Positions 1 to 64,000 of a DNA stretch of 64,000 nt are shown here, piece by piece (position 1 is the stretch's first letter; each line of letters opens with the position of its first letter). The notes under the pieces were generated by a model. The model was not told where the DNA came from. It did no database searches and saw nothing but the letters and a program-made list of their open reading frames with translations. Source of the stretch: Salisaeta longa DSM 21114 (GTDB lineage: Bacteria; Bacteroidota; Rhodothermia; Rhodothermales; Salinibacteraceae); contig NZ_ATTH01000001.1 of NCBI RefSeq assembly GCF_000419585.1, positions 456,005-520,004 of the forward strand. The letters run 5' to 3'. Made by a program: the position numbers and the translations under genes.

Positions 1-1602
1 GTCGGGCCCCATGCGCAGGTTTTGGTCCATGCGGGGGGCATCCACCACGCGCCCCGGGTTGAGGATGTTTTCCGGGTCGAAGATGGCTTTGGTGCGCTGG
101 CAGAGCCCGTACAATGCGTCCCCCAGCACGGCACGGTTCGTCCAGCCGCGCACAATGCCGTCGCCGTGCTCCGAGGAGGTCACGCCGCCGTACTTGGTGA
201 CGAGGTCGAGCGACGCCTCGGCGATGGACGCCATCTTGCGGACGTCGTCGGCGTCTTTCGTGTTTATGAACGGACGCACATGCAGGCAGCCGGCCGAGGC
301 GTGTGCGTAGTACACCGCCCGCGTGCCGGTATCGTCGATGAAAGCGGAGAGCTCGTCGATGTAGTCGGCCAGGTGCTCGACGGGCACCGAGGCATCTTCG
401 ATGATCGCCCAGGGCTTGTAGTCGCCCTTTACGCCCATCATGAGGCCCAGCCCTTCCTTGCGGATCGACCATGCGTTGGCGATGGCCGCGGGCTCGGTGA
501 GGCGCACCACGTGCGACCGATGCGCGGAGGCGCGCAGGGTCTGCTCCAGGGCATCCAGCCGGTCGTCGAGCTCCGCAGGCGTCGCGCCGTAGTATTCGGT
601 GATCAGCACGCCGCCGGGGTCGCCGTCGACGAACGTGAGGCGCTCGGCAAAGCCCGGCGTTTGGCGGGTGCGCTCGATGGCGACGCCGTCGAAGAGCTCA
701 ACGGCGGCCGGATCGGTGTCGAGCACGGTGGTGACGGCCCGCAGTGCGTCGGCGCGCGTGTCGAAGTGCGCCACGCCCAGGGCCGTGTGGGGGGGCTTTT
801 CGACGAGGTTGACGGTGAGGGCGGTGGTAAAGGCGAGCGTGCCTTCGCTCCCGGCCAACAGCCGGGCCAGGTTGGGCGTATCGTCGAGCAGGGCCTCCAG
901 GCGGTAGCCGTTGTTGCGGCGCCAGTGGGCGGGCGTGTCGCGGGCAATGACGTCGCGGTGCTTCGCGCGCAGCGCGTCGAGGTTGCGGTAGATGCGCCCC
1001 TCCAGGCCGTCCGCCCGCAGCCCGCGCTGCCACGCGGCGTGGTCGGTGGGGCCAAACGTGGTGGCCGTGCCGTCGGCCAGCAGCACCTCCGCCGAGCGCA
1101 CGTGGTCGATCATGTTGCCGTAGCGGATGGAGTGCGTGCCGGTGGAGTTGTTGGCGAGCATGCCGCCCAGGGTGGCGCGGCTGCTGCTTGCGGGATCGGG
1201 GCCCACCATCAGGCCGTGCGCTGCGGCCGCTTCGTTGAGGGCGTCGAGCGTAAGGCCGGGCTGCACGCGGGCCCAGCCCTCCGCGGCATTAAGCTCCAGG
1301 ATCTGATTGAGGTGCTTCGTGCAATCGATGACGAGCGCCGCGTTGACGCCTTGTCCCGCCAGCGACGATCCGCCGCCGCGCGGCAGCACCGGCACATCCA
1401 TGCGATGGGCGACCTCCAGGGCGGCCTGCACGTCACCCGTGTGTTGGGGGACGAGCACCGCAACGGGGGTAACGGCGTACATACTGGCGTCGGTGGCATA
1501 CAGCGCCCGCGTCATGGGATCGTCGTGCAGGGTGCCGGCCAGCTGGGGGCGCAGCTCGGCACACAGCGCCTGGTGGTGTTCGGTGAGGGGAGTGGTGGGC
1601 AT
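1..1602 (-). CDS. FAD-linked oxidase (GlcD/D-lactate dehydrogenase family), C-terminus cut by window edge
   Basis: The gene reads leftward off the window, leaving 534 residues. Residues about 40-270 form a PCMH-type FAD-binding domain: the pyrophosphate loop PRGGGSSLAGQ lies near residue 74 and a GGMLANNSTGTHSIRYG segment, typical of glycolate oxidase GlcD and D-lactate dehydrogenases, follows near 150. The rest matches the FAD-oxidase C-terminal domain, including SSEHGDGIVRG and a closing IFDPENILNPGR. GlcD-only proteins end soon after that point. Here the frame stays open to the window edge, so a fused Fe-S (GlpC/YdiJ-type) domain may follow, which cannot be seen. Such enzymes oxidise 2-hydroxy acids and pass electrons to the respiratory chain. 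The ATG at 1602 precedes MPTTPLTEHH. It is the last gene of a minus-strand run after two ABC-type permeases. Confidence 0.9.
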   Translation of the reverse strand, partial: MPTTPLTEHHQALCAELRPQLAGTLHDDPMTRALYATDASMYAVTPVAVLVPQHTGDVQAALEVAHRMDVPVLPRGGGSSLAGQGVNAALVIDCTKHLNQILELNAAEGWARVQPGLTLDALNEAAAAHGLMVGPDPASSSRATLGGMLANNSTGTHSIRYGNMIDHVRSAEVLLADGTATTFGPTDHAAWQRGLRADGLEGRIYRNLDALRAKHRDVIARDTPAHWRRNNGYRLEALLDDTPNLARLLAGSEGTLAFTTALTVNLVEKPPHTALGVAHFDTRADALRAVTTVLDTDPAAVELFDGVAIERTRQTPGFAERLTFVDGDPGGVLITEYYGATPAELDDRLDALEQTLRASAHRSHVVRLTEPAAIANAWSIRKEGLGLMMGVKGDYKPWAIIEDASVPVEHLADYIDELSAFIDDTGTRAVYYAHASAGCLHVRPFINTKDADDVRKMASIAEASLDLVTKYGGVTSSEHGDGIVRGWTNRAVLGDALYGLCQRTKAIFDPENILNPGRVVDAPRMDQNLRMGPD

Positions 1603-1699
1603 GCGTCAACCAGAAACGGCACGAAAAGAATAGATGGACACTTACCATACGAAGGGCCGCGGTGCGGGTTTGCGTGGCGCGCAGCATGTAGCAGGCGCG

Positions 1700-2917
1700 T
1701 CACTCGTAGCGCAACGATTCGATGGGGTCGAGCCGGGCCGCTTTGTACGCCGGGTAGCCGCCAAAGACAACGGCAATGCCCGTAACGCCCAACACCGCCG
1801 CCACGGCCCACAGCCAGGGAAAGGCCGCACTGATGTCAAAATAGAGCGCCACGCCATTGCCAAACAGTCCGCCCAGCACAATGCCTGCGAGGCCGCCGAT
1901 TTGGCACAGCACAATCGCCTCAATGAGAAATTGCTGGAGGATGTGCCGGCGCTTGGCGCCAATGGCCTTGCGCACGCCAATCTCGCGGGTCCGCTCGGTT
2001 ACCGACACCAGCATGATGTTCATGATGCCAATGCCAGCAGCGAGCAGCGAGATGAGTCCGATGAGCGCACCGCCAATGGTGAGCTGTGTTGTGAACGATG
2101 CGAAGGTGCTGCGCACTTCGTCGTTGGTTTGCACCACGAAGTTGTTCGGCTGGCCAGGCTTTACCCCGCGAATGACGCGCAGGTGGCTGATAATCTCGTC
2201 GCGTGCGGCCTGCATCCGTTGCATGGAGGCCGCGCGCACCGTGATGCTGTTCATGCTGCGACCATTTCCGCCATATGCAGTGAGGAGGTACGTGATGGGC
2301 GCGTACACGCGGGTGTCGTAGTCCATGCCCAAAAAGCCGCCTTTTTCTTCCAGCACGCCCACCACCTCCAGGCGCACGCTGCCCACTTCAATCATCTTGC
2401 CCAGCGGCGTTTCGTTGGGAAACAGCGTTTCGGCCACCGGCGCGCCGATGAGGGCCACCGGGCGACCGTAGCGCACATCCTGGGGCGTGAGGGGGCGGCC
2501 CGCGGCGATGGCATAGCCGTAGTTGCCTAGAAAGTGTTGGTCGGTGCCTTCCAGCCGGATGTTGGGCTCCGTCTCGCGGCCCTTGAAGCGCACCCGCGCG
2601 ATAAACTCGAACGCCTCGGTGACGCTCACCTTCAAGTCGCCGCTTGCTCGGTCTTTGAGGCGAACCACCTGCTGGTACGTGAGCGGCGGATGGTATACCT
2701 CGTCGCCGCGGCCCCGCTCGTAGCGGTCGATGGAGACGGTCGTTGGGCTAAAGAATTGCAGCGACTCCTTGAAGTACACGTCGATGACCTCCACGGCGGT
2801 GACGGAGGCGATCACAGCAAAGACGCCAATGACCATGCCCACGAGCGTGAGGCCCGAGCGCAGCTTGTTGGCTCCCAGCGTGTTGAGGGCCATGCGAAAC
2901 GTATCCCAGGTGTTCAT
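1700..2917 (-). CDS. MacB/FtsX-family ABC transporter permease (second of a pair)
   Basis: A 405-residue inner-membrane permease. The first membrane helix is near residues 20-45 (around GMVIGVFAVIASVTAVEV), followed by a large periplasmic MacB-type core domain up to about 270. Three C-terminal helices hold the FtsX signature, with ERTREIGVRKAIGAKRRH near 310. The ending LDPIESLRYE is typical of MacB permeases. It lies 45 bp downstream of a paralogous permease on the same strand, so the two probably form a heterodimer. No ATPase partner is present in the window. MacB-like systems move lipoproteins, peptides or drugs across the envelope by mechanotransmission; the substrate here is unknown. Confidence 0.93.
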   Translation of the reverse strand: MNTWDTFRMALNTLGANKLRSGLTLVGMVIGVFAVIASVTAVEVIDVYFKESLQFFSPTTVSIDRYERGRGDEVYHPPLTYQQVVRLKDRASGDLKVSVTEAFEFIARVRFKGRETEPNIRLEGTDQHFLGNYGYAIAAGRPLTPQDVRYGRPVALIGAPVAETLFPNETPLGKMIEVGSVRLEVVGVLEEKGGFLGMDYDTRVYAPITYLLTAYGGNGRSMNSITVRAASMQRMQAARDEIISHLRVIRGVKPGQPNNFVVQTNDEVRSTFASFTTQLTIGGALIGLISLLAAGIGIMNIMLVSVTERTREIGVRKAIGAKRRHILQQFLIEAIVLCQIGGLAGIVLGGLFGNGVALYFDISAAFPWLWAVAAVLGVTGIAVVFGGYPAYKAARLDPIESLRYE

Positions 2918-2962
2918 GATGCGTATGCGGTTGCGGAGGAAGGGCGAGCGGCGACGCGTGGG

Positions 2963-4207
2963 CTATTCGTAGCGCAGGGCGTCGATGGGATGGGCGCGCG
3001 CGGCTTGCCAGGCCGGGGCAATGCCAAACAGGATGCCGACGCCTACGCAGATGCCAAAGGCGAGGGCAACGGTGCTTGCGGGCAACACCGCCGTAAATCC
3101 GGTTTGGTTGATGAGCACGGCGAGCCCGGCCGATACCCCAACGCCGATACCTCCGCCAATGAGACACACAATGACGGCTTCAATGAGAAACTGAATCAGG
3201 ATGGTGTGCTGCTTGGCACCTACGGCCTTTCGGATGCCAATTTCTTTGGTTCGTTCGCGGACCGACACAAACATGATGTTCATAACGCCAATGCCGCCCA
3301 CCAACAGCGCGAGCGCCGTGAGGAACAGGCCCACGCCGTAAATGGCGATTTTTACCGGCGTAAACGACGCGCGGATTTGCTCTTGATCATTGATCTCGAA
3401 GTTGTTCTCAGCGCCAGGTGCAACGTTACGCTCGGCGCGCAGAATGCCCGTGAGTTCTTCTTTGGCCCGGTTGAGCGTGGTGCCTTGCGCCACCTGCACC
3501 ATAATGTTGATGTCGCGCCATCGGCTGATGCCAAATGTTTTTTCGAAGGTGCTCACGGGCATCATCACGCGCGTGTTGGGGCCCACATCGTTCCCAAACA
3601 ATCCGCCGCTCTCGCGCGCATGCACGCCTACCACGCGGCACGGAAAGCTGCCCAGACGAATGGTTTTTCCGAGCGGCGTGGCAATGGGAAAGAGCGCGTC
3701 GGCCACGTCGGCCCCGATGACGCAGACATTGTTCGCCGACCGCTGATCGGCGGCCGTGAAGAAGCGGCCCATGGACAGCTCGACGTTGCGGATTTGCCCG
3801 TAGGCGGCTGTGGAGGCTTCAATCTCGACGTCGAGATCGTTTTCTTTGTAACGTGCGGTACGGCCGGTGCTCACCAGCGGCGCGACGCGCGCGGCATGTG
3901 CGGCACGGGTATCGATGGCGTCCACCAGCTGCATCTGTATCGGCGGCCGGTTGATGTAATTCCACCAGTCGAGGCTCGTGTTCATGCCCCAGGGCCACTT
4001 GCTTACGTACACCACGTCGGCCCCCAGCATCGACAGCGACTGCTCGAACTGCTGGTTGATGCCGTTGATGATGGTGGCCATGAGCGTCACCGACGTGATG
4101 CCGATGATGATGCCCAGCGTGGTGAGCACCGAGCGCATGCGATTGGCCCAAATAGCCTGAACGGCAATGCGCAGGCCCTCGAAGAGATCAAAGAAAAAAC
4201 GACGCAC
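2963..4207 (-). CDS. MacB/FtsX-family ABC transporter permease (first of a pair)
   Basis: A 414-residue permease if translation begins at the GTG at 4207, giving V/MRRFFFDLFEGLRIA. The frame is open further upstream, but that part (Arg/Pro/Cys-rich) does not resemble a protein and overlaps the preceding gene. Helix 1 is at about residues 25-50, the MacB periplasmic domain follows, and the C-terminal FtsX domain carries ERTKEIGIRKAVGAKQHT. It ends AHPIDALRYE, parallel to the downstream copy. It is a likely partner of the permease at 1700-2917. The upstream neighbour is a GH113-like lipoprotein 62 bp away, so all could be one transcript. Confidence 0.92.
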   Translation of the reverse strand: MRRFFFDLFEGLRIAVQAIWANRMRSVLTTLGIIIGITSVTLMATIINGINQQFEQSLSMLGADVVYVSKWPWGMNTSLDWWNYINRPPIQMQLVDAIDTRAAHAARVAPLVSTGRTARYKENDLDVEIEASTAAYGQIRNVELSMGRFFTAADQRSANNVCVIGADVADALFPIATPLGKTIRLGSFPCRVVGVHARESGGLFGNDVGPNTRVMMPVSTFEKTFGISRWRDINIMVQVAQGTTLNRAKEELTGILRAERNVAPGAENNFEINDQEQIRASFTPVKIAIYGVGLFLTALALLVGGIGVMNIMFVSVRERTKEIGIRKAVGAKQHTILIQFLIEAVIVCLIGGGIGVGVSAGLAVLINQTGFTAVLPASTVALAFGICVGVGILFGIAPAWQAARAHPIDALRYE

Positions 4208-4269
4208 GGAGCAGCAGCGAGTTGGTGAGCGGGGGTTCGTGCAAAGGTACGAATCACAGCAGGCGAAGG

Positions 4270-5415
4270 TTACAGCGCGGGGCGCTGGTGCGAGGCCCGC
4301 GCAGGGGCAGGCGCGCTGCCGTTGGTAAACCAGTGCCTGATGACCTGGGCGGCGGGCTTGCCCTTGGGCGTGAAGCGGTGGTCGGTGGGGGCCACGCGGC
4401 GCGGCGACCACTTCCACACCATCGCGCCTGCCATCCACGGCACCGGCGCCCACACCTCAAAGAACGCGCGGTAGCAGCGCGCCTGCAGGGCCGGATGTGC
4501 GCGGTCGGCGGCGGCATGTTCGGGCCAGCGCCACGGAGTGCGTGCGGCATCGGCTGCGCTGCGGTAGCCCAGCTCTGTAAACAGCACGGGCCGGTTGTAC
4601 TGCCGATGCGCGGCGTGCAGGGCCGCTTTGTGGCGTTGCCATCCCGAGCGCAGCGCGGGCAGCGCAGGGTCGGTTGTGTCGCTCAGCGGGAAGTACGCCT
4701 GCACCCCAATAAAGTCGAGGGCGTCCCAGATGTCGAGCGTGGTGTAGCCGTTGTGCCAGTTGGCGGCGTACGTCAGCTTGCCGGCGTACACACTGCGTAC
4801 CGTGTCGATGAGCGCGCGCCAGTATGCCGGATGGCGCCGCACGGTGCGGTCAATTTCGGTACCCAGCACCAGCACGTCGGCCTGTACGGCGCGGGCCAGG
4901 CGGGCATACGTGAGGATAAATCGGGTGTACGAGCGGCTCCAGCGCCGCCAGTTGTCGCCTTCAAAGAGGACGCGGTGGCGGGCTTGTCCGTCGCTGCTGT
5001 AGCCGCCAATCCAGATGTGGGGTTTCAGGATCACGCCCATGCCCAGGCGCCGGGCGCGCCGCGCAAGATCGCGAATGCCCGTGTGACTCTCGCTGTACCA
5101 TCCGTCGCTGGTGTCGAGCGCTACGTGCGGGGTGGTGGGCGTGCGCTGCCACCCAAACGGGATGAGGGTGAGGTGCGTGGTGCCCAGTGCAGCAATCGCG
5201 TGGAGCGTGCTGTCGGGCGGACGGTCGCGGGCGTCGAGCGTTACGGCCTGGATGGGAAAGGGCCGCGGCGCAGGGGCGGTATCAGGCGAGGCGCTGTCCG
5301 GTGAGGCGGTGGGGGGCAGCGCGCGGGCCGCGGGGCGGTCGGGCGGGCGGCCGCAGCCGGCCAGGCCCAGGCCCCACAACGCAAATCCAATAACCAGCAG
5401 TATGCGGCGCATCAT
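4270..5415 (-). CDS. Lipoprotein glycoside hydrolase, GH113-like TIM barrel
   Basis: A 381-residue exported protein. The ATG at 5415 gives MMRRILLVIGFALWGLGLAGC, a lipoprotein signal with lipobox LAGC and Cys near residue 21; an in-frame ATG 21 bp upstream is less likely. After a Pro/Ala-rich tether, residues 60-360 look like the endo-beta-mannanase-type GH113 barrel. Glu187 in VLGTEIDRT and Glu281 in LFTELGYRS sit where the acid/base and nucleophile are expected, and the pattern GVILKPHIWI also fits. It should act on an oligo- or polysaccharide at the cell envelope. Substrate specificity is not readable. It leads the minus-strand set containing the two MacB-type permeases. Confidence 0.82.
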   Translation of the reverse strand: MMRRILLVIGFALWGLGLAGCGRPPDRPAARALPPTASPDSASPDTAPAPRPFPIQAVTLDARDRPPDSTLHAIAALGTTHLTLIPFGWQRTPTTPHVALDTSDGWYSESHTGIRDLARRARRLGMGVILKPHIWIGGYSSDGQARHRVLFEGDNWRRWSRSYTRFILTYARLARAVQADVLVLGTEIDRTVRRHPAYWRALIDTVRSVYAGKLTYAANWHNGYTTLDIWDALDFIGVQAYFPLSDTTDPALPALRSGWQRHKAALHAAHRQYNRPVLFTELGYRSAADAARTPWRWPEHAAADRAHPALQARCYRAFFEVWAPVPWMAGAMVWKWSPRRVAPTDHRFTPKGKPAAQVIRHWFTNGSAPAPARASHQRPAL

Positions 5416-5571
5416 GGAGCAATAACCCTTGGGCATAGGTGCGGAGGAGCCCCAACCCGTGCGACGGTTTCACGATCCCCAACCGGCCGTGCAGCGAATC
5501 TTTTTCTTTGGGTCGTCGTGCATGCAAGTCCTTCTAATTTCCTGTTTTTCCTGGATTGTTGGTGCAGGGGC

Positions 5572-6117
5572 ATGACATCATCCGTTTCGCCAGGCACGCT
5601 CCGTAAAGCGACGGCCGCGGACGTCGCCGCGCTGGATCGCCTGATTGAGGCCTCGGTGCGCGCGCTGGGGCCGCGGGCCTACACCCCAGCGCAAATCGAG
5701 GCATCGCTGAAGCATCTCTTTGGCGTAGATACGCAGCTCATCGCCGATGGCACGTACCTGGTCGTCGAACGCGACGGCGATGTAGTGGGTAGCGGGGGGT
5801 GGAGCTGGCGGCAGACGCCGTTTGGGGGCGATCAGGCGGCGGCCCAAAACGCGGCGGCCCGCGATCCGTCCACCGATCCGGCCGTCATCCGCGCGTTCTT
5901 CGTGCATCCGGCGCACACACGGTCGGGCATCGCCTCGTGGCTGCTCGACGCCTGCGAGGCCGCGGCCCGCGACGCCGGCTTTACCCGCTTTGCCTTAACG
6001 GCCACGCACACCGGGCACGCCTTCTACCGCGCGGCGGGCTACCGCGACGTGGCGCCGCGCGTCATCGATCTGCCGGGCGGTACCTTGCTGGAAGCCATCG
6101 ACATGGAAAAGCCGTAG
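5572..6117 (+). CDS. GNAT family N-acetyltransferase
   Basis: A 181-residue single-domain acetyltransferase starting at the ATG at 5572 (MTSSVSPGTLRKAT); an 18-codon in-frame extension is unlikely to be used. The fold's acetyl-CoA region is visible in IRAFFVHPAHTRSGIASWLL, where R-x-G-I-A corresponds to the pyrophosphate-binding loop. The C-terminal FYRAAGYRDV is the usual GNAT beta5-alpha4 signature. The acceptor is unknown. It is 51 bp upstream of shikimate kinase and may share its transcript. Confidence 0.88.
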   Translation: MTSSVSPGTLRKATAADVAALDRLIEASVRALGPRAYTPAQIEASLKHLFGVDTQLIADGTYLVVERDGDVVGSGGWSWRQTPFGGDQAAAQNAAARDPSTDPAVIRAFFVHPAHTRSGIASWLLDACEAAARDAGFTRFALTATHTGHAFYRAAGYRDVAPRVIDLPGGTLLEAIDMEKP

Positions 6118-6168
6118 GCCGCGACGCCCGCGGTCGTTTGTACGACGTGAATTATTCTACCCTGCGCC

Positions 6169-6699
6169 ATGCACATTTATCTCACCGGATTTATGGGGAG
6201 CGGCAAGAGCACGGTGGCGCCGCGGGTGGCCCAGCACGCGGGCCGCGCGGTGGTAGACCTGGATGCTGTGATCGAGGCGCGCGCGGGCCGGCCGGTGCCC
6301 GAGATTTTTGCGGCGGGTGGCGAGGCGCACTTTCGTGCGCTCGAAGCCGAAGCCCTGCAGGCGGTGGCCGCGCGACCCGAGGCGGTGGTGGCCCTGGGCG
6401 GCGGTACGCTGCACCATGGCGCCAGTGCACAAGTGGCCCGCGCGAGCGGACAGATCGTCTTTCTGGACGTGCCGCCGGACGTGCTCTACGAGCGCTTGCG
6501 CGCTACCGCCGCGGCCCGTCCGCTGCTGCACGGCCCCAAGGGCGAGCCGCTGGCCGGCGATGCGCTCAAAGACCGCCTGCGCACCCTGCTGGCCGACCGG
6601 CGCGCCGGGTACGAAGCGGCTGCGCACCACATCGTACCGGCCGATGAGGCCCCGGAGGCCGTGGCCCGCCGCATCCTGGCGCGTGTGGATAACCGTTGA
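6169..6699 (+). CDS. aroK: Shikimate kinase
   Basis: A 176-residue cytoplasmic kinase that phosphorylates shikimate to shikimate-3-phosphate in the pathway to chorismate and aromatic amino acids. Walker A is GFMGSGKST at residues 7-15. DLDAVIE near 31 is the shikimate-binding Asp region, and [11 protein letters not shown] near 84 is the conserved Gly-rich substrate loop. The lid region has the ARPLL Arg and a downstream RxxGYEAAA motif. Length matches AroK/AroL enzymes. It lies between a GNAT gene and tRNA-Pro. Confidence 0.94.
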
Positions 6700-6770
6700 A
6701 CTTGAAGCTCCTGCAAGGCACAACGGAACCGGCGCGCATCGCTCCCTTAAAACCCTCTGCTTTTATCACA

Positions 6771-6847
<77 letters not shown>

Positions 6848-6852
6848 CCACC

Positions 6853-6894
6853 ACAGGCGGTCTTCGCACATCGCGGAGATCGCCTGTTTGCTTT
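6853..6894 (+). terminator. Rho-independent terminator after tRNA-Pro
   Basis: An 11-bp stem (ACAGGCGGTCT at 6853-6863 with AGATCGCCTGT at 6877-6887, one G-U pair) encloses a 13-nt loop and is followed by the T-rich stretch TTGCTTTTGTATT. It starts 5 bp after the tRNA CCA end and precedes the methyltransferase gene. Confidence 0.75.
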
Positions 6895-6925
6895 TGTATT
6901 CCCCCCACCTGGCCCCAGCGCACCA

Positions 6926-8329
6926 ATGGCGTCCATTGATCGCGGTGATCTCATCACCCTCGACATCGAAAAGTTCGCCGACAAGGGCAAGTCGCTGGCA
7001 CGCCGTGATGGCTACGTGGTGTTCGTGGAAGATGCCGTGCCCGGCGACCGCGTAAAAGCATACGTCTACCGCGCCAAAAAGAATTACGCCGAGGCAACCA
7101 TCGATACGGTCATTGCCCCTAGCGACCTGCGCACCACCCCGCGCTGCCGCTATGCCGACACCTGCGGCGGCTGCCAGTGGCAACACGTGGACTACGCCGC
7201 GCAGTGCGAGGCCAAACAACAGAGCGTGGCGGAGGCGTTTCAGTACCAGTCGGATTTTGACGCGGTGGACGTGCGCCCCATCATTGGGGCCGACACCACC
7301 TTCCGCTACCGCAACCGCATGGATTTCGACTTCAGCGCCGATCGGTGGCTGACGCGCGACGAAATTGATTCGGGCCAGGACTTCGATACCGATTTTGCAT
7401 TGGGGCTGCACGTGCCGGGCAATTTCCGCAAGGTGATTGACCTGCAGGAGTGCCATTTGCCAAACGAAGTGACCGAGCGCCTGCTGAATGGCATCCGTGA
7501 GGTGGTGAAGGCACGCGGGTGGTCGGTGCGCGATCATGGCGCCAACACCGGATTTTTGCGCCAGCTCATCGTTCGCACCGGCACGCACACCGGCGACGTG
7601 ATGGTGCATCTGGTAACGGCGGGCGGGGCGCCGGAGCGCATCGCGACGTTGGGCGATATCCTGCAGGACAAATTTCCCGAGGTCACTACGTTCGTGCATA
7701 CGGTGCACGCGGGCCGCGGCCCAACGCCCCCGCACACGGCCGACGTGGTGTTTGGGCCGGGCGTCATTCGCGAACGGATTGGAGGCCTGGACTGCCGGAT
7801 TAGCCCGCACGCGTTTTTCCAGCCCAACACGCGCCAGGCCGAGCGGCTCTACGACGTCGTGCGAGAGGCGGCCGCCCTGCAGTCCACCGACGTGCTCTAC
7901 GATTTGTACTGCGGCGCGGGCACCATTGGGTTGTCGATGGCAGACGCCGTGGAGCAGGTGGTGGGCATCGAGCGCAACACGCCCGCGGTGGAAGATGCGC
8001 GGGCCAACGCGGCGGCCAATGCCATCGCCAACGCTACGTTTGTCGCGGGCGACGCGAGGGACCATGTGACCGACGCGCTGGTGGATGCGCAGGGCGCGCC
8101 CGATGTGCTGGTGGTGGACCCGCCCCGCCCCGGACTGCACAACGACGTGACAGCGCGCATCGCGGCCCTCGCGCCGGAGCGCTTCGTGTACGTGAGCTGC
8201 AATCCGCAAACCCAGGTGCGCGATCTGGACCGGCTCCACGACGCGTACGCAATTGAGTGGGTGCAGCCCGTCGACATGTTTCCGCACACCGTTCACATCG
8301 AAACGGTGGCCGCCTTGCGGCGCCGCTAA
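6926..8329 (+). CDS. rlmD: 23S rRNA (uracil-5-)-methyltransferase, RlmD/RumA family
   Basis: A 467-residue SAM-dependent RNA m5U methyltransferase. An N-terminal TRAM domain (residues 1-60) is followed by four Fe-S-type cysteines at about C74, C80, C83 (in [14 protein letters not shown]) and C176 (QECHLP), the same spacing as E. coli RumA. The SAM-binding segment [12 protein letters not shown], the DPPRPGL motif, the catalytic Cys in YVSCNPQT (about C425) and the general-base Glu in TVHIETVA (about E459) are all intact. The family contains several m5U enzymes; the Fe-S cysteines favour RlmD/RlmC over TrmA, but which uridine is modified is not certain. Confidence 0.93.
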
Positions 8330-8346
8330 GCCCGCGCCGACACGTC

Positions 8347-8356
8347 GGGTTAAACC
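8347..8356 (+). promoter_or_regulatory. GGGTTAAAC motif, copy 1
   Basis: GGGTTAAACC occurs just after the methyltransferase gene, 213 bp before the first parA start. Related copies lie at 8441-8456 and, inverted, at 9449-9464, so each parA gene is preceded by at least one. The role is inferred only from position and similarity. Confidence 0.3.
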
Positions 8357-8440
8357 AGGTTCGCTGCGGGAAACGGCCGCACGCGCCGCCCCACCGTGGC
8401 AACCGATGGGAAAAAACGAACGATGGATGCGCTTCCATAT

Positions 8441-8456
8441 GGGTTAAAACGTAAAG
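8441..8456 (+). promoter_or_regulatory. GGGTTAAAACGTAAAG motif upstream of first parA
   Basis: This 16-mer matches the reverse complement of 9449-9464 (GGGTTAAACCGTAAGG) at 14 of 16 positions, allowing either strand. It lies 112 bp before the parA start at 8569. It could be an operator used by an autoregulator of the parA genes or a centromere-like site. Confidence 0.38.
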
Positions 8457-8568
8457 ATTGTGTGCGCTCACATTTTCGTTTCTTCTGCTGGTGTACTTCT
8501 TCTCGGTTTACAGGTATGCTTGCATGTCTTTGGCAACGATAGCCCGCAAAATCTTTCCGGTAGCGCGT

Positions 8569-9396
8569 ATGCTCCAGTCCATCGCAGTCATTAACAACAA
8601 AGGCGGCGTAGCAAAAACGACGACAACGTTGAACCTTGCCGCCGGCTTTGTGCAGCGCGGGCAACGCGTTCTGGTGGTCGACATGGACAGTCAGGCGTCG
8701 GCGTCGCTGGCGATGGGCCTTGACCGCAGCGCGCTTGCGCCCGGTACGGCGGCGGCGTTGTTCGGGGAGGTAGCTCCGGCGGGCGCCCTTCAATCCACCG
8801 CTTTCACAGGTGTTGATGTGCTCCCCGGAGGCATGGCGCTGGCCGATGCGAACGTCCGGTTGCAGCAGCAGTCCGATGGCACGCGGCGGCTGCGTGAGGT
8901 CTTGCGCACCGTGTCCGACCGCTACGATCGCGTGCTGATCGACTGCGCGCCGTCGACGTCGATCCTAACCATCAACGCCCTCGTCGCGGCCGAGTCGTTC
9001 ATCATCCCTACCACGCCGCAGTACCTCTCGCTGGAGGGCATCATCAATCTGCGCGCGGTGGTAAGGCGCGTGCGCAGCGAACTGAACGCCGCGGCGCCGG
9101 TGCTGGGCATCGCCTTCACGCGCGTGCCGCGCAGTCCGTCGCAGGGCGTGCGCGCATCCATCGAGAAGGTGCGCGACCACTTTGGCGGTAAGGTCTTTTC
9201 TACCGTGATCCGAGAAGATGCCACCATCCGCGATGCGATGGCGGCCCATGCGCCGGTGGCCGCGTTTGCATCGGAAAGCGACGGCGCAGTCGACTACACG
9301 GCGCTCACGGCCGAGGTGGCCGACCGCCTGCAGCGCTACGGCGCGGTGTATGCGAACGTCATCAAGCACACGGCACGCGCCACGACCGCTGCGTAG
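8569..9396 (+). CDS. ParA/Soj-family ATPase (first of tandem pair)
   Basis: A 275-residue deviant-Walker ATPase starting at the ATG at 8569 (MLQSIAVINNKGG); longer in-frame starts at 8458 and 8524 add a hydrophobic stretch that is not part of the family. The deviant Walker A is KGGVAKTTTT, with signature Lys11 and Lys16; the usual second-last Gly is Ala. Walker A' is VVDMDSQAS and Walker B is VLIDCAPSTS. Such ATPases dimerise on ATP, bind DNA non-specifically and position plasmids, chromosomes or protein cargo. No parB is nearby. A paralogue follows 114 bp downstream. They share the frame of most motifs but differ clearly in the C-terminal third, suggesting specialised roles. Confidence 0.93.
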   Translation: MLQSIAVINNKGGVAKTTTTLNLAAGFVQRGQRVLVVDMDSQASASLAMGLDRSALAPGTAAALFGEVAPAGALQSTAFTGVDVLPGGMALADANVRLQQQSDGTRRLREVLRTVSDRYDRVLIDCAPSTSILTINALVAAESFIIPTTPQYLSLEGIINLRAVVRRVRSELNAAAPVLGIAFTRVPRSPSQGVRASIEKVRDHFGGKVFSTVIREDATIRDAMAAHAPVAAFASESDGAVDYTALTAEVADRLQRYGAVYANVIKHTARATTAA

Positions 9397-9448
9397 GGCT
9401 CGCACGCTTTTTGATGGTTCACGTGCACAGACACGCCTGATGCGTGGA

Positions 9449-9464
9449 CCTTACGGTTTAACCC
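9449..9464 (-). promoter_or_regulatory. GGGTTAAACCGTAAGG motif (inverted) upstream of second parA
   Basis: Read on the minus strand this is GGGTTAAACCGTAAGG, close to the motif at 8441-8456. It is in the 114-bp gap between the two parA genes, 46 bp before the second start at 9511. It could be a shared operator. Confidence 0.38.
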
Positions 9465-9510
9465 GTCAGCCGACCTCGTGCATACCCTGTTTCCATCATT
9501 TCATGCTGCT

Positions 9511-10329
9511 ATGACCATCATACCCATCATCAACAACAAAGGCGGCGTCGGCAAGACGACGACGACGGTGAACATAGCCGCAGGCCTCGGCCGCCAAGGG
9601 CAGCGTGTGCTGCTTGTGGATCTGGACAGCCAGGCCTCTGCTTCGCTTGCGCTGGGCGTATCCCGCGACAACCTGAGGCCGTCTGTTGCGGAGGTGTTGT
9701 TTGACGAGACGTCCACCGGCGAGGCCATACGCTCCACGAGCGAGCGGAACGTAGACCTGATTACCGGCGCGCTCCGCCTCGCCGATGCCGACACCCGGCT
9801 GTCGCGCGTTCAGAACCGGCAGGCGCGCTTGCTCAACGTGCTCGAGTCGGTCACCGACCGCTACGATTACGTGCTGGTCGATTGCCCGCCGTCCACTTCG
9901 CTGCTCACCATCAATGCCCTGGTGGCCGCCGATGCGTTCCTCATTCCCGCCTCGCCGTCGTACCTCTCGCTGGAAGGCGTGGTGAGCCTCGGCAAGGTAG
10001 TGAGCACCGTGCGCCGCGAGCTAGGCGAGGCTGCGCCGGTGCTGGGGGTGCTGCTCACGATGGTGCGCGAGGGCGATGCGCAGGCCCAGGAAAACATCGA
10101 AGCCGTGCGCGAGCACTACGGCGGAAAAGTCTTTAACACCGAGATTCATCACGATCCCCCATTGGAAGAGGCCCCCGAGGCGGGCCAGTCGATCTTCAGG
10201 TTTGCGCCCGACACCCGCGGCGCGCGCGAATACAGCGCCCTAGTTGATGAGGTAATCGACCGCGTAGATCGCTACAGCGAGGTGTACGAAAGTGTGAACG
10301 AGCGCAAACGAAAGCGCGCCTCCGCGTAA
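9511..10329 (+). CDS. ParA/Soj-family ATPase (second of tandem pair)
   Basis: A 272-residue ParA-type ATPase starting at the ATG at 9511 (MTIIPIINNKGGVGKT). Walker A is the canonical deviant form with Lys10 and Lys15, A' is LVDLDSQAS, and B is VLVDCPPSTS. It shares the SLLTINALVAA-type and SPSYLSLEGV segments with the upstream copy, so the pair looks like a duplication followed by divergence. The C-terminus is Lys/Arg-rich (NERKRKRASA), which could aid nucleoid binding. Only 24 bp separate it from a 98-residue unknown protein, a good candidate partner. Without ParB, chromosome segregation is not the obvious role; positioning of another cargo is equally plausible. Confidence 0.93.
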   Translation: MTIIPIINNKGGVGKTTTTVNIAAGLGRQGQRVLLVDLDSQASASLALGVSRDNLRPSVAEVLFDETSTGEAIRSTSERNVDLITGALRLADADTRLSRVQNRQARLLNVLESVTDRYDYVLVDCPPSTSLLTINALVAADAFLIPASPSYLSLEGVVSLGKVVSTVRRELGEAAPVLGVLLTMVREGDAQAQENIEAVREHYGGKVFNTEIHHDPPLEEAPEAGQSIFRFAPDTRGAREYSALVDEVIDRVDRYSEVYESVNERKRKRASA

Positions 10330-10353
10330 TGCTTCATTCAGTCTGCTGATGCC

Positions 10354-10650
10354 ATGAGCGCTTCCACCGTATTTACCCGCGCCTTCGATACGCCCGCCGA
10401 CGATCCCTTGCTGCAGCCGCCTTTGGCCCTTGCGCAGGGGGAAGCTTCTGGGCGTATGCGGCGTCTTACGATCCGGTTGCCCCATCCAGAGGCCGAACGC
10501 CTGCAGGCCCTAAACGATGCGGTGGCCAACGATTGGCAGATTGACGGCCTGGAGCTGGCTGACGCGAACGCTTCGGATCCCACGCATCAGCATCTGGTTG
10601 TCACCTTGAAGCGGCCGGCGCCACGGCCGTTGTTCGATTCCGTCTCCTGA
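10354..10650 (+). CDS. Small hypothetical protein linked to ParA pair
   Basis: A 98-residue protein that I do not recognise. The first 35 residues are Pro/Ala-rich and probably disordered (MSASTVFTRAFDTPADDP). The remainder begins MRRLTIRLPHPEAERLQAL and ends with a beta-strand-like HQHLVVTLKRP, so a small alpha/beta domain is likely. It lies 24 bp after the second ParA and 18 bp before an SDR gene, so it is probably co-transcribed with the ParA. Small partners or cargo adaptors often sit directly after orphan ParA ATPases; that is the main hint of function. Confidence 0.7.
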   Translation: MSASTVFTRAFDTPADDPLLQPPLALAQGEASGRMRRLTIRLPHPEAERLQALNDAVANDWQIDGLELADANASDPTHQHLVVTLKRPAPRPLFDSVS

Positions 10651-10668
10651 TGCCTTCCGTTTTCTCCT

Positions 10669-11337
10669 ATGCCTACTGTAGCCATCACGGGCGCCGCGGG
10701 CGCCATCGGCTCGGCCACGGCCCGCGCGTTCGATGACGCCGGCTGGTCGCTTGTCCTCATCGACTACGGCGCGTCAAACGCCGCTTCGCTGCGCGACGCC
10801 TATCCGACGGCCGATGTGCACGACGTGGATCTCACCGACCGCTCGGCTACCGAAGCGGCCTTCGAGGCGGCGGGCGCCATCGATGCGGTGCTCGCGATTG
10901 CGGGCGGCTTTGCTATGCAGGCAGCGCTCGACGCCACGGCCGATGCGTATGCGCACATGCTGGATCTCAACTTTCAGACCCTCTTCCACACGGCCCAAGC
11001 AGCGGGGCCGCACCTTACCGGCCGCTCCGATGCGCCGCTGTTTATGGGCGTCTCGGCCCCAGCCGCGCTCAACGGACAGGCGCAGTCGGCCCTCTACGCG
11101 GCGTCCAAGGGCGCCGTGGCGGCGTATCTAAAGTCGCTTGATAAGGAGTGGGACGACGTGCGCGTGAGCACCCTCTACCCGATGGGCGTGGTGGATACGC
11201 CGGCCAACCGCGAGGCTATGCCCGATGGCGATCCGGCGTCGTGGATTGCGACCGAGGAGTTGGCGGCGAGCATGGTGCACCTGGCTACGCGGTCGCCACG
11301 CGGACACTTGGCGGAGTTGAAGGTTCACGCGGCATAG
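10669..11337 (+). CDS. Short-chain dehydrogenase/reductase (SDR)
   Basis: A 222-residue classical-type SDR. The Rossmann dinucleotide motif TGAAGAIGSA is at residues 7-16, with Asp in LIDYG after beta2 favouring NAD(H). The active site is intact: Ser in MGVSAPAALN and Tyr/Lys in LYAASKGAV. It is slightly shorter than most SDRs because the C-terminal substrate region is trimmed. The substrate is unknown. A Nudix hydrolase gene begins 4 bp after its stop, so they are translationally close. Confidence 0.88.
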   Translation: MPTVAITGAAGAIGSATARAFDDAGWSLVLIDYGASNAASLRDAYPTADVHDVDLTDRSATEAAFEAAGAIDAVLAIAGGFAMQAALDATADAYAHMLDLNFQTLFHTAQAAGPHLTGRSDAPLFMGVSAPAALNGQAQSALYAASKGAVAAYLKSLDKEWDDVRVSTLYPMGVVDTPANREAMPDGDPASWIATEELAASMVHLATRSPRGHLAELKVHAA

Positions 11338-11340
11338 CGC

Positions 11341-11994
11341 ATGGATTCATTTGATGGCTTTGTAACGGGTTTGCGCGAGCAGCTCGACGGCCCCTTGCCC
11401 GGTACGTCGGCCCAACTGACGATGGCGCCGTCCTACCGCATGACGCCCGAGCAAGCGCGCGTGGAGGGCAAGTCGTGCCGCGAAGCCGGCGTGCTGGCGC
11501 TCCTGTTCCCCGACGGCTCGCGCGTGCACGTGGTACTTACGGTGCGCCGCGACGAGCTGCCCGATCATCCCGGACAGATTGCGTTTCCGGGCGGGCAGCG
11601 CGAGGCGGGTGAGTCGCTGCGCGCTACGGCCCTCCGCGAGGCCCACGAGGAAGTTGGGTTGCAACGCGACCGTGTGCAGGTGCTGGGCGCGCTCACGCCG
11701 CTCTACATCCCGCCGTCCAACTTCTGCGTTCATCCATTTGTTGGCGTTACCGCCGCGCCGCCCGCGCTCTGCCCAACCGATGCCGAGGTGGCGCACATCC
11801 TGCGGGTGCCGCTCGATCATTTGCTGCGCCCCGAGGCGCGCCGCCGCGAACCCTGGACGCTGCACGGCTCCACTGTGGATGTCCCGTTCTTTGCTGTCGA
11901 CGATCACACCGTTTGGGGCGCCACCGCCATGATGCTGGCGGAACTGCTCGCCGTGGTGCGCCCGCTCTATCCTTCCCTCACCATCCCCTCTTAG
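11341..11994 (+). CDS. Nudix hydrolase, CoA pyrophosphatase type
   Basis: A 217-residue Nudix protein. The Nudix box runs over residues about 81-103 (GGQREAGES...LREAHEEVGL), matching G-x5-E-x7-REUxEExGU. Directly upstream DHPGQIAFPGGQ is the extra motif found in CoA and acyl-CoA pyrophosphatases (NudL/YeaB group). These cleave CoA to phosphopantetheine and 3',5'-ADP and may act in housekeeping of oxidised CoA. It follows an SDR by 4 bp and precedes a small unknown gene. Confidence 0.9.
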   Translation: MDSFDGFVTGLREQLDGPLPGTSAQLTMAPSYRMTPEQARVEGKSCREAGVLALLFPDGSRVHVVLTVRRDELPDHPGQIAFPGGQREAGESLRATALREAHEEVGLQRDRVQVLGALTPLYIPPSNFCVHPFVGVTAAPPALCPTDAEVAHILRVPLDHLLRPEARRREPWTLHGSTVDVPFFAVDDHTVWGATAMMLAELLAVVRPLYPSLTIPS

Positions 11995-11999
11995 CTCCT

Positions 12000-12407
12000 G
12001 TGCTCTCCGACGACACCCTCGATGCCCTCGAACGCGACGTGACGGCGTGCGACGACGCCCGCGCTGCGCTGGAGGACGCGCTCGACGCCGCTGCGGCCGC
12101 CGAGGCCCCCACCGACGCCCACTACACCGCCATCGCCACGGCCCTGCGCAACTGGCAAGCCGCGCAGCAGCGGTACATGGACACCGTGGCGGCCTCCGAG
12201 GCCTCCGATGCGCCCACGGCCGGGCTCCTGCTGAAAACCAAGACGGGCACCGATCCGGCCAACGCCCGGCGCGGGCTCCCGGGCGCTTCGGTGGATGGCG
12301 CCGATCAGCCGTTCGATATGGATCTTACCGGCACGCGCGGGCAACTGCTCACCACTGCACTCACGGACTACCTCCCCGCGCTTTCCGAGCAACCCCCACA
12401 GAAATAA
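12000..12407 (+). CDS. Small acidic hypothetical protein
   Basis: A 135-residue protein from a GTG at 12000 (V/MLSDDTLDALERDV), 5 bp after the Nudix stop. The frame is also open inside the Nudix gene, but the Arg/His-rich extension there is a shadow. The sequence is Asp/Ala-rich and mostly helical in character up to about residue 75, with a Gly/Asp-rich tail. No family was recognised. Acidic composition fits a halophilic host. It is probably the last gene of the SDR-Nudix transcript. Confidence 0.6.
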   Translation: MLSDDTLDALERDVTACDDARAALEDALDAAAAAEAPTDAHYTAIATALRNWQAAQQRYMDTVAASEASDAPTAGLLLKTKTGTDPANARRGLPGASVDGADQPFDMDLTGTRGQLLTTALTDYLPALSEQPPQK

Positions 12408-12425
12408 AATAACGCGCAGCTTGTT

Positions 12426-12445
12426 GCAACTTTTGGAAAGGTTGC
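12426..12445 (+). promoter_or_regulatory. Imperfect 20-bp palindrome upstream of crtI
   Basis: GCAACTTTTGGAAAGGTTGC pairs at 8 of 10 positions and lies 70 bp before the crtI start. It could be an operator, for example for a MerR-type light-responsive repressor as in other carotenoid genes, but the match is only structural. Confidence 0.33.
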
Positions 12446-12514
12446 GCCAAACCAGGAACGCGCAGGCCCCGTTCAGGGAGTTGTCCGTACGCCCAAGTCT
12501 ATTTTCTGCCCGCT

Positions 12515-14098
12515 ATGTCCTGGATGCAACGACTCGTCCACCGCGACGACGCTTCGCTCAACACCGCCTCCGCGCCCGTTCCGGTCACCGACGAGAGCCC
12601 GCACGCCGTGGTCATTGGTGCGGGACTGGGCGGGCTGGCGGCGGCCATTCGCCTCGGGGCGCGCGGCTACCGTGTAACCTTGCTCGACCGCCTCGATCAG
12701 CCCGGCGGCCGCGCACGGGTTTTTAAACAAGATGGCTTTACGTTCGATGCCGGGCCCACGGTGGTCACCGCGCCGTTCTTGTTCGACGAGCTCTGGCGCC
12801 TTGCCGGCCGCACCCGCAGCGACGACGTGACGCTCGTGCCGGTCGATCCGTTCTACAACATTCGCTTCAACGACGGCACCTACTTCCACTACACCGGCGA
12901 CGCGGCCACCATGGAGCGCGAAATCCGGAAGTTCAACCCGGCCGACGTGGAGGGCTACCGGCGCTTCCTGAAAAAGAGCGAGGAGATCTTCGAGATCGGC
13001 TTCGAGGAGCTGGGGCACGTACCGTTTGGCTCGCTGAGCGACATGCTCAAAATCATTCCGGCCATGATGAAGCTGGAGAGCCACCGCACGGTCTACAGCC
13101 TCGTCGCCAAGTACATTAAGCACCCCAAGGTGCGCAAGGTGCTGTCGTTTCATCCGTTACTGGTGGGCGGCAATCCGTTTACCACCACCTCCATCTACAC
13201 GCTCATTGCGTTCTTGGAGCGGAAGTGGGGCGTGTGGTACGCCATGGGCGGCACCGGATCGCTCGTGCAGGGCATGGCCGATCTCATCGACGATCTGGGC
13301 GGTACGCAGCGCTACAACGCCGAGGTCGAGCAGATATTGGTGGAAGGCACGCGGGCGGCGGGCGTGCGCCTTACCGACGGCACCGTCATCGACGCCGACC
13401 TCGTGGTGTCCAACGCCGATGTGGGCTACACCTACCGGCACATGATTCGTCCCGAGGCGCGGCCTTCGTGGTCTGACGAGCGTGTCGAGAACATGAACTA
13501 CTCGATGAGCTTGTTCGTGTGGTACTTTGGCACCGACCGCACCTACGAGGACGTGGAGCACCACACCATCTTGCTGGGCGATCGTTACCAGCGCTTGCTG
13601 GAAGACATCTTTGACCGGAAAGAGCTGGCCGACGACTTTAGCCTCTACCTGCACCGCCCCACCAAAACCGACCCGTCGATGGCGCCCGCGGGGCACGACG
13701 CGTTCTATGTGCTCTCGCCGGTGCCGCACCTCGACAGCGGCGTCGACTGGCGGCTGCAGGCCGAGCCGTACCGCCAAGCCGTGGCCCGCTATCTCGAAGA
13801 CACCATCCTGCCCGGCCTGAGCGACCACCTGGTAACCTCCCGCATGCTCACCCCGCGCGAGTTCCGGCACGAGTACCTTTCGCTGAAGGGCGCGGCATTC
13901 AGCGTAGAACCCATCCTGCGGCAAAGCGCCTACTTCCGCCCCCACAACGCGAGCGAAGACATCGACCAGCTCTACTTTGTGGGGGCCGGCACGCACCCCG
14001 GCGCTGGCATGCCCGGCGTGCTCTCCTCGGCCCGCGTGCTCGATACCGTCGTGCCCGATCCGGAAGCGCTGCGTCGCCGCGTGCCCGTAGCGGCCTAA
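12515..14098 (+). CDS. crtI: Phytoene desaturase (CrtI-type carotenoid desaturase)
   Basis: A 527-residue FAD-dependent membrane-associated oxidoreductase that introduces double bonds into phytoene to make coloured carotenoids. After a 30-residue leader, the FAD Rossmann motif VVIGAGLGGLAAAIRLGARG is at about 32-51. DQPGGRA follows, and FTFDAGPTVVTAP is a CrtI hallmark. The C-terminal FVGAGTHPGAGMPGVLSSA is the bacterial phytoene dehydrogenase signature. Length fits CrtI/CrtN/CrtD desaturases. No crtB is present in the window. A palindrome upstream may mediate regulation. In a halophile it would feed synthesis of membrane pigments; that is inference. Confidence 0.93.
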   Translation: MSWMQRLVHRDDASLNTASAPVPVTDESPHAVVIGAGLGGLAAAIRLGARGYRVTLLDRLDQPGGRARVFKQDGFTFDAGPTVVTAPFLFDELWRLAGRTRSDDVTLVPVDPFYNIRFNDGTYFHYTGDAATMEREIRKFNPADVEGYRRFLKKSEEIFEIGFEELGHVPFGSLSDMLKIIPAMMKLESHRTVYSLVAKYIKHPKVRKVLSFHPLLVGGNPFTTTSIYTLIAFLERKWGVWYAMGGTGSLVQGMADLIDDLGGTQRYNAEVEQILVEGTRAAGVRLTDGTVIDADLVVSNADVGYTYRHMIRPEARPSWSDERVENMNYSMSLFVWYFGTDRTYEDVEHHTILLGDRYQRLLEDIFDRKELADDFSLYLHRPTKTDPSMAPAGHDAFYVLSPVPHLDSGVDWRLQAEPYRQAVARYLEDTILPGLSDHLVTSRMLTPREFRHEYLSLKGAAFSVEPILRQSAYFRPHNASEDIDQLYFVGAGTHPGAGMPGVLSSARVLDTVVPDPEALRRRVPVAA

Positions 14099-14173
14099 TC
14101 GGTTGGGATCACGTGTGTGGGCTGCGGCTTAGGACGCACGTACGCCCATCGCCTTCACGCGCCCCAAGCCGGT

Positions 14174-15478
14174 ATGTCGTCCACCACCGTCGCCTCCAAC
14201 GCACGTACCATCGCGTTCAAGCAGCGGATGGCGGTGGTGCAAGATGGTGCGTACGTCGATGCGCTGCCCGCCCCCTCCGGCGATGCGCGGCTGCGGCGGC
14301 AGGTGCGTGAGCTCGTGGCCGGCGCTACCCGCTGGCAGCGGTGGCTCGACTTTCTCCTGGCCGATGCGTACGACGGCGCGTACGACCGTATGGACGTGCC
14401 GCTGCGGGTGCTCCTGCAGCTGGGCGCATACGAGCTATTGCTGCAAGAGACGCCGCCGCACGCTGCGGTCGATCAGTACGTGGCGTTGGCCAAAGAGCGC
14501 GTGCATCCGCGGGTGGGCGGCCTCGCCAACGCGCTGTTGCGCACGTTGCATCGCCAGCGCGAGGCGCTCCCGCAGCCGCGAACCGGCGATATGGCTGCGG
14601 ATCTTGCCATCCGGCAGTCGCACCCCACGTGGCTTGTCAAGCGCTGGATGGATCGGTACGGCGGGCGCACGGCGGAGGCCCTGTGCCGCTGGAACAACAC
14701 GCGGCCCGCGTATGGCGTGCGGCTGCGAGACGGCACCACCCGCGACGATCTGGAGGCGCTGGGCGTTGACTGGACCCCTTCGCCCTACCTCGCAGACGTG
14801 ATGGAGGTGGAGCGGCTGCAGCCGTTGGTGGCGGCCGGGTGGCTCGCTGCGGGGCGCTGCGTGGTGCAAGACGCCGCTGCGGCGCTGGTGGTGCAGCTCC
14901 TCGATCCGCAGCCCGGCGAAACCGTACTCGATCCCTGCGCGGCCCCCGGGGGCAAAACGCGCTACATCCTCGATCGCATGGACGGCCGCGGCCGGGTGCT
15001 GGCCTTCGACCGGAGCGCCGACCGGCTCGCGCGGCTTCCGGCCCACCCACAGCTCACCGCCGAGGCCGCTGCACTGCAGGCCATCGCGGACCGCCCCAAT
15101 CCGCCACAGGCCGACGCCGTGCTCCTCGATGCCCCCTGCACCGGGCTGGGCGTGCTGGCCAAGCGGGCCGACCTGCGCTGGCGCCGCACCCCCGACGACC
15201 TGTCGACGATGGCCCAACGCCAGGATGCGCTCCTGGATGCCGCCGCACGACTGGTGCGTCCGGGCGGGCGCCTGGTGTACAGCACCTGCAGCATCGCCCC
15301 CGAGGAGAATGAAGACCGCGTGGCAGCGTTTTTGGATCGCCACGCCTCGTTTGTGCTGGAGCCGGCCGCGGCGCAGGTCCCAGCGGCTCTGGCGACGGAG
15401 GCGGGCTATTATGCGACGCTGCCCTCCCGCGACCGCGTCGACGGGGCGTTTGGCGCGCGCCTGCGGCGGCTGGACTAA
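14174..15478 (+). CDS. rsmB: 16S rRNA m5C967 methyltransferase RsmB-like
   Basis: A 434-residue protein starting at ATG 14174 (MSSTTVASNARTIAF); 19 further upstream codons are open but unlikely. Residues 1-150 are a NusB-like RNA-binding domain, including AVDQYVALAKE and GGLANALLRTL. The C-terminal half is a Fmu/NOL1-type SAM methyltransferase with DPCAAPGGKT, the proline-cysteine motif DAPCTGLG and the catalytic-Cys motif YSTCSIAPEEN. This layout is that of RsmB, which makes m5C at 16S rRNA position 967. The gene stands between crtI and the PorV-like gene, all on the plus strand. Confidence 0.92.
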   Translation: MSSTTVASNARTIAFKQRMAVVQDGAYVDALPAPSGDARLRRQVRELVAGATRWQRWLDFLLADAYDGAYDRMDVPLRVLLQLGAYELLLQETPPHAAVDQYVALAKERVHPRVGGLANALLRTLHRQREALPQPRTGDMAADLAIRQSHPTWLVKRWMDRYGGRTAEALCRWNNTRPAYGVRLRDGTTRDDLEALGVDWTPSPYLADVMEVERLQPLVAAGWLAAGRCVVQDAAAALVVQLLDPQPGETVLDPCAAPGGKTRYILDRMDGRGRVLAFDRSADRLARLPAHPQLTAEAAALQAIADRPNPPQADAVLLDAPCTGLGVLAKRADLRWRRTPDDLSTMAQRQDALLDAAARLVRPGGRLVYSTCSIAPEENEDRVAAFLDRHASFVLEPAAAQVPAALATEAGYYATLPSRDRVDGAFGARLRRLD

Positions 15479-15582
15479 ATCCCCAATCGCCTGCTTTCGC
15501 CAGCAACCGGCAGACCGGTGAACCGATGCCCGCTCCGGTCGTTAACGCCCGTGCGTCTCTCAACAGACTACGCCCAAGCCCC

Positions 15583-16719
15583 ATGCCTACGTTGCTGCGC
15601 CGCCTCGGTGCGTTTTTCTGTCTCCTCACCGTCCTCTCGGCCCCGGCATCGGCGCAGCGCATTGCCAAATACGGCGCCGACTTTCTGGCGGGCGGCGTGG
15701 ATGCGCGAGCCCTGGGCATGGGCGGGGCCTACGTGGCGCTGGCTCAGGAGGTGAGCGCCGGGTACTGGAACGTCGCCGGACTCTCGCATCTGCAATACCC
15801 GCAAATTGCGTACATGCACGTCGAGCGCTTCGGCGGGGCCGTGTCGTTCGACTATGCCGCCGGCGCCTTTCCGCTGAGTGAGCAATCGACCCTCGGCCTC
15901 TCCCTTATGCGCAGTGGCGTAAACGACATCGTGAACACGCTCAACGCGTGGGACCCCGTGCGCCAGCAGCCGCGGCCCAACTACGAAAGCCTCGTCACCA
16001 CCTTCTCGGCGGCCGACTGGGCGCTGTTCGTGCATTATAGCCGCCGCGTCTCGGCGCAACTGGACGTGGGCGTGTCGTTTAAGGGCATCAAGCGCTCGAT
16101 TGGGGATTTTGCCGAGGCCACCGGCTACAGCGTTGACGTCGCCGCACAGTACCGCACCGGGCCGTACCGATTGGGCGTAACGGTGCAAGACCTTTCCACC
16201 ATGCTGCAAAGCTGGAGCGTAAACGCCGCGGCCTTTCAGCTTGACGAGATCAACCCGGCGACGGGCAATCCGTTTACGTACCAGGAGGTGTTTGGGCAAG
16301 ACATCCCGCAGGGCGGCACGGCGCTGGTGCTGCCGGTGGTGCGGCTGGGCTCAGGCTACGTGCGCGCCATCGGGCCGCATCAGCTTACGGTAGGGCTGGA
16401 TATGGATGTCGCGTTTGACGGGCAGCAGGCCTTCGTGCCCAATGTGGGCGACGTGTCGTTTCATCCGCGCCTGGGCGCGGCGTTTAGCTATCAGGGCGTG
16501 GCGGAAGTGCGCGCGGGGCTGCGCCGCTTGCAGGTGGGCAACGGCATCGGGTGGGACGTCGCCCCGTCGGTGGGCGCGGGCCTGCGGTTGGATCAGTTCA
16601 GCATCGATGCTAGTTTCGGAGACTTCACGGGGCTGGCAGCACAGGACCTGGGCTACACGTACCGGATCTCGGCGACCCTGACGCTGGAGCAGCCCGGCAT
16701 GAAACGCGGACAAGAGTAG
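15583..16719 (+). CDS. PorV/PorQ-family outer-membrane protein
   Basis: A 378-residue exported protein from ATG 15583 (MPTLLRRLGAFFCLLTVLS), with a signal peptide and predicted cleavage after ASA near residue 22. The N-terminal motif KYGADFLAGGVDARALGMGG and GYWNVAGLSHL are typical of the PorV/PorQ (UPF0164-like) beta-barrel family of Bacteroidota. The remainder is rich in alternating beta-strands. Family members act in type IX secretion or as outer-membrane barrels of unknown role. No other T9SS genes are nearby, so T9SS involvement is uncertain. A tonB gene follows 21 bp downstream. Confidence 0.87.
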   Translation: MPTLLRRLGAFFCLLTVLSAPASAQRIAKYGADFLAGGVDARALGMGGAYVALAQEVSAGYWNVAGLSHLQYPQIAYMHVERFGGAVSFDYAAGAFPLSEQSTLGLSLMRSGVNDIVNTLNAWDPVRQQPRPNYESLVTTFSAADWALFVHYSRRVSAQLDVGVSFKGIKRSIGDFAEATGYSVDVAAQYRTGPYRLGVTVQDLSTMLQSWSVNAAAFQLDEINPATGNPFTYQEVFGQDIPQGGTALVLPVVRLGSGYVRAIGPHQLTVGLDMDVAFDGQQAFVPNVGDVSFHPRLGAAFSYQGVAEVRAGLRRLQVGNGIGWDVAPSVGAGLRLDQFSIDASFGDFTGLAAQDLGYTYRISATLTLEQPGMKRGQE

Positions 16720-16740
16720 TCATCGGCCGGAGGCAGTGCT

Positions 16741-17466
16741 ATGGGTAGAAGCGATTGGATTGGGCTAGGCATCAGCGCGACGATACATGCGTTGCTGCTG
16801 CTCCTGCTTGCATTGCTGACGGCCTCGCGTCCGCAGCCGCCGCGGCTGGGATACGTTGAGGTGGCCTTCGGCGAGTTTTCCACCGGGCAGCCGGTGAAGG
16901 CGGTCGACAAGGCGCCCGAGTCGACGACGCCCGATCCGCCCAAGGAGCCGCCAGAGCCCAAACCGAAACCGGTCGAAGAAAAACCAGCGGCCACGCCCGA
17001 AGCCGAGCCGGTTGATCCGCCGAAGACGGAGCCGAAGGCCAAGGAAACCATTCCGCCAACAGAGAAAGAAACAACCCCGCCGCAACCGCAGCCCAAACCC
17101 GAACCACAGAAGGAAGGCGCCGACGAGCAAGAGTCGAACAACGAGACGGGGGCCAATCAGGGCGATCCGGGCACCGGCACTACCGAGCAGAAAGCCGCGC
17201 CCTACAACATTGAAGGGCTGAATCGTGACCCACGGCTCGCGCCCCTTCCGGCCTATGCCGAGAAGGTGAACGCCACGATTCGGGTGCGCATTACGGTGGC
17301 ACCGGACGGGCGCATTGTGCGCCGCATTCCGCTGATGAAGGGCAACCCGGCGCTCGAAAATGCCGTCATGACGGCCCTGCAGCGCTGGCGCTTCAACCGG
17401 CTGCCGTCCGAGGCCCCGCAGAAAAATCAGACGGGCATCATCACGTTCGTCTTTCGCGTGGAGTAG
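16741..17466 (+). CDS. tonB: TonB-type energy transducer
   Basis: A 241-residue protein with one N-terminal membrane helix (residues about 6-28, rich in Leu), a long Pro/Glu/Lys linker spanning the periplasm (about 55-140), and a C-terminal TonB domain. The last contains VRITVAPDGRIVRRIP and the family signature ALQRWRFNRLP. TonB couples the inner-membrane proton gradient to outer-membrane receptors. The window also carries a TonB-dependent receptor near 60 kb. ExbB/ExbD are not in the window. Confidence 0.93.
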   Translation: MGRSDWIGLGISATIHALLLLLLALLTASRPQPPRLGYVEVAFGEFSTGQPVKAVDKAPESTTPDPPKEPPEPKPKPVEEKPAATPEAEPVDPPKTEPKAKETIPPTEKETTPPQPQPKPEPQKEGADEQESNNETGANQGDPGTGTTEQKAAPYNIEGLNRDPRLAPLPAYAEKVNATIRVRITVAPDGRIVRRIPLMKGNPALENAVMTALQRWRFNRLPSEAPQKNQTGIITFVFRVE

Positions 17467-17550
17467 CGGGACCGCTACGCCGCATTTTGTCGGTCATGGG
17501 CCGACGGCGTTGCATGCTGAGTGGCATGGCGTAACCGGGCGATCTGTGCT

Positions 17551-17675
17551 TAGGCTGTGTTTGAAAACCTCTCGCGGACTGCGCCCGGTTGGAGAGCCGT
17601 TGCTGCTTCGAACGCCTTGCAGCTACGGCTTCCCCCTCGGGCTCGCGCTCACGTTGATTTTTCAAACATAGCCTA
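17551..17675 (+). mobile_element. MITE-like element, 125 bp, at the photolyase 3' end
   Basis: Terminal inverted repeats TAGGCTGTGTTTGAAAA (17551-17567) and TTTTCAAACATAGCCTA (17659-17675) match at 16 of 17 positions. Both ends show TA, consistent with a TA target duplication as used by IS630/Tc1-like transposons. The interior has no ORF. A second copy lies inverted at 62982-63144, sharing blocks such as CTCGCGGACTGCGCCC, TGCTTCGAACGCC and a GCTCACG segment. The right end provides the stop codon of the minus-strand photolyase gene. Confidence 0.85.
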
Positions 17676-19202
17676 GCCGTCCTGCAGTTTCTCCTGTACC
17701 ACCGATGCGCGCTCCCGAATGGCCGCGCGCTCCTCGTCCGACTTCCGCCGGAGGTTGGCGAGTTGGAAGTTCATGCGGTGGTTATTGCTCAACCGATCGG
17801 CGTGGCGGTCCAGAAAATCCCAGTAGAGGGTGGTGAAGGGGCACGCGTCGTCGCCGGTGGCCGCGTCGGGGTTGAAGCGGCACTGCGTGCAGTAGTTGCT
17901 CATCCGGTTGATGTACTTTCCGCTGGCGGTGTAGGGCTTCGAGCCCATCAGGCCGCCGTCGGCAAACTGCGACATGCCGAGGGCATTGGGCACGGAGACC
18001 CACGGCCAGGCGTCGACGTACATCTGCTCGTGCCATGCGTTGAAGGCGTTCGGATCGGCCCCGTACAGTAGTGCAAAGAGGCCCAGCACCATGAGGCGCT
18101 GGATGTGGTGCGCGTAGCCGTGCGTGAGCACCTGCGTGGTGCATTGCTGCAGGCACGTCATGTCGGTGTCGCCGGTCCAGTACAGCGCGGGCAGCGGGCG
18201 GGTGGCGTCTAGCGCGTTGCGGGTGGCGTACTCGGGCATGTGGCGCCAGTAGACGCCCCGCACGTACTCGCGCCAGCCCAGGATCTGCCGGATGAATCCT
18301 TCGACGGCGTTGAGCGGCGCTTCGTCGGCCGTGTAGGCCGCTTCTGCCCGGCGGATGGCGTCCATCGGCGCGAGCAGCTTTAGGTTGAGAGCCGCAGCGA
18401 GCCGCGAGTGGTACAGAAACGGACGCTCGGTCCACATCGCGTCCTGGTACGTGCCAAAAGTGGGCAGGCGGTTCGTGATGAAGTCGTCAAGCGCCTGCTC
18501 GGCCTGGGCCGGCGTTACCGGCCATTGAAATTTTTCGCAGGCCCCAGGCGCATCCGCAAAATGGGCCTCGACCGCTTGCTGCGCCTCGGCCAGCGGGGTA
18601 TCGCCGTAGGCAAACGAGGGGCCGTTGGGCACAAGTCCGGGGCCCTCCCGGCCGAACGATTCGCGATTGTCGCTGTCGTAATTCCACTCGCCGCCCACCG
18701 GGTCGCCCGCATCGGTGAGGAGCACCTCGTGGGCGCGGCGCTGCTCGCGATAGAAGTATTCCATCGTGAGCGTTTTGCGGTCGCTAGCCCACGCGTTGAA
18801 CGTTTCGTGGGACACCAGGAAGTGGGCGTCGGGAACGACCGTGTGCGGGCACTCCTCTGCCGCACAGGCCTCCTTGAGCGCCTCGTTGAGCGCGTAGTCG
18901 CTCGGCTCGGTCCAGACCACGCGCGCCGGCTCGTGGCGCGCGATCTGGTCGCGCAGGAACGCGGGCGCCGGGCGGGCTGCTGCCGACTCCACCGGGGCGT
19001 AGTGCACCGTCCAGCCGTCCCGTTCAAGGTCGGTGCGGAAGGCGCGCAGTGCCGCGAGGCCCAGCACAAGGCGCTGCTTGTGCTCGCGCCCGTCGAAGGC
19101 GCCCTCGGTTATGCAGAGGGCATCCTGCGAGGGGTCGAGGCGATCGAAGAGGGCTGCGTCGCGGTCGAGCTGATCGCGTAAAACGAGGGCGAGCGTGCGC
19201 AT
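17673..19202 (-). CDS. phrB: Fe-S cryptochrome/photolyase (PhrB-type prokaryotic (6-4) photolyase family)
   Basis: A 509-residue flavoprotein from ATG 19202 (MRTLALVLRDQLDRD). The photolyase-related N-terminal domain is followed by an FAD-binding helical domain with EGFIRQILGWREYVRG and NALGMSQFADGG. Four cysteines fit the Fe-S class: one in TCLQQCTTQ and then C-x2-C-x12-C in NYCTQC...DDACPF, the same spacing as C438, C441 and C454 of Agrobacterium PhrB. These enzymes repair UV (6-4) lesions or act as light sensors. The stop TAG is formed by the TA duplication and first G of the adjacent MITE. The SDR gene 25 bp upstream is probably co-transcribed. Confidence 0.92.
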   Translation of the reverse strand: MRTLALVLRDQLDRDAALFDRLDPSQDALCITEGAFDGREHKQRLVLGLAALRAFRTDLERDGWTVHYAPVESAAARPAPAFLRDQIARHEPARVVWTEPSDYALNEALKEACAAEECPHTVVPDAHFLVSHETFNAWASDRKTLTMEYFYREQRRAHEVLLTDAGDPVGGEWNYDSDNRESFGREGPGLVPNGPSFAYGDTPLAEAQQAVEAHFADAPGACEKFQWPVTPAQAEQALDDFITNRLPTFGTYQDAMWTERPFLYHSRLAAALNLKLLAPMDAIRRAEAAYTADEAPLNAVEGFIRQILGWREYVRGVYWRHMPEYATRNALDATRPLPALYWTGDTDMTCLQQCTTQVLTHGYAHHIQRLMVLGLFALLYGADPNAFNAWHEQMYVDAWPWVSVPNALGMSQFADGGLMGSKPYTASGKYINRMSNYCTQCRFNPDAATGDDACPFTTLYWDFLDRHADRLSNNHRMNFQLANLRRKSDEERAAIRERASVVQEKLQDG

Positions 19203-19227
19203 CGCGTGGGAAGCCAAAAGACGAAGG

Positions 19228-19965
19228 TTACGAGCTGCGCACGGTGCCCAGGCCGCCATCCACCCCGATGACCTGGCCGGTCACCCAGTCGGTGTCGCGG
19301 CGAAGCAGCCAGCAGATGGCCGGCGCCACGTCTGCGGGTGTGCCCACGCGCCCCAGGGCGTGCATGGCCTCAGACTGCTTGCGGCCGGCGTTGCTGCTCA
19401 GGATACCTTCGGCCATGGGCGTATCCACGAGTCCGGGCGCTACCGCATTGACGCGCACCCCGCGTCCGGCATACGTGGCGGCTGCGGCGCGCGCCAGGCC
19501 CACCACGCCTGCTTTTGCTGCGGCAATGGCTTCGTGGTTTTTGAGGCCGGTGCGGGCCACGGCCGAGGACATCAGCACGATGGAGCCGCCGTCCTTCATC
19601 ATGGCGCGGGCGGCGGTTTTAACGGTGAAGAACGCCGTGTCGAGGTTCAGGCGAAGCTGCTCGCGGTACTCGTCTTCGGACGTCAGGTGGGCCGGTTTTA
19701 GGAGGATGGAGCCCACGGCATTCAGCACGCCATCGAGCCGCCCGTAGGTATCCGTGGTGTAATCGATGAGTTCTTGCACGGCCCCCAGGTCGGTTGCATC
19801 GGTGGGGCGAGCATCGCCGCCGGTAGCTTCGGCGAGTTCGTCCAGATCGGACGCAGAGCGGGCTGCCAGGACGAGCTGCGCGCCGTCGTCGGCAAGCCGC
19901 TGGGCAACTTCCGACCCGATGCCGCCGGTGGCGCCAATGAGAATGTAGACAGGAGCATCAGCCAT
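19228..19965 (-). CDS. Atypical SDR-family protein, catalytic Tyr replaced
   Basis: A 245-residue SDR with an intact nucleotide fold: IGATGGIGSE at about 10-19, NAVGSILL in place of NAG, and a C-terminal GQVIGVDGG. The catalytic Ser is present (VLMSSAVA), but the YxxxK motif reads IAAAK in NHEAIAAAKAG: the Lys is kept and the Tyr position is Ile. Ordinary SDR oxidoreduction is therefore doubtful; a changed mechanism or a binding role is possible. It is followed by the photolyase gene after 25 bp, suggesting a shared light or DNA-damage context. Confidence 0.88.
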   Translation of the reverse strand: MADAPVYILIGATGGIGSEVAQRLADDGAQLVLAARSASDLDELAEATGGDARPTDATDLGAVQELIDYTTDTYGRLDGVLNAVGSILLKPAHLTSEDEYREQLRLNLDTAFFTVKTAARAMMKDGGSIVLMSSAVARTGLKNHEAIAAAKAGVVGLARAAAATYAGRGVRVNAVAPGLVDTPMAEGILSSNAGRKQSEAMHALGRVGTPADVAPAICWLLRRDTDWVTGQVIGVDGGLGTVRSS

Positions 19966-20053
19966 TGCGTTGGGGAATTAGGAAAAGAAAGCAATGGCTT
20001 GGAAGCGGTGCGCGAACCGGTGATTCGTGGAGCGGGCGGATATAGAGGAATCG

Positions 20054-21106
20054 TTACGGCTCGTTAGTGGAGGCCTCGTCGAGCGGTGTGCAAACGAGGA
20101 GGCCCTCGGGCGTGAGCATCACCTCGCCGCGTCCGGCATACAGCTCCTGCAGGCGCTCCTGGAGGTCGGCCAGGTCGGCGCTGCGTTCAACAAAGGCCTC
20201 CACATCTTCTGAGAAGCTCGGGCCGTCGTCGGTGACGGCGAGGCAGATCATGGCATCGTTGGAGCGGGCCCGAATGGTGAGGGTGCAGGTGTCCGCCTCG
20301 TCGGTGCGCAGGCGGTGGTGCAGGGTGTGGGCGGCGAGGGGCTGCACGGTAAAGCCGGCGACAGGCACGTCGTAGAGCGCCGTGGGAATGTCGGTGTTAA
20401 CGGTGAAGCGATCGCCATACTGCAGCCGGGCCAGGGCGAAGTAGGACTGCGTAGCGTCAATTTCGGCGTAGAGCGGTTGCGTCCCCGCCGCGCGCGACGA
20501 GCGGGCGTAGGTCAGCAGCTCCTGCGTATGCTCGAGGACGGTGCGCGCCTCGTCGGGCTGCTCGGGGAGGCGCTCGAGGGCCAGGGCAAGCGCCTCGTCC
20601 AGCAGTTCGGGCGTCAGCTCGGTGCGCAGCGTTCGGATGGTGTCGCGCTGCGCGCGCAACTCGTTGGCCGCTGCATCGGCAAAGCGCTCCTTGAGGTCGG
20701 TCACGAGCATTGCCAAGAGGCCTCCAAAGGCGCCCATGAGCACCCCGGTGCCTAGTACGGGATCGGCCTCCAGCAGGGGCGCTTCGAGCACGACGGCCAG
20801 GCCAAAGAAGATGCCGGCGGTGGCCCCGGCCAGCGCAAACGCCTGAATGAGGGCGCGCCCCGCAATCGCCGCGCGCGTGGCGGGGGGAACGGCGTCGGCC
20901 AAGATGGAGCGCAAAACATAAAAGACGCCACTGTTTGCCGTGACGGCCAGCAGCGTGCCCAGCAAGAGGTTGCCCCACACCAACGGATTAAACGGCGCAA
21001 ACGGTTGGGGATAGCCCACCATGTACAGCACGGTAGAAAGCACCAGCGCGCCGACGAGCGCGCCAACAGAAGCGAGCAGACCGTTTGACACGGCATTGGT
21101 ATCCGA
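20054..21106 (-). CDS. Membrane protein with degenerate LytS/YehU-type kinase domain
   Basis: A 350-residue protein from ATG 21106 (MSDTNAVSNGLLAS). Four hydrophobic segments occupy about residues 8-150. The cytoplasmic part resembles the LytS-type kinase: a LRTELTPELLDEALAL segment stands where the phospho-acceptor PHFLFN motif is expected, followed by ALARLQYGDRFTVNTDIP and FTVQPLAAHTLHH in place of QPLVENAIKHG. Thus the phosphorylatable His and the ATP-binding Asn are missing, although a VTDDGPSF remnant of the G1 box remains. It is probably a pseudokinase acting by binding. It lies 101 bp downstream of a PAS sensor kinase on the same strand. Confidence 0.8.
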   Translation of the reverse strand, partial: SDTNAVSNGLLASVGALVGALVLSTVLYMVGYPQPFAPFNPLVWGNLLLGTLLAVTANSGVFYVLRSILADAVPPATRAAIAGRALIQAFALAGATAGIFFGLAVVLEAPLLEADPVLGTGVLMGAFGGLLAMLVTDLKERFADAAANELRAQRDTIRTLRTELTPELLDEALALALERLPEQPDEARTVLEHTQELLTYARSSRAAGTQPLYAEIDATQSYFALARLQYGDRFTVNTDIPTALYDVPVAGFTVQPLAAHTLHHRLRTDEADTCTLTIRARSNDAMICLAVTDDGPSFSEDVEAFVERSADLADLQERLQELYAGRGEVMLTPEGLLVCTPLDEASTNEP

Positions 21107-21207
21107 CATGAGCAGACAGCAACCAGTAAAACGAAGCACGAAGCGCCCCCGGCACCGATCCGGCAGGGCTCGGATGCACGCAGTGTGCGGGCAGGCGTTC
21201 CTGTGAT

Positions 21208-23127
21208 TTACGCGGACACGTCATCCATCACGGGCGACGAGGCGTTCTGGCTGGCATGCACATGCGGAAGCGTGACGATAAACGTTGTGCCGTAGCCGGG
21301 CGTGCTCTGAAACGTGATGGTGCCATGCAGCAGGTGCACCATGCGCTTCGTGATTGCAAGGCCCAGGCCCGTTCCCTCGTGCGTGCGCGAGTGACCGCGC
21401 GAGGCCTGCGTAAAGGGTTCAAACAGTTGCAGTTGAAAGGCCGGAGAGATGCCGATGCCCGTGTCCCGTACGATGAAGCGCACGCCGTCTGCGGTGTTTT
21501 CTGCCGACAGATGCACCGAGCCTTCCGGGGTGAACTTGATGGCATTATCAACGAGATGGCGTAGCACGCGGTGCAGCAGGGCCCGATCCGTCTCCAGCGA
21601 TACATCCTCTGCAACTGTCATGTCCAAGGCAAGCCCTTTCTGTTGGGCGGCCGCCTCGAAGGCCGCAAGCACCTCGGCCATCAACTCGTGGGCGTGCACG
21701 GAATACGGCGTAACCTGCAGCATGCCCGACTCCAGCTGGGCCATTTCAAGGACGGCGTCGAGGGTGTTGGCCAGGCGTTGCCCGTTGGCGTAAATGTGTC
21801 GGGCGAACGCCGCGTGGGGCGCCTCGGGGTCGTCGCGGATAATTTCCGCATAGCCGATGATGCTGGTGATGGGCGTGCGAAGCTCGTGGCTCATGTTGCC
21901 CAGGAGGCTCGACTTGAGGCGGGCAACGGCTTCGGCCTGCTCCTTGGCTTTGGTGAGCTCGGCCTCGTACCGCTTGCGCTCGGTCACGTCGCGCACCGCC
22001 ACCACGCGCACCACCCGGTCGTCCATCTGAATGTTGCGCGCTTCGATTTCGGCGGTAAAGGTGGTGCCGTCTTTGCGAAGAATTGTGCCCTCATACGGCT
22101 TCTCGCCCTGGGTTTTTAAGCGTTCGCGGACGACGGTCCGTGAGGATTCGGTGAGGTAATTCAGAACGTTACTTCCTAGAATCGTCTCGCGTGGGTACCC
22201 CGTCATTGTGGAAAGGGCTGTGTTGGCATCCACAATCGTACCTTCGCAATGAACCAAGATGCCCTCGGAGGTGGCCTCCGCAAGACGCTTGAAGCGGGTC
22301 CGGCTCTCCGAAAGCTCGCGCGAGCGGCGCCGGAGGCGGACGTACAGCAGCCCCACCACCAGGAGGCCTATGGCAATGGCAATGGCGCTGGCGATGCCGA
22401 TCCACTCCAGGTAGCGGCGCGGGGTGGCGGCATAAGTGATGTCGTCTGGGGTGCGCGGGTACACCTCGTAGTAGCTTGTGTAAGGTTTGGTGAGGTCATA
22501 CTGCCCCAAAATGCCCGTTACGACAATTTCGTCACCAATTTCGTACGACGTGAGAGGGACCGGTTGAAGGCGCTCATGGTCGACGAACACGGCCAATACG
22601 GCGCGGCGCTCGCGCATATTCATCAGGAGATAGTGGCCGCCGCCGTTGGAGCCTTTGTTGACAACGTGTCCCTGAATGCGAATCAGCTGGCCTTCATAGC
22701 GGTTGCCAACGGCTTCCGGCAGCGAAAGAGGAACCGGCGCGGGGGGCTCCGGCGGCGTGGGCACGACCTCGTACGATGTGACTTTCATCACGGGAAGGCC
22801 ATATATGGTGCGAACCGTTCCTGTTGCTACCACGCTGTCGCCACGTTGTACTGGCGGCCCTTTTTGGGGCAGGTCTAGAGCAATGCCGCTGGTGTCGTGC
22901 TGAATAAAGACGCGGCGCTTTTCAAGTACGTTTGAGGCTACCGAGGCCCGCCCTACTACTCGCACGGGGCCCTGGAGCGCCGCGCGCGCTGCGGCGTCGA
23001 TGATCTGCCCCGGCGTGAGCGGTTGCGCAATGCTGGGGGCCGTCCATAGCCCAGCTAGCACCCCGGCCAGCAAAAAAGTGCGCCCAAGCGTGCGCCCGAA
23101 GTGTCCTTCGGGAAAGAGATGAAGCAT
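21208..23127 (-). CDS. PAS-domain sensor histidine kinase with two OB-like periplasmic domains
   Basis: A 639-residue protein. A signal peptide (1-35) is followed by two beta-rich repeats, about 45-115 and 140-235, each containing a G-D-x-V-V-x-TG pattern (GDSVVATGTV, GDEIVVTGIL) that resembles OB folds. A membrane helix is at about 243-265, a PAS domain at 275-395, then HisKA with NMSHELRTPITSI and a HATPase domain with DNAIKFTPEG, DTGIGIS and GTGLGLAI. All catalytic boxes are intact. No receiver or response regulator is adjacent, so it is an orphan. The degenerate LytS-like gene downstream may belong to the same pathway. Confidence 0.9.
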   Translation of the reverse strand: MLHLFPEGHFGRTLGRTFLLAGVLAGLWTAPSIAQPLTPGQIIDAAARAALQGPVRVVGRASVASNVLEKRRVFIQHDTSGIALDLPQKGPPVQRGDSVVATGTVRTIYGLPVMKVTSYEVVPTPPEPPAPVPLSLPEAVGNRYEGQLIRIQGHVVNKGSNGGGHYLLMNMRERRAVLAVFVDHERLQPVPLTSYEIGDEIVVTGILGQYDLTKPYTSYYEVYPRTPDDITYAATPRRYLEWIGIASAIAIAIGLLVVGLLYVRLRRRSRELSESRTRFKRLAEATSEGILVHCEGTIVDANTALSTMTGYPRETILGSNVLNYLTESSRTVVRERLKTQGEKPYEGTILRKDGTTFTAEIEARNIQMDDRVVRVVAVRDVTERKRYEAELTKAKEQAEAVARLKSSLLGNMSHELRTPITSIIGYAEIIRDDPEAPHAAFARHIYANGQRLANTLDAVLEMAQLESGMLQVTPYSVHAHELMAEVLAAFEAAAQQKGLALDMTVAEDVSLETDRALLHRVLRHLVDNAIKFTPEGSVHLSAENTADGVRFIVRDTGIGISPAFQLQLFEPFTQASRGHSRTHEGTGLGLAITKRMVHLLHGTITFQSTPGYGTTFIVTLPHVHASQNASSPVMDDVSA

Positions 23128-23325
23128 GCAGCGAAGATCCCGTCAGGAATCGTAAGTCAAGGGAAAGCGATGGTGTGGGATAGACAATGCAAAATGCGTT
23201 CCGCAGTGTCGCATGGTCGCCCAATTAGCAGCAAACGCGGAAATCATCCAGCGTGTGCATTCATCATAACGCGTTGCTATATTGCATCACAACCTACTGA
23301 TTTGTCAAACCGCCCGTGTTTGCTT

Positions 23326-23670
23326 ATGGCCGAACGCACCCTTTTTCAAAAGATCATGGACGGTGCCATTGATGCCGATATCGTTCATGAAGATGAGCAC
23401 TGCATCGCGTTTCGCGACATCAACCCGCAAGCCCCCACGCACCTTCTGGTGGTGCCGCGCACGCCCATTCCGTCGCTCGACGAGGTGACGGCCGACGACG
23501 CGCCGCTCATCGGGCATCTGTTTGTGGTGGCACGGAAGCTCGCGGCCCAGGAGGGCCTCTCGGAGGGCTACCGCACGGTGTTCAACTGCGGCGCCCACGC
23601 GGGGCAGTCGGTCGATCATCTGCACCTGCATCTGCTGGGCGGGCGCCCGATGGAGTGGCCGCCGGGGTGA
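23326..23670 (+). CDS. HIT-family nucleotide-binding protein (HinT-like)
   Basis: A 114-residue histidine-triad protein from ATG 23326 (MAERTLFQKIMDGAID). The motif QSVDHLHLHLLGG carries the catalytic triad HxHxH. DINPQAPTHLLVVP is the second family block. HinT-type proteins hydrolyse adenosine phosphoramidates and aminoacyl-adenylates. The upstream 198-bp gap separates it from the divergent sensor-kinase gene. coaE follows 49 bp downstream. Confidence 0.94.
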   Translation: MAERTLFQKIMDGAIDADIVHEDEHCIAFRDINPQAPTHLLVVPRTPIPSLDEVTADDAPLIGHLFVVARKLAAQEGLSEGYRTVFNCGAHAGQSVDHLHLHLLGGRPMEWPPG

Positions 23671-23719
23671 GCACGCCGCCCATTTCTCGCGTACTCCCCT
23701 CACCTCATATCCCCAACGT

Positions 23720-24316
23720 ATGTACACTTTGGGCGTTACCGGCGGCATTGGCAGCGGAAAGACCGTCTTTTGTCGATTTTTGGAAGCGTTCGGCGCACGT
23801 ATCTTCTATGCAGATCTGGAAGCGAAGCGCCTGATGCAGCACGATGAGGCGGCGCGTGCGGCCATCGTTGCGGCGTTTGGGGCCGAGAGCTATGCCGACG
23901 ATGGATCGCTCGACCGGGCGTATTTGGCCGACCACGTGTTCGGGGATGCGGAGCGCGTGGCTACGCTCAATGGCATTGTGCATCCGCTCGTGTTCGACGC
24001 CTTTGAAGAAGCGAAGACCCGCGCGGCGGCCGAGGATGTGGAGCTGCTCGTTCATGAGGCGGCCCTTCTGTTTGAGGCGGGCGGCGATGCGCATGTGGAT
24101 GCCGTGGCGGTCGTTGTGGCACCGGAGGCCGACCGCGTGGCCCGCGTGGTAGAACGCGACGACACTACGCCCCAGGCGGTACGGGCGCGCATGCAGCATC
24201 AGTGGCCGCAAGAGAAGCTGCGCGCCCGGGCCGACTACGTTATCTCGAACGACGGCTCGCTTGAAGATCTGCGCCGTCGTGCCTACACCTTGTACCAAAC
24301 CCTCACCACCCCATGA
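23720..24316 (+). CDS. coaE: Dephospho-CoA kinase
   Basis: A 198-residue kinase from ATG 23720 (MYTLGVTGGIGSGKT) catalysing the last step of CoA synthesis, phosphorylation of the ribose 3'-OH of dephospho-CoA. Walker A is GGIGSGKT at residues 8-15. ADLEAKRLM is the position of the usual DADxIAR substrate motif, with Asp kept and later residues altered. LVHEAALLFEAG corresponds to the PLLFE motif. The stop overlaps the following trehalase start by ATGA. Confidence 0.92.
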   Translation: MYTLGVTGGIGSGKTVFCRFLEAFGARIFYADLEAKRLMQHDEAARAAIVAAFGAESYADDGSLDRAYLADHVFGDAERVATLNGIVHPLVFDAFEEAKTRAAAEDVELLVHEAALLFEAGGDAHVDAVAVVVAPEADRVARVVERDDTTPQAVRARMQHQWPQEKLRARADYVISNDGSLEDLRRRAYTLYQTLTTP

Positions 24317-25932
24317 TTGGCATGTGTAAACGTTCCCTGCTGCGCGTCGCGCTGCTCATGAGCCTCACGGGCCTGCTGGCTGTTCCGCAGGCCGTTGGAC
24401 AGGCTGCGCCGGTGCTTCTGGTTCCTGCGCCCGACTCGGTGCAGCTTGCCCCCATGCTGGAGTACATCGACCGAACGTGGGACACGCTCACGCGCTCGCA
24501 CGACGACCTCCTCGCGGCGCTCCCCGATTCGAAGATCGAGCACACGCCCGGCACGCCGTACCCGCTGTACGTGGCTGCTAGCGAGGATCCCGCGGCGGTG
24601 CGCCGTACGCTGTCGCAAACACTCTCCGACGCGGCGCTCGCGCAAATCAACATCCAGCAGCTGCCGCGCAACCCGCAGGCGCACATGGCGCAGATCGATC
24701 CGCACGGGCTGCTCTACCTGCCGCATCCGTATGTGGTGCCGGGCGGGCGGTTCAACGAGATGTACGGCTGGGACAGCTACTTCATCCAGCGTGGCCTGCT
24801 GGCAGCCGGCCGCCTGGAACTCGCGCAGGCCATGATCGACAACCACCTCTACCAGGTGCGGCACTACGGCACCGTCCTCAACGCCAACCGCACGTACTAC
24901 CTGACGCGCTCGCAGCCGCCCTTCCTGACGGCCATGATCTGGAATGTCTTCCAGGCCACGCGCGATACCTCGTGGCTCGCGTCGACCCTCCCCGAAATTG
25001 AAACCTACTACCGGTATTGGACGCAGCCGGCCCATCAGGCGGGCGACACCGGCTTGGCGCGCTACTGGGCGTTTGGCGAGGGGCCGGCGCCCGAGGTGGT
25101 GATGGGCGAGGTGGATGCCGATGGGCAAACCCACTACGACCGCATCCGGGCCTACTACCGCACGCACGAGGTGACGGCGTACGACGAGTCGATGTACTAC
25201 GTGGCGGCCGCCGATAGCCTCACGCCGCTGTTTTACAAGGGTGACCGTACGATGCGCGAATCGGGCTTCGACCCAACCAACCGGTTCGGGCCGTTCAGCA
25301 TTGACATCATCCATCATGCGCCGGTGGGGTTGAATGCGCTGTTGTACAAGATGGAGCGCGAAGCGGCACAGATCTACGCAACGTTGGGTCGCGACAGCAC
25401 GGCCGCTACGTGGCGTCAGCGCGCCGCGGACCGCCTCGCGGCCATCGACCGCTACCTGTGGGACGATGCTGCCGGCACGTATCGTGACTACAACTTTCGT
25501 ACGCAGCGCCCCAACGCCTACCAGTTTGCAACCGCCTTCTATCCGCTTTGGGTGGGTGCGGCTTCTGCCGAGCAAGCACAGCAGCTGGTGCAGCGGCTCT
25601 ACCAGTTTGAGGCGCCGGGCGGGCTGCTCACCAGTTCGCACATCACCGGCAACCAGTGGGACGCGCCCTTTGGCTGGGCCCCGCTGCAGCTGATTGCGGT
25701 GGAGGGGCTGCGCCGCTACGGGTACACCGCGGCCGCCGATCGGCTGGCCAAGAAGTTTGTCGACCTGGTGGCGAAGGAGTTTTCCGAGCACCGCGTGATC
25801 GTCGAAAAGTACGACATGGTGCAGCGTGAGTCGGACGTTGCCTCCGGTATCAAATACGGATACAGCGAAAACGTGATTGGCTTTGGCTGGACGAACGCCA
25901 CGATGCTGGTGCTGCTTGAACAGCTCCGGTAA
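24313..25932 (+). CDS. treA: Periplasmic alpha,alpha-trehalase (GH37)
   Basis: A 539-residue exported enzyme that hydrolyses trehalose to glucose. A signal peptide occupies about residues 1-30 (MIGMCKRSLLRVALLMS). Both GH37 signatures are present: PGGRFNEMYGWDSY near 144 and QWDAPFGWAPLQ near 450. The catalytic-Asp region reads ESGFDPTNRF rather than the common ESGWDFSSRW, so the Asp is kept. NANRTYYLTRSQPP and the C-terminal EKYDMVQ are further family blocks. The start overlaps coaE by four bases. In a halophile, trehalose may be both osmolyte and carbon source. Confidence 0.94.
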   Translation: MIGMCKRSLLRVALLMSLTGLLAVPQAVGQAAPVLLVPAPDSVQLAPMLEYIDRTWDTLTRSHDDLLAALPDSKIEHTPGTPYPLYVAASEDPAAVRRTLSQTLSDAALAQINIQQLPRNPQAHMAQIDPHGLLYLPHPYVVPGGRFNEMYGWDSYFIQRGLLAAGRLELAQAMIDNHLYQVRHYGTVLNANRTYYLTRSQPPFLTAMIWNVFQATRDTSWLASTLPEIETYYRYWTQPAHQAGDTGLARYWAFGEGPAPEVVMGEVDADGQTHYDRIRAYYRTHEVTAYDESMYYVAAADSLTPLFYKGDRTMRESGFDPTNRFGPFSIDIIHHAPVGLNALLYKMEREAAQIYATLGRDSTAATWRQRAADRLAAIDRYLWDDAAGTYRDYNFRTQRPNAYQFATAFYPLWVGAASAEQAQQLVQRLYQFEAPGGLLTSSHITGNQWDAPFGWAPLQLIAVEGLRRYGYTAAADRLAKKFVDLVAKEFSEHRVIVEKYDMVQRESDVASGIKYGYSENVIGFGWTNATMLVLLEQLR

Positions 25933-25959
25933 CGACCGGGCGTATTACGATCGGGCGTA

Positions 25960-25985
25960 GGGGCGCCGATGAAGCGCGGCGCCCC
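25960..25985 (+). terminator. GC-rich hairpin after trehalase
   Basis: GGGGCGCC (25960-25967) pairs perfectly with GGCGCCCC (25978-25985) over a 10-nt loop, 28 bp after the trehalase stop. There is no T-run, so it may be a weak or Rho-assisted terminator. Confidence 0.4.
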
Positions 25986-26100
25986 GCCCCGCGGCGCGCG
26001 CCGGGTGTTGAATCCGTTATTGCAAATGCTCGGCGTTTGCAAAAAAGCGCGGCCCCCGAGGGAAACGAAACCGCGACTGATGCTTGTAACGAAAGCGGTT

Positions 26101-26125
26101 CCAATGAATGCTCTTGCTTCATTGG
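26101..26125 (+). promoter_or_regulatory. Inverted repeat upstream of fadN (possible operator)
   Basis: CCAATGAA (26101-26108) and TTCATTGG (26118-26125) are perfect inverted repeats with a 9-bp spacer, 52 bp before the fadN ATG. Fatty-acid regulators of the TetR family bind TGAATGA-type palindromes in other bacteria, so an operator is plausible. No regulator gene is nearby. Confidence 0.45.
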
Positions 26126-26177
26126 TTAACACCGTTAAGCGTCCATTCTTCTGCTACCACACCCAAGAGATCGTCTT

Positions 26178-28583
26178 ATGGAAACCACCGCTCCCGACAC
26201 GCGGGCGCTGGCGCTGTCCAGCCCCGCCACGCATCCACCGTTTCGCACCGCGGCCGTGCTGGGCGCCGGCACGATGGGCGCGCAGATTGCTGCGCACCTC
26301 GCCAACGCCGGCCTTGACGTGCACCTGCTGGACATCGCGGGCGACGACGATCCCAACGCGGTCGTCAAGAAAGGGCTGAAGCAAGCCCAAAACGCCAAAC
26401 CAGCGGCGTTCTTTACCGATGACGTCGCCGACCGCATCTACACCGGCAACTTCGACGACGACTTCGCGCGTATTGCCGACGCCGACTGGATCATAGAGGC
26501 CGTGGTGGAGCGCATGGACATCAAGCGCGATGTGCATGCCCGCATCGAGGCGCACGCCGCTGCCGACGCTGTCATTTCCACGAACACCAGCGGACTGCCC
26601 ATCCACGAAATTGCCGAGGGCCGTTCCGAGGATTTCAAGCAGCGCTTTTTGGGCACCCACTTCTTCAATCCGCCGCGCTACCTGAAGCTGCTGGAGCTCG
26701 TCCCGACGCCCGCGACCGATCGGGCCGTGGTGGAGCGCGTGGCGCAGTTTGGCCGCTTGCACCTGGGCAAGGGCATCGTGGTCGCCAACGATGTGCCCTA
26801 CTTCATTGGCAACCGGATTGGCGTGTATGCTCAGCTGCAAGCCATCCGCTACTTCACCGAGGGCGCGTACACGATCGAGGAGATCGACACGCTGACGGGC
26901 AAGCTGGTGGGGCACCCCAAGTCGGCCACGTTTCGGACGGCCGATGTGGTGGGCCTCGACGTGCTGGCCGACGTCACGACAAACCTCCACGAGAAGGCGG
27001 TGGATGACGAGAAGCGCGATGCGTTTCAGGTGCCGGAGCTGCTGCAGCGCCTGGTAGACGAGGGCCGCCTGGGGGCCAAGACGGGCGCCGGGTTCTACAA
27101 GAAGGAAAACGGTGAAATCAAGTCGATTGACCCCAAGAGCTTCACGTACACCGGGGCCGACGAGCAAGAGTTGAATCTGGATGCAATTTGGAGCGCGGGC
27201 GGCGTAGAGGCGCGCCTGCAAGCGCTGTACGAAGACGACGGCCGTGCGGGGCAGTTCTTCCGCGAGACCACGCTCGACCTGATCGGCTACAGCGCCCGTC
27301 GCCTGGGCGAGATCACCGACAACCCGGCCGATGTCGATCGTGCCATTCGCTGGGGCTTTGGCTGGGAGCTGGGGCCGTTCGAGATGTGGGACGTGCTCGG
27401 GTTCGAGACCGTCCGCGACGGCCTCGCAGCCCACGACATTGAGACGCCCGACTGGGTGGACACCATGGCGTCGTCCGGGCAAACGGCGTTCTACAAAACG
27501 ACGGAAAGCAAGCGCCACGTCTACGTGCCGTCCGATGGCGGCTACGTGCCCGACCCGACGCCCGCGGATGAACTCACGCTGGATCCCATCAAGGCGGAGC
27601 CGTCGAACGAGCTGTGGCACAACGACGAGGCGGCGCTGCTGGACATTGGCGATGGCGTGGCGCTCTTCGAGTTTCGCTCGAAGGCCAACAGCCTCGGCCG
27701 TGCCGTAATGGAGGGGCTGCAGGAGGCCATCGCGAAGGTGGAGCACGACCCCAACCTGCGGGGCCTCGTGGTAGGCAACGAAGGCAAAAACTTTAGCGTG
27801 GGCGCCAACCTGGGCGAGATGGCGACGGCCGCCCAGCAAGGCCAGTTCGACCAGATCGGGCAGTACATCGCCGGGTTTCAGGAGACGATTCAGCGCGTGC
27901 GGTATGCCAGCAAGCCGGTGGTGGTGGCCACCCACCAGAAGGCGCTGGGCGGCGGCTGCGAGATGGCCATGGCCTGCCCGCACCCGGTGGCCGCGGCCGA
28001 GACATACATCGGCCTTGTGGAACTCGGGGTGGGCCTGATTCCGGCGGGCACCGGCACGATGCGCATGGCCGCCTGGGCCCATCAGCGCACGCCGAGCGAT
28101 CATGCCAGCGACATCCAGGCAACGCTGCGCAGCTACTTCGAAACCATCGCCATGGCAGAGGTCGCCGAGAGCGCGCCGCAGGCCATCCAGAAGGGCTTCT
28201 TGCCGGAGCACACGCGCGTGGTGATGAACGCCGATCGGCGCCTGCATGTGGCCAAGCAAGAGGTGCTGCGCCTCAGCGAAGAAGGCTACTTGCCGCCGCC
28301 GGTACAGAACAAGGTGAAGGTGCTGGGCGAGAAAACGCTGGCCGCGTTCAAAGTGGCGCTGCGCCAGTACCGCGAAGGCAACTACATCTCGGCGTACGAC
28401 GAATTTCTGGCAACCAAGCTGGGCTACGTGCTCACGGGCGGCGATCTCTCGGCCCCGCAGGAGGTTCATGAGGACTACCTGATTGAGCTGGAGCGCGAAG
28501 TCTTCCTGAGCCTGTTGGGCGAGGAGAAGACGCAGGCCCGCGTGGAGCACATCCTGAAGCACAACAAGCCGCTCCGCAACTAA
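26178..28583 (+). CDS. fadN: 3-hydroxyacyl-CoA dehydrogenase/enoyl-CoA hydratase fusion (FadN type)
   Basis: An 801-residue bifunctional beta-oxidation enzyme. The N-terminal NAD-binding domain has AVLGAGTMGAQIAAHLANAG near 29-48, followed by FLGTHFFNPPRYLKL with the catalytic His and GKGIVVANDVPYFIGNRIG. The C-terminal domain (about 480-720) is a crotonase fold: NEGKNFSVGANLGEM near the first catalytic Glu region and VGLIPAGTGTMR near the second. This dehydrogenase-first order is that of Bacillus FadN rather than E. coli FadB. The product, 3-ketoacyl-CoA, would pass to the thiolase encoded 40 bp downstream. Confidence 0.95.
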   Translation: METTAPDTRALALSSPATHPPFRTAAVLGAGTMGAQIAAHLANAGLDVHLLDIAGDDDPNAVVKKGLKQAQNAKPAAFFTDDVADRIYTGNFDDDFARIADADWIIEAVVERMDIKRDVHARIEAHAAADAVISTNTSGLPIHEIAEGRSEDFKQRFLGTHFFNPPRYLKLLELVPTPATDRAVVERVAQFGRLHLGKGIVVANDVPYFIGNRIGVYAQLQAIRYFTEGAYTIEEIDTLTGKLVGHPKSATFRTADVVGLDVLADVTTNLHEKAVDDEKRDAFQVPELLQRLVDEGRLGAKTGAGFYKKENGEIKSIDPKSFTYTGADEQELNLDAIWSAGGVEARLQALYEDDGRAGQFFRETTLDLIGYSARRLGEITDNPADVDRAIRWGFGWELGPFEMWDVLGFETVRDGLAAHDIETPDWVDTMASSGQTAFYKTTESKRHVYVPSDGGYVPDPTPADELTLDPIKAEPSNELWHNDEAALLDIGDGVALFEFRSKANSLGRAVMEGLQEAIAKVEHDPNLRGLVVGNEGKNFSVGANLGEMATAAQQGQFDQIGQYIAGFQETIQRVRYASKPVVVATHQKALGGGCEMAMACPHPVAAAETYIGLVELGVGLIPAGTGTMRMAAWAHQRTPSDHASDIQATLRSYFETIAMAEVAESAPQAIQKGFLPEHTRVVMNADRRLHVAKQEVLRLSEEGYLPPPVQNKVKVLGEKTLAAFKVALRQYREGNYISAYDEFLATKLGYVLTGGDLSAPQEVHEDYLIELEREVFLSLLGEEKTQARVEHILKHNKPLRN

Positions 28584-28623
28584 GCACGCCCTCGCACCGC
28601 TTTCCATACCAATCAACACCATT

Positions 28624-29829
28624 ATGCAAGCAACCAACGAAGCATACATCGTGAGCAGCGTGCGCACGGCCGTCGGCAAGGCCGACCGTGGCACGCTCCG
28701 TAACTATCGCCCCGAGGCGCTGGGCGCCGAGGCCGTTAAAGGCGCCATCGGCCGCGTTGAGGGCCTTACGCCCGAGCAGGTCGACGACGTCATCATGGGC
28801 TGCGCCTTTCCGGAAGGCCCGCAAGGCATGAACGTGGGCCGCGCCATTGCACAAAAAGCGGGCTTGCCCGACCACGTGCCCGGCGCTACCGTGAACCGGT
28901 TTTGCTCCTCGGGCCTCCAAACGATCGCCATGGCCTCGCAGTCGATTGTGACCGGGCAAGCGGAGGTCATCGTAGCCGGCGGCGCCGAGTCGATGAGTCA
29001 GGTGCCCATGAGCGGCTTCTTCTTCCAGCCCGATCCGGGGCTCGCCGAAGACGACATCGACTTTTACGTGTCGATGGGTATCACCGCGGAGAACGTAGCC
29101 GAACGCTACGACATCTCGCGCGAGGACCAAGACCGCTTTGCCCTGCAGTCGCATGAGCGCGCCGTAGACGCCATCGACAGCGGCCGCTTCGCGGACGAGA
29201 TTGTACCCCTGCACGTGGAGGAATCGCACTACGAAGGCGCGGCCTACGAAGGCGGGACGACCACCGCGGTGCAAACGACGTTTGACACGGACGAGGGCCC
29301 GCGGCGCGACACCAGCCTGGAGGCGCTGGGCGGCCTGCGCGGCGCGTTCAAGAAGGGCGGAAGCGTAACCGCGGGCAACTCGTCGCAACGCTCCGATGGC
29401 GGCGCGGCCACCGTGGTGATGAACGGCCGCATGGTCGAAGAGCTGGGCGTCGACCCCATCGCGCGCCTCGTGGGCTTTGCCGTTGCCGGCGTAGCGCCCG
29501 AGGTGATGGGCATTGGGCCGGTGGAAGCCATCCCGAAGGTGCTCAAGCAGACGGGCCTGTCGCTCGACGACATTGGGCTGGTTGAGCTCAACGAGGCGTT
29601 TGCGGCGCAGTCGCTCGCCGTGATTCGCGAAGTGGGCCTCGATCCCTCCATCGTGAACGTAAACGGGGGCGCGATTGCGCTGGGCCACCCGCTCGGCTGC
29701 ACGGGCGCAAAGCTGTCGGCGACGCTGCTGCATGAGATGCGCCGGCGCGGCGTGCGGTACGGCCTGTGCACCATGTGCGTAGGCGGCGGCATGGGCGCGG
29801 CGGGTATCTTCGAGAACCTTGCGGCCTAG
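28624..29829 (+). CDS. fadA: Acetyl-CoA acyltransferase (3-ketoacyl-CoA thiolase)
   Basis: A 401-residue thiolase that splits 3-ketoacyl-CoA into acetyl-CoA and a shortened acyl-CoA. The acylated Cys is in NRFCSSGLQTIAMA near residue 93. The C-terminal NGGAIALGHPLGCTGA carries the catalytic His, and LCTMCVGGGMGAAG the second Cys. Length fits FadA/PaaJ thiolases. With fadN it makes a two-gene beta-oxidation operon. Acyl-CoA dehydrogenase and synthetase are not in the window. Confidence 0.96.
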   Translation: MQATNEAYIVSSVRTAVGKADRGTLRNYRPEALGAEAVKGAIGRVEGLTPEQVDDVIMGCAFPEGPQGMNVGRAIAQKAGLPDHVPGATVNRFCSSGLQTIAMASQSIVTGQAEVIVAGGAESMSQVPMSGFFFQPDPGLAEDDIDFYVSMGITAENVAERYDISREDQDRFALQSHERAVDAIDSGRFADEIVPLHVEESHYEGAAYEGGTTTAVQTTFDTDEGPRRDTSLEALGGLRGAFKKGGSVTAGNSSQRSDGGAATVVMNGRMVEELGVDPIARLVGFAVAGVAPEVMGIGPVEAIPKVLKQTGLSLDDIGLVELNEAFAAQSLAVIREVGLDPSIVNVNGGAIALGHPLGCTGAKLSATLLHEMRRRGVRYGLCTMCVGGGMGAAGIFENLAA

Positions 29830-29860
29830 GCGTCAAACGCCACTGCTGGAACAGAAAGCG

Positions 29861-29891
29861 CGCGGGGCCTCACATGGTGTGGGGCCCCGCG
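29861..29891 (+). terminator. Hairpin between convergent thiolase and sulfotransferase genes
   Basis: CGCGGGGCC (29861-29869) pairs with GGCCCCGCG (29883-29891), a perfect 9-bp stem. It lies between the thiolase stop (29829) and the sulfotransferase stop (29907). Following bases are only moderately T-rich (TTCGTTT). It may serve both directions. Confidence 0.5.
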
Positions 29892-29906
29892 TTCGTTTGC
29901 GTGGGG

Positions 29907-30932
29907 TTAGGTGCGGGCAAGGTGCAGGCGCTGCTTCCAGCGATGGGTGCGCTGCCGCCAGCGCGCAAACATGGGCGACTGGACGGTGAAGTGCCGGATG
30001 TGCCGGTTCCGCCAGTTTTGCCAATGCCAGTAGAGCGCCTGCGGCCACAACCGACGCGCGCGCGCCATCCAGGGCAGCGGCGGTGCATCATCGGGTGCAT
30101 AGCCAAGCGGACGCATGACGGCGCCGGAGATGGCCTCGACAAGCGCGATGTCGCGCGGACTGAGGCGGTCGCGCCAGGCCTCTGCGCGTTGCGGGGCGAT
30201 GGGCCGCGTGGCCGTTGCGTTGAACGAGCGGGCGGCGGCGGGCGTCATGTACCGCGCGGCGCGCTCGTGGTACGCGAGCATTGCCGGTTCAAACGGGAGG
30301 TCGATGAAAGTGCACACCGCCCGCACCACAGCTTCGGGGTCGTGCACAAGGTCTTCGTAGCGCACCAAGCAACGCTGTTCGGTGGGCACATGCGCCTCCA
30401 AGAGGGCGCGGCCCGCGGTGAGGCTCTTGCGGTGATTGAGCGCATTAAACACGACGTTGCTCGGAAAGAAGTCGACCCGTTGCATCGATGCCACACAGGC
30501 CCGGGGGTCGCGCACCATGTGCACGAACCGCGCGTCTGGAAACATGTCGATGAGCACGTCGGACCAGAACAAGTTGCCGGGCGTCTTCTCGCCCCAGCGG
30601 GGCTTGTCGTGGTGCGCCGCCCAGGCCGTGAGCAGCGCTTCGTAGGGCCGGCGGAGGTCGATTGGATCGGCTACAACGGCACGCCGTAGCGCATCGAGGT
30701 CCAGCTCGGGCACGACGGAGCGGTTCGCCGCAAAGAAGTCGGCCACAAAGCGGTCGTAGGCCGCGCGATCCATGCCGGGGGTGCGCCACCGATGGAAGGG
30801 CGTGCGCCCCCGAAACGAATAGAAGTAGCTGATTTCGTCGGGGATGGCCAGCGCCGAATGCGCGTTCAGGATCAGCCGAAGGAGGGTGGTGCCTGAGCGG
30901 TTGGCGCCAACGATGAATACGGGTGCAGGCAT
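29907..30932 (-). CDS. Sulfotransferase-family protein
   Basis: A 341-residue protein resembling PAPS-dependent sulfotransferases. The 5'-phosphosulfate loop is VGANRSGTTLLRLIL at about residues 8-22, and the 3'-phosphate-binding segment with RDPRACVASMQR is near 145. It lacks membrane helices. It follows an exostosin-type glycosyltransferase by 12 bp and belongs to a minus-strand set with a GT2 enzyme. Its acceptor could be a sugar of a cell-surface glycan or lipid, but this is inference. Confidence 0.87.
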   Translation of the reverse strand: MPAPVFIVGANRSGTTLLRLILNAHSALAIPDEISYFYSFRGRTPFHRWRTPGMDRAAYDRFVADFFAANRSVVPELDLDALRRAVVADPIDLRRPYEALLTAWAAHHDKPRWGEKTPGNLFWSDVLIDMFPDARFVHMVRDPRACVASMQRVDFFPSNVVFNALNHRKSLTAGRALLEAHVPTEQRCLVRYEDLVHDPEAVVRAVCTFIDLPFEPAMLAYHERAARYMTPAAARSFNATATRPIAPQRAEAWRDRLSPRDIALVEAISGAVMRPLGYAPDDAPPLPWMARARRLWPQALYWHWQNWRNRHIRHFTVQSPMFARWRQRTHRWKQRLHLART

Positions 30933-30944
30933 AGGGGGCGGGAG

Positions 30945-31976
30945 CTAAAGGAGCAAGCGTCCGTCGCGGCGCAGCATGTGATAGCGCGTGGCCACGTAGC
31001 GGCGCAGTTGGAAGGGAGCGAGCAGCGCGGCGGCTTGCAGGCGCCGGGTGAGCGGTTCGGGCCATCGGCGGGCGCGCTGGATGTCGAGGCACCACGCGAC
31101 CGTGCGGTGAAAGATGACGTCGGCGGCAAACCAGTCCTCCCAGGCGGCGCGGGCGGCGCGGCCCATCTGCTCGGCGCGTGGGGCCAGCGCCGCGAGGCGC
31201 TCCGGGATGGACGCAATTGCATCTTCAGCGACGTGGACGCTAAAGGACGGCCAGTCGGGGCCGTCGGGGTAAATCCAGTCATCAGCGATGATGACGGGCG
31301 CGCGGCCCATGCGCATGGCTTCAAAGAGGCGCATGCTGCTTACGGCGTCGCCGCGCGGGCACAGGATGAACTGGCTGTTGTGGCAGCGGTCCACGTACTG
31401 CTGCTGATAGGCCGCCACGTCGAAGGGCGTCTCGTCGTCGGTCAGGCGGTCGCGCTGGGCCGAGGTGTCACGGATCAAGCCGCGCGGGTCATCGGCAATG
31501 GCGAGCAGCGGCGCCCGCGTTTGGGGCCAGGTGTCGATGGCGCCCACAAACGAGTACAGGTACGGGCGATCGGCCACGTGTGGATCGAACGTGAGGTGGT
31601 CGAAGTCGCACACTTCAAGGTATGTGCCCGAGCGTACGCGGTCGGGAAACAGGCAATCGGGGCGGCGCACGCAGCCGTACACGCCCGGCAGAAAGGGCAC
31701 GCCGTAGTAGCGGCTGTTCACCACAAACGCCTTGTGCCGGTAGCGACGCAAGACCGGGTGGCGCCGCGTGACTTCTTGATAATCGCCGGCCGCGTGGGCA
31801 CGATCGACAAAGAGAATCAGGTCGGCGTCGAGCGGCGAATCGGTGACGGTATGCACGCCCCGGCGGTCGCGGGCCGCAAAGCGCTGCAGGCGCGCCAGGT
31901 CATCGTGCGCATAGGGCGGAACCGTCGGGTCGTCGGCGGGCGACGGCAGCGAGGCGGTCAGGAATACGCGGGCCAT
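30945..31976 (-). CDS. Exostosin-like (GT47-type) glycosyltransferase
   Basis: A 343-residue protein from ATG 31976 (MARVFLTASLPSPADD). The C-terminal part has SQFILCPRGDAVSSMRLFEA followed by MGRAPVIIADDW, the exostosin block that binds the UDP-sugar in GT47-type enzymes. The N-terminal part is a second Rossmann-like domain with ADLILFVDRAHAAG. No signal peptide or membrane anchor is seen, unlike eukaryotic exostosins. It lies directly upstream of a sulfotransferase gene, which is reminiscent of sulfated-glycan assembly. The sugar donor and acceptor are unknown. Confidence 0.84.
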   Translation of the reverse strand: MARVFLTASLPSPADDPTVPPYAHDDLARLQRFAARDRRGVHTVTDSPLDADLILFVDRAHAAGDYQEVTRRHPVLRRYRHKAFVVNSRYYGVPFLPGVYGCVRRPDCLFPDRVRSGTYLEVCDFDHLTFDPHVADRPYLYSFVGAIDTWPQTRAPLLAIADDPRGLIRDTSAQRDRLTDDETPFDVAAYQQQYVDRCHNSQFILCPRGDAVSSMRLFEAMRMGRAPVIIADDWIYPDGPDWPSFSVHVAEDAIASIPERLAALAPRAEQMGRAARAAWEDWFAADVIFHRTVAWCLDIQRARRWPEPLTRRLQAAALLAPFQLRRYVATRYHMLRRDGRLLL

Positions 31977-32112
31977 CGGCGTAGGGGCAGGGGCAAGGAG
32001 GGAAGGCCTCCCCAATGTGCATGCCGACTATTGCACCCGCATGCTCCTTTGGCGCATCGCGCGTGGCACGTCTGGACACGCCTTCTGGCCTGCCGCATCA
32101 GCGCGCGCGGTG

Positions 32113-33111
32113 CTACGCTGCCATGCCGGCCGTGGCGCTGGCCGCCGACGGGCGTACCTCCTCGGCCACGTCGTACGTGGCGGTCGTCTCCATCCGGGGC
32201 TGAATCACCATCTCGCCCAACAGGCCGGTGGTAAACATCTGCGCGCCAAACAGGATGAGCAGCGCGCCCAGCAGGAGCAGCGGACGGTCGCTCAAGTTCT
32301 GCCCAAACACCAGTTTCGTGATGGACAGCCACACGCTGATGACAGTGCCCAGCAGGAACGACACCGTGCCAAGGGACCCAAAAAAGTGCATGGGCCGCAC
32401 CGCAAAGCGCGTTAAGAACATGACCGTGATGAGGTCCAAGAAGCCGCGCACAAAACGCTCAACGCCAAACTTGGTGCGGCCGTGTTTGCGGGGATGGTGC
32501 TGCACAGGGCGTTCGGTGATGCGCTCGAAGCCCGCCCACTTGGCCAGAACCGGCATGTAGCGGTGAAGCTCGCCGTACACGTTGATGTTTTGGACGACCT
32601 CCGTGCGGTACGCTTTTAGGCCGCAGTTGAAGTCGTGCAGCGGGAGGCCCGAGATCCAGCGCGTCACCATGTTGAAGAAGCGACTCGGGATTGTTTTGGA
32701 GATCGGATCGTGGCGCGTCTTTTTCCAACCGCTTACCAGGTCGTAGCCCTCCTCAAGCGTAGCAAGCAAGCCTGGAATCTCGGCCGGATCGTCTTGCAGG
32801 TCGGCGTCCATGGTAACCACGTAGCGCCCCGCCACCCGCTCGAAGCCCACAGCCAGCGCAGCGGATTTGCCGTAGTTGCGGCGCAGGCGCACGCCCCGAA
32901 AGCGGTCGTCCTCGGCTGCAATGGATTGAATGGCGGCCCACGTTCCATCGCGCGACCCATCGTCCATCAGCCACACCTCAAACGTGCGATCGGCCGACGC
33001 GCAGGCCGTGCGGATCCGATCGGCCAGCTCCGGCAGCGAGGCGGCTTCGTTGTACGCCGGAACGACAATGGACACGTCGATCGCTTCCGGCGCGGCGTCA
33101 GCAGCAGGCAT
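32113..33111 (-). CDS. Membrane GT2 glycosyltransferase, DPM1/GtrB-like
   Basis: A 332-residue protein from ATG 33111 (MPAADAAPEAIDVSIV). The GT-A domain (about 12-230) has VSIVVPAYNEAASLPEL, WLMDDGSRDGT and the metal-binding DADLQDDP. Two C-terminal membrane helices follow at about 235-260 and 270-300, as in polyprenyl-phosphate mannosyl/glucosyltransferases (GtrB, ArnC). Such enzymes load a sugar on undecaprenyl phosphate for glycan or lipid decoration. It sits upstream of the exostosin and sulfotransferase genes on the same strand, with a 136-bp gap. Confidence 0.9.
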   Translation of the reverse strand: MPAADAAPEAIDVSIVVPAYNEAASLPELADRIRTACASADRTFEVWLMDDGSRDGTWAAIQSIAAEDDRFRGVRLRRNYGKSAALAVGFERVAGRYVVTMDADLQDDPAEIPGLLATLEEGYDLVSGWKKTRHDPISKTIPSRFFNMVTRWISGLPLHDFNCGLKAYRTEVVQNINVYGELHRYMPVLAKWAGFERITERPVQHHPRKHGRTKFGVERFVRGFLDLITVMFLTRFAVRPMHFFGSLGTVSFLLGTVISVWLSITKLVFGQNLSDRPLLLLGALLILFGAQMFTTGLLGEMVIQPRMETTATYDVAEEVRPSAASATAGMAA

Positions 33112-33213
33112 GGACACATCAGGCGAATCAAACAAACGCGTATCGCAAATTACGCGGGCTCCGTCGGGCAGATCCTGCCGCCCCCCAAACGCCCGCAAAC
33201 GCACGACAGCGCG

Positions 33214-34842
33214 CTACTGCGTCGCCGCGTGGTGCTCTTTGGTGGAGGGGAACGTGAGCGCGGGCCACTCCTCAATCATGCGATCGAGCCGCCATTGACT
33301 GATGGCCAGGTAGGCCAGCGCGCCCTCGGCATCACGAAAGAGCTGGTTGATGTTTTTGTGCTCAAACGCCTCCAGCTCCTTGGCAGGCCCCTCAACCCAG
33401 CGGCAGCACGTGTACTGCACGCCGGTAAGGTGCGCATCCACGTTGTACTCATCGGACAGCCGATCGACGGTCACGTCAAACTGTAGCGCGCCCACCGCGC
33501 CCAGGATGTAATCGTTGCCGCGGAGCGGCCGAAAGACCTGAATGGCACCCTCCTCGCTCAGCTGCTTCAGGCCTTTGCCCAGATGCTTGGCGCGAAAGGG
33601 GTCGTCCAGGTGTACCTTGCGGAAGTGCTCCGGCGCAAAACTGGGCACGCCGGTAAATTGCAAATCCTCGCCCTCGGTAAAGCTGTCGCCAATTTTGATG
33701 GTGCCGTGGTTGTGAATCCCGATGATGTCGCCCGGAAACGCCTGCTCGACGCCGGCCCGGTCGCGGGCCATGAAGGTGGTGGCGTTGTTGAGGCGCGTCT
33801 CGTCCTTGGTCCGCTGATGCACCGCACGCATGCCGCGCTCGAAGGTCCCCGAGCACACCCGCACAAAAGCCATCCGGTCGCGGTGGTTGGGATCCATGTT
33901 GGCCTGGATCTTGAAGACCACGCCCGTAAATTCGTCTTCATTGGGCTGCACCACGCGCGTGGTGGTCGGACGCGGCTGTGGCGGCGGGGCGATTTCCACG
34001 AAGGTATCCAGCATATCGCCCACGCCAAAGTTGCTCAGGGCCGAGCCAAAGAAAACCGGCGTCTGCTTGCCGTCCAGGTAGCGCTGCGCATCGAGGTCGT
34101 TGCCGGCCTCGCTGATGAGCTCCACGTTGAAGCGCAGGTCGTCGGCTTGCGAGCCCAGCACCTCGTCCAGTTGCGGATCGGCCAGGTCGTCAATGGGCAG
34201 GCGTTCGTGGTTGCCCTCCAGGTCGGCGTGCGAAAAGAGGTGCAGCTCGTCGCGGTACAGGTTGTAGGTTCCGCGGAAGCGATCGCCCATGCCAATGGGC
34301 CACGACAGCGGCACGGTCTCCAGGTCGAGGGTTTGTTCAATATCGTCCAGCAGCTCAAGCGGCGGCAGCCCAAACCGGTCCATCTTGTTGATGAACGTGA
34401 TCACCGGCATGTCGCGCATGCGGCACACCTCCATCAGCTTGCGGGTTTGCTCCTCCACGCCGTTGGCATTGTCCAGCACCATAATCACGCTGTCGACGGC
34501 CGTGAGCACGCGGTAGGTGTCCTCCGAGAAGTCGCGGTGGCCGGGCGTATCGAGCAGGTTGAGCTCCAGGTTGCGATACGGAAACTTCATGACGGAGCTC
34601 GTCACGCTGATGCCGCGCTCCTTTTCCATGTCCATCCAGTCGGAGCGGGCGTGGCGGTCGGCCTTGCGCGCTTTAATCTCGCCGGCCTCACGGATGGCGC
34701 CGCCCTTCAGCAGCAGCTTCTCGGTGAGCGTTGTCTTTCCCGCATCCGGGTGGCTGATGATGGCAAAGGTGCGGCGCTTTGCGATTTCTTTTTCCAGCGG
34801 CGACTGCTTGTGGTGTTTCTGGGGCGGAGCAGCGGTTTCCAT
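33214..34842 (-). CDS. prfC: Peptide chain release factor 3
   Basis: A 542-residue translational GTPase that recycles RF1/RF2 after peptide release. The start is ATG 34842 ([17 protein letters not shown]). G1 is [16 protein letters not shown]2 [11 protein letters not shown]3 [14 protein letters not shown], and G4 FINKMDR. The C-terminal RF3 domain ends the protein. The [20 protein letters not shown] order identifies RF3 among translational GTPases. It lies between recN and the GT2 gene on the minus strand. Confidence 0.96.
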
Positions 34843-34937
34843 GGGCACAGGCAACAGATCGGAAAACAACAAGATGGAGCGGGTAAAAACGACCGACGCA
34901 CGCGCAAGTTGCAAACGGCATAGGTGCCCACGGACGC

Positions 34938-36656
34938 TCAGCACGAGTTGCCGGGCGTGTGCATGAGCTCGCGTGCGCTTTTGAGGGCGGCATCGGTCAC
35001 GTCGGTGCCGCTAATGAGCGTCGCCACCTGCGCGGCGTGTTCGTCTTCAGGCAAGCGGCGGATGGTGGTGTGGGTGCGGCCGTCGGCTACCGTTTTGTCG
35101 ACCACGAAATGCACATCGCCCAGGGCCGCAATTTGGGGAAGGTGGGTGATGGCCACGATTTGATGGTAGCGCGCCAGGCTGTACATGCTTTCGCCCACGC
35201 GGCGCGCCATATCGCCCGAGACGCCGTTGTCGATCTCGTCAAACACGAGGATGGGCAGGCGTTCGCTTTTGGCCAAAATGGTTTTGAGCGCCAGCATGAT
35301 GCGGCTAATTTCGCCGCCGGAGGCCACGTCCACCAGCGGCTTGGGCGGCTCGCCGACGTTGGTGCTCAGGTAGAACGCCGCCTGGTCCATGCCGCGCGGG
35401 AGGGCCTTGTAGCGGGCCTCGGTGCCGGTAGGACGGATCCAGCCGTCGTCGGCGGGGAGCTGCTCGAAGCGCACGTCAAACCGGCTGTCGGGCATGCCCA
35501 GGGTGCGCAGCTCCTCTTCGATAGCTGCCTCCATGCGGCCGGCCACTTCGCGCCGCTTCGCCGACAGGCGCTGGGCCGCATCGGTCAGTTCGGTCTGGGC
35601 CGCTTCAATCTGATGGGCCAGGCGCTCCAGGTTGCCTTCAAAATCTTCGGCGAGGGCATACTGTTCGCCGATGCGCGCGCGGTGGTCGAGCACCGCCTCC
35701 AGCGAGCCGCCGTACTTGCGCTTCAGGCGCTCCAGCTCGGTGATGCGCTCGCGGATGACCTCCAGCCGCTCGGGGTCGAACTCGACGTGGGCGTTGTAGT
35801 CCTGCAGGAAGCTGGCGAGCTCGTTCACGATGATCTGCGCCGATTGCATCTCCTCGACCTGCGGCGCAAACGCATCGTCGATGCGGGCCAGGTCTTGCAG
35901 CTCGTTGCGCGCCACCACGAGCTGATCGTGCACGGCGTTCTCGGAGGCAAAGAGCATCTCATACAGCGCGGCCGTCGCGTCGTAGAGGCGTTCAGCGTGC
36001 TCCAGCACGCGCTCCTCGGCCCGCAGCTGCTCCTCCTCGTCGGGCTGCGGGTCGACGGCGTCAATTTCCTTGATCTGAAAGCCGTACAGCTCCCGCTGCT
36101 CCTGCAGCTCGCGCTCGCGGGCGGCCAGCTCGTCGTATTCGTCCACAAGCGCCGCCACCTCACGCCGCTTCTGCTGGTAGTGCTGCACAAGTCCACCCAA
36201 ACCGCCAAAGCTGTCTACAAGCCGGAGGTGCGTGGCAGTGTCAAGCAGGCTCTGGTGCTCGTGCTGCCCGTGCAGGTCCATTAGCTCGGAGGAAACCGCA
36301 CGCATCACATCGAGCGTCGCAGGCGTGTCGTTGATGAAGCCGCGGCTGCCGTGCTTCGTGATCTGGCGGCGCAAGATGAGGCGCGGCAGCGGATCGGTGT
36401 CGATGGCGTGCTCGGCGAGCAATTGCCGGACGCGGTCGAGGTTCGCCTCGTCAAACACCCCCTCGATTACCGCTTTTTTGGCGCCTTCGCGCACCACGTC
36501 GGTGTTGGCACGATCGCCCAAGATCATGCGCAGCGCGCCCACCAAAATCGACTTGCCCGTGCCCGTCTCGCCGGTGATGATGTTGAGGCCGCTGCCAAAC
36601 GTAATTTCCAGCTCATCGATCAGGGCGTAGTCCCGAACGTACAGCGAACGAAGCAT
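34938..36656 (-). CDS. recN: DNA repair ATPase RecN
   Basis: A 572-residue SMC-like ATPase for double-strand-break repair. The N-terminal Walker [17 protein letters not shown] follows [19 protein letters not shown] central coiled coil spans about 160-400. The ABC signature [15 protein letters not shown] and Walker [14 protein letters not shown] lie in the C-terminal half, followed by [13 protein letters not shown]. All parts are intact and the length is standard. It starts 47 bp after secA. Confidence 0.97.
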
Positions 36657-36703
36657 GGCAGCGGCATGGGGGCGGTTGGGGCAGGGCTGGGCAGCACGCG
36701 GGG

Positions 36704-39700
36704 CTATCCGATGAGCGACCAGCCTTGTTTGATTTTCTTCTTGGCGTACTTGTACTTCATCTCGGCCGTTTCGCCGGTCGCGTTGTTACGGATGGTGACC
36801 TTGTCGTTGCGGCCGGGCTCGTCGGCCACGGTCACGGTCTGTTGGCCTTCGGCGGTCGGGTCGCGGTCGGCCGCTTGGTTGGCGCCGCCGGTGCCGTCGC
36901 CGCCCTGAATGGCAAAGTTTGGGTCGGCCGCGTCGTGCTGCGTCTGGGCGCGCGAGGGATCGAGGCGGCCCTTGGGCGCGCGGTCGTCGGCGCGCTCTTG
37001 CTCGTCGGTGACGAGCGGGCCGGCGCGGAAGACCATCGAGACGACCTCGCGGCTGATCTCGTGCATCATGTCCGCAAACAGCTCGTAGGCCTCCATCTTG
37101 TACTCCACCACGGGGTCCTTTCGGCCAAACGAGCGGAGGTTGATGCCCTCCTTCAGCTCGTCAAGCTCGCGCAGATGGTCGGTCCACTTCGAGTCAATGA
37201 TCGACAGCATCGCGGCGCGCTCCAGCGCGTCGTTAATCTCCTGCCCGTTGGTGGTAATCGCTTCGTCGACATCGGCCACGGCGCGTAGCAGCTGCTGGCC
37301 TTCGGAGAAATCCACAAAGACCTGCTCGGGGGTGTCGTCGCCGTGGTTCGCCTTGAGCTGCTTGAGGCTCTCGTAGAAGGGTTGTGCCAGTACGGCGCGC
37401 TTCTCGTCGTAGTACGCGGTGGCTTCCTCAAAGATGCGGTCGGTTACGCCGTCGGCCCCGAGCTGCACGAAGGTCTCGCGGTCGACGTCGAAGTCGAATG
37501 CCAGCAGGCGCAGTAGGTCTTCCCGCAGGCCCGCGAGGTTGCCATCGCCGTAATGGCGTTCCACAAGCTCCTCGATGAGGTCGTGCAGCATGCTCAAGAT
37601 TTGGCCGTGGAAGCGGTCGCCGGTAAGGGCCTGGCGGCGGCGCGTGTAAATGACTTCGCGCTGTGCGTTGAGCACGTCGTCGTACTCCAGCTGGCGCTTA
37701 CGGATGGCAAAGTTGTTCTGCTCGACCTTGCTCTGCGCACGCTTGATGCTCTTGTTGATCCACGGGTGTGTGATGACCTCGCCCTCTTCCAGGCCAATGC
37801 GGTCCATCACCTTCGCCACGCGGTCGGAGCCAAAGAGGCGCATCAGATCGTCTTCGAGCGAGACGTAGAATTGGCTCACGCCGGGGTCGCCCTGGCGGCC
37901 CGCGCGGCCGCGCAGCTGCAAGTCGATGCGGCGGCTTTCGTGGCGCTCTGAGCCCACAATGGCCAGTCCGCCCAACTCGCGAACGCCCTCGCCCAGTTTG
38001 ATGTCGGTGCCGCGGCCCGCCATGTTCGTGGCGATGGTCACAGCCCCCTTGCGTCCGGCTTCGGCCACCACCTCGGCCTCCTGCTTGGCGCGGTCTTGCT
38101 TCGCGTTGAGGAGGTTGTGCTTGATGCCCGCGCGCTTAAAGAGGCGGCTCAGGTGCTCCGAGACCTCCACCGAGGCGCTTCCTACAAGCACCGGTTGGCC
38201 CTTCTCGTGGTAGGCCTTCACCTTGTCGAGCACCGCGTTGTACTTCTCGCGCTTCGTCTTAAACACGAGGTCGTCCTTGTCCTCACGCCGCACCGGTTCG
38301 TGCGTCGGCACCACAATAACATCCAGGTCGTAAATCTCCCCAAACTCTTCGGCTTCCGTCTCGGCCGTACCGGTCATGCCGGACAGCTTGTCGTACATCC
38401 GGAAGTAGTTCTGTAGGGTGATGGTGGCATACGTTTGGGTAGCGGCTTGCACCTCCACCTGCTCCTTGGCCTCGATGGCCTGGTGCAGCCCTTCCGAGTA
38501 GCGACGGCCCTCCATCACGCGGCCGGTGTGCTCGTCAACAATCTGCACCTTGCCGTTCTCGACGATGTACTCGGTATCCTTTTCGTACAGTGCAAAGGCC
38601 TTCAGGAGCTGCTCAATCGCATGCAGGCGTTCGGCGCGCTCGGCGTAGGTGCTGTACAGCTCGCGCTTTTGTTCTTGTGCCTCGCGGGCCAGGTCCTGCT
38701 TTTGATCGATGAGGCGCTCCTCGCGTTCCTCGGTCGAGAGATCGCTTTCCTTAAGCTCGGCCTCTAGCTCGCGGACGGCCTCCTCCTGGGCCTGGTCGAT
38801 TTCGGCGAGCTGATCGCCAATCATGGGCAGCACGAACAGGTCTTCTTCGGCGTCCATAAGCTCGGCCATGTAGGCGCGACCCTTCTCGCTCATCTCGATG
38901 GCGTGCTGCTTCTCATCGAGGGCAAAGTAGAGCTCAGCATCCACCTCGGGCATGCGCTTCGCATTATCCTGCAGGTAGAAGTACTCCGTCTTTTGGCGGA
39001 GGCGCTCCACGCCTGGTTCCTGCAAGAGCGCACGCAGGTCGTCGTCCTTGGGGAAGCCGCGCGTGGCGCGCAAGAGGGCAAGCCCGGCCTCGTCGCGTAG
39101 CTGCCGGGCTTTCTTTTTCTCCTCGTTGGCCTCGGCTTCCTCCATCTCCTCAAGGAGGCCGCGCGCCTTGGTGGTCAGTTTGCTCACAAGGCGTCGTTGC
39201 GCACGCACCAAGCGCTCGACCGGATCGCGCAGGGCAGCGAACTGATCGTCTTGCGGATCGGGCACCGGTCCACTGATGATTAGCGGCGTGCGCGCCTCAT
39301 CGATCAGCACCGAGTCGATCTCGTCAATGATGGCAAAGTGATGGCCGCGCTGCATGAGCTGCTCGGGGCGCATCACGAACGAGTTGTCACGCAAGTAATC
39401 GAACCCAAACTCGTTATTCGTGCCGTACGTGATGTCGGCATCGTAGGCCGCCTTGCGCTCCGGCGAGTGCGGGTCGTAGCGGTCGATGCAGTCCACCGAC
39501 AGGCCGTGAAACTCAAAGAGCGGCCCCATCCACTCGGCATCGCGCTTGGCCAGGTAGGGGTTTACCGTAACAAGGTGGCAGCCGCGGCCCACCAGCGCAT
39601 TCAGGTACAGCGGCATGATGGCGGCCAGCGTCTTGCCTTCGCCGGTTTTCATTTCGGCGATGGTGCCGCGGTGCAGCACGATGCCACCGAGCAGCTGCAC

Positions 39701-40183
39701 ATCGTAGGGCACCATGTCCCACTCAATCTCGGAGCCGCCGGCGTGCCACGTCTTGCCAAGCATGCGGCGGCAGGTTTCCTTCATCACGGCGAAGGCCTCG
39801 GGCAGCAGATCGGCCAGCACGTCCTCTACCGTGTCGAGCCATTCCTCTTCCAGGGCGTCGAGGTCGTCGTACAGGGCCTCGCGCTCGCTGAGCGACACGC
39901 TTGCTTCGGGAGCCGCGGGCGGCGCGCCGTCGCCTTGCACCGCATCGGGGGCCGGCGCGGGCGCGGCCTGGAGCTGCTCGCGGATGGCCTCCTGGTCGGC
40001 TTCGATGTCGGCCACCGCGTCCCGGAGTTCGGCCCGGAAGGCGTCGGTTTTGGCGCGGAGCTCATCGTCGGTGAGCGACTCAAGCGTTTCGTAGTGGGCG
40101 TTAATCTCGTCGACGATGGGCCACAGTTCGTTCAGTCGACGCTTGTTGCGATCGCCAAACAGATCTTTAAGCCACTCAAACAT
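36704..40183 (-). CDS. secA: Preprotein translocase ATPase SecA
   Basis: A 1159-residue motor protein that drives secretion through SecYEG. The start is ATG 40183 (MFEWLKDLFGDRNKRRL); an open upstream extension is not homologous. NBD1 has MKTGEGKTLAAI as Walker A and IDEIDSVLIDEAR as Walker B; NBD2 has TNMAGRGTDIKLG and ESRRIDLQLRGRAGRQGD. Large charged insertions (about 80-120 and 290-470) make it longer than the 900-residue E. coli protein, common in Bacteroidota. The C-terminus ends KKIKQGWSLIG with no SEC-C zinc motif (CxCxSGxxxxxC/H), so the usual SecB/zinc tail is absent. Confidence 0.97.
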   Translation of the reverse strand: MFEWLKDLFGDRNKRRLNELWPIVDEINAHYETLESLTDDELRAKTDAFRAELRDAVADIEADQEAIREQLQAAPAPAPDAVQGDGAPPAAPEASVSLSEREALYDDLDALEEEWLDTVEDVLADLLPEAFAVMKETCRRMLGKTWHAGGSEIEWDMVPYDVQLLGGIVLHRGTIAEMKTGEGKTLAAIMPLYLNALVGRGCHLVTVNPYLAKRDAEWMGPLFEFHGLSVDCIDRYDPHSPERKAAYDADITYGTNNEFGFDYLRDNSFVMRPEQLMQRGHHFAIIDEIDSVLIDEARTPLIISGPVPDPQDDQFAALRDPVERLVRAQRRLVSKLTTKARGLLEEMEEAEANEEKKKARQLRDEAGLALLRATRGFPKDDDLRALLQEPGVERLRQKTEYFYLQDNAKRMPEVDAELYFALDEKQHAIEMSEKGRAYMAELMDAEEDLFVLPMIGDQLAEIDQAQEEAVRELEAELKESDLSTEEREERLIDQKQDLAREAQEQKRELYSTYAERAERLHAIEQLLKAFALYEKDTEYIVENGKVQIVDEHTGRVMEGRRYSEGLHQAIEAKEQVEVQAATQTYATITLQNYFRMYDKLSGMTGTAETEAEEFGEIYDLDVIVVPTHEPVRREDKDDLVFKTKREKYNAVLDKVKAYHEKGQPVLVGSASVEVSEHLSRLFKRAGIKHNLLNAKQDRAKQEAEVVAEAGRKGAVTIATNMAGRGTDIKLGEGVRELGGLAIVGSERHESRRIDLQLRGRAGRQGDPGVSQFYVSLEDDLMRLFGSDRVAKVMDRIGLEEGEVITHPWINKSIKRAQSKVEQNNFAIRKRQLEYDDVLNAQREVIYTRRRQALTGDRFHGQILSMLHDLIEELVERHYGDGNLAGLREDLLRLLAFDFDVDRETFVQLGADGVTDRIFEEATAYYDEKRAVLAQPFYESLKQLKANHGDDTPEQVFVDFSEGQQLLRAVADVDEAITTNGQEINDALERAAMLSIIDSKWTDHLRELDELKEGINLRSFGRKDPVVEYKMEAYELFADMMHEISREVVSMVFRAGPLVTDEQERADDRAPKGRLDPSRAQTQHDAADPNFAIQGGDGTGGANQAADRDPTAEGQQTVTVADEPGRNDKVTIRNNATGETAEMKYKYAKKKIKQGWSLIG

Positions 40184-40389
40184 GTACCTACAAAGCCGTG
40201 CCGTAAGAACAGTGAACGTGCCGCAGGGAGCGGGCAAGGAGCGCCCGTGTGCTACGGCGTGCATGGCACGCAAGCAGGCCCCTTCCGTTCCCCGCGCGGC
40301 CGCCGGGTGGTGGGGGCTTGCAGACTTTTTGTAACGTCTGGTTGCCTGGCACCACCCACGCGATATGCCGGAACGACCTTTGTGCCGTC

Positions 40390-40409
40390 GGTTACGGGTA
40401 ACCGTTACC
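40390..40409 (+). promoter_or_regulatory. Overlapping palindromes upstream of DUF3047 gene
   Basis: GGTTACGGGTAACCGTTACC contains two overlapping palindromes: GGTTAC-gg-GTAACC and GGTAAC-C-GTTACC. It lies 72 bp before the ATG at 40482, within the 298-bp secA/DUF3047 divergent gap. It looks like an operator for a dimeric helix-turn-helix regulator. The rest of that gap shows no other clear structure. Confidence 0.38.
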
Positions 40410-40481
40410 TTTCCCGGGACTCCAGCGGCTTGAGCCATGACGTTCAACTCGCTTGTCTTTTCAATAGCGGCGCGTTTGCAT

Positions 40482-41192
40482 ATGAAGAAGTTTTTTGTTC
40501 GCACGCTTCTGGGGGCGGCCTCCGGTGCCATGTTGCTGGTTGGTGCGTGGATGTACGGCCCACAGATCGTTGACAACTTCGAGACAAATGCGGTGGGCCA
40601 ACCGCCCCAGGGTTGGATTCACGTAACGGAAAGTCGAGAGGTGACGTCCATCCAGCAGGCCCTGGAGCCGGGTGAAACGTTTGCGGTGAAAGCGGAGGAT
40701 GGCAACAAATTTCTGCGCGTTGGCACCAGAAATGAGGCGCTCCGGTTTTCACAGCGCAACGGCGAGGAGTTTGACTGGTCGCTGAACGAGCATCCGCGGC
40801 TGCAGTGGCGATGGCGCGCGCTGCACCTGCCGGAAGGGGCCAGCGAAAAGGACAAAAACGACACCGGGGCTGCGCTTTACGTCACGTTTGGCTCCGATTG
40901 GTTGGGGCGCCCCAAGAGCATCAAGTACACGTACAGCTCAAGCCTGCCGGTTGGCACGGTCGTGTCGTTTGGCGCGCTGCACGTGATTGTGGTGAGCTCG
41001 GCGGTCAATGGGAAAATTGGCCGGTGGAAGACGGTGCAGCGCCGCGTTGCAGACGATTATGCGCAGGTGTTTGGCGGCACGCCGCCGAACCGCCCGGTCT
41101 CCATCACGGTGTGGAGCGATTCCGATACGACACATGGCAGAGCCCTTGCTGACTTCGACGACATCGTACTGCTGCCGCCTTTTCGGCGATGA
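40482..41192 (+). CDS. Exported DUF3047-family protein
   Basis: A 236-residue protein from ATG 40482 (MKKFFVRTLLGAASGAM). An uncleaved or cleaved signal helix is at 1-22. The rest fits DUF3047: VDNFETNAVGQPPQGW, LQWRWRALHLPEGA, and SDTTHGRALADFDDIVLLP near the end. The fold is probably a beta-sandwich like carbohydrate-binding proteins. Function in the family is unknown; periplasmic location is inferred. Two palindromes lie upstream. Confidence 0.83.
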   Translation: MKKFFVRTLLGAASGAMLLVGAWMYGPQIVDNFETNAVGQPPQGWIHVTESREVTSIQQALEPGETFAVKAEDGNKFLRVGTRNEALRFSQRNGEEFDWSLNEHPRLQWRWRALHLPEGASEKDKNDTGAALYVTFGSDWLGRPKSIKYTYSSSLPVGTVVSFGALHVIVVSSAVNGKIGRWKTVQRRVADDYAQVFGGTPPNRPVSITVWSDSDTTHGRALADFDDIVLLPPFRR

Positions 41193-41316
41193 CGGATTGG
41201 CGGCACGTTCGTAGACGCGACGTTATTGCAATACCCCCGCCGTTTGTTGAACGGTGCTCACGTACCGCTCGTGCAACACCGCAGTTCTATCTTGCTGCTA
41301 ACTTTTAGGCCGTTGT

Positions 41317-42864
41317 ATGGAAGCAAATGGTACCCGTAGCGACGGGACGTCCGGAACGCAACAAGAAATGCGGGCCGCGCTCGATGAGTCGCGGAGTGGA
41401 GCGCCTGCGGCGGGCGAAACGCTGCGTGATCAGTTTTCAACCGACGAAATCTTCCATCGGCTGGTGGTGGCGGCCGATGAAGAGTTTAGCCGCTCGACGC
41501 GGCTGCTCTTCTTGAGCGGATTGGCCGCCGGGCTGTCCATTAGTCTGTCGTTTGTGGGCATGGTGGCGCTTTCTGCTGCAGTGCCGGGCGAGGGGGCTGC
41601 CGTCGTGGGCAGCCTGATGTATCCGCTGGGCTTCTTGTTTGTGGTGGTGGGGCGCTACCAGCTCTTTACCGAAAACACCCTCACGCCGGTGGCGCTGGTG
41701 CTCACGCGCATCGCGAGCATTCCGCTACTGTTGCGCGTGTGGGGGTGCGTGCTGCTCGCCAACGTGATTGGTGCGGGCATCACGGCCTATGTACTGGCGA
41801 CCACGGCGGTGTTTGAGCCCGAGATGGCCGCCGTGGCGATGGAGCTGGGGCATCATCAGCTGGAGATGACGTGGAGCGAGCTCTTCTGGAAAGGCGTTTT
41901 TGCGGGCTGGCTGGTGGCGGGAATGGTATGGCTCAACTACGCGGTGCGCGACATGACTTCGCGGCTCTTTATCACCTTCTTTCTGATCTTTACCGTATCG
42001 GCAGCGGGCCTGGCGCACTGCATTGTGGGCTCCGCCGAGGTGCTGTACGTGGTCTTTCATGGCGACGCAAGCATCCTCACATACCTGATCGACTTCCTGG
42101 TGCCGGCTGTTTTGGGAAATACGGCCGGTGGCGTGTTGCTGGTGGCCATCCTGAACTACTCACAGACCCGTGATCGGCGCTTCCCGGATCGTGACTGCGG
42201 GCGGTTGGAGCTGACGTGGAGCGAGTGGATCTTTGGGCATGCATCAGGCCGGCCCGACCTCCTGGCTACGGGGACAGGCGGCGGACCCGAGACGTTCGAC
42301 CCGCGTGGCGAGCCAACGCTTGCGCCGCCGGTCGATGCCGACGACCACGCGAAGGGAGCAACCGGCGACGACGCGATCGTCCTCACGCAGTATGGCGACT
42401 ACGAGTGTCCTACCAGCCGCTCCATCTACGACGCGGTAGAGGGCGTGCTGGAGGCAACCGACGACGTGACGTACGCGTACCGGCATCTGCCCTTGAGCCA
42501 GCGGCACCCGCACGCGGAGCTCGCGTCGATTGCAGCGGAAGCGGCAGCGCGGCAAGATGCGTTTTGGCGCATGCACGACTGCCTCTTTGAGCAGCAAGAC
42601 CACCTGGGGCGCGATGATGTGATGGCCCACGCGCAGGCCCTCGGGCTTGATGTGGAGCAGTTTCGGTCCGACTTGTCAGACGACACGCTGCGTGATGAGG
42701 TGCGCGCCGATCGGGAGTCGGGGCTCAAGAGCGGCGTGCGGCGCACGGCGAACCTGTTCATCAACGGCGTACGGTATCCCGGTCCGTTCACTGCGGATGC
42801 CCTGCAACGATCGATCCGACGGATGCGCGCGGTGCCCACAAACGAAGAGGCGGTGCCGGCGTAA
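41317..42864 (+). CDS. Formate/nitrite-transporter (FNT) protein fused to degenerate DsbA-like domain
   Basis: A 515-residue fusion. Residues about 40-300 are an FNT-type channel with six hydrophobic segments. The conserved His of the central pore is kept in GLAHCIVGSAEVLY, closest to the YfdC-type subgroup. A 45-residue linker leads to a DsbA/thioredoxin-like domain at about 350-505, with AIVLTQYGDYECPTSRS, RHLPLSQRHPHAELAS and a late RRTANLFINGVRYPG. The usual CPxC has become CPTS and the expected cis-Pro before LFING is Ala, so thiol exchange is unlikely. FNT proteins conduct small monovalent anions; the fused domain may be regulatory. A similar thioredoxin-like tail is known on some NhaA antiporters. 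Confidence 0.9.
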   Translation: MEANGTRSDGTSGTQQEMRAALDESRSGAPAAGETLRDQFSTDEIFHRLVVAADEEFSRSTRLLFLSGLAAGLSISLSFVGMVALSAAVPGEGAAVVGSLMYPLGFLFVVVGRYQLFTENTLTPVALVLTRIASIPLLLRVWGCVLLANVIGAGITAYVLATTAVFEPEMAAVAMELGHHQLEMTWSELFWKGVFAGWLVAGMVWLNYAVRDMTSRLFITFFLIFTVSAAGLAHCIVGSAEVLYVVFHGDASILTYLIDFLVPAVLGNTAGGVLLVAILNYSQTRDRRFPDRDCGRLELTWSEWIFGHASGRPDLLATGTGGGPETFDPRGEPTLAPPVDADDHAKGATGDDAIVLTQYGDYECPTSRSIYDAVEGVLEATDDVTYAYRHLPLSQRHPHAELASIAAEAAARQDAFWRMHDCLFEQQDHLGRDDVMAHAQALGLDVEQFRSDLSDDTLRDEVRADRESGLKSGVRRTANLFINGVRYPGPFTADALQRSIRRMRAVPTNEEAVPA

Positions 42865-42928
42865 TGCGTGTCTGTATTGTGCAACGTATGCGCTGCATCG
42901 TTCCCCCTTTTACCCACCATCCCCACTT

Positions 42929-43390
42929 ATGACAGCAGCTACGACGTCCATCACGCCGGCCTTGCAGGCCCTGCTCGACACGGTGCGCCCGTGGACGGGC
43001 GTCCGTATTCGGCCGCGGGCGCCCGGCGTGCTCGCCTTCGTGCTCAACACAACCGAAATTGGGCATCTCCACCCGGCCGGGCGGCTGGATATTCCGTTTC
43101 CCGAGCGTATTGCAGCGGTGCTGCGGCACGAGACAAACGCAACCCGCCACCCCATCGACGAAAAGAAAAACTGGGTGGTGCTCCGCATCGATTCGGTGGA
43201 GGACGTGCCCGAGGCGGTGCGGCTGTTGCGCCTGGCCTACATCTATCGCCGTATCGTGCGGAGCGATGCAGCCGCCGAGTGGCAGGCGCTTCGCGAGGAA
43301 CTGGCCACGCTCGATGTGCCGCCGGCTGTGCTGGATAGGTATCAGCGCGTGCTGGCGCGCCGCCGCGGCCCAAAAGATGGCGCACAATGA
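42929..43390 (+). CDS. Luciferase-domain (DUF5519-like) protein
   Basis: A 153-residue cytosolic protein from ATG 42929 (MTAATTSITPALQALL). It carries the family pattern EIGHLHPAGRLDIPFP followed by a WVVLRIDSVEDVPEAVRLL segment, as in small luciferase-domain proteins. These are named from a domain in luciferase-like proteins but most have no known activity. It lies 64 bp after the FNT fusion and may be co-transcribed. Confidence 0.8.
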   Translation: MTAATTSITPALQALLDTVRPWTGVRIRPRAPGVLAFVLNTTEIGHLHPAGRLDIPFPERIAAVLRHETNATRHPIDEKKNWVVLRIDSVEDVPEAVRLLRLAYIYRRIVRSDAAAEWQALREELATLDVPPAVLDRYQRVLARRRGPKDGAQ

Positions 43391-43531
43391 AACTCTACGG
43401 ACCGCATTCGATCCAATGCGCAGTACAATGTCTCACGCAGCCTTTGGCTACAGGGTTGCCGTATCGTCCGATGAGGCCGGTCCCGCCTCACGGGTGTTCC
43501 GCTTGATTTCTCTAATCACTCGTCTATTTAG

Positions 43532-45583
43532 ATGAACACACGTGACAAGCTCGATGCCCTCTCCAAGAACTTGTGGTGGAGTTGGCACCCGCGCGCTCGC
43601 GGGCTCTTCCGCCGCCTGAATCCGGAGGTGTACGCAGCAGCGGGCAACAGTCCGCAGGCAGCGCTTGAAAACCTCGACCCGGAGGTGCTGGCAGACGCGA
43701 CGTTCCAAGCCGATGTTGACGCCGTGTATGCGCGGTTTCAGGACTACATGGACCGCGCGCCGCTGGTGGACGATGCCCCCACGACGGCTTACTTCTGCAT
43801 GGAGTACGGCCTGCACGAGAGCCTCCCGCTGTACTCGGGCGGGCTGGGCGTCTTGGCGGGCGACCATGCCAAGACTGCCTCAGACGTCGGCCTTCCGTTC
43901 ACGGCGGTGGGGCTGTTCTTGCGCGAGGGCTACTTCAAGCAGTCGTTCGATGCGGAAGGGTGGCAGCAGGACGATTACCCGGCGCTCGACCCCGACAACC
44001 ACCCCATGACGCGCGTCACGGACGACGACGGCGACCCGCTCATGGTTACGGTGCAGATTGGCGAACAGCCGCTGCACGTGCAAGCGTGGAAGATCGCGCT
44101 GGGGCGCACCGACCTGTATTTGCTCGATAGCGATCTGGATGCGAATCCGGAAGCGCTGCGCAGCCTTACCACCCGCTTGTATCAGGGCGGCGACCGCGAG
44201 CGCATCCAACAGGAGATCATTCTTGGCATTGGCGGCCTGCGCCTCTTGCGCGCACTGGGCGAGACGCCCGAGGTGTACCATGCCAACGAGGGGCACTGCG
44301 CGTTTTTGATGCTGGAGCTGCTGCGTGAGCGCCTCGATGCTGGCGACCCGCTGCCCGATGCCGAGGCGTGGGTGCGCGAACGTACCGTCTTTACCACGCA
44401 CACCCCGGTGCCCGCGGGCCACGACCGGTTTGCGCCGCCGCTCTTTGAGGAGCAGATGGCGCCTTTTCGGAAGGCGCTTGGGCTGTCGAGCAAGGAGCTG
44501 CTCGCCTACGGGCGCGAAGACCCGTCGGATGCCACCGAGTCGTTTTGTATGACCGTGCTTGGCCTCAAGCTGTCGCGCGCTGCGAACGGCGTCTCGAAGC
44601 TCAACGGCCACGTCGCGCGCCAGCAGTGGCAGGGGATGTACCCCGAGAAGAGCCTCGACGAGGTGCCCATCGGCCACATCACCAACGGCGTGCACCTGCC
44701 CACCTGGACGGCCGAGCCGGCCCGCGCCTTTTTGCGCGAGCATCTGTCCGGCGACTTCGAGACCGAGCAGCACAAGCCGTCGTTTTGGGCGCCCCTCGGC
44801 GATCTCGACGACGAGACGCTGTGGCACTACCGCACGATGCTGCGCAAGCGGCTCATCGCGTTTATCGACAAGCACGTGAAGGAGCAAACGCTGCCGCAGC
44901 AGCCCGCGCTCAACCCCGACGCTTTAACGATTGGCTTTGCGCGGCGCTTTGCGACCTACAAGCGGGCCCCGCTGATCTTCACCGACCTGGAGCGCGCCCG
45001 GGCGCTCTTTTCGGATTCCGAGCGGCCCATTCAGCTGATCTATGCCGGCAAGGCGCACCCGGCCGACGACGGCGGCAAGCGCTTCATCCAGCGCATCTAC
45101 GAGATCAGTCAGCAGCCGGGCTTTCACGGGAAGGTGATCTTCCTGGAAGGCTACAACATGGAAATTGGTCGGATGCTGGTGTCAGGCTCTGACATTTGGC
45201 TGAACAACCCGCGCCGCCCGCTCGAAGCCAGCGGCACCAGCGGTCAGAAGGTGGCGGCGCACGGCGGGCTCAACCTGTCGGTGCTCGACGGCTGGTGGCC
45301 GGAAGGCTACACCGGCGACAACGGGTGGGCCATCGGCCCCGAGCCCACGGGCGACTACGGCACGGCCGATGCGGAGGTGCAGGACGAGCAAGATGCCGAA
45401 TCGCTTTACACGCAGCTTGAGGAGCACGTCATCCCCACGTTTTACGACCGCACCGATGGCATCCCCGAAGCGTGGGTCGCACAGATGCGCAACGCCATGA
45501 CGGGGCTCCCGGCACCGTTCTCGGCCCAGCGCATGGTGTTCGACTACGTAGAGCAAATGTATCGGACTCCGGCGCTTTCCTAA
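43532..45583 (+). CDS. glgP: Alpha-glucan (glycogen/maltodextrin) phosphorylase
   Basis: A 683-residue GT35 enzyme releasing glucose-1-phosphate from glycogen or maltodextrin. The start MNTRDKLDALSKNLWWSWH is typical of the short alpha-glucan phosphorylase group. FCMEYGLHESLPLYSGGLGV and VYHANEGHCAFLMLEL are substrate-side blocks. The PLP Lys lies in EASGTSGQKVAAHGG near residue 570, and LSVLDGWWPEGY follows. A strong terminator lies downstream. Confidence 0.95.
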   Translation: MNTRDKLDALSKNLWWSWHPRARGLFRRLNPEVYAAAGNSPQAALENLDPEVLADATFQADVDAVYARFQDYMDRAPLVDDAPTTAYFCMEYGLHESLPLYSGGLGVLAGDHAKTASDVGLPFTAVGLFLREGYFKQSFDAEGWQQDDYPALDPDNHPMTRVTDDDGDPLMVTVQIGEQPLHVQAWKIALGRTDLYLLDSDLDANPEALRSLTTRLYQGGDRERIQQEIILGIGGLRLLRALGETPEVYHANEGHCAFLMLELLRERLDAGDPLPDAEAWVRERTVFTTHTPVPAGHDRFAPPLFEEQMAPFRKALGLSSKELLAYGREDPSDATESFCMTVLGLKLSRAANGVSKLNGHVARQQWQGMYPEKSLDEVPIGHITNGVHLPTWTAEPARAFLREHLSGDFETEQHKPSFWAPLGDLDDETLWHYRTMLRKRLIAFIDKHVKEQTLPQQPALNPDALTIGFARRFATYKRAPLIFTDLERARALFSDSERPIQLIYAGKAHPADDGGKRFIQRIYEISQQPGFHGKVIFLEGYNMEIGRMLVSGSDIWLNNPRRPLEASGTSGQKVAAHGGLNLSVLDGWWPEGYTGDNGWAIGPEPTGDYGTADAEVQDEQDAESLYTQLEEHVIPTFYDRTDGIPEAWVAQMRNAMTGLPAPFSAQRMVFDYVEQMYRTPALS

Positions 45584-45603
45584 AGCCCGTCTCCACCACA
45601 GCG

Positions 45604-45645
45604 CAAAAGAGCCTGCGAGCATTCCGCTTGCAGGCTCTTTTTTTA
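45604..45645 (+). terminator. Bidirectional Rho-independent terminator after glgP
   Basis: AAAAGAGCCTGC (45605-45616) pairs with GCAGGCTCTTTT (45630-45641) and is followed by more T's. The left A-run makes it work on the minus strand as well. It lies between glgP (stop 45583) and the convergent SLC13 permease (stop 45679). Confidence 0.88.
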
Positions 45646-45678
45646 TGTCTGAAAATATCTACTCAAGCCATCGATCCG

Positions 45679-47514
45679 TTAACGCATCGGCCAGATGATG
45701 GGGGCGAGCACGATGACAACGATGAGCAAGATGATCTGCAAGATGCCGCCAATGCGAATGAAGTCCGAGAATTTGTAGCCGCCCGGGCCGTACACCATCA
45801 GGTTGGTTTGGTAGCCAATGGGGGTTATAAAGGCCATCGAGCCCATCAGCGTCATGGAGATCATGAGGGCGCGGGTGTCAAAGCCGAGCGTCTGTGAGAT
45901 GGAGAGGACGATGGGAAACATGAGGGCAACGGCGCCATTGTTCGTGATCAATTGCGTCAGAATCATGGTGCTGATGGTCACGCCGGCAAGCACTGCCCGC
46001 GGCCCATAGGCCTTCATGACGTCCACGATGCCCTCGCCCAGCAGCCGTGCTGCGCCGCTCGCTTCCAGCGCCTGGCCCAGCCCGAGGGCCGCGCCAATCA
46101 CAATCAGTACGTTCCAATCGACCGCCTCGCGGGCCTGGCCCGGCGTGAGGATGCCCGCTGCCACGATGACGAGCGCGCCGAGCGGCCCAGCCACTGCAAT
46201 GTTGGCCAGGCCAGAGGCCACAAGCCCAACGATGGCTACGATCACTGCACCCGACAACCAGAGCCGCCAGCCGCCAAACCGGCGCGGAGCGACCGATTCC
46301 TCCGTGGCCTCACCGCCCTCCTCACTGGTAATGAAAAACTCCTCGGACTCCTCGAAGGTCTCGCGGAATTCGCGCTCGGTGTCGAGCAAGAGGGTGTCGC
46401 CGGGCCTAAGCTCTACATCGGTCAGGGGCCCTTCAAAGCGTTCGCCTTTGCGCCGTAGGCCGGTTACAGCCGCCCCAAAGCGCTCCGGGAATTTGACCTC
46501 TCCGACGGTTTCTCCAATCAGCGATGATCCTTCGCGAATGACGACCTGATGCAGCTCGCGCTCATCTTCGGCGGCCCGCTCCACATCGGTAAGCGCCAGG
46601 CGCAGCCCAGGATACGGGTCAAGATCGAGTTGTTCATCGGGCACCGGAGTGCCGTTTGTGTCGTCTTCGAGCGATCGTACGACGTCGCGCTCTGCGAAGA
46701 AGAGCCGATCGCCCGGCTTAATCGTCTCGTCGTGCTCCACCGGCGCGATGAAGCGGTTCCCCCGCTCAATTTGCACGAGGGCAAACCCCGGCACAAACTC
46801 CAGATCCGCCTCCTCCACCGATTGGCCGATGTAGGGCGAGTCGGCGGTCAGCTCCACCTCGACAAGCTCGGCGCGCTCCTCTTCCTCCTGTTCGCGGATG
46901 TCCGTCCGGTCGGGGGTCAGGTACGGAACAAAAAAGATGACATAGAACAGGCCAACGACGGCGCACGGCACGCCCAGCCACGCCAGTTCGAAAAATCCGA
47001 AGCCCGCCATGTTGTGCGACTGCAGCAAGCCATGCACCACCAGGTTGGTGGACGTTCCGACGAGCGTGTTGATGCCGCCAAGGATGGCCGCAAACGAGAG
47101 GGGCATGAGCAGCTTGGAGGGCGAGACGTCGTTGCGGCGGCACCAGCTGCGAATCGCCGGGATGCCCATGGCCACCACGGGCGTGTTGTTCAGGAACGCG
47201 GAGTAAACCGTCACCGACGGGCACATCCGCAGGAGGATGCGCTGTACATCCGGGGTGCTGCCCAGAATGAAATTGCTGGCACGATCTAGCGCCCCGGTTT
47301 CGCGGAGGCCAGCGGCCACGACGTACAGCGAGCCAAGCGCTAGCAGCGTGGAATTTCCGAACCCACGCATGGCACGCTCCAGAGGAATGATGCCGGCCAC
47401 AATAGTTGCCAGAAGGCCCGCCACAAGAACGGCGTCGGGGCTCAACCAGTCGAGCATGAGTGCGGTGAGGACCACTACCAAAAGCAGCAGCATGAATGCA
47501 ACACTAAAGCTCAT
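45679..47514 (-). CDS. SLC13/DASS-family permease with TrkA-C domains
   Basis: A 611-residue inner-membrane transporter from ATG 47514 (MSFSVAFMLLLLVVVL). Hydrophobic halves at about 1-190 and 400-611 flank two cytosolic TrkA-C-like (RCK_C) domains near 200-290 and 310-390, with repeated ELRPGDTLLL/IKPGDRLFF patterns. VGTSTNLVVHG and TPIGYQTNLMVYGPGGY are the paired hairpin motifs of the divalent anion:Na+ family. Substrates in the family include sulfate and dicarboxylates; the one here is unknown. Confidence 0.92.
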   Translation of the reverse strand: MSFSVAFMLLLLVVVLTALMLDWLSPDAVLVAGLLATIVAGIIPLERAMRGFGNSTLLALGSLYVVAAGLRETGALDRASNFILGSTPDVQRILLRMCPSVTVYSAFLNNTPVVAMGIPAIRSWCRRNDVSPSKLLMPLSFAAILGGINTLVGTSTNLVVHGLLQSHNMAGFGFFELAWLGVPCAVVGLFYVIFFVPYLTPDRTDIREQEEEERAELVEVELTADSPYIGQSVEEADLEFVPGFALVQIERGNRFIAPVEHDETIKPGDRLFFAERDVVRSLEDDTNGTPVPDEQLDLDPYPGLRLALTDVERAAEDERELHQVVIREGSSLIGETVGEVKFPERFGAAVTGLRRKGERFEGPLTDVELRPGDTLLLDTEREFRETFEESEEFFITSEEGGEATEESVAPRRFGGWRLWLSGAVIVAIVGLVASGLANIAVAGPLGALVIVAAGILTPGQAREAVDWNVLIVIGAALGLGQALEASGAARLLGEGIVDVMKAYGPRAVLAGVTISTMILTQLITNNGAVALMFPIVLSISQTLGFDTRALMISMTLMGSMAFITPIGYQTNLMVYGPGGYKFSDFIRIGGILQIILLIVVIVLAPIIWPMR

Positions 47515-47755
47515 CGTACGCCTTCTGCTTTGCGGGAGATAGCACCAGGAGGGGATGCAGGTAAATCCGATACGGCTGCCGGTTCCCGACCAAAGTGGCG
47601 GGGCGTAATGCTCAATCGTCCCAATTGCGGTGCTGAGTACGCAGCCGGCGCATAGCAAAAGACATCGACAGCCTGTGCGGGCGCTTTGTGTTAGCGGCGT
47701 GGAAAGATGTGACCGTTTGGCTGCTTCATTGCAAACCCGAAGCGTTGAGACGTTA

Positions 47756-49168
47756 TTACATATCGCCAAGCATCTGCTGGCCGATGGGACATTGCAGGCA
47801 GCGCCCCGGGGTGCAGTAGTGCTGGTGCAGGCGATGCAGTCCCTGGACATCGCGCGCCGACTTTGGGTCGGCCCCGAGGGCTTCGTAGGGTCGGGTAACG
47901 GCGTTGCTTGGTGCCGGAAGGGCGCGCAGTACCTGCCAGACGGAGTGCTCCTGGGCCTCGTCCTGACGCTCGTGGGCATCGCGCAGCATCACGGGCAAGA
48001 GGGCGTTGGTGATGAGCGTATCGATGCGCGCGCGTCCAATCGAGGGGTCAAAGGGTTTTGCGGCGCGTTTGCCCAGCCGGTAGTGCGTGCGCCAAAAGTC
48101 TGAAGGGGTGGCGGCAAGAAGCGCCCGGAGTGCTTCCACGGGGGCATCGTCGCGCAGCGCCTGCCGGAGCGCGGGCAGCGGCCGGTCGCGCAGGAAGCCC
48201 CCGGGACGGCACCACGCCACCGCCTGGGCAATGCGTAGCGGAGCAAAGTTGTTGGGGCGTAGCCGGAAGAACGTCCAGGCCGTGCGCGGAAGCGTTTGCA
48301 GCTGCAGGCGTGCATTGAGCCGAGCAAAGCGGTCGCGCAGCGCCATCGCGTAGTCGGCCGTTGCGCGGTCGGCATCGAGCAGGTCGCCCGGTTGCGGGAT
48401 GAGGCCGGCCACGCCCAGGTGCAACGCCTCAATATCGCGGGGCGCGTCCATGCAGCGCACCAGATCGAGTGGGATGCGCTCGGCCAGCTGGGTCATGGGG
48501 GCGTCGTTTTTGGCGTAGCCCAGCCCGGCGTACAGCCGATGGTGGAGCGCATCGGTCAGCGTAATGGGGGCGGGCAGTGCACGGGCCTTGGCCGTTAGGC
48601 GCTCGCGCCCGAGGCGCGCGATCCAGGCCCGCCGTTTGGCTGGGGACAGCGCGGGCCACGCCGGGGTGCACGGCAAGGTGTCATCGCGCAGCCGGTACGC
48701 GCGCAGCAGCGTGCGGACGCGGTCTTGCAGGCGTGGCGCAAGCACCACCTCTGGCAGCGTAGAGCCGTCGTGGCGCAGTAAGCCGCCCGTCCACAGATCG
48801 GGGTACAGCGTCACGTGTAGCACCACGCTGTCGTAGCGCGGATCGGCCTGATGATCGTGGGCGAACCAGTCCCCCGAAGCCGTATGAATTTCGACGGCGC
48901 CGCGCCACGTGGTGGGACCAATCTTGAGGTGGGCATCGAGGAAGTCGGGGCCGGCATCGGTATTGGGCGTGCCCGGGTCGAACACCGTCACGGGACGCCG
49001 CGTGGTCGTTTCGAGGCCGTCCGTAGAAAAGCGCTGCTGGTGCCACAGGTCGTGCACGAACGCCTCGGGCACCGCTGCCGTTTGCGCATCGGGTTCGCAG
49101 AGCAGCACCGCGACATCGGTGCCGCCCACCGTGTAGACATGACGCGAGACCTGCGACGAAGCATGCAT
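47756..49168 (-). CDS. DUF2851-family protein
   Basis: A 470-residue protein from ATG 49168 (MHASSQVSRHVYTVGG). The N-terminal block FVHDLWHQQRF and the following TPNTDAGPDFLDAHLKIG and VEIHTASGDWFAHDHQ are characteristic of DUF2851, widespread in Bacteroidota. GAVEIH-H-Q-D patterns recall a metal-dependent nuclease core, but this is inference. A C-terminal Cys cluster HYCTPGRCLQCPIG is visible and could bind Zn or Fe-S. It lies 72 bp after tgt on the same strand. The 241-bp gap before the SLC13 gene shows nothing notable. Confidence 0.85.
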   Translation of the reverse strand: MHASSQVSRHVYTVGGTDVAVLLCEPDAQTAAVPEAFVHDLWHQQRFSTDGLETTTRRPVTVFDPGTPNTDAGPDFLDAHLKIGPTTWRGAVEIHTASGDWFAHDHQADPRYDSVVLHVTLYPDLWTGGLLRHDGSTLPEVVLAPRLQDRVRTLLRAYRLRDDTLPCTPAWPALSPAKRRAWIARLGRERLTAKARALPAPITLTDALHHRLYAGLGYAKNDAPMTQLAERIPLDLVRCMDAPRDIEALHLGVAGLIPQPGDLLDADRATADYAMALRDRFARLNARLQLQTLPRTAWTFFRLRPNNFAPLRIAQAVAWCRPGGFLRDRPLPALRQALRDDAPVEALRALLAATPSDFWRTHYRLGKRAAKPFDPSIGRARIDTLITNALLPVMLRDAHERQDEAQEHSVWQVLRALPAPSNAVTRPYEALGADPKSARDVQGLHRLHQHYCTPGRCLQCPIGQQMLGDM

Positions 49169-49240
49169 AACCGAGCGCAAAGCAATGAGGAGGCGTGTGG
49201 GATATTTAAGACACGCCACGCCTTACGCTCGTAACGTCGT

Positions 49241-50371
49241 TTACAAGCGCTGGGTAATCTGTGGGAGGATGGCATCCTTCCAGGGCATGAACCGATCCGC
49301 CAGGATGGCCGCGCGGGCTTCGGCCATCAGCCAGAGGTAAAACGCCAGGTTTTGGTGCGTGGCCAGCTGCAGGCCCAGGATCTCGTTGGACTTCAGGAGG
49401 TGGCGCAGGTAAGCCTTGCTGAAGTACTGTGAGGCATAATTGTCCAGTCCGGGGTCGATGGCGCTATGGTCGTTGGCCCACTGCGCATTGGTGATGTTGA
49501 TGCGGCCCTCCGTGGTAAAGATGGTGCCGTTGCGACCGTTGCGGGTAGGCATCACACAGTCGAACATATCCACGCCGCGCGCGATATTTTCGAGCAGGTT
49601 CTCGGGGGTGCCCACGCCCATTAGGTAGCGTGGCTTGTGCGGCGGCAACAGCGGCTCGACGACCTCCACCATGGCGTACATCAGCTCGTGGGATTCGCCC
49701 ACCGACAGCCCCCCAATCGCGTAGCCCGGAAAATCGAGGTCGACCAGGGCACGTGCCGATGCGCGACGCACCGTGGGGTACGTAACGCCTTGCACGATGG
49801 CGAACGCGGCCTGCTCGTGCCCGTACCGGGGGGCGGTATTGGCCAGGTGCTCCTTCGCGCGTGCCGCCCACCGAACGGTGCGCTCGTTGGACGAGCGCGC
49901 ATACGCCTCGGAGACATCCGCGGCGGGGCACTCGTCGAGCACCATCATGATGTCTGAGCCAATGCTACGCTGCGTGTCGATGACGGACTCGGGGGTAAAC
50001 AGGTGCTTCGAGCCGTCGATGTGGCTGCGAAAGGTGACGCCCTCTTCGTCGATGGTCCGGCGGTCGGCCAGCGAAAACACCTGATAGCCGCCCGAGTCGG
50101 TGAGGATGGGGCCGTCCCATTGCATAAAGGGATGGAGCCCGCCGGCCGTCTCCAGCACATCCAGGCCGGGGCGCAGGTACAAGTGGTAGGTGTTGCCGAG
50201 GATAATTTGCGCGTTGAGGTCGGCCTTCAGCTCGCGGGGCTGCACGGCTTTCACGCTCCCCGCCGTGCCCACCGGCATAAAGATGGGCGTTTGGATACTA
50301 CCGTGAGCGGTTTGAAGATGGGCGGCGCGGGCGTTTGACGTAGCATCCGTGTGTTCCAGCGTAAAATCCAC
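49241..50371 (-). CDS. tgt: Queuine tRNA-ribosyltransferase
   Basis: A 376-residue enzyme exchanging guanine 34 for queuine/preQ1 in tRNA. The start is a GTG at 50371 (V/MDFTLEHTDATSNARA); a longer frame upstream is Arg/Ser-rich and not homologous. FMPVGTAGSVK, ILTDSGGYQVFSL and DCVMPTRNGRNG (the nucleophile Asp) are intact. The zinc site is altered: where CxCxxC is expected the sequence reads DPGLDNYASQYFSKAYL, leaving none of the three cysteines. Bacteroidota enzymes I recall share this loss. Confidence 0.94.
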   Translation of the reverse strand: MDFTLEHTDATSNARAAHLQTAHGSIQTPIFMPVGTAGSVKAVQPRELKADLNAQIILGNTYHLYLRPGLDVLETAGGLHPFMQWDGPILTDSGGYQVFSLADRRTIDEEGVTFRSHIDGSKHLFTPESVIDTQRSIGSDIMMVLDECPAADVSEAYARSSNERTVRWAARAKEHLANTAPRYGHEQAAFAIVQGVTYPTVRRASARALVDLDFPGYAIGGLSVGESHELMYAMVEVVEPLLPPHKPRYLMGVGTPENLLENIARGVDMFDCVMPTRNGRNGTIFTTEGRINITNAQWANDHSAIDPGLDNYASQYFSKAYLRHLLKSNEILGLQLATHQNLAFYLWLMAEARAAILADRFMPWKDAILPQITQRL

Positions 50372-50429
50372 AGGCAGCGGCTGTTGCGGGAAAAGGGGCG
50401 AGCGGTTGGCGTGCGCGTTCGTTAACGTG

Positions 50430-51854
50430 TTAGGCCTCAACTGAAGCGGGCACCGAGGCGTGCGGAAGTTCAAACCAGAAGCGCGTGCCGCGGCCCTGGG
50501 TGCTCTCGACGTGAACCTTTTCGCCATGGGCCTGCACAATTTGCTGCACGATGCTGAGGCCGAGGCCGGTGCCGCCGCTTTCGCGCGAGCGATCTCTATC
50601 GACGCGGTGGAAGCGCTCAAAAATGCGATCCAGGTGCTCCTCCGGGATGCCCTTGCCGGTATCCACAACTTCGATGCGAACCTTATCGAGGCGCTTGGTG
50701 ACGCGGCAGCGCACGGAGCCCTCATCGGTGTACGCGATGGCATTGTCCATCAGGTTGACGAGCACCTGCCGGATGCGCGCCCGATCGGCGTTCACGTAAA
50801 ACTCCTGGACGTCCGTGTCAAACACGAGATCCTTCTTGTCGGCCTTGGGGCGCAGCATGTCGGCGACTTCACGGACGAGGCCTTTCAGGTTGAACTCCTG
50901 GCGCGAGATGAGGTCTTCGCGGTATTCGAGGCGCGCGATCTCGATCAGGTCCTCGAAGAGGTTGCTGAGGCGCTGCAGGTTTGTGAGCCCTTTTTCGGCA
51001 AAGCGTTTTTGCATTGCGTCTGTAAGGTTGGTGCTGCTGAGCGCCTCCAGGTACCCGCTGATGGCAAGGATGGGGTTGCGCACCTCGTGCGAGACGTTGC
51101 CGATGAATTCGTTTTGGAGCTGGGCGAGCCGTTCGAGCTCCTCGATCTTTTCGCGGAAGGCCTCCGAGGCGCGGTTGAGGCTTTCGGCGAGGTCTTGGAA
51201 CTCGGCCGCCCGCGACTCCACCGAGATGCGCCCGGCAAGGCGTCCATCGGCCACGCGCTTGGCGGTGTTGCTGATGGCCTTCAGGGGCGTCGTCACCTGA
51301 TAAGCGGCCACCCAACTTCCGATGATGGCCAGGATGAGGGCGAGCACCATACCCAAGATGAGCACCACCTGCGTGCGTTGCGCGAGCGCGTAGAGGGGCG
51401 GAGCGGGTTGCCCAATGACGAGCGTGCGCGCCGGGGCAATCGTTCGGGCTGCAAAAAAGACGGGCCCCGAGGGGCCGTTCTCCTGGCGCATGTAGTGCAG
51501 CGCGGCGCCCGCTTGCATGAAGTCGGAGTTGCGTTGCACGTAGTCCGGCAAGTGGCCGTAGGTGGTATCGGGCGTTACGATGGCGACGTGCAGATCCGTG
51601 AGCTGCTCCAGGCCCGACACGGTGCGCTGGAGGTCGGCGGTTGACGTGTCGGCCGTCACCTGCACGGCGAGCCGGTGCATTTGGGAAGACAGCGTTTTGC
51701 GCATGGCCGTGTGCATCTCGCTGCGCAGCACGGTGGTAACGTAGAGGGCGGCGAGCACGACGGCGGTGCCCACAAACAGCGCGAAGGTGAGCACCATCCA
51801 CGTTTGCGTGGAGGCGCGCTTCGGAAGCAAGAGGTCGCCTAATTTCTTAAACAT
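50430..51854 (-). CDS. PhoR-like sensor histidine kinase
   Basis: A 474-residue membrane kinase. One helix is at about 18-42, a periplasmic sensor at 43-160, a second helix at about 165-188, and a HAMP linker follows (TTPLKAISNTAKRVADG). HisKA has GNVSHEVRNPILAISGY, and HATPase has NLMDNAIAYTDEG, DTGKGIPEEHLDRIF and GGTGLGLSIVQQ. The response-regulator gene upstream ends 114 bp before its start, so they form a PhoBR-like pair. Confidence 0.94.
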   Translation of the reverse strand: MFKKLGDLLLPKRASTQTWMVLTFALFVGTAVVLAALYVTTVLRSEMHTAMRKTLSSQMHRLAVQVTADTSTADLQRTVSGLEQLTDLHVAIVTPDTTYGHLPDYVQRNSDFMQAGAALHYMRQENGPSGPVFFAARTIAPARTLVIGQPAPPLYALAQRTQVVLILGMVLALILAIIGSWVAAYQVTTPLKAISNTAKRVADGRLAGRISVESRAAEFQDLAESLNRASEAFREKIEELERLAQLQNEFIGNVSHEVRNPILAISGYLEALSSTNLTDAMQKRFAEKGLTNLQRLSNLFEDLIEIARLEYREDLISRQEFNLKGLVREVADMLRPKADKKDLVFDTDVQEFYVNADRARIRQVLVNLMDNAIAYTDEGSVRCRVTKRLDKVRIEVVDTGKGIPEEHLDRIFERFHRVDRDRSRESGGTGLGLSIVQQIVQAHGEKVHVESTQGRGTRFWFELPHASVPASVEA

Positions 51855-51968
51855 AAGCAGGACGGGCCGGAGCTAAGAGCGAACACATCAGCGCAGAGCT
51901 AAACGCAATGCGCGCCTGGACCCATCGCGTAGGGTCGCAGGCGCGCATCAACAGAACGGCGGGCCGCA

Positions 51969-52682
51969 TTACGCCTCGGCCGATTCCTCTTCACGAACAA
52001 ACCGGTAGCCCACGCCGCGCACGGTTTGGATGTGCTTGGCGAAGTCGCCCAGTTTTTCCCGCAGGTTCTTGATGTGTGCGTCGACGGTGCGCTCGGTGAC
52101 CATCATGGCATCTTTCCAGATGGTTTCGAGGAGTTGCTGCCGGGTAAAAGCCTTGCGCGGGTGACGCACGAGGTAGCGCAGCAGCTCAAACTCGGTGAGG
52201 GTAAGCCCGAGGTCTTCGCCGCCAAGCTCGGCGCGGTACTCGTCTTCGTAGATGACGAGGTCATCCACCTCCAGGATTTTGCTCTCTTCAATGCCCGAGC
52301 GGCGCAGCACGGCTTTCACGTGAGCCACCACCACCTGTGGGGAGACGGGTTTTGTGAGGTAGTCGTCGCCGCCCATCATGAGGCCTTGCACCTGGTCTTC
52401 CTCCTCGGTTTTGGCGCTGAGGAAGATGATCGGGATGGTTTCGGTTTCGACGCGCGAGCGGATGCGTTGACATACTTCGTAGCCGTCGAGCTCCGGAAGC
52501 ATGATGTCGAGCACGATAATGTCGATGTCGGGGCTCGCTTTTTCGATGGCTTCTTCGCCGGAGTTGGCGGTGTGAACGGTGTAGCCTTCTTCCTTCAGGA
52601 AGTGGCTTACGACCTCCACAACATCCTTTTCGTCGTCAACGACGAGCACATTGATGTCACTCGGATCAGCGGTAATAGGCAT
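51969..52682 (-). CDS. PhoB/OmpR-family response regulator
   Basis: A 237-residue regulator from ATG 52682 (MPITADPSDINVLVVDD). The receiver domain keeps the acidic pair VDDEKD, the phosphorylated Asp in IIVLDIMLPELDG near 61, and the Lys in DDYLTKPVSPQ. The C-terminal winged helix has TEFELLRYLVRHP, TERTVDAHIKNLREKLG and QTVRGVGYRF. Phosphorylation by the downstream PhoR-like kinase should allow DNA binding. No phosphate genes are near, so the regulon is unknown. Confidence 0.95.
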   Translation of the reverse strand: MPITADPSDINVLVVDDEKDVVEVVSHFLKEEGYTVHTANSGEEAIEKASPDIDIIVLDIMLPELDGYEVCQRIRSRVETETIPIIFLSAKTEEEDQVQGLMMGGDDYLTKPVSPQVVVAHVKAVLRRSGIEESKILEVDDLVIYEDEYRAELGGEDLGLTLTEFELLRYLVRHPRKAFTRQQLLETIWKDAMMVTERTVDAHIKNLREKLGDFAKHIQTVRGVGYRFVREEESAEA

Positions 52683-52827
52683 AAGGGTACTGGAAGTAGT
52701 CAACAGGAAAAACGGACGGTGTAAGGCGCACGTCGTCCACACATCAAAAAAGCAGAGCGCGGATTAACGTTACGGCTAAAGTTGTAATAATGTTGTCTTG
52801 TTTCCGGAGCAGCGCTCAAACGGCGGC

Positions 52828-53898
52828 TCATGCAACATAGTTGCGAGGCACGCGGGCGTCGAGGCGGCAGAAAATTTCGTAGGGGATGGTGCGCGCCCAT
52901 GTGGCCACGTCGTGGGCCGTGGGGCCTTCGGCGTCAAACAGCACGGCGGTATCGCCTTCGTGTACGCGTTGGGCGAGCGCGCCCTCCGGACGGCCAAGAT
53001 CGACCATGCACATGTCCATACAGATGGTCCCGGCAAACGGGCGGAGCGTGTCGTTGATGCGTACGCGCCCATATTTTGAGCACAGCCGCGGGTAGCCATC
53101 GCCGTAGCCTACGCCGAGGGTGGCGATGCGTGTGGGTCGTGAGGCGGTCCACCGCGCGCCGTACGAAATCGACGTTCCGGGCGACACCGTTTTCAGGTGC
53201 ACGACCGGCGCGCTGAGGCGCATAACGGGCCGTAGGGACACCGTGAGTGGAGCGTCGGCCGCGGGCGGCACGCCGTACAGCGAAAGACCGGCGCGCACAA
53301 GGCTGTGCTCGGTTTGCTGCATCGCCTCGTTTAGGTACAACAGGGCGGCGCTGTTGGCCAGATGCACCGGCACGTGGGGCCGCTGGAGCGTTGCGCGAAG
53401 CTGCTGAAAGCGCTGCAGTTGCTCGCGGGCGTAGGCGCTGTCCGGTTCGTCGGCGGTCGCAAAATGGGTCCACAGGCCGTCCACCTTCAGGTGCGAAGCC
53501 GCCTGGAGCTGCTCCAACAGCGCGGGCGCATCGGCGGGCGAGCACCCAAGGCGGCCCATGCCGGTATCCACCTTCAGATGTACGCGCAGGGGGGTACGAG
53601 CGCTGGCAAGCGCCGCCACCACGCGGGCCGACGAGGCCGTGACCGAGAGGTCGAACTGCGCATAGCGCGTTAAGGCGTCTGTGTCCGGCGCCCCCAACAC
53701 CAGGATTGGGGTCTTAATGCCGGCCTCGCGGAGGGCAGCGCCTTCGGCGAGGCGGGCGACGGCGAGCTGCTCAGCGCCTGCCTCAATGCACGTTTCGGCC
53801 ACCCGCACCGTCCCGTGTCCATACGCATTGGCCTTTACGACAGCCATGAGGCCGGCCGGCGCCGCGCGGCGCGCCAGAACACGCACGTTGTGCCGCAA
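52828..53898 (-). CDS. alr: Alanine racemase
   Basis: A 356-residue PLP enzyme making D-Ala for peptidoglycan. The PLP Lys is in MAVVKANAYGHG near residue 22, and ISYGARWTA carries the second catalytic Tyr near 245. GYGDGYPRL and FAGTICMDMCMVD are family blocks. The only canonical start is TTG at 53898 (L/MRHNVRVL), but the family's first strand, ATIDLGA, is encoded in frame just upstream. The open frame reaches a stop at 54001-54003 with no ATG, GTG or TTG; CTG at 53991 or ATT/ATC codons would be needed to translate it. Confidence 0.93.
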   Translation of the reverse strand: MRHNVRVLARRAAPAGLMAVVKANAYGHGTVRVAETCIEAGAEQLAVARLAEGAALREAGIKTPILVLGAPDTDALTRYAQFDLSVTASSARVVAALASARTPLRVHLKVDTGMGRLGCSPADAPALLEQLQAASHLKVDGLWTHFATADEPDSAYAREQLQRFQQLRATLQRPHVPVHLANSAALLYLNEAMQQTEHSLVRAGLSLYGVPPAADAPLTVSLRPVMRLSAPVVHLKTVSPGTSISYGARWTASRPTRIATLGVGYGDGYPRLCSKYGRVRINDTLRPFAGTICMDMCMVDLGRPEGALAQRVHEGDTAVLFDAEGPTAHDVATWARTIPYEIFCRLDARVPRNYVA

Positions 53899-54237
53899 GG
53901 CCCCCAGGTCGATAGTGGCCTGCGGGCCCGTGGCGCATGCCGCAATGGTTGGGGAGGCAAGAGACTCGATGGTGCAAGCAGACGTTGGCAGGTGTATTTT
54001 CTACAGACGTTGTATAGGCCGGATCTTCATGATGGGTTCCGGCAGGAAGCGCTCCCATTGCGGGAACGTGGCGTGAAGGATTCGTGGGCATCTTGCGAAC
54101 GGATGCGGTTCGTGCTACGTTTGGTGTACAAACGAACGGCTGCTCGCTCGGCCCCCGGCGGTGATCCTCCCGGCTGTGGCTACGGAGCCGGCGCAGCCTT
54201 CGATGCTCTAAGCTTCTGCTCACAGATCGGTGGTCTC

Positions 54238-56586
54238 ATGCATCGCTTATTTTCTTGCCTCGTTGCCGTTGCGCTTTGTGTTGTGTTCGTCGGACCGGCA
54301 CAGGCGCAGCCGTCGCCGGCGGATACCACAGTCCAGTTCACGCTTGAGGCCATCCACGCCAGCGGCGCCTTCAGCCCCGAGCGCTTTCAGGGCGGGCGCT
54401 GGGCCGATAGCGGGCCGGTGATTACGTACATCGAGCCGTCGGATTCCAGCGCGGCAACGCACCTGATGCGCTACAACTTGGAGACGGATGAGCGCACGCG
54501 CCTCATCAACGGCGAAAACCTCTATGCCGATGATGTCGATCGCCTCATTAAAATTCAGGGCTACGAGTACAGCAACGATGGCAGCAAGGTGCTCATTTAC
54601 ACCGACTCGAAGATGGTGTGGCGCCGGGCCACGAAAGGGTTCTACTACGTCTATAATCTCGAAGAGCAGACGCTAACGCCCATTGCGCCGCGCGATGAAG
54701 GCTATCAGATGTTTGCCAAGTTCAACCCGTCGGCTACGAAAGTGGCCTTCGTGCGCGAGCGCGACCTGCATGTGGTAGACCTCGCGACGGGCACCGAAAC
54801 CGCGCTGACCACCGATGGGGGCGAGAATGGCATCATCAACGGCACGTTCGACTGGGTGTACGAGGAGGAATTCGGACTGCGAGACGGCTTCCGCTGGAGT
54901 CCGGATGGACAGCACATCGCATTCTACAAGCTCGACGAGTCGGTGGTGCCGGAGTATCGGATGACGAATCACACCACGCGCTACCCCACCTACACGACGT
55001 TCAAATACCCGAAGGCGGGCGAGCAAAACAGCGACATTAAGGTGGGCGTGATTGACATGGCCGAAGCGGGCACGCCGGAGGCCATCACCTACTTCGACAC
55101 CCAGACCTGGGACCCGCAACTGACGAAGGCGGAGGAGGCGACCGACCCGCATGAATACCTCGCACGTATGGGCTGGACGCCCAAGATAGACGGGACGCAT
55201 CAGGTGTGGATGTTTCGCCTGAACCGCGAGCAAAATCGCCTCGATGTGCTGTTCGGTGCACCCGGCGCTACGCAGCCCAAGGTGCTGCTGGAAGAGCGGC
55301 AAGAGACGTACATTGACGTTGAGGACGGCAAGCTCCAGTTCCTGGATGACGGCAAGCACTTCGTATACCTCTCGGAGCGCACCGGCTACAACCATGTGCA
55401 CTTGTACCGGAATGACGGCACGTACCTTGGGCCCATCACCGATGGAACCTGGGAAGTTACAGAGTTTCATGGCATCGACGAGGGGACGCTGACGGCGTAC
55501 GTTACCGCTACGCGCGACACGTCCATCGAGCGACAGTTGTACAAGGTACCCGTGTCGCTGAGTCGTCATGAGGCGGCGCCTGCCCCCACACGGATCACGG
55601 AACAGACGGGCTGGCACAGCATCAACTTTTCGAACGACCTGTCCTACTACATCGACCAGTACTCCAGCGTGACTACGCCGCCGTCGTGGACGCTGCACCG
55701 CGCCTCGGGGGAACAGCTGGCGGTGCTGCAATCGAATCAGGCGCTCGATCGGCAGCTTGAGGCGCTGGGCGTTCCGGTGCCTACGTTCACCTCGGTGCCC
55801 GCCGCCAACGGCATGCCGCTGAACGCTTACATCATCAAGCCCACCGACTTCAACGCGGCCCGCGAATATCCGCTGCTGATGTATGTGTATGGCGGGCCGG
55901 GCGCGCAGACCGTAACCAACCGCTGGGGCGGCTCGCGCATGCTGTGGCATCAGTACCTTGCCGACACGTACAACATTGTGGTTGCAAGCGTCGACAACCG
56001 AGGCACCGGTGGGCGCGGCAAGGCGTTTCAGGACATTCCGTATGCCCAACTGGGCCAGCCCGAGGCAAAAGACCAGATCGCCGCGGCTGAGCACTTTAAG
56101 GCCATGGACTACATCGCCGACGACCGCGTGGGCATCTGGGGCTGGAGCTACGGCGGCTACATGACGCTGTTGTCGATGATGTACCAAAAGGGGCCCGACA
56201 CGTTTTCTGCCGGGATGTCGATTGCGCCGGTTACCGACTGGCGCAACTACGACACCATCTACACCGAGCGCTACATGAAGACGCCGCAGCAAAACATGGA
56301 CGGCTACCGCAACGGGGCGCCCGTCACGTATGCCGACGAGCTGAACGTCGATCAGGACTTGCTTCTGGTGCACGGCAGTTACGACGACAACGTGCACTAC
56401 CAGAACAGCGCGCAGATGGTGAAGGCGCTGCAGGCGGCCAACAAGCAGTTTCGGTTTATGGTGTACCCGCTGCGCGACCATGGCATCTACGGCGGCAACA
56501 CGCGGCTGCACCTGTTCACGATGCTAACGACCTTCGTTGAGGAGTCGCTGATTGAGCAGGAGGCGATGGTGGGTGCCGCGCGTTAG
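54238..56586 (+). CDS. Exported prolyl/dipeptidyl peptidase IV (S9B)
   Basis: A 782-residue secreted serine peptidase. A signal peptide is at 1-24 (MHRLFSCLVAVALC). An eight-blade-like propeller domain spans about 40-530, including FDWVYEEEFGL, the DPP-IV Glu pair that binds the substrate N-terminus. The alpha/beta-hydrolase domain has Ser637 in WGWSYGGYM, Asp near 716 in HGSYDDNVHYQ, and His748 in PLRDHGIYG. It should remove X-Pro or X-Ala dipeptides from peptides in the periplasm or outside. The 246-bp gap to the divergent alr gene has no obvious riboswitch. Confidence 0.95.
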   Translation: MHRLFSCLVAVALCVVFVGPAQAQPSPADTTVQFTLEAIHASGAFSPERFQGGRWADSGPVITYIEPSDSSAATHLMRYNLETDERTRLINGENLYADDVDRLIKIQGYEYSNDGSKVLIYTDSKMVWRRATKGFYYVYNLEEQTLTPIAPRDEGYQMFAKFNPSATKVAFVRERDLHVVDLATGTETALTTDGGENGIINGTFDWVYEEEFGLRDGFRWSPDGQHIAFYKLDESVVPEYRMTNHTTRYPTYTTFKYPKAGEQNSDIKVGVIDMAEAGTPEAITYFDTQTWDPQLTKAEEATDPHEYLARMGWTPKIDGTHQVWMFRLNREQNRLDVLFGAPGATQPKVLLEERQETYIDVEDGKLQFLDDGKHFVYLSERTGYNHVHLYRNDGTYLGPITDGTWEVTEFHGIDEGTLTAYVTATRDTSIERQLYKVPVSLSRHEAAPAPTRITEQTGWHSINFSNDLSYYIDQYSSVTTPPSWTLHRASGEQLAVLQSNQALDRQLEALGVPVPTFTSVPAANGMPLNAYIIKPTDFNAAREYPLLMYVYGGPGAQTVTNRWGGSRMLWHQYLADTYNIVVASVDNRGTGGRGKAFQDIPYAQLGQPEAKDQIAAAEHFKAMDYIADDRVGIWGWSYGGYMTLLSMMYQKGPDTFSAGMSIAPVTDWRNYDTIYTERYMKTPQQNMDGYRNGAPVTYADELNVDQDLLLVHGSYDDNVHYQNSAQMVKALQAANKQFRFMVYPLRDHGIYGGNTRLHLFTMLTTFVEESLIEQEAMVGAAR

Positions 56587-56636
56587 CTTTGCCGCACGAT
56601 CGCATGCCGGTTGGACGTTGCAATTCGTTGGGTACT

Positions 56637-57119
56637 ATGCCGCCTGCTGCCGCCACGCGGTCGACGTTTCGGAGCATTCATCACCCGGGCGCGGATACGC
56701 CGGCGGTGTACTATGCGCGCCGGTTCGGGAAGGCCCTGCTGGTGTGCGTGCTTCCGGTGTTCATTGGCGTGACGGTGCAGGCCCTCCTCGGCGCGCGCGT
56801 CTGGCCCCTGGCGCTGTGGGGAAGCGCGGGCGCTGTGGGCGTTGCCGCCGCCTGGATGCCGTTCATTGTGCGGGCCCAGGTGGCGGCGGTGGTGGTGCGC
56901 GGCGATCAGGTGGCGGTGCGGCGCGTGCACGACGTGCTGGCCGGGCGCGTGCTGCAATGGACCCCGATCCTTGGCGCGCGCCTCGCGGGGGACCACGTCA
57001 CGCTCGTGACGCAAACACAAACGTATACTCTGCGTCCGAGTCAATGGCCCAGCTACTCTGAACTGACCGACGCCATCAACCATGCCCGAGGCCGCACCAC
57101 CCAACGAAGCCACCGATGA
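56637..57119 (+). CDS. Small membrane hypothetical protein
   Basis: A 160-residue protein from ATG 56637 ([16 protein letters not shown]). Two hydrophobic segments are at about 34-57 and 58-78, followed by a C-terminal domain with a [20 protein letters not shown] strand pair, probably cytosolic. No family was recognised; it resembles small PH-like membrane proteins only in layout. The next gene starts 38 bp before its stop. Confidence 0.55.
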
Positions 57120-57264
57120 GCCCGCCCCCCGCGACGCCCCGGCCGATGCGGTGCAAAACTACTGGGACTACTGCCCCAACTGCGGCAGCCGGCTGCAGAA
57201 CAAACGCTGCAAGTACGTGTGCCCGGCATGCCATTACTACATGTCGTGCAGCGATTTCGACTAG
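57082..57264 (+). CDS. Small zinc-ribbon protein
   Basis: A 60-residue protein ([18 protein letters not shown]...). Two knuckles CPNCGSRL and VCPACHYY, plus C in KRC, suggest a zinc ribbon, and the ending YYMSCSDFD matches small conserved bacterial zinc-ribbon proteins that I recall as common in Bacteroidota. It overlaps the preceding gene by 38 bp and starts at an ATG, implying coupled translation. Function unknown. Confidence 0.68.
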
Positions 57265-57374
57265 GTTTTGCGTGGAAGATTCCCGTTTCAGGAGATGCGT
57301 GTGACGATGGGCATCTAGTGGGCGGCGCGTTGGGTGTATCCGCCACGCGTTTGGTCCGAATCCATTCCCGATCC

Positions 57375-57992
57375 ATGACAAGTCCGATGCTGCCCGTTCT
57401 TCTTTGGGAACTGGCGTGTGCCCTGCACACCGACCCCGACGGGGCCGCGCTGGCCGCACGCATCCGGGAGGGCGACCGCGAGGCGTTCCGCACGTTCTTC
57501 GATCGACACCACGCGCGCCTTGTGGGCTACGTGCGGTCGCGCGGTGTGCCACAAGGCGCGGCCGAAGACATCGTGCAGGAAGCGTTCCTGTACATCTGGA
57601 CCCACCGTGAGGCCATCGACCCGGAGCAGTCGCTTCGGGCGTATCTCTTTCGCATCGGATACACCCGCGCCCTCAACCATAGGCGCGATCGTACGCGGGA
57701 GGAACTCACCGACGATCCGTCGTCTCTCGATGGAGCCACCGCACAACGGCCCGACCGAGCGCTCGCTGATCAGGAACGCACCGAGCAGATCGAAGCCGCC
57801 ATCGCGCAACTTTCCGAACGCCGCCGATCCGTCATTGAGCTCTGTATGCTCGAAGAACTCACGTACCGCGAGGCCGCGCAGGTGCTGGGCATCACCCGCA
57901 AGACCGTCGAAAACCACATGGGCCACGCGCTCAAAGATTTGCGTGAGCGGCTCCGCCTGGCGGAGGACGGGTCCGCTGGTAGCGGCCCATGA
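57375..57992 (+). CDS. ECF RNA polymerase sigma factor (FecI-like)
   Basis: A 205-residue sigma-70-family protein from ATG 57375 (MTSPMLPVLLWELAC). Region 2 is FRTFFDRHHARLVGYVRSRG through DIVQEAFLYIW. Region 4 is QLSERRRSVIELCMLEEL through LGITRKTVENHMGHAL. It is followed on the same strand by a lipoprotein, a FecR-like anti-sigma factor and a TonB-dependent receptor, the classic cell-surface signalling order. It probably activates that receptor operon. Confidence 0.92.
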   Translation: MTSPMLPVLLWELACALHTDPDGAALAARIREGDREAFRTFFDRHHARLVGYVRSRGVPQGAAEDIVQEAFLYIWTHREAIDPEQSLRAYLFRIGYTRALNHRRDRTREELTDDPSSLDGATAQRPDRALADQERTEQIEAAIAQLSERRRSVIELCMLEELTYREAAQVLGITRKTVENHMGHALKDLRERLRLAEDGSAGSGP

Positions 57993-58128
57993 GGCAGCGA
58001 ATACCATCTATCTTTGATTCATCATATCTTAATAAAAAGCATTGGGGGGAGCCGTTGGGGGGTCGTGTATGCCGGGTGAAGCAACACTGCACGACATTCA
58101 CTACCAACCAACGATCTGCTTTAGATCC

Positions 58129-59013
58129 ATGATGCATTTACCCATAACGCGACGCCTTGTCGCCCTGCTCCTGCCCCTGTTCCTCGTCGTGACGGCGTGC
58201 GATTCCGGCGCTCCCACCGCGACGGACGATTTCACGGTTACCAGCGCGGACGCAGCCGAAGCGGTTGCAGCCGCTCTAGGCGAAACGACCGGAGGGGCCA
58301 TTGCCGAAGTTGAAGACGCGGCCGGCGGCGTGTACCACGGCGACCCCTCCAGCCTACTCACGAGCAAAGCATTCAGCCGAGACTGCGACTACGACGACGC
58401 AAACGTCTGGTGGACCTGCACGGTTGACGGCTCTGTCGGCAATAACCTGCGCACGTTATCGATCGATCGGACCGTACGGCTGCAGTTTTTTGATGCCAGC
58501 GGCACGCCGCAGCCCCGGTACCAAACATCAGATGGCCAGACCGCCGAGTCGCTGACGTACACGATTCTGGAGGGCGCGGGCGACTTCGAGGGCCCGCGGC
58601 TTGCAGGGCGGTACACCATCAACCTGAACGATGCTGACCCCTCGCAGTGGACCGTTGCCAACATCGACAGCGACACCCTATCAGTCAACGGACAGCGGAG
58701 CCATGCGCGGTTCGATTCGCTGACCACCGCGCGGACGATTCGTATACGCAATGCGCAGGCATCGTCCACGTTTGAGGATGTGGTGTTCGTGCAGGGCAGC
58801 GGACTGCACAGCGGCACCATCCAAGGAACGTACGCCGCTGAGGTGGAGCGCACGCGCGACGGTGAAAGTGTTACGCGGAGCATCGCGCTGGAGTATGTTG
58901 CCGAGATCGAGAACGGCCAAGCCACGGTGACCATCACCGGAGACGGCGTGCGCTTCAACGGCGATGCGTTTACCTTCACCACGAACCTGGAAACGGGAGA
59001 CGTTGTAGAGTAA
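58129..59013 (+). CDS. Lipoprotein of unknown function within the sigma/FecR locus
   Basis: A 294-residue protein from ATG 58129 (MMHLPITRRLVALLLPLFLV). The lipobox VVTAC places the lipidated Cys near residue 24. The mature part is Thr/Asp-rich and beta-strand rich, with no recognised domain. It stands between the sigma factor and FecR gene, so it may be a sensor or binding component of the same system. An AT-rich stretch (ATCTTAATAAAAAGC, about 58020) lies upstream. Confidence 0.75.
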   Translation: MMHLPITRRLVALLLPLFLVVTACDSGAPTATDDFTVTSADAAEAVAAALGETTGGAIAEVEDAAGGVYHGDPSSLLTSKAFSRDCDYDDANVWWTCTVDGSVGNNLRTLSIDRTVRLQFFDASGTPQPRYQTSDGQTAESLTYTILEGAGDFEGPRLAGRYTINLNDADPSQWTVANIDSDTLSVNGQRSHARFDSLTTARTIRIRNAQASSTFEDVVFVQGSGLHSGTIQGTYAAEVERTRDGESVTRSIALEYVAEIENGQATVTITGDGVRFNGDAFTFTTNLETGDVVE

Positions 59014-59047
59014 CGCAGTGACGTGCCGTTGCTGCATTGCACGACGG

Positions 59048-59092
59048 AGGCAGCGCGGCCGAGGCTACACTCGCCCGGCTGCCTTCGCTTTT
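59048..59092 (+). terminator. Rho-independent terminator after lipoprotein
   Basis: AGGCAGC (59048-59054) pairs with GCTGCCT (59078-59084), with inner G-C pairs, followed by TCGCTTTTT. It separates the lipoprotein gene from fecR. Confidence 0.6.
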
Positions 59093-59205
59093 TGGGCCTT
59101 TGCACAACGCCGTCAATTGTTTTGTACTAAAGCAGGCACCGCGCACCTGTCATAGTCTGAAAGAGACGGGGCGCGGTGCACCCACAATCCATCCCCCGTG
59201 CGGGT

Positions 59206-60234
59206 ATGCCTGAATCTCCCGAACCGCTTCCCCCCGACGACCGGCACCGTGCCCTTGCGGCGCGCATCGGCCACGTGCTCGATGCACAGGGCACGCTCGA
59301 CGATGCGCCGCCCGCGCTCGCAGACGACCCGCTCATCGACGCGCTGGCCGCGTATCGTGCGGTGCGCCAACAAGACCGCGAGGTCGCGCCGGACGCATCG
59401 GGGCGGATGTGGCAGGGCATCCAGGAGAAAATCGGCGACGATGCGGCGCGCGCGCGCCGAGCCGATCGGCCGCCGCAGCCCCGCAGGCAGCCGCCGATGG
59501 GCGTGCGCTGGTGGGGGGCCATAGCGGCCACAGTGGCCGTGCTGATCGGGGTGGTGTGGTGGACGGTGCTCCGCCCGCCGGCGCCCACACTTCTTGCAGC
59601 GGCCCAGCAATCCATCGTAACGTATCAGACGGCCGGGGGCGCTACGGTCCGGCTCCGGCCGCATTCGCGGTTGTATCGCGTGGACGCGACCGACGCGCCC
59701 CGTTTCCGTCTGGCCGGCGAGGCTCACTTTCAGGTGCCCCCGCAGCAGGGCGCGCCCTTTACGGTCGTCACCGACCGGGCCAAGGTGCAGGTGGTGGGCA
59801 CCGCGTTTACTGTGCGCACCTGGGCGCCCGCCCCAACCGTGTATGTGTCGGAAGGGCGCGTGCGGCTATCGAGCCGGACCACCGCTGCTGCGGCGACGAT
59901 TGCGCCGGGCGAACGCGGGAGCCTGGTGGCCGAGGACTCCGTCGCGGTTACGCAAGCGGCCGCGGCCCCGTACATGGGCTGGCTGCAGCAGACGCTCACG
60001 TTTACCTCGCGGCCCGCGGGCGATGTGGCCCGCGAGATGGAGCAGCACTTCAACATCGCCGTGCAGATGCCCGACACGGTAGCCACGCAGCGCCTCACCG
60101 GCCGCATCATGCTTACCGAGCGCTCGCGCGCCCTGCGTGAGTTCGGCCTTGTGCTGGGCGGGCAGTTCGTGCGCACGGCGCCCCGCACGTACCGGTGGGA
60201 GGCGCGTTCGGCCCCGGGCGCCGTTGCCCCCTAG
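59206..60234 (+). CDS. FecR-family anti-sigma factor/regulator
   Basis: A 342-residue inner-membrane protein from ATG 59206 (MPESPEPLPPDDRHRAL); a GTG 30 bp upstream is possible. The cytoplasmic N-terminal part (1-100) should bind the sigma factor. A helix is at about 104-126. The periplasmic FecR domain contains GGATVRLRPHSRLYR, KVQVVGTAFTVRTW and VYVSEGRVRL. The C-terminal STN-like part (SRPAGDVAREMEQHFNI) fits contact with the receptor. The receptor starts 22 bp downstream. Confidence 0.92.
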   Translation: MPESPEPLPPDDRHRALAARIGHVLDAQGTLDDAPPALADDPLIDALAAYRAVRQQDREVAPDASGRMWQGIQEKIGDDAARARRADRPPQPRRQPPMGVRWWGAIAATVAVLIGVVWWTVLRPPAPTLLAAAQQSIVTYQTAGGATVRLRPHSRLYRVDATDAPRFRLAGEAHFQVPPQQGAPFTVVTDRAKVQVVGTAFTVRTWAPAPTVYVSEGRVRLSSRTTAAAATIAPGERGSLVAEDSVAVTQAAAAPYMGWLQQTLTFTSRPAGDVAREMEQHFNIAVQMPDTVATQRLTGRIMLTERSRALREFGLVLGGQFVRTAPRTYRWEARSAPGAVAP

Positions 60235-60256
60235 CGTTCACAATTGGTTGCACGTC

Positions 60257-62944
60257 ATGCGCCTGCTACAGATGTGGGGACTTGCGGTCGTTCTGCTCCT
60301 GGGATGGGCAGATCGGACACACGCTGTGCCTTCCGATGCACGAAGGCCCTCCGTTGCGACAGATACAACAGCCCTCGCCTATGCGCGGGCGCCGCTCCGG
60401 ACGGTGCTAGCTGACATCGAGGCGCAGACGAACGTTCGGTTTCTGTATCGAGATGCGCTCGTTGCGGGCGTCAATGTCTCGCTGCAAGCGCCCATAAGCC
60501 AATGGGCCCGGGCGCTCAATGCAGCCCTTCGGCCCCTTGGGTTGCACGTGGTGCTTGACGCGTCGGGCCAGCAGGCAATCCTTATCGCAACCAGCGACCG
60601 TGCATCACCGGCTACATTGCGCGGGTACGTGCTGGATGCCGCGACTGGCGCCCGCTTGCCGTATGCAACGGTTAGCTGGTGGGCAGACGGCGCGTTGCGC
60701 GGGACGGTGGCCAACGGGTCGGGCCTGTTCCAGACGAAGCTGCGCGGTGTGGCGCCGCACGACACGCTGCATCTGCGCGTCTCATACGTAGGGCATCAGC
60801 CGGCTCGTGTGGTCGTGCGGCCGCAGCAGCTTCCCCGTGAGCTCGCGGTGCGCTTGCAGCCGAAGCCCACGCAGGCACCGGCCGTAACGGTGCACTCCGT
60901 CGCGTTGCAGTCCCCGCTCAATGATGACCTGCATGCGCTGGTGCGCCCCGGGCGTATGGCGCCACTGGGCGAGGCGAGCGTGCTGCATGCGCTGGAGATG
61001 CTGCCGTCGGCCACGCTCGGTCCCACACTGGGGCGTGGGCTTAGCATGCGCGGCAGCCCGCCCGATGCCTTCCGCGTGCTGCTCGACGGAGCCCCGATGT
61101 ACGCCACGAGCCATCTGTTTGGGCTGTTTGATGCCTACAGCGGGGCAGCCCTGCAGGCGGTGGGTTTCTATTACGGCGTGCCGCCGGCGACCTATGCAGC
61201 CGCTCCGGGCGGAGTGCTCGCACTCAAAACGCAAGCCGGCGACCAGACCGCCACGCGTCTGCAGGTGGGGGCCAGCAACACGGCGCTTCAGGCAATGGCC
61301 GAAGGACCGGTAGCTGGCGGGCACGGCAGCTGGCTGGTGGCCGCGCGGCACAGCTACCTAAACGCCGTAGACTGGCTCGGCAATGCGCAGATCGTTCGGC
61401 AAGGGCTGGGCATCAACCCGCGGATGGAGGCGATACCGGCCGATCGGACGGTATCGGGCCCCCCGGTGGTGCAGTCTGAAGCGCGGACGGCGCGGTTCTA
61501 TGACGTACATGCCAAAGGCTTGTGGGAAACGGACGCGGGCGGGCGTTTCGCACTTGGTGTGTACGTGGGCGGCGACGAGGCGCAGGAGAGGGCACAGCGC
61601 GTGTTTTTGGTGGGGGAGGACCGGCGCGACCGCACCCTTCAGCAGGAACCGGTGGACGCCAACCATGCCTGGGGAAACGAATCGGTGGGCGTGCAAAGCA
61701 CCTGGCCGCTGTCGGATCGCCTGATGCTGCACACAACGGCCGCCGGCAGCTACTACCATGCGCGCCTCTTGCGCGACGACTTTATTGGTGTCGGATTCCG
61801 CACGCGCTCCGATCCGGTCCGCTGGGCCTACCGTTACACGCTCCGCAACACGCTTTTTACCGGCCGATGGGCGCAGCAGCTGGCATGGATGCCCACCGGG
61901 CCCGGAACGTGGACGATGGGCTACGACGTGCGCATGCACCGAGGCACGCTGACCGATGCCGTAGATGACGACGCGCGGTATCGCCTGGACCGCACCGCGT
62001 GGCAGGCCGATGCGCATGTGGAGTGGGCCCACACGGTGGATCCCCTACTGGACGTACGCGCCGGCCTGCGCGGGCAGTTTTTCAGTCTTGGCTCGCGGGC
62101 GCAGCTTGCCCCGCGGGTGGCCGTGCGCTTGTATCCGCAGGCGCCGCTGACGCTTGGGATAGGCTACAGCCGCACGCACCAGTTTCTGCATCGGCTCGCG
62201 CTCACCAACGATAGCATCGACCTGTGGGCGATTCAGGGGCCACGCACGCCGCCCACCACCAGCGATCAGTGGACCGCGGGTGTGTACTGGACGCGTCGCC
62301 CGTCCGCCAGCTATGGGACGACGGTCCAGGTGGAGGGCTACCGCAAGACGCAGCATCACCTGTGGCAGTACACTTCCTTTACGCAGCGCAGCGTGTTGCC
62401 TCAGCGCGGGCAAGGCCGTCCGTTTACCACCGCCAACACCGTAACCGCTCGGGGGCTAGAGGTGCTGGCCCAGCAGCATGTGGGCCCCGTAACGGCGAGT
62501 GCGAGCTACACGTGGGCGCGTGCGCAGCTGCATCCGCCGTCTGGTGGCTCGCGGCCCGCGCCGTGGGACCGCCGCCATCAGGCCACCGCCCGCCTCGAAG
62601 CCCGCGTAGGATCCGGCCTCACGCTGTTTTCCAGCGCCTACTACGGCACCGGCGTCCCCAACACGTACGCCGCCCTCCCCGGCGAACCGGCCCGCCTCCG
62701 GCCCTACCATCGATTGGATGTGGGCGCCGCGCTGACGGCAACCGTCAACACGGCGCAGCTCACCGCACAGCTAACGGTGCACAACATATACAACCGCGAC
62801 AACCCGTGGTACCGAACGCCCGTCTTGGCGATTGAGCAATCGCCCCTCCGTGCGCCGGGCCCAGCCATCGCCGCGTCCTGGACCGGAGCCACCGTGTACG
62901 ACCTCGGCCTGCAGCCTGCGTTTTCGTTCAGCATTCAGTGGTAA
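60257..62944 (+). CDS. TonB-dependent receptor with STN and carboxypeptidase-regulatory-like domains
   Basis: An 895-residue outer-membrane receptor from ATG 60257 (MRLLQMWGLAVVLLLGW), with a signal peptide of about 23 residues. Residues about 40-115 are a secretin/TonB short N-terminal (STN) domain that signals to FecR; about 120-200 is a carboxypeptidase-D-regulatory-like domain (LRGYVLDAATGARLPYATVS). The plug includes LSMRGSPPDAFRVLLDGAPM, and the beta-barrel ends with the C-terminal aromatic-rich AFSFSIQW. The STN domain and the upstream sigma/anti-sigma genes indicate transduced signalling. The ligand is unknown. Confidence 0.94.
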   Translation: MRLLQMWGLAVVLLLGWADRTHAVPSDARRPSVATDTTALAYARAPLRTVLADIEAQTNVRFLYRDALVAGVNVSLQAPISQWARALNAALRPLGLHVVLDASGQQAILIATSDRASPATLRGYVLDAATGARLPYATVSWWADGALRGTVANGSGLFQTKLRGVAPHDTLHLRVSYVGHQPARVVVRPQQLPRELAVRLQPKPTQAPAVTVHSVALQSPLNDDLHALVRPGRMAPLGEASVLHALEMLPSATLGPTLGRGLSMRGSPPDAFRVLLDGAPMYATSHLFGLFDAYSGAALQAVGFYYGVPPATYAAAPGGVLALKTQAGDQTATRLQVGASNTALQAMAEGPVAGGHGSWLVAARHSYLNAVDWLGNAQIVRQGLGINPRMEAIPADRTVSGPPVVQSEARTARFYDVHAKGLWETDAGGRFALGVYVGGDEAQERAQRVFLVGEDRRDRTLQQEPVDANHAWGNESVGVQSTWPLSDRLMLHTTAAGSYYHARLLRDDFIGVGFRTRSDPVRWAYRYTLRNTLFTGRWAQQLAWMPTGPGTWTMGYDVRMHRGTLTDAVDDDARYRLDRTAWQADAHVEWAHTVDPLLDVRAGLRGQFFSLGSRAQLAPRVAVRLYPQAPLTLGIGYSRTHQFLHRLALTNDSIDLWAIQGPRTPPTTSDQWTAGVYWTRRPSASYGTTVQVEGYRKTQHHLWQYTSFTQRSVLPQRGQGRPFTTANTVTARGLEVLAQQHVGPVTASASYTWARAQLHPPSGGSRPAPWDRRHQATARLEARVGSGLTLFSSAYYGTGVPNTYAALPGEPARLRPYHRLDVGAALTATVNTAQLTAQLTVHNIYNRDNPWYRTPVLAIEQSPLRAPGPAIAASWTGATVYDLGLQPAFSFSIQW

Positions 62945-62970
62945 CTGCTGGGCGGGGCCGCTGGGGACTA

Positions 62971-63320
62971 AGAACCTGTTTTAGGCTGTGTTTGAAAAAT
63001 CAGCGTGAGCGCGCGCCCGTGGGGGAAGCCGGAGCTGCACGGCGTTCGAAGCAGCGGTAGCGGGCCTACTGCGATGCAGAACAACGCAGCAGGAGCGGCT
63101 CTCCAACTGGGCGCAGTCCGCGAGGTGTTTTTAGACACAGCCTAATTCATGCCTCCGGGCTCCGCGCGGCCCCGATGGGCTGCAAATCGCCCCGGCCTTA
63201 GCCCGTAGCGCCACTACGCTGCGTAGCAAGTGCCCTTGGGGTGCGAACCGCGCCCGAGGTCCGATTTTCGCACCATCGTTGCTCGCGCTCGCCGTCTGAT
63301 GCAAAATCAAAACAGGTTCT
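62971..63320 (+). mobile_element. Outer MITE-like element, 350 bp including the inserted inner element
   Basis: Inverted ends AGAACCTGTTTT (62971-62982) and AAAACAGGTTCT (63309-63320) bracket the region. Removing the inner element and one TA gives left end AGAACCTGTTTTAATT against right end AGAACCTGTTTTGATT, 15 of 16 identical. The interior, 63145-63308, is GC-rich with no ORF. The two flanks do not show a clear target duplication. This element and the inner one fill most of the 424-bp gap between the receptor and the Uma2 gene. Confidence 0.75.
62982..63144 (-). mobile_element. Inner MITE-like element, 163 bp, second copy of the 17.5-kb element
   Basis: Read on the minus strand it matches the 17551-17675 element, with a roughly 40-bp extra segment (around CTGCATCGCAGTAGG). 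The ends are TAGGCTGTGTTTGAAAA on one side and the near-match TAGGCTGTGTCTAAAAA on the other. TA flanks both ends. It lies inside the outer inverted-repeat element. Confidence 0.85.
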
Positions 63321-63368
63321 AGACGACAAAGATGGGAGCAGCGCGAACGTGCTGGCCTAGATCAACGT

Positions 63369-64000
63369 ATGTCTGTATACGAACCGACACGTGACTATTG
63401 GCCCGCCGCCATGCCTCCGGATGCCTCACCAATGGCCGAGCGAATTGATGACCGCATGATGCAACCCGTCCTGCCGCGTCGTCGGATGAGCATCCACCTG
63501 GACGCGCCGCTATCCGACGACGAGTTCCAAACGTTGTGTCAGCGCAATCCACAGTTGATCATCGAGCAATCCCCCGACGGTTCTCTCGTCCTCATGGCCC
63601 CTACGGGTGGTGCGTCTGGTAACCGAAATCTCACGATTGGTTTTCACCTTGCCGCATGGATTGAGGAGCATGGCGGGTTCGGGTTCGATTCCAATACGAT
63701 GTTTCGATTGCCCAACGGCGCGCACCGCATGCCGGATGTTGCATGGGTGCAGCGCGCCCGATTCTTGGCGCTTTCGGAAGCAGAGCGTGAGGGCTTCGTT
63801 CCGCTCGCCCCAGACTTCGTGATCGAATTGCGTTCGCCAACGGATGATCTTTCGGCCCTGAAGGATAAGATGAACGAGTACATGCGGGCCGGCGTGCGGT
63901 TGGGGTGGCTGATTGACCCACAAACCAAAACCGTGACAATGTACCGCGACGACGGCACGCAAGAGACCCTCGACCAACCGGCAACGGTCGTAGCGGAAAC
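63369..64000 (+). CDS. Uma2-family (DUF820) restriction-endonuclease-like protein, C-terminus cut by window edge
   Basis: At least 210 residues from ATG 63369 (MSVYEPTRDYWPAAMPP). The Uma2 fold is clear: LVLMAPTGGASGNRN early, GFGFDSNTMFRLPNG and MPDVAWVQ with the active-site Asp, FVIELRSPTDD with Glu, then LKDKMNEYMRAGVRLGWLIDP. The D...E-x-R/K pattern is that of PD-(D/E)XK-type nucleases, but Uma2 proteins have no settled function. It starts 49 bp after the nested MITE-like elements. The last bases of the gene are outside the window. Confidence 0.9.
   Translation, partial: MSVYEPTRDYWPAAMPPDASPMAERIDDRMMQPVLPRRRMSIHLDAPLSDDEFQTLCQRNPQLIIEQSPDGSLVLMAPTGGASGNRNLTIGFHLAAWIEEHGGFGFDSNTMFRLPNGAHRMPDVAWVQRARFLALSEAEREGFVPLAPDFVIELRSPTDDLSALKDKMNEYMRAGVRLGWLIDPQTKTVTMYRDDGTQETLDQPATVVAE

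Follow-up and report, generated by a model that had tools for sequence, protein, structure and literature searches.

A conserved DsbA-fold tail with a rewritten active site on the YfdC-type FNT channel of Salisaeta longa

Background

Cytosolic control of channels of the formate/nitrite transporter (FNT) family has been studied best for FocA and its partner pyruvate formate-lyase, a case that is hard to dissect. The N- and C-termini of FocA are both cytosolic, and transport depends on residues at its C-terminus (PMC5572259). PflB binds the N-terminal helix of FocA, is required for bidirectional translocation and controls flux (PMC11841067). The first-pass annotation of the locus described here held that FNT channels normally stand alone. 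This is broadly correct, but fusions of FNT with UspA have been published for haloarchaea (PMC3102087). Literature searches for thioredoxin domains fused to FNT or NhaA gave nothing relevant, so FNT-DsbA fusions appear to be undescribed; in a survey of 2206 FNT sequences the words thioredoxin and DsbA are absent from the main text (PMC5525234). While the fusion of an FNT channel to a soluble domain is thus known as such, the conserved, rewritten DsbA-fold tail reported here is new.

Results

The fusion gene and its two domains

The window, a stretch of 64,000 nucleotides of the Salisaeta longa genome, contains one gene in which an FNT channel is followed by a DsbA-like domain (Table 1). It is the sole FNT gene of this genome. 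The fusion, proposed earlier from the letters of the sequence, is real: the reading frame is uninterrupted, both Pfam domains score above their cut-offs and homologous fusions exist. PF01226 covers residues 44–281 with an E-value of 2.4e-53 (181 bits versus a cut-off of 34.6, profile positions 1–239 of 240), and PF13462 and PF01323 match residues 355–500 with E-values of 7e-12 and 4e-8, respectively. The best NCBIfam match for the tail, the Rcas_1661 thioredoxin-like (seleno)lipoprotein family, lies far below its cut-off. By homology to FocA, the N-terminal segment is probably cytosolic (PMC5572259). Downstream of the fusion gene, at a distance of 64 bp, begins a short gene (window positions 42929–43390) whose product has a Luciferase domain (PF17648), and a DUF3047 gene is located upstream (40437–41192). 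By eye, neither of the two neighbours recurs at the other bacterial fusion loci listed.

Table 1. Features of the fusion gene (window positions)
Feature	Position	Strand	Basis
Whole FNT-DsbA-like fusion gene, 515 aa	41317..42864	+	uninterrupted ORF
N-terminal segment, residues 1-43, family motif GAPAAG...D.FSTDEIF	41317..41445	+	alignment
FNT channel domain, residues 44-281, YfdC-like pore	41446..42159	+	profile match, diagnostic positions (PMC5525234)
Omega-loop T118 (= FocA T91), E119, N120	41668..41676	+	alignment to FocA
H234 (= FocA H209, central pore histidine)	42016..42018	+	alignment to FocA
Linker, residues 282-349, low confidence	42160..42363	+	pLDDT <50 at 285-296 and 310-330
DsbA-like thioredoxin-fold domain, residues 350-505	42364..42831	+	profiles, predicted structure
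Active-site motif C364-P365-T366-S367 (CxxC in oxidoreductases)	42406..42417	+	sequence, alignments
T477-A478-N479: Ala at cis-Pro position, then clade-invariant Asn	42745..42753	+	sequence, alignments

The channel half

Residues of the channel were mapped by alignment to Salmonella FocA (3q7k). H234 and T118 are invariant in every FNT row compared. The constriction of the S. longa channel consists of Y102, V227, H234 and V237, as in YfdC. Furthermore, it has the aromatic residue at position 79 (F106), the hydrophobic residue other than Phe at 202 (V227), the Glu at 92 (E119), the Asn at 93 that marks the alpha type (N120) and the Gly at 172 (G197). Y102, F106, R113, E119, N120, G197, V227 and V237 are all residues assigned to the uncharacterised YfdC subfamilies (PMC5525234). 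Judged by these positions, the S. longa channel is a YfdC-type FNT and YfdC-alpha-like. The Y-L-R motif right after TM6, which has been linked to formate channels (PMC5572259), is missing; the S. longa protein reads NYSQTRDRRF there.

Profile searches of the genome yielded neither a formate dehydrogenase alpha subunit nor FTHFS above the cut-off, and neither pyruvate formate-lyase nor NIR_SIR was found. Since the tested formate and nitrite enzyme families are absent from the genome, formate/nitrite metabolism was dropped as a clue to the substrate, and any assignment of the transported anion would be inferential.

The tail half

The AlphaFold model of the tail domain (pLDDT 93.5) has a DsbA-class fold, that is, a thioredoxin fold with a helical insert, which bears out the earlier proposal that this fold was kept. 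The nearest match in the PDB is 3gyk (Z 21.9, rmsd 2.1 over 168 residues), and further matches are BdbD (Z 20.3) and 6gho, a YjbH structure (Z 15.7). In a model of the full-length monomer both domains are confident. The linker is of low confidence (Table 1) and the pTM is 0.68, so the packing of the domains is not fixed by this model.

Two departures from a DsbA-type oxidoreductase, both pointed out in the first-pass annotation, were confirmed: the active site reads C-P-T-S instead of CxxC, and the residue before the third strand is Ala478 (codon 42748–42750, within R-T-A-N-L-F-I-N-G) instead of the cis-Pro. In the alignment, Thr477-Ala478-Asn479-Leu480 takes the place of Thr-cisPro-Thr-Phe in CxxC relatives. 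Dithiol-disulfide exchange of the CxxC type is impossible for a tail that has no second Cys, and the missing cis-Pro has probably changed its substrate groove. Yet the conclusion that the redox residues have been lost was only partly right. It applies to the second Cys and the cis-Pro, but the nucleophilic Cys364 is kept in ten out of ten distinct tails, and the domain is therefore monothiol. Glutaredoxins retain the cis-Pro in a TVP motif. The S. longa tail has the CxxS active site of monothiol glutaredoxins, but T-A-N where these have the cis-Pro. A thioredoxin-fold domain that kept its nucleophile and lost its cis-Pro is an unusual combination for this fold. The tail probably derives from a CxxC DsbA-like family. 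The genome holds the bacillithiol-synthesis gene BshA (558 bits).

Related fusions in Bacteria

Full-length homologues of the same layout occur in other genomes at 52–69% identity. They were found in further Salinibacteraceae genomes (loci L004, L005/L043 and L006), on the Salinibacter ruber plasmid pSR116, an independent complete plasmid record (L033), and in Balneolaceae (L044, L045, L047, L110 and L112). Altogether, ten distinct proteins with FNT first and DsbA second were obtained from these two families; the genome contigs were scanned with no more than two peptide patterns, both taken from the N-terminus of the FNT, so that fusions on more distant FNTs may escape it. Within the class, 9 of 245 genomes have a full-length or near full-length match to the fusion, and about 20 of the 245 have an FNT without the tail. 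No stop codon interrupts any of the fused bacterial copies in the genomes of the class, and among the bacterial fusion loci compared there is no conserved neighbour gene or operon.

The motif of the tail is CPTS in seven of these ten proteins, CETS in two and CVTS in one, hence always CxTS. The first Cys, Thr366 and Ser367 are invariant, while the adjoining Pro is sometimes replaced. At the cis-Pro position Ala, Ser, Asn or Lys is found, in all ten cases followed by Asn. The residues S367, L391, F424 and N479, all derived, are common to the tails of both families. The invariant Cys of C-x-T-S together with the new Asn suggests, from conservation, a putative binding or adduct site.

The first-pass annotation had named a sequencing error at the second Cys as one way in which its reading could fail. 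Such an error, a chimaera, an assembly artefact and a chance fusion are all ruled out, because nine other distinct homologues, including the one on the independent plasmid record, share both CxTS and the missing cis-Pro. A viral origin was considered too; the viral contig collection was without any relative. Fusion copies do exist on plasmids of halophiles.

Haloarchaeal fusions in reverse order

Haloarchaea fuse the same two domain families in the opposite order, DsbA first and FNT second. Hosts are Natrinema, Natrialba, Halocatena, Haladaptatus, Halosolutus, Saliphagus and others, and the proteins carry no annotation beyond formate/nitrite transporter family protein. The cis-Pro is kept in 30 of 30 distinct fusions of this type and both cysteines in 29, the exception reading SSEC. 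It had also been stated that intact CPxC in most homologous fusions would refute the earlier reading. Indeed, 29 of the 40 distinct fusions keep CxxC, but every one of these has the reverse order. The positions which split the bacterial from the reverse-order group are S367 versus Cys, L391 versus Phe, F424 versus Tyr, N479 versus Thr and L480 versus Phe.

Redoxin genes adjoin several haloarchaeal copies, some of them together with separate DsbA genes (L039, L058, L059, L072, L037 and L069). In the first four of these loci the genes form a row of redoxin, DsbA and DsbA-FNT fusion, which suggests a thiol or peroxide link to the channel in archaea. A formamidase gene adjoins one of the haloarchaeal fusions. 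At three loci (L057, L055 and L097; Natrialba aegyptia contig 9, Haladaptatus halobius and a metagenome bin) the DsbA-FNT reading frame is broken by a frame split or a stop. Natrinema gari has an FNT channel that is joined to a universal stress protein (Usp) domain (L078, 2869–4785).

The same DsbA subfamily was also met outside FNT fusions. In three loci of Rhodothermales (L019, L020 and L176, family f10) a domain with CPYC and cis-Pro is joined to a DisA_N/DAC-like domain (PF02457), possibly a thiol-linked cyclic-di-AMP enzyme. Standalone DsbA-like proteins with CPFS or CPFG and without the cis-Pro are encoded in two Rubricoccaceae-type genomes of family f13 (L177, G057:C1:1799000-1801500; L178, G038:C1:3768500-3771000) which have an unfused FNT elsewhere. 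By eye, a thioredoxin-like gene lies just upstream of both and a peroxiredoxin-like gene downstream in G038. Grouping these proteins with the fused tail, of which they might be the split-off counterpart, gave an AU p of 0.25.

Selection and phylogeny

Between close pairs, dN/dS is 0.056–0.105 in the bacterial tail versus 0.105–0.243 in CxxC-bearing versions. Being within or below the range of the latter, the tail is not decaying; it is under strong purifying selection and represents a conserved rewritten site. In a domain tree computed without the active-site columns, all ten bacterial tails group in a single clade (support 99/98; 93/84 in a wider set), with long branches for S. longa (0.58–0.61) and L045 (1.2). 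The FNT halves of the fused bacterial proteins behave differently: unfused FNTs and two archaeal DsbA-first fusions (L046 and L068) are interspersed with them, so that a single clade was rejected (AU p 0.005). Thus, domain type and active-site state track the end of the channel at which the domain is attached, not the FNT lineage. Domain loss, swap or transfer is implied.

Discussion

Since distant relatives keep the domain in its altered form, it looks repurposed rather than like a broken enzyme: a control or binding module that may have been recruited to the small-anion channel of a salt-loving bacterium. Homology to FocA would place the tail in the cytosol. As the C-terminus of FocA is cytosolic and relevant for transport and as PflB controls flux, such a tail would be well placed to regulate. 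Support also comes from the existence of other fusions between transporters and soluble domains (FNT-Usp, NhaA-DSB), and that haloarchaea join these two domains the other way round speaks for a functional tie between them. On the other hand, no neighbour of the bacterial fusion gene is conserved, and many close FNTs of the same class have no tail, which shows it to be dispensable for the channel as such. On balance, we regard it as an even call that the tail is a module which regulates the channel, or binds a partner, at its cytosolic face.

In this preferred reading, the anion channel is an FNT of YfdC type and presumably a homopentamer, and flexible linkers at the C-termini would tether five DsbA-fold domains to it in the cytosol. 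Each would present, without CxxC disulfide and cis-Pro, the invariant C364 next to the invariant Thr and Ser and the clade-specific Asn. The tail might bind a client protein, or C364 might take a small-thiol or other adduct, and either event could tune the passage of anions at the cytosolic mouth of the channel. Regulation, and C364 as a ligand site, are accordingly put forward as candidate roles. More tentatively, the protein may be a thiol-gated anion channel with a single-Cys sensor per protomer, the adduct state of which opens or closes the pore. It is an equally tentative suggestion that the adduct is bacillithiol, a metal or a partner protein, with the archaeal counterparts using a true CxxC at the opposite end.

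A monothiol enzyme of the glutaredoxin or bacilliredoxin kind, whose C364, for instance, resolves or forms mixed disulfides with bacillithiol on membrane-side proteins, would agree with the invariant Cys and with a second Cys that is always Ser, as it typically is in the CxxS of monothiol glutaredoxins (PMC2757866). The presence of BshA, implying bacillithiol, and the redoxin and DsbA genes beside several haloarchaeal CxxC versions point the same way. However, the cis-Pro, more conserved among thioredoxin-fold proteins than CxxC itself (PMC2757866), is missing in ten out of ten tails, and the redoxin neighbourhood is not retained at the bacterial loci. We therefore consider such an enzyme rather unlikely, and likewise the role that the channel would then have, as its anchor or source of substrate. 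We are similarly sceptical of the other main rival, a mere scaffold: here the tail would hold the pentamer together or serve as a dock for a soluble partner, and it would neither sense anything nor need C364. Cytosolic adaptors with a DsbA fold do exist, since YjbH binds Spx for ClpXP (PMC7889195) and its structure is among the matches of the tail, and the tail is missing from many sister FNTs. But the strict conservation of C364 amid varying neighbours, together with the new invariant N479, indicates a working site.

Decay deserves hardly any weight. The long branches and the patchy presence could be read as signs of a relic of a redox fusion that is kept by inertia, but the low dN/dS, the four derived residues common to two families and the absence of stop codons in the fused copies speak against it. 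Because the fold is intact, the loss of the dithiol is fixed in two families and selection is purifying, a sensory, gating or binding role fits better. It is just as improbable that C364, freed by the loss of the cis-Pro, binds a metal or an Fe-S cluster and that the tail thereby serves the channel as a metal or Fe-S sensor. Several His of the stretch RHLPL..RHPHA are conserved along with C364, but there is a single conserved Cys per domain, and the same His are kept in the CxxC versions, hence they are not a new site.

The two fusions of opposite order, one with a normal and one with a rewritten redox site, provide a ready pair to test if, and how, anion flux is set by a thiol site. The attached domain is soluble and assayable, and the arrangement also gives a way into the function of YfdC-type channels, which are uncharacterised.

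Compared with YfdC-alpha-like FNTs, the S. longa protein has in common PF01226, T118/H234, the Y-V-H-V constriction, E119-N120, F106, R113 and G197, and it differs by the extra, presumably cytosolic DsbA-like domain. FocA-type formate channels have Phe at position 202, where S. longa has Val227. The haloarchaeal DsbA-FNT fusions combine the same domain families (38–46% identity in the DsbA part, 48–65% in the FNT part), but in reverse order, with the cis-Pro always and CxxC nearly always intact, and often adjoining redoxin and DsbA genes. Haloarchaeal FNT-UspA likewise carries a soluble stress-type domain on an FNT, yet one unrelated to DsbA. NhaA Na+/H+ antiporters bear the same DsbA subfamily, C-terminally on a membrane protein as here; unlike in the FNT tail, CxxC and cis-Pro are intact in eight of the eight fusions examined. 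YjbH, finally, also uses a DsbA fold for binding a partner in the cytosol, but it is soluble and without a channel, and YjbH of Listeria keeps CXXC.
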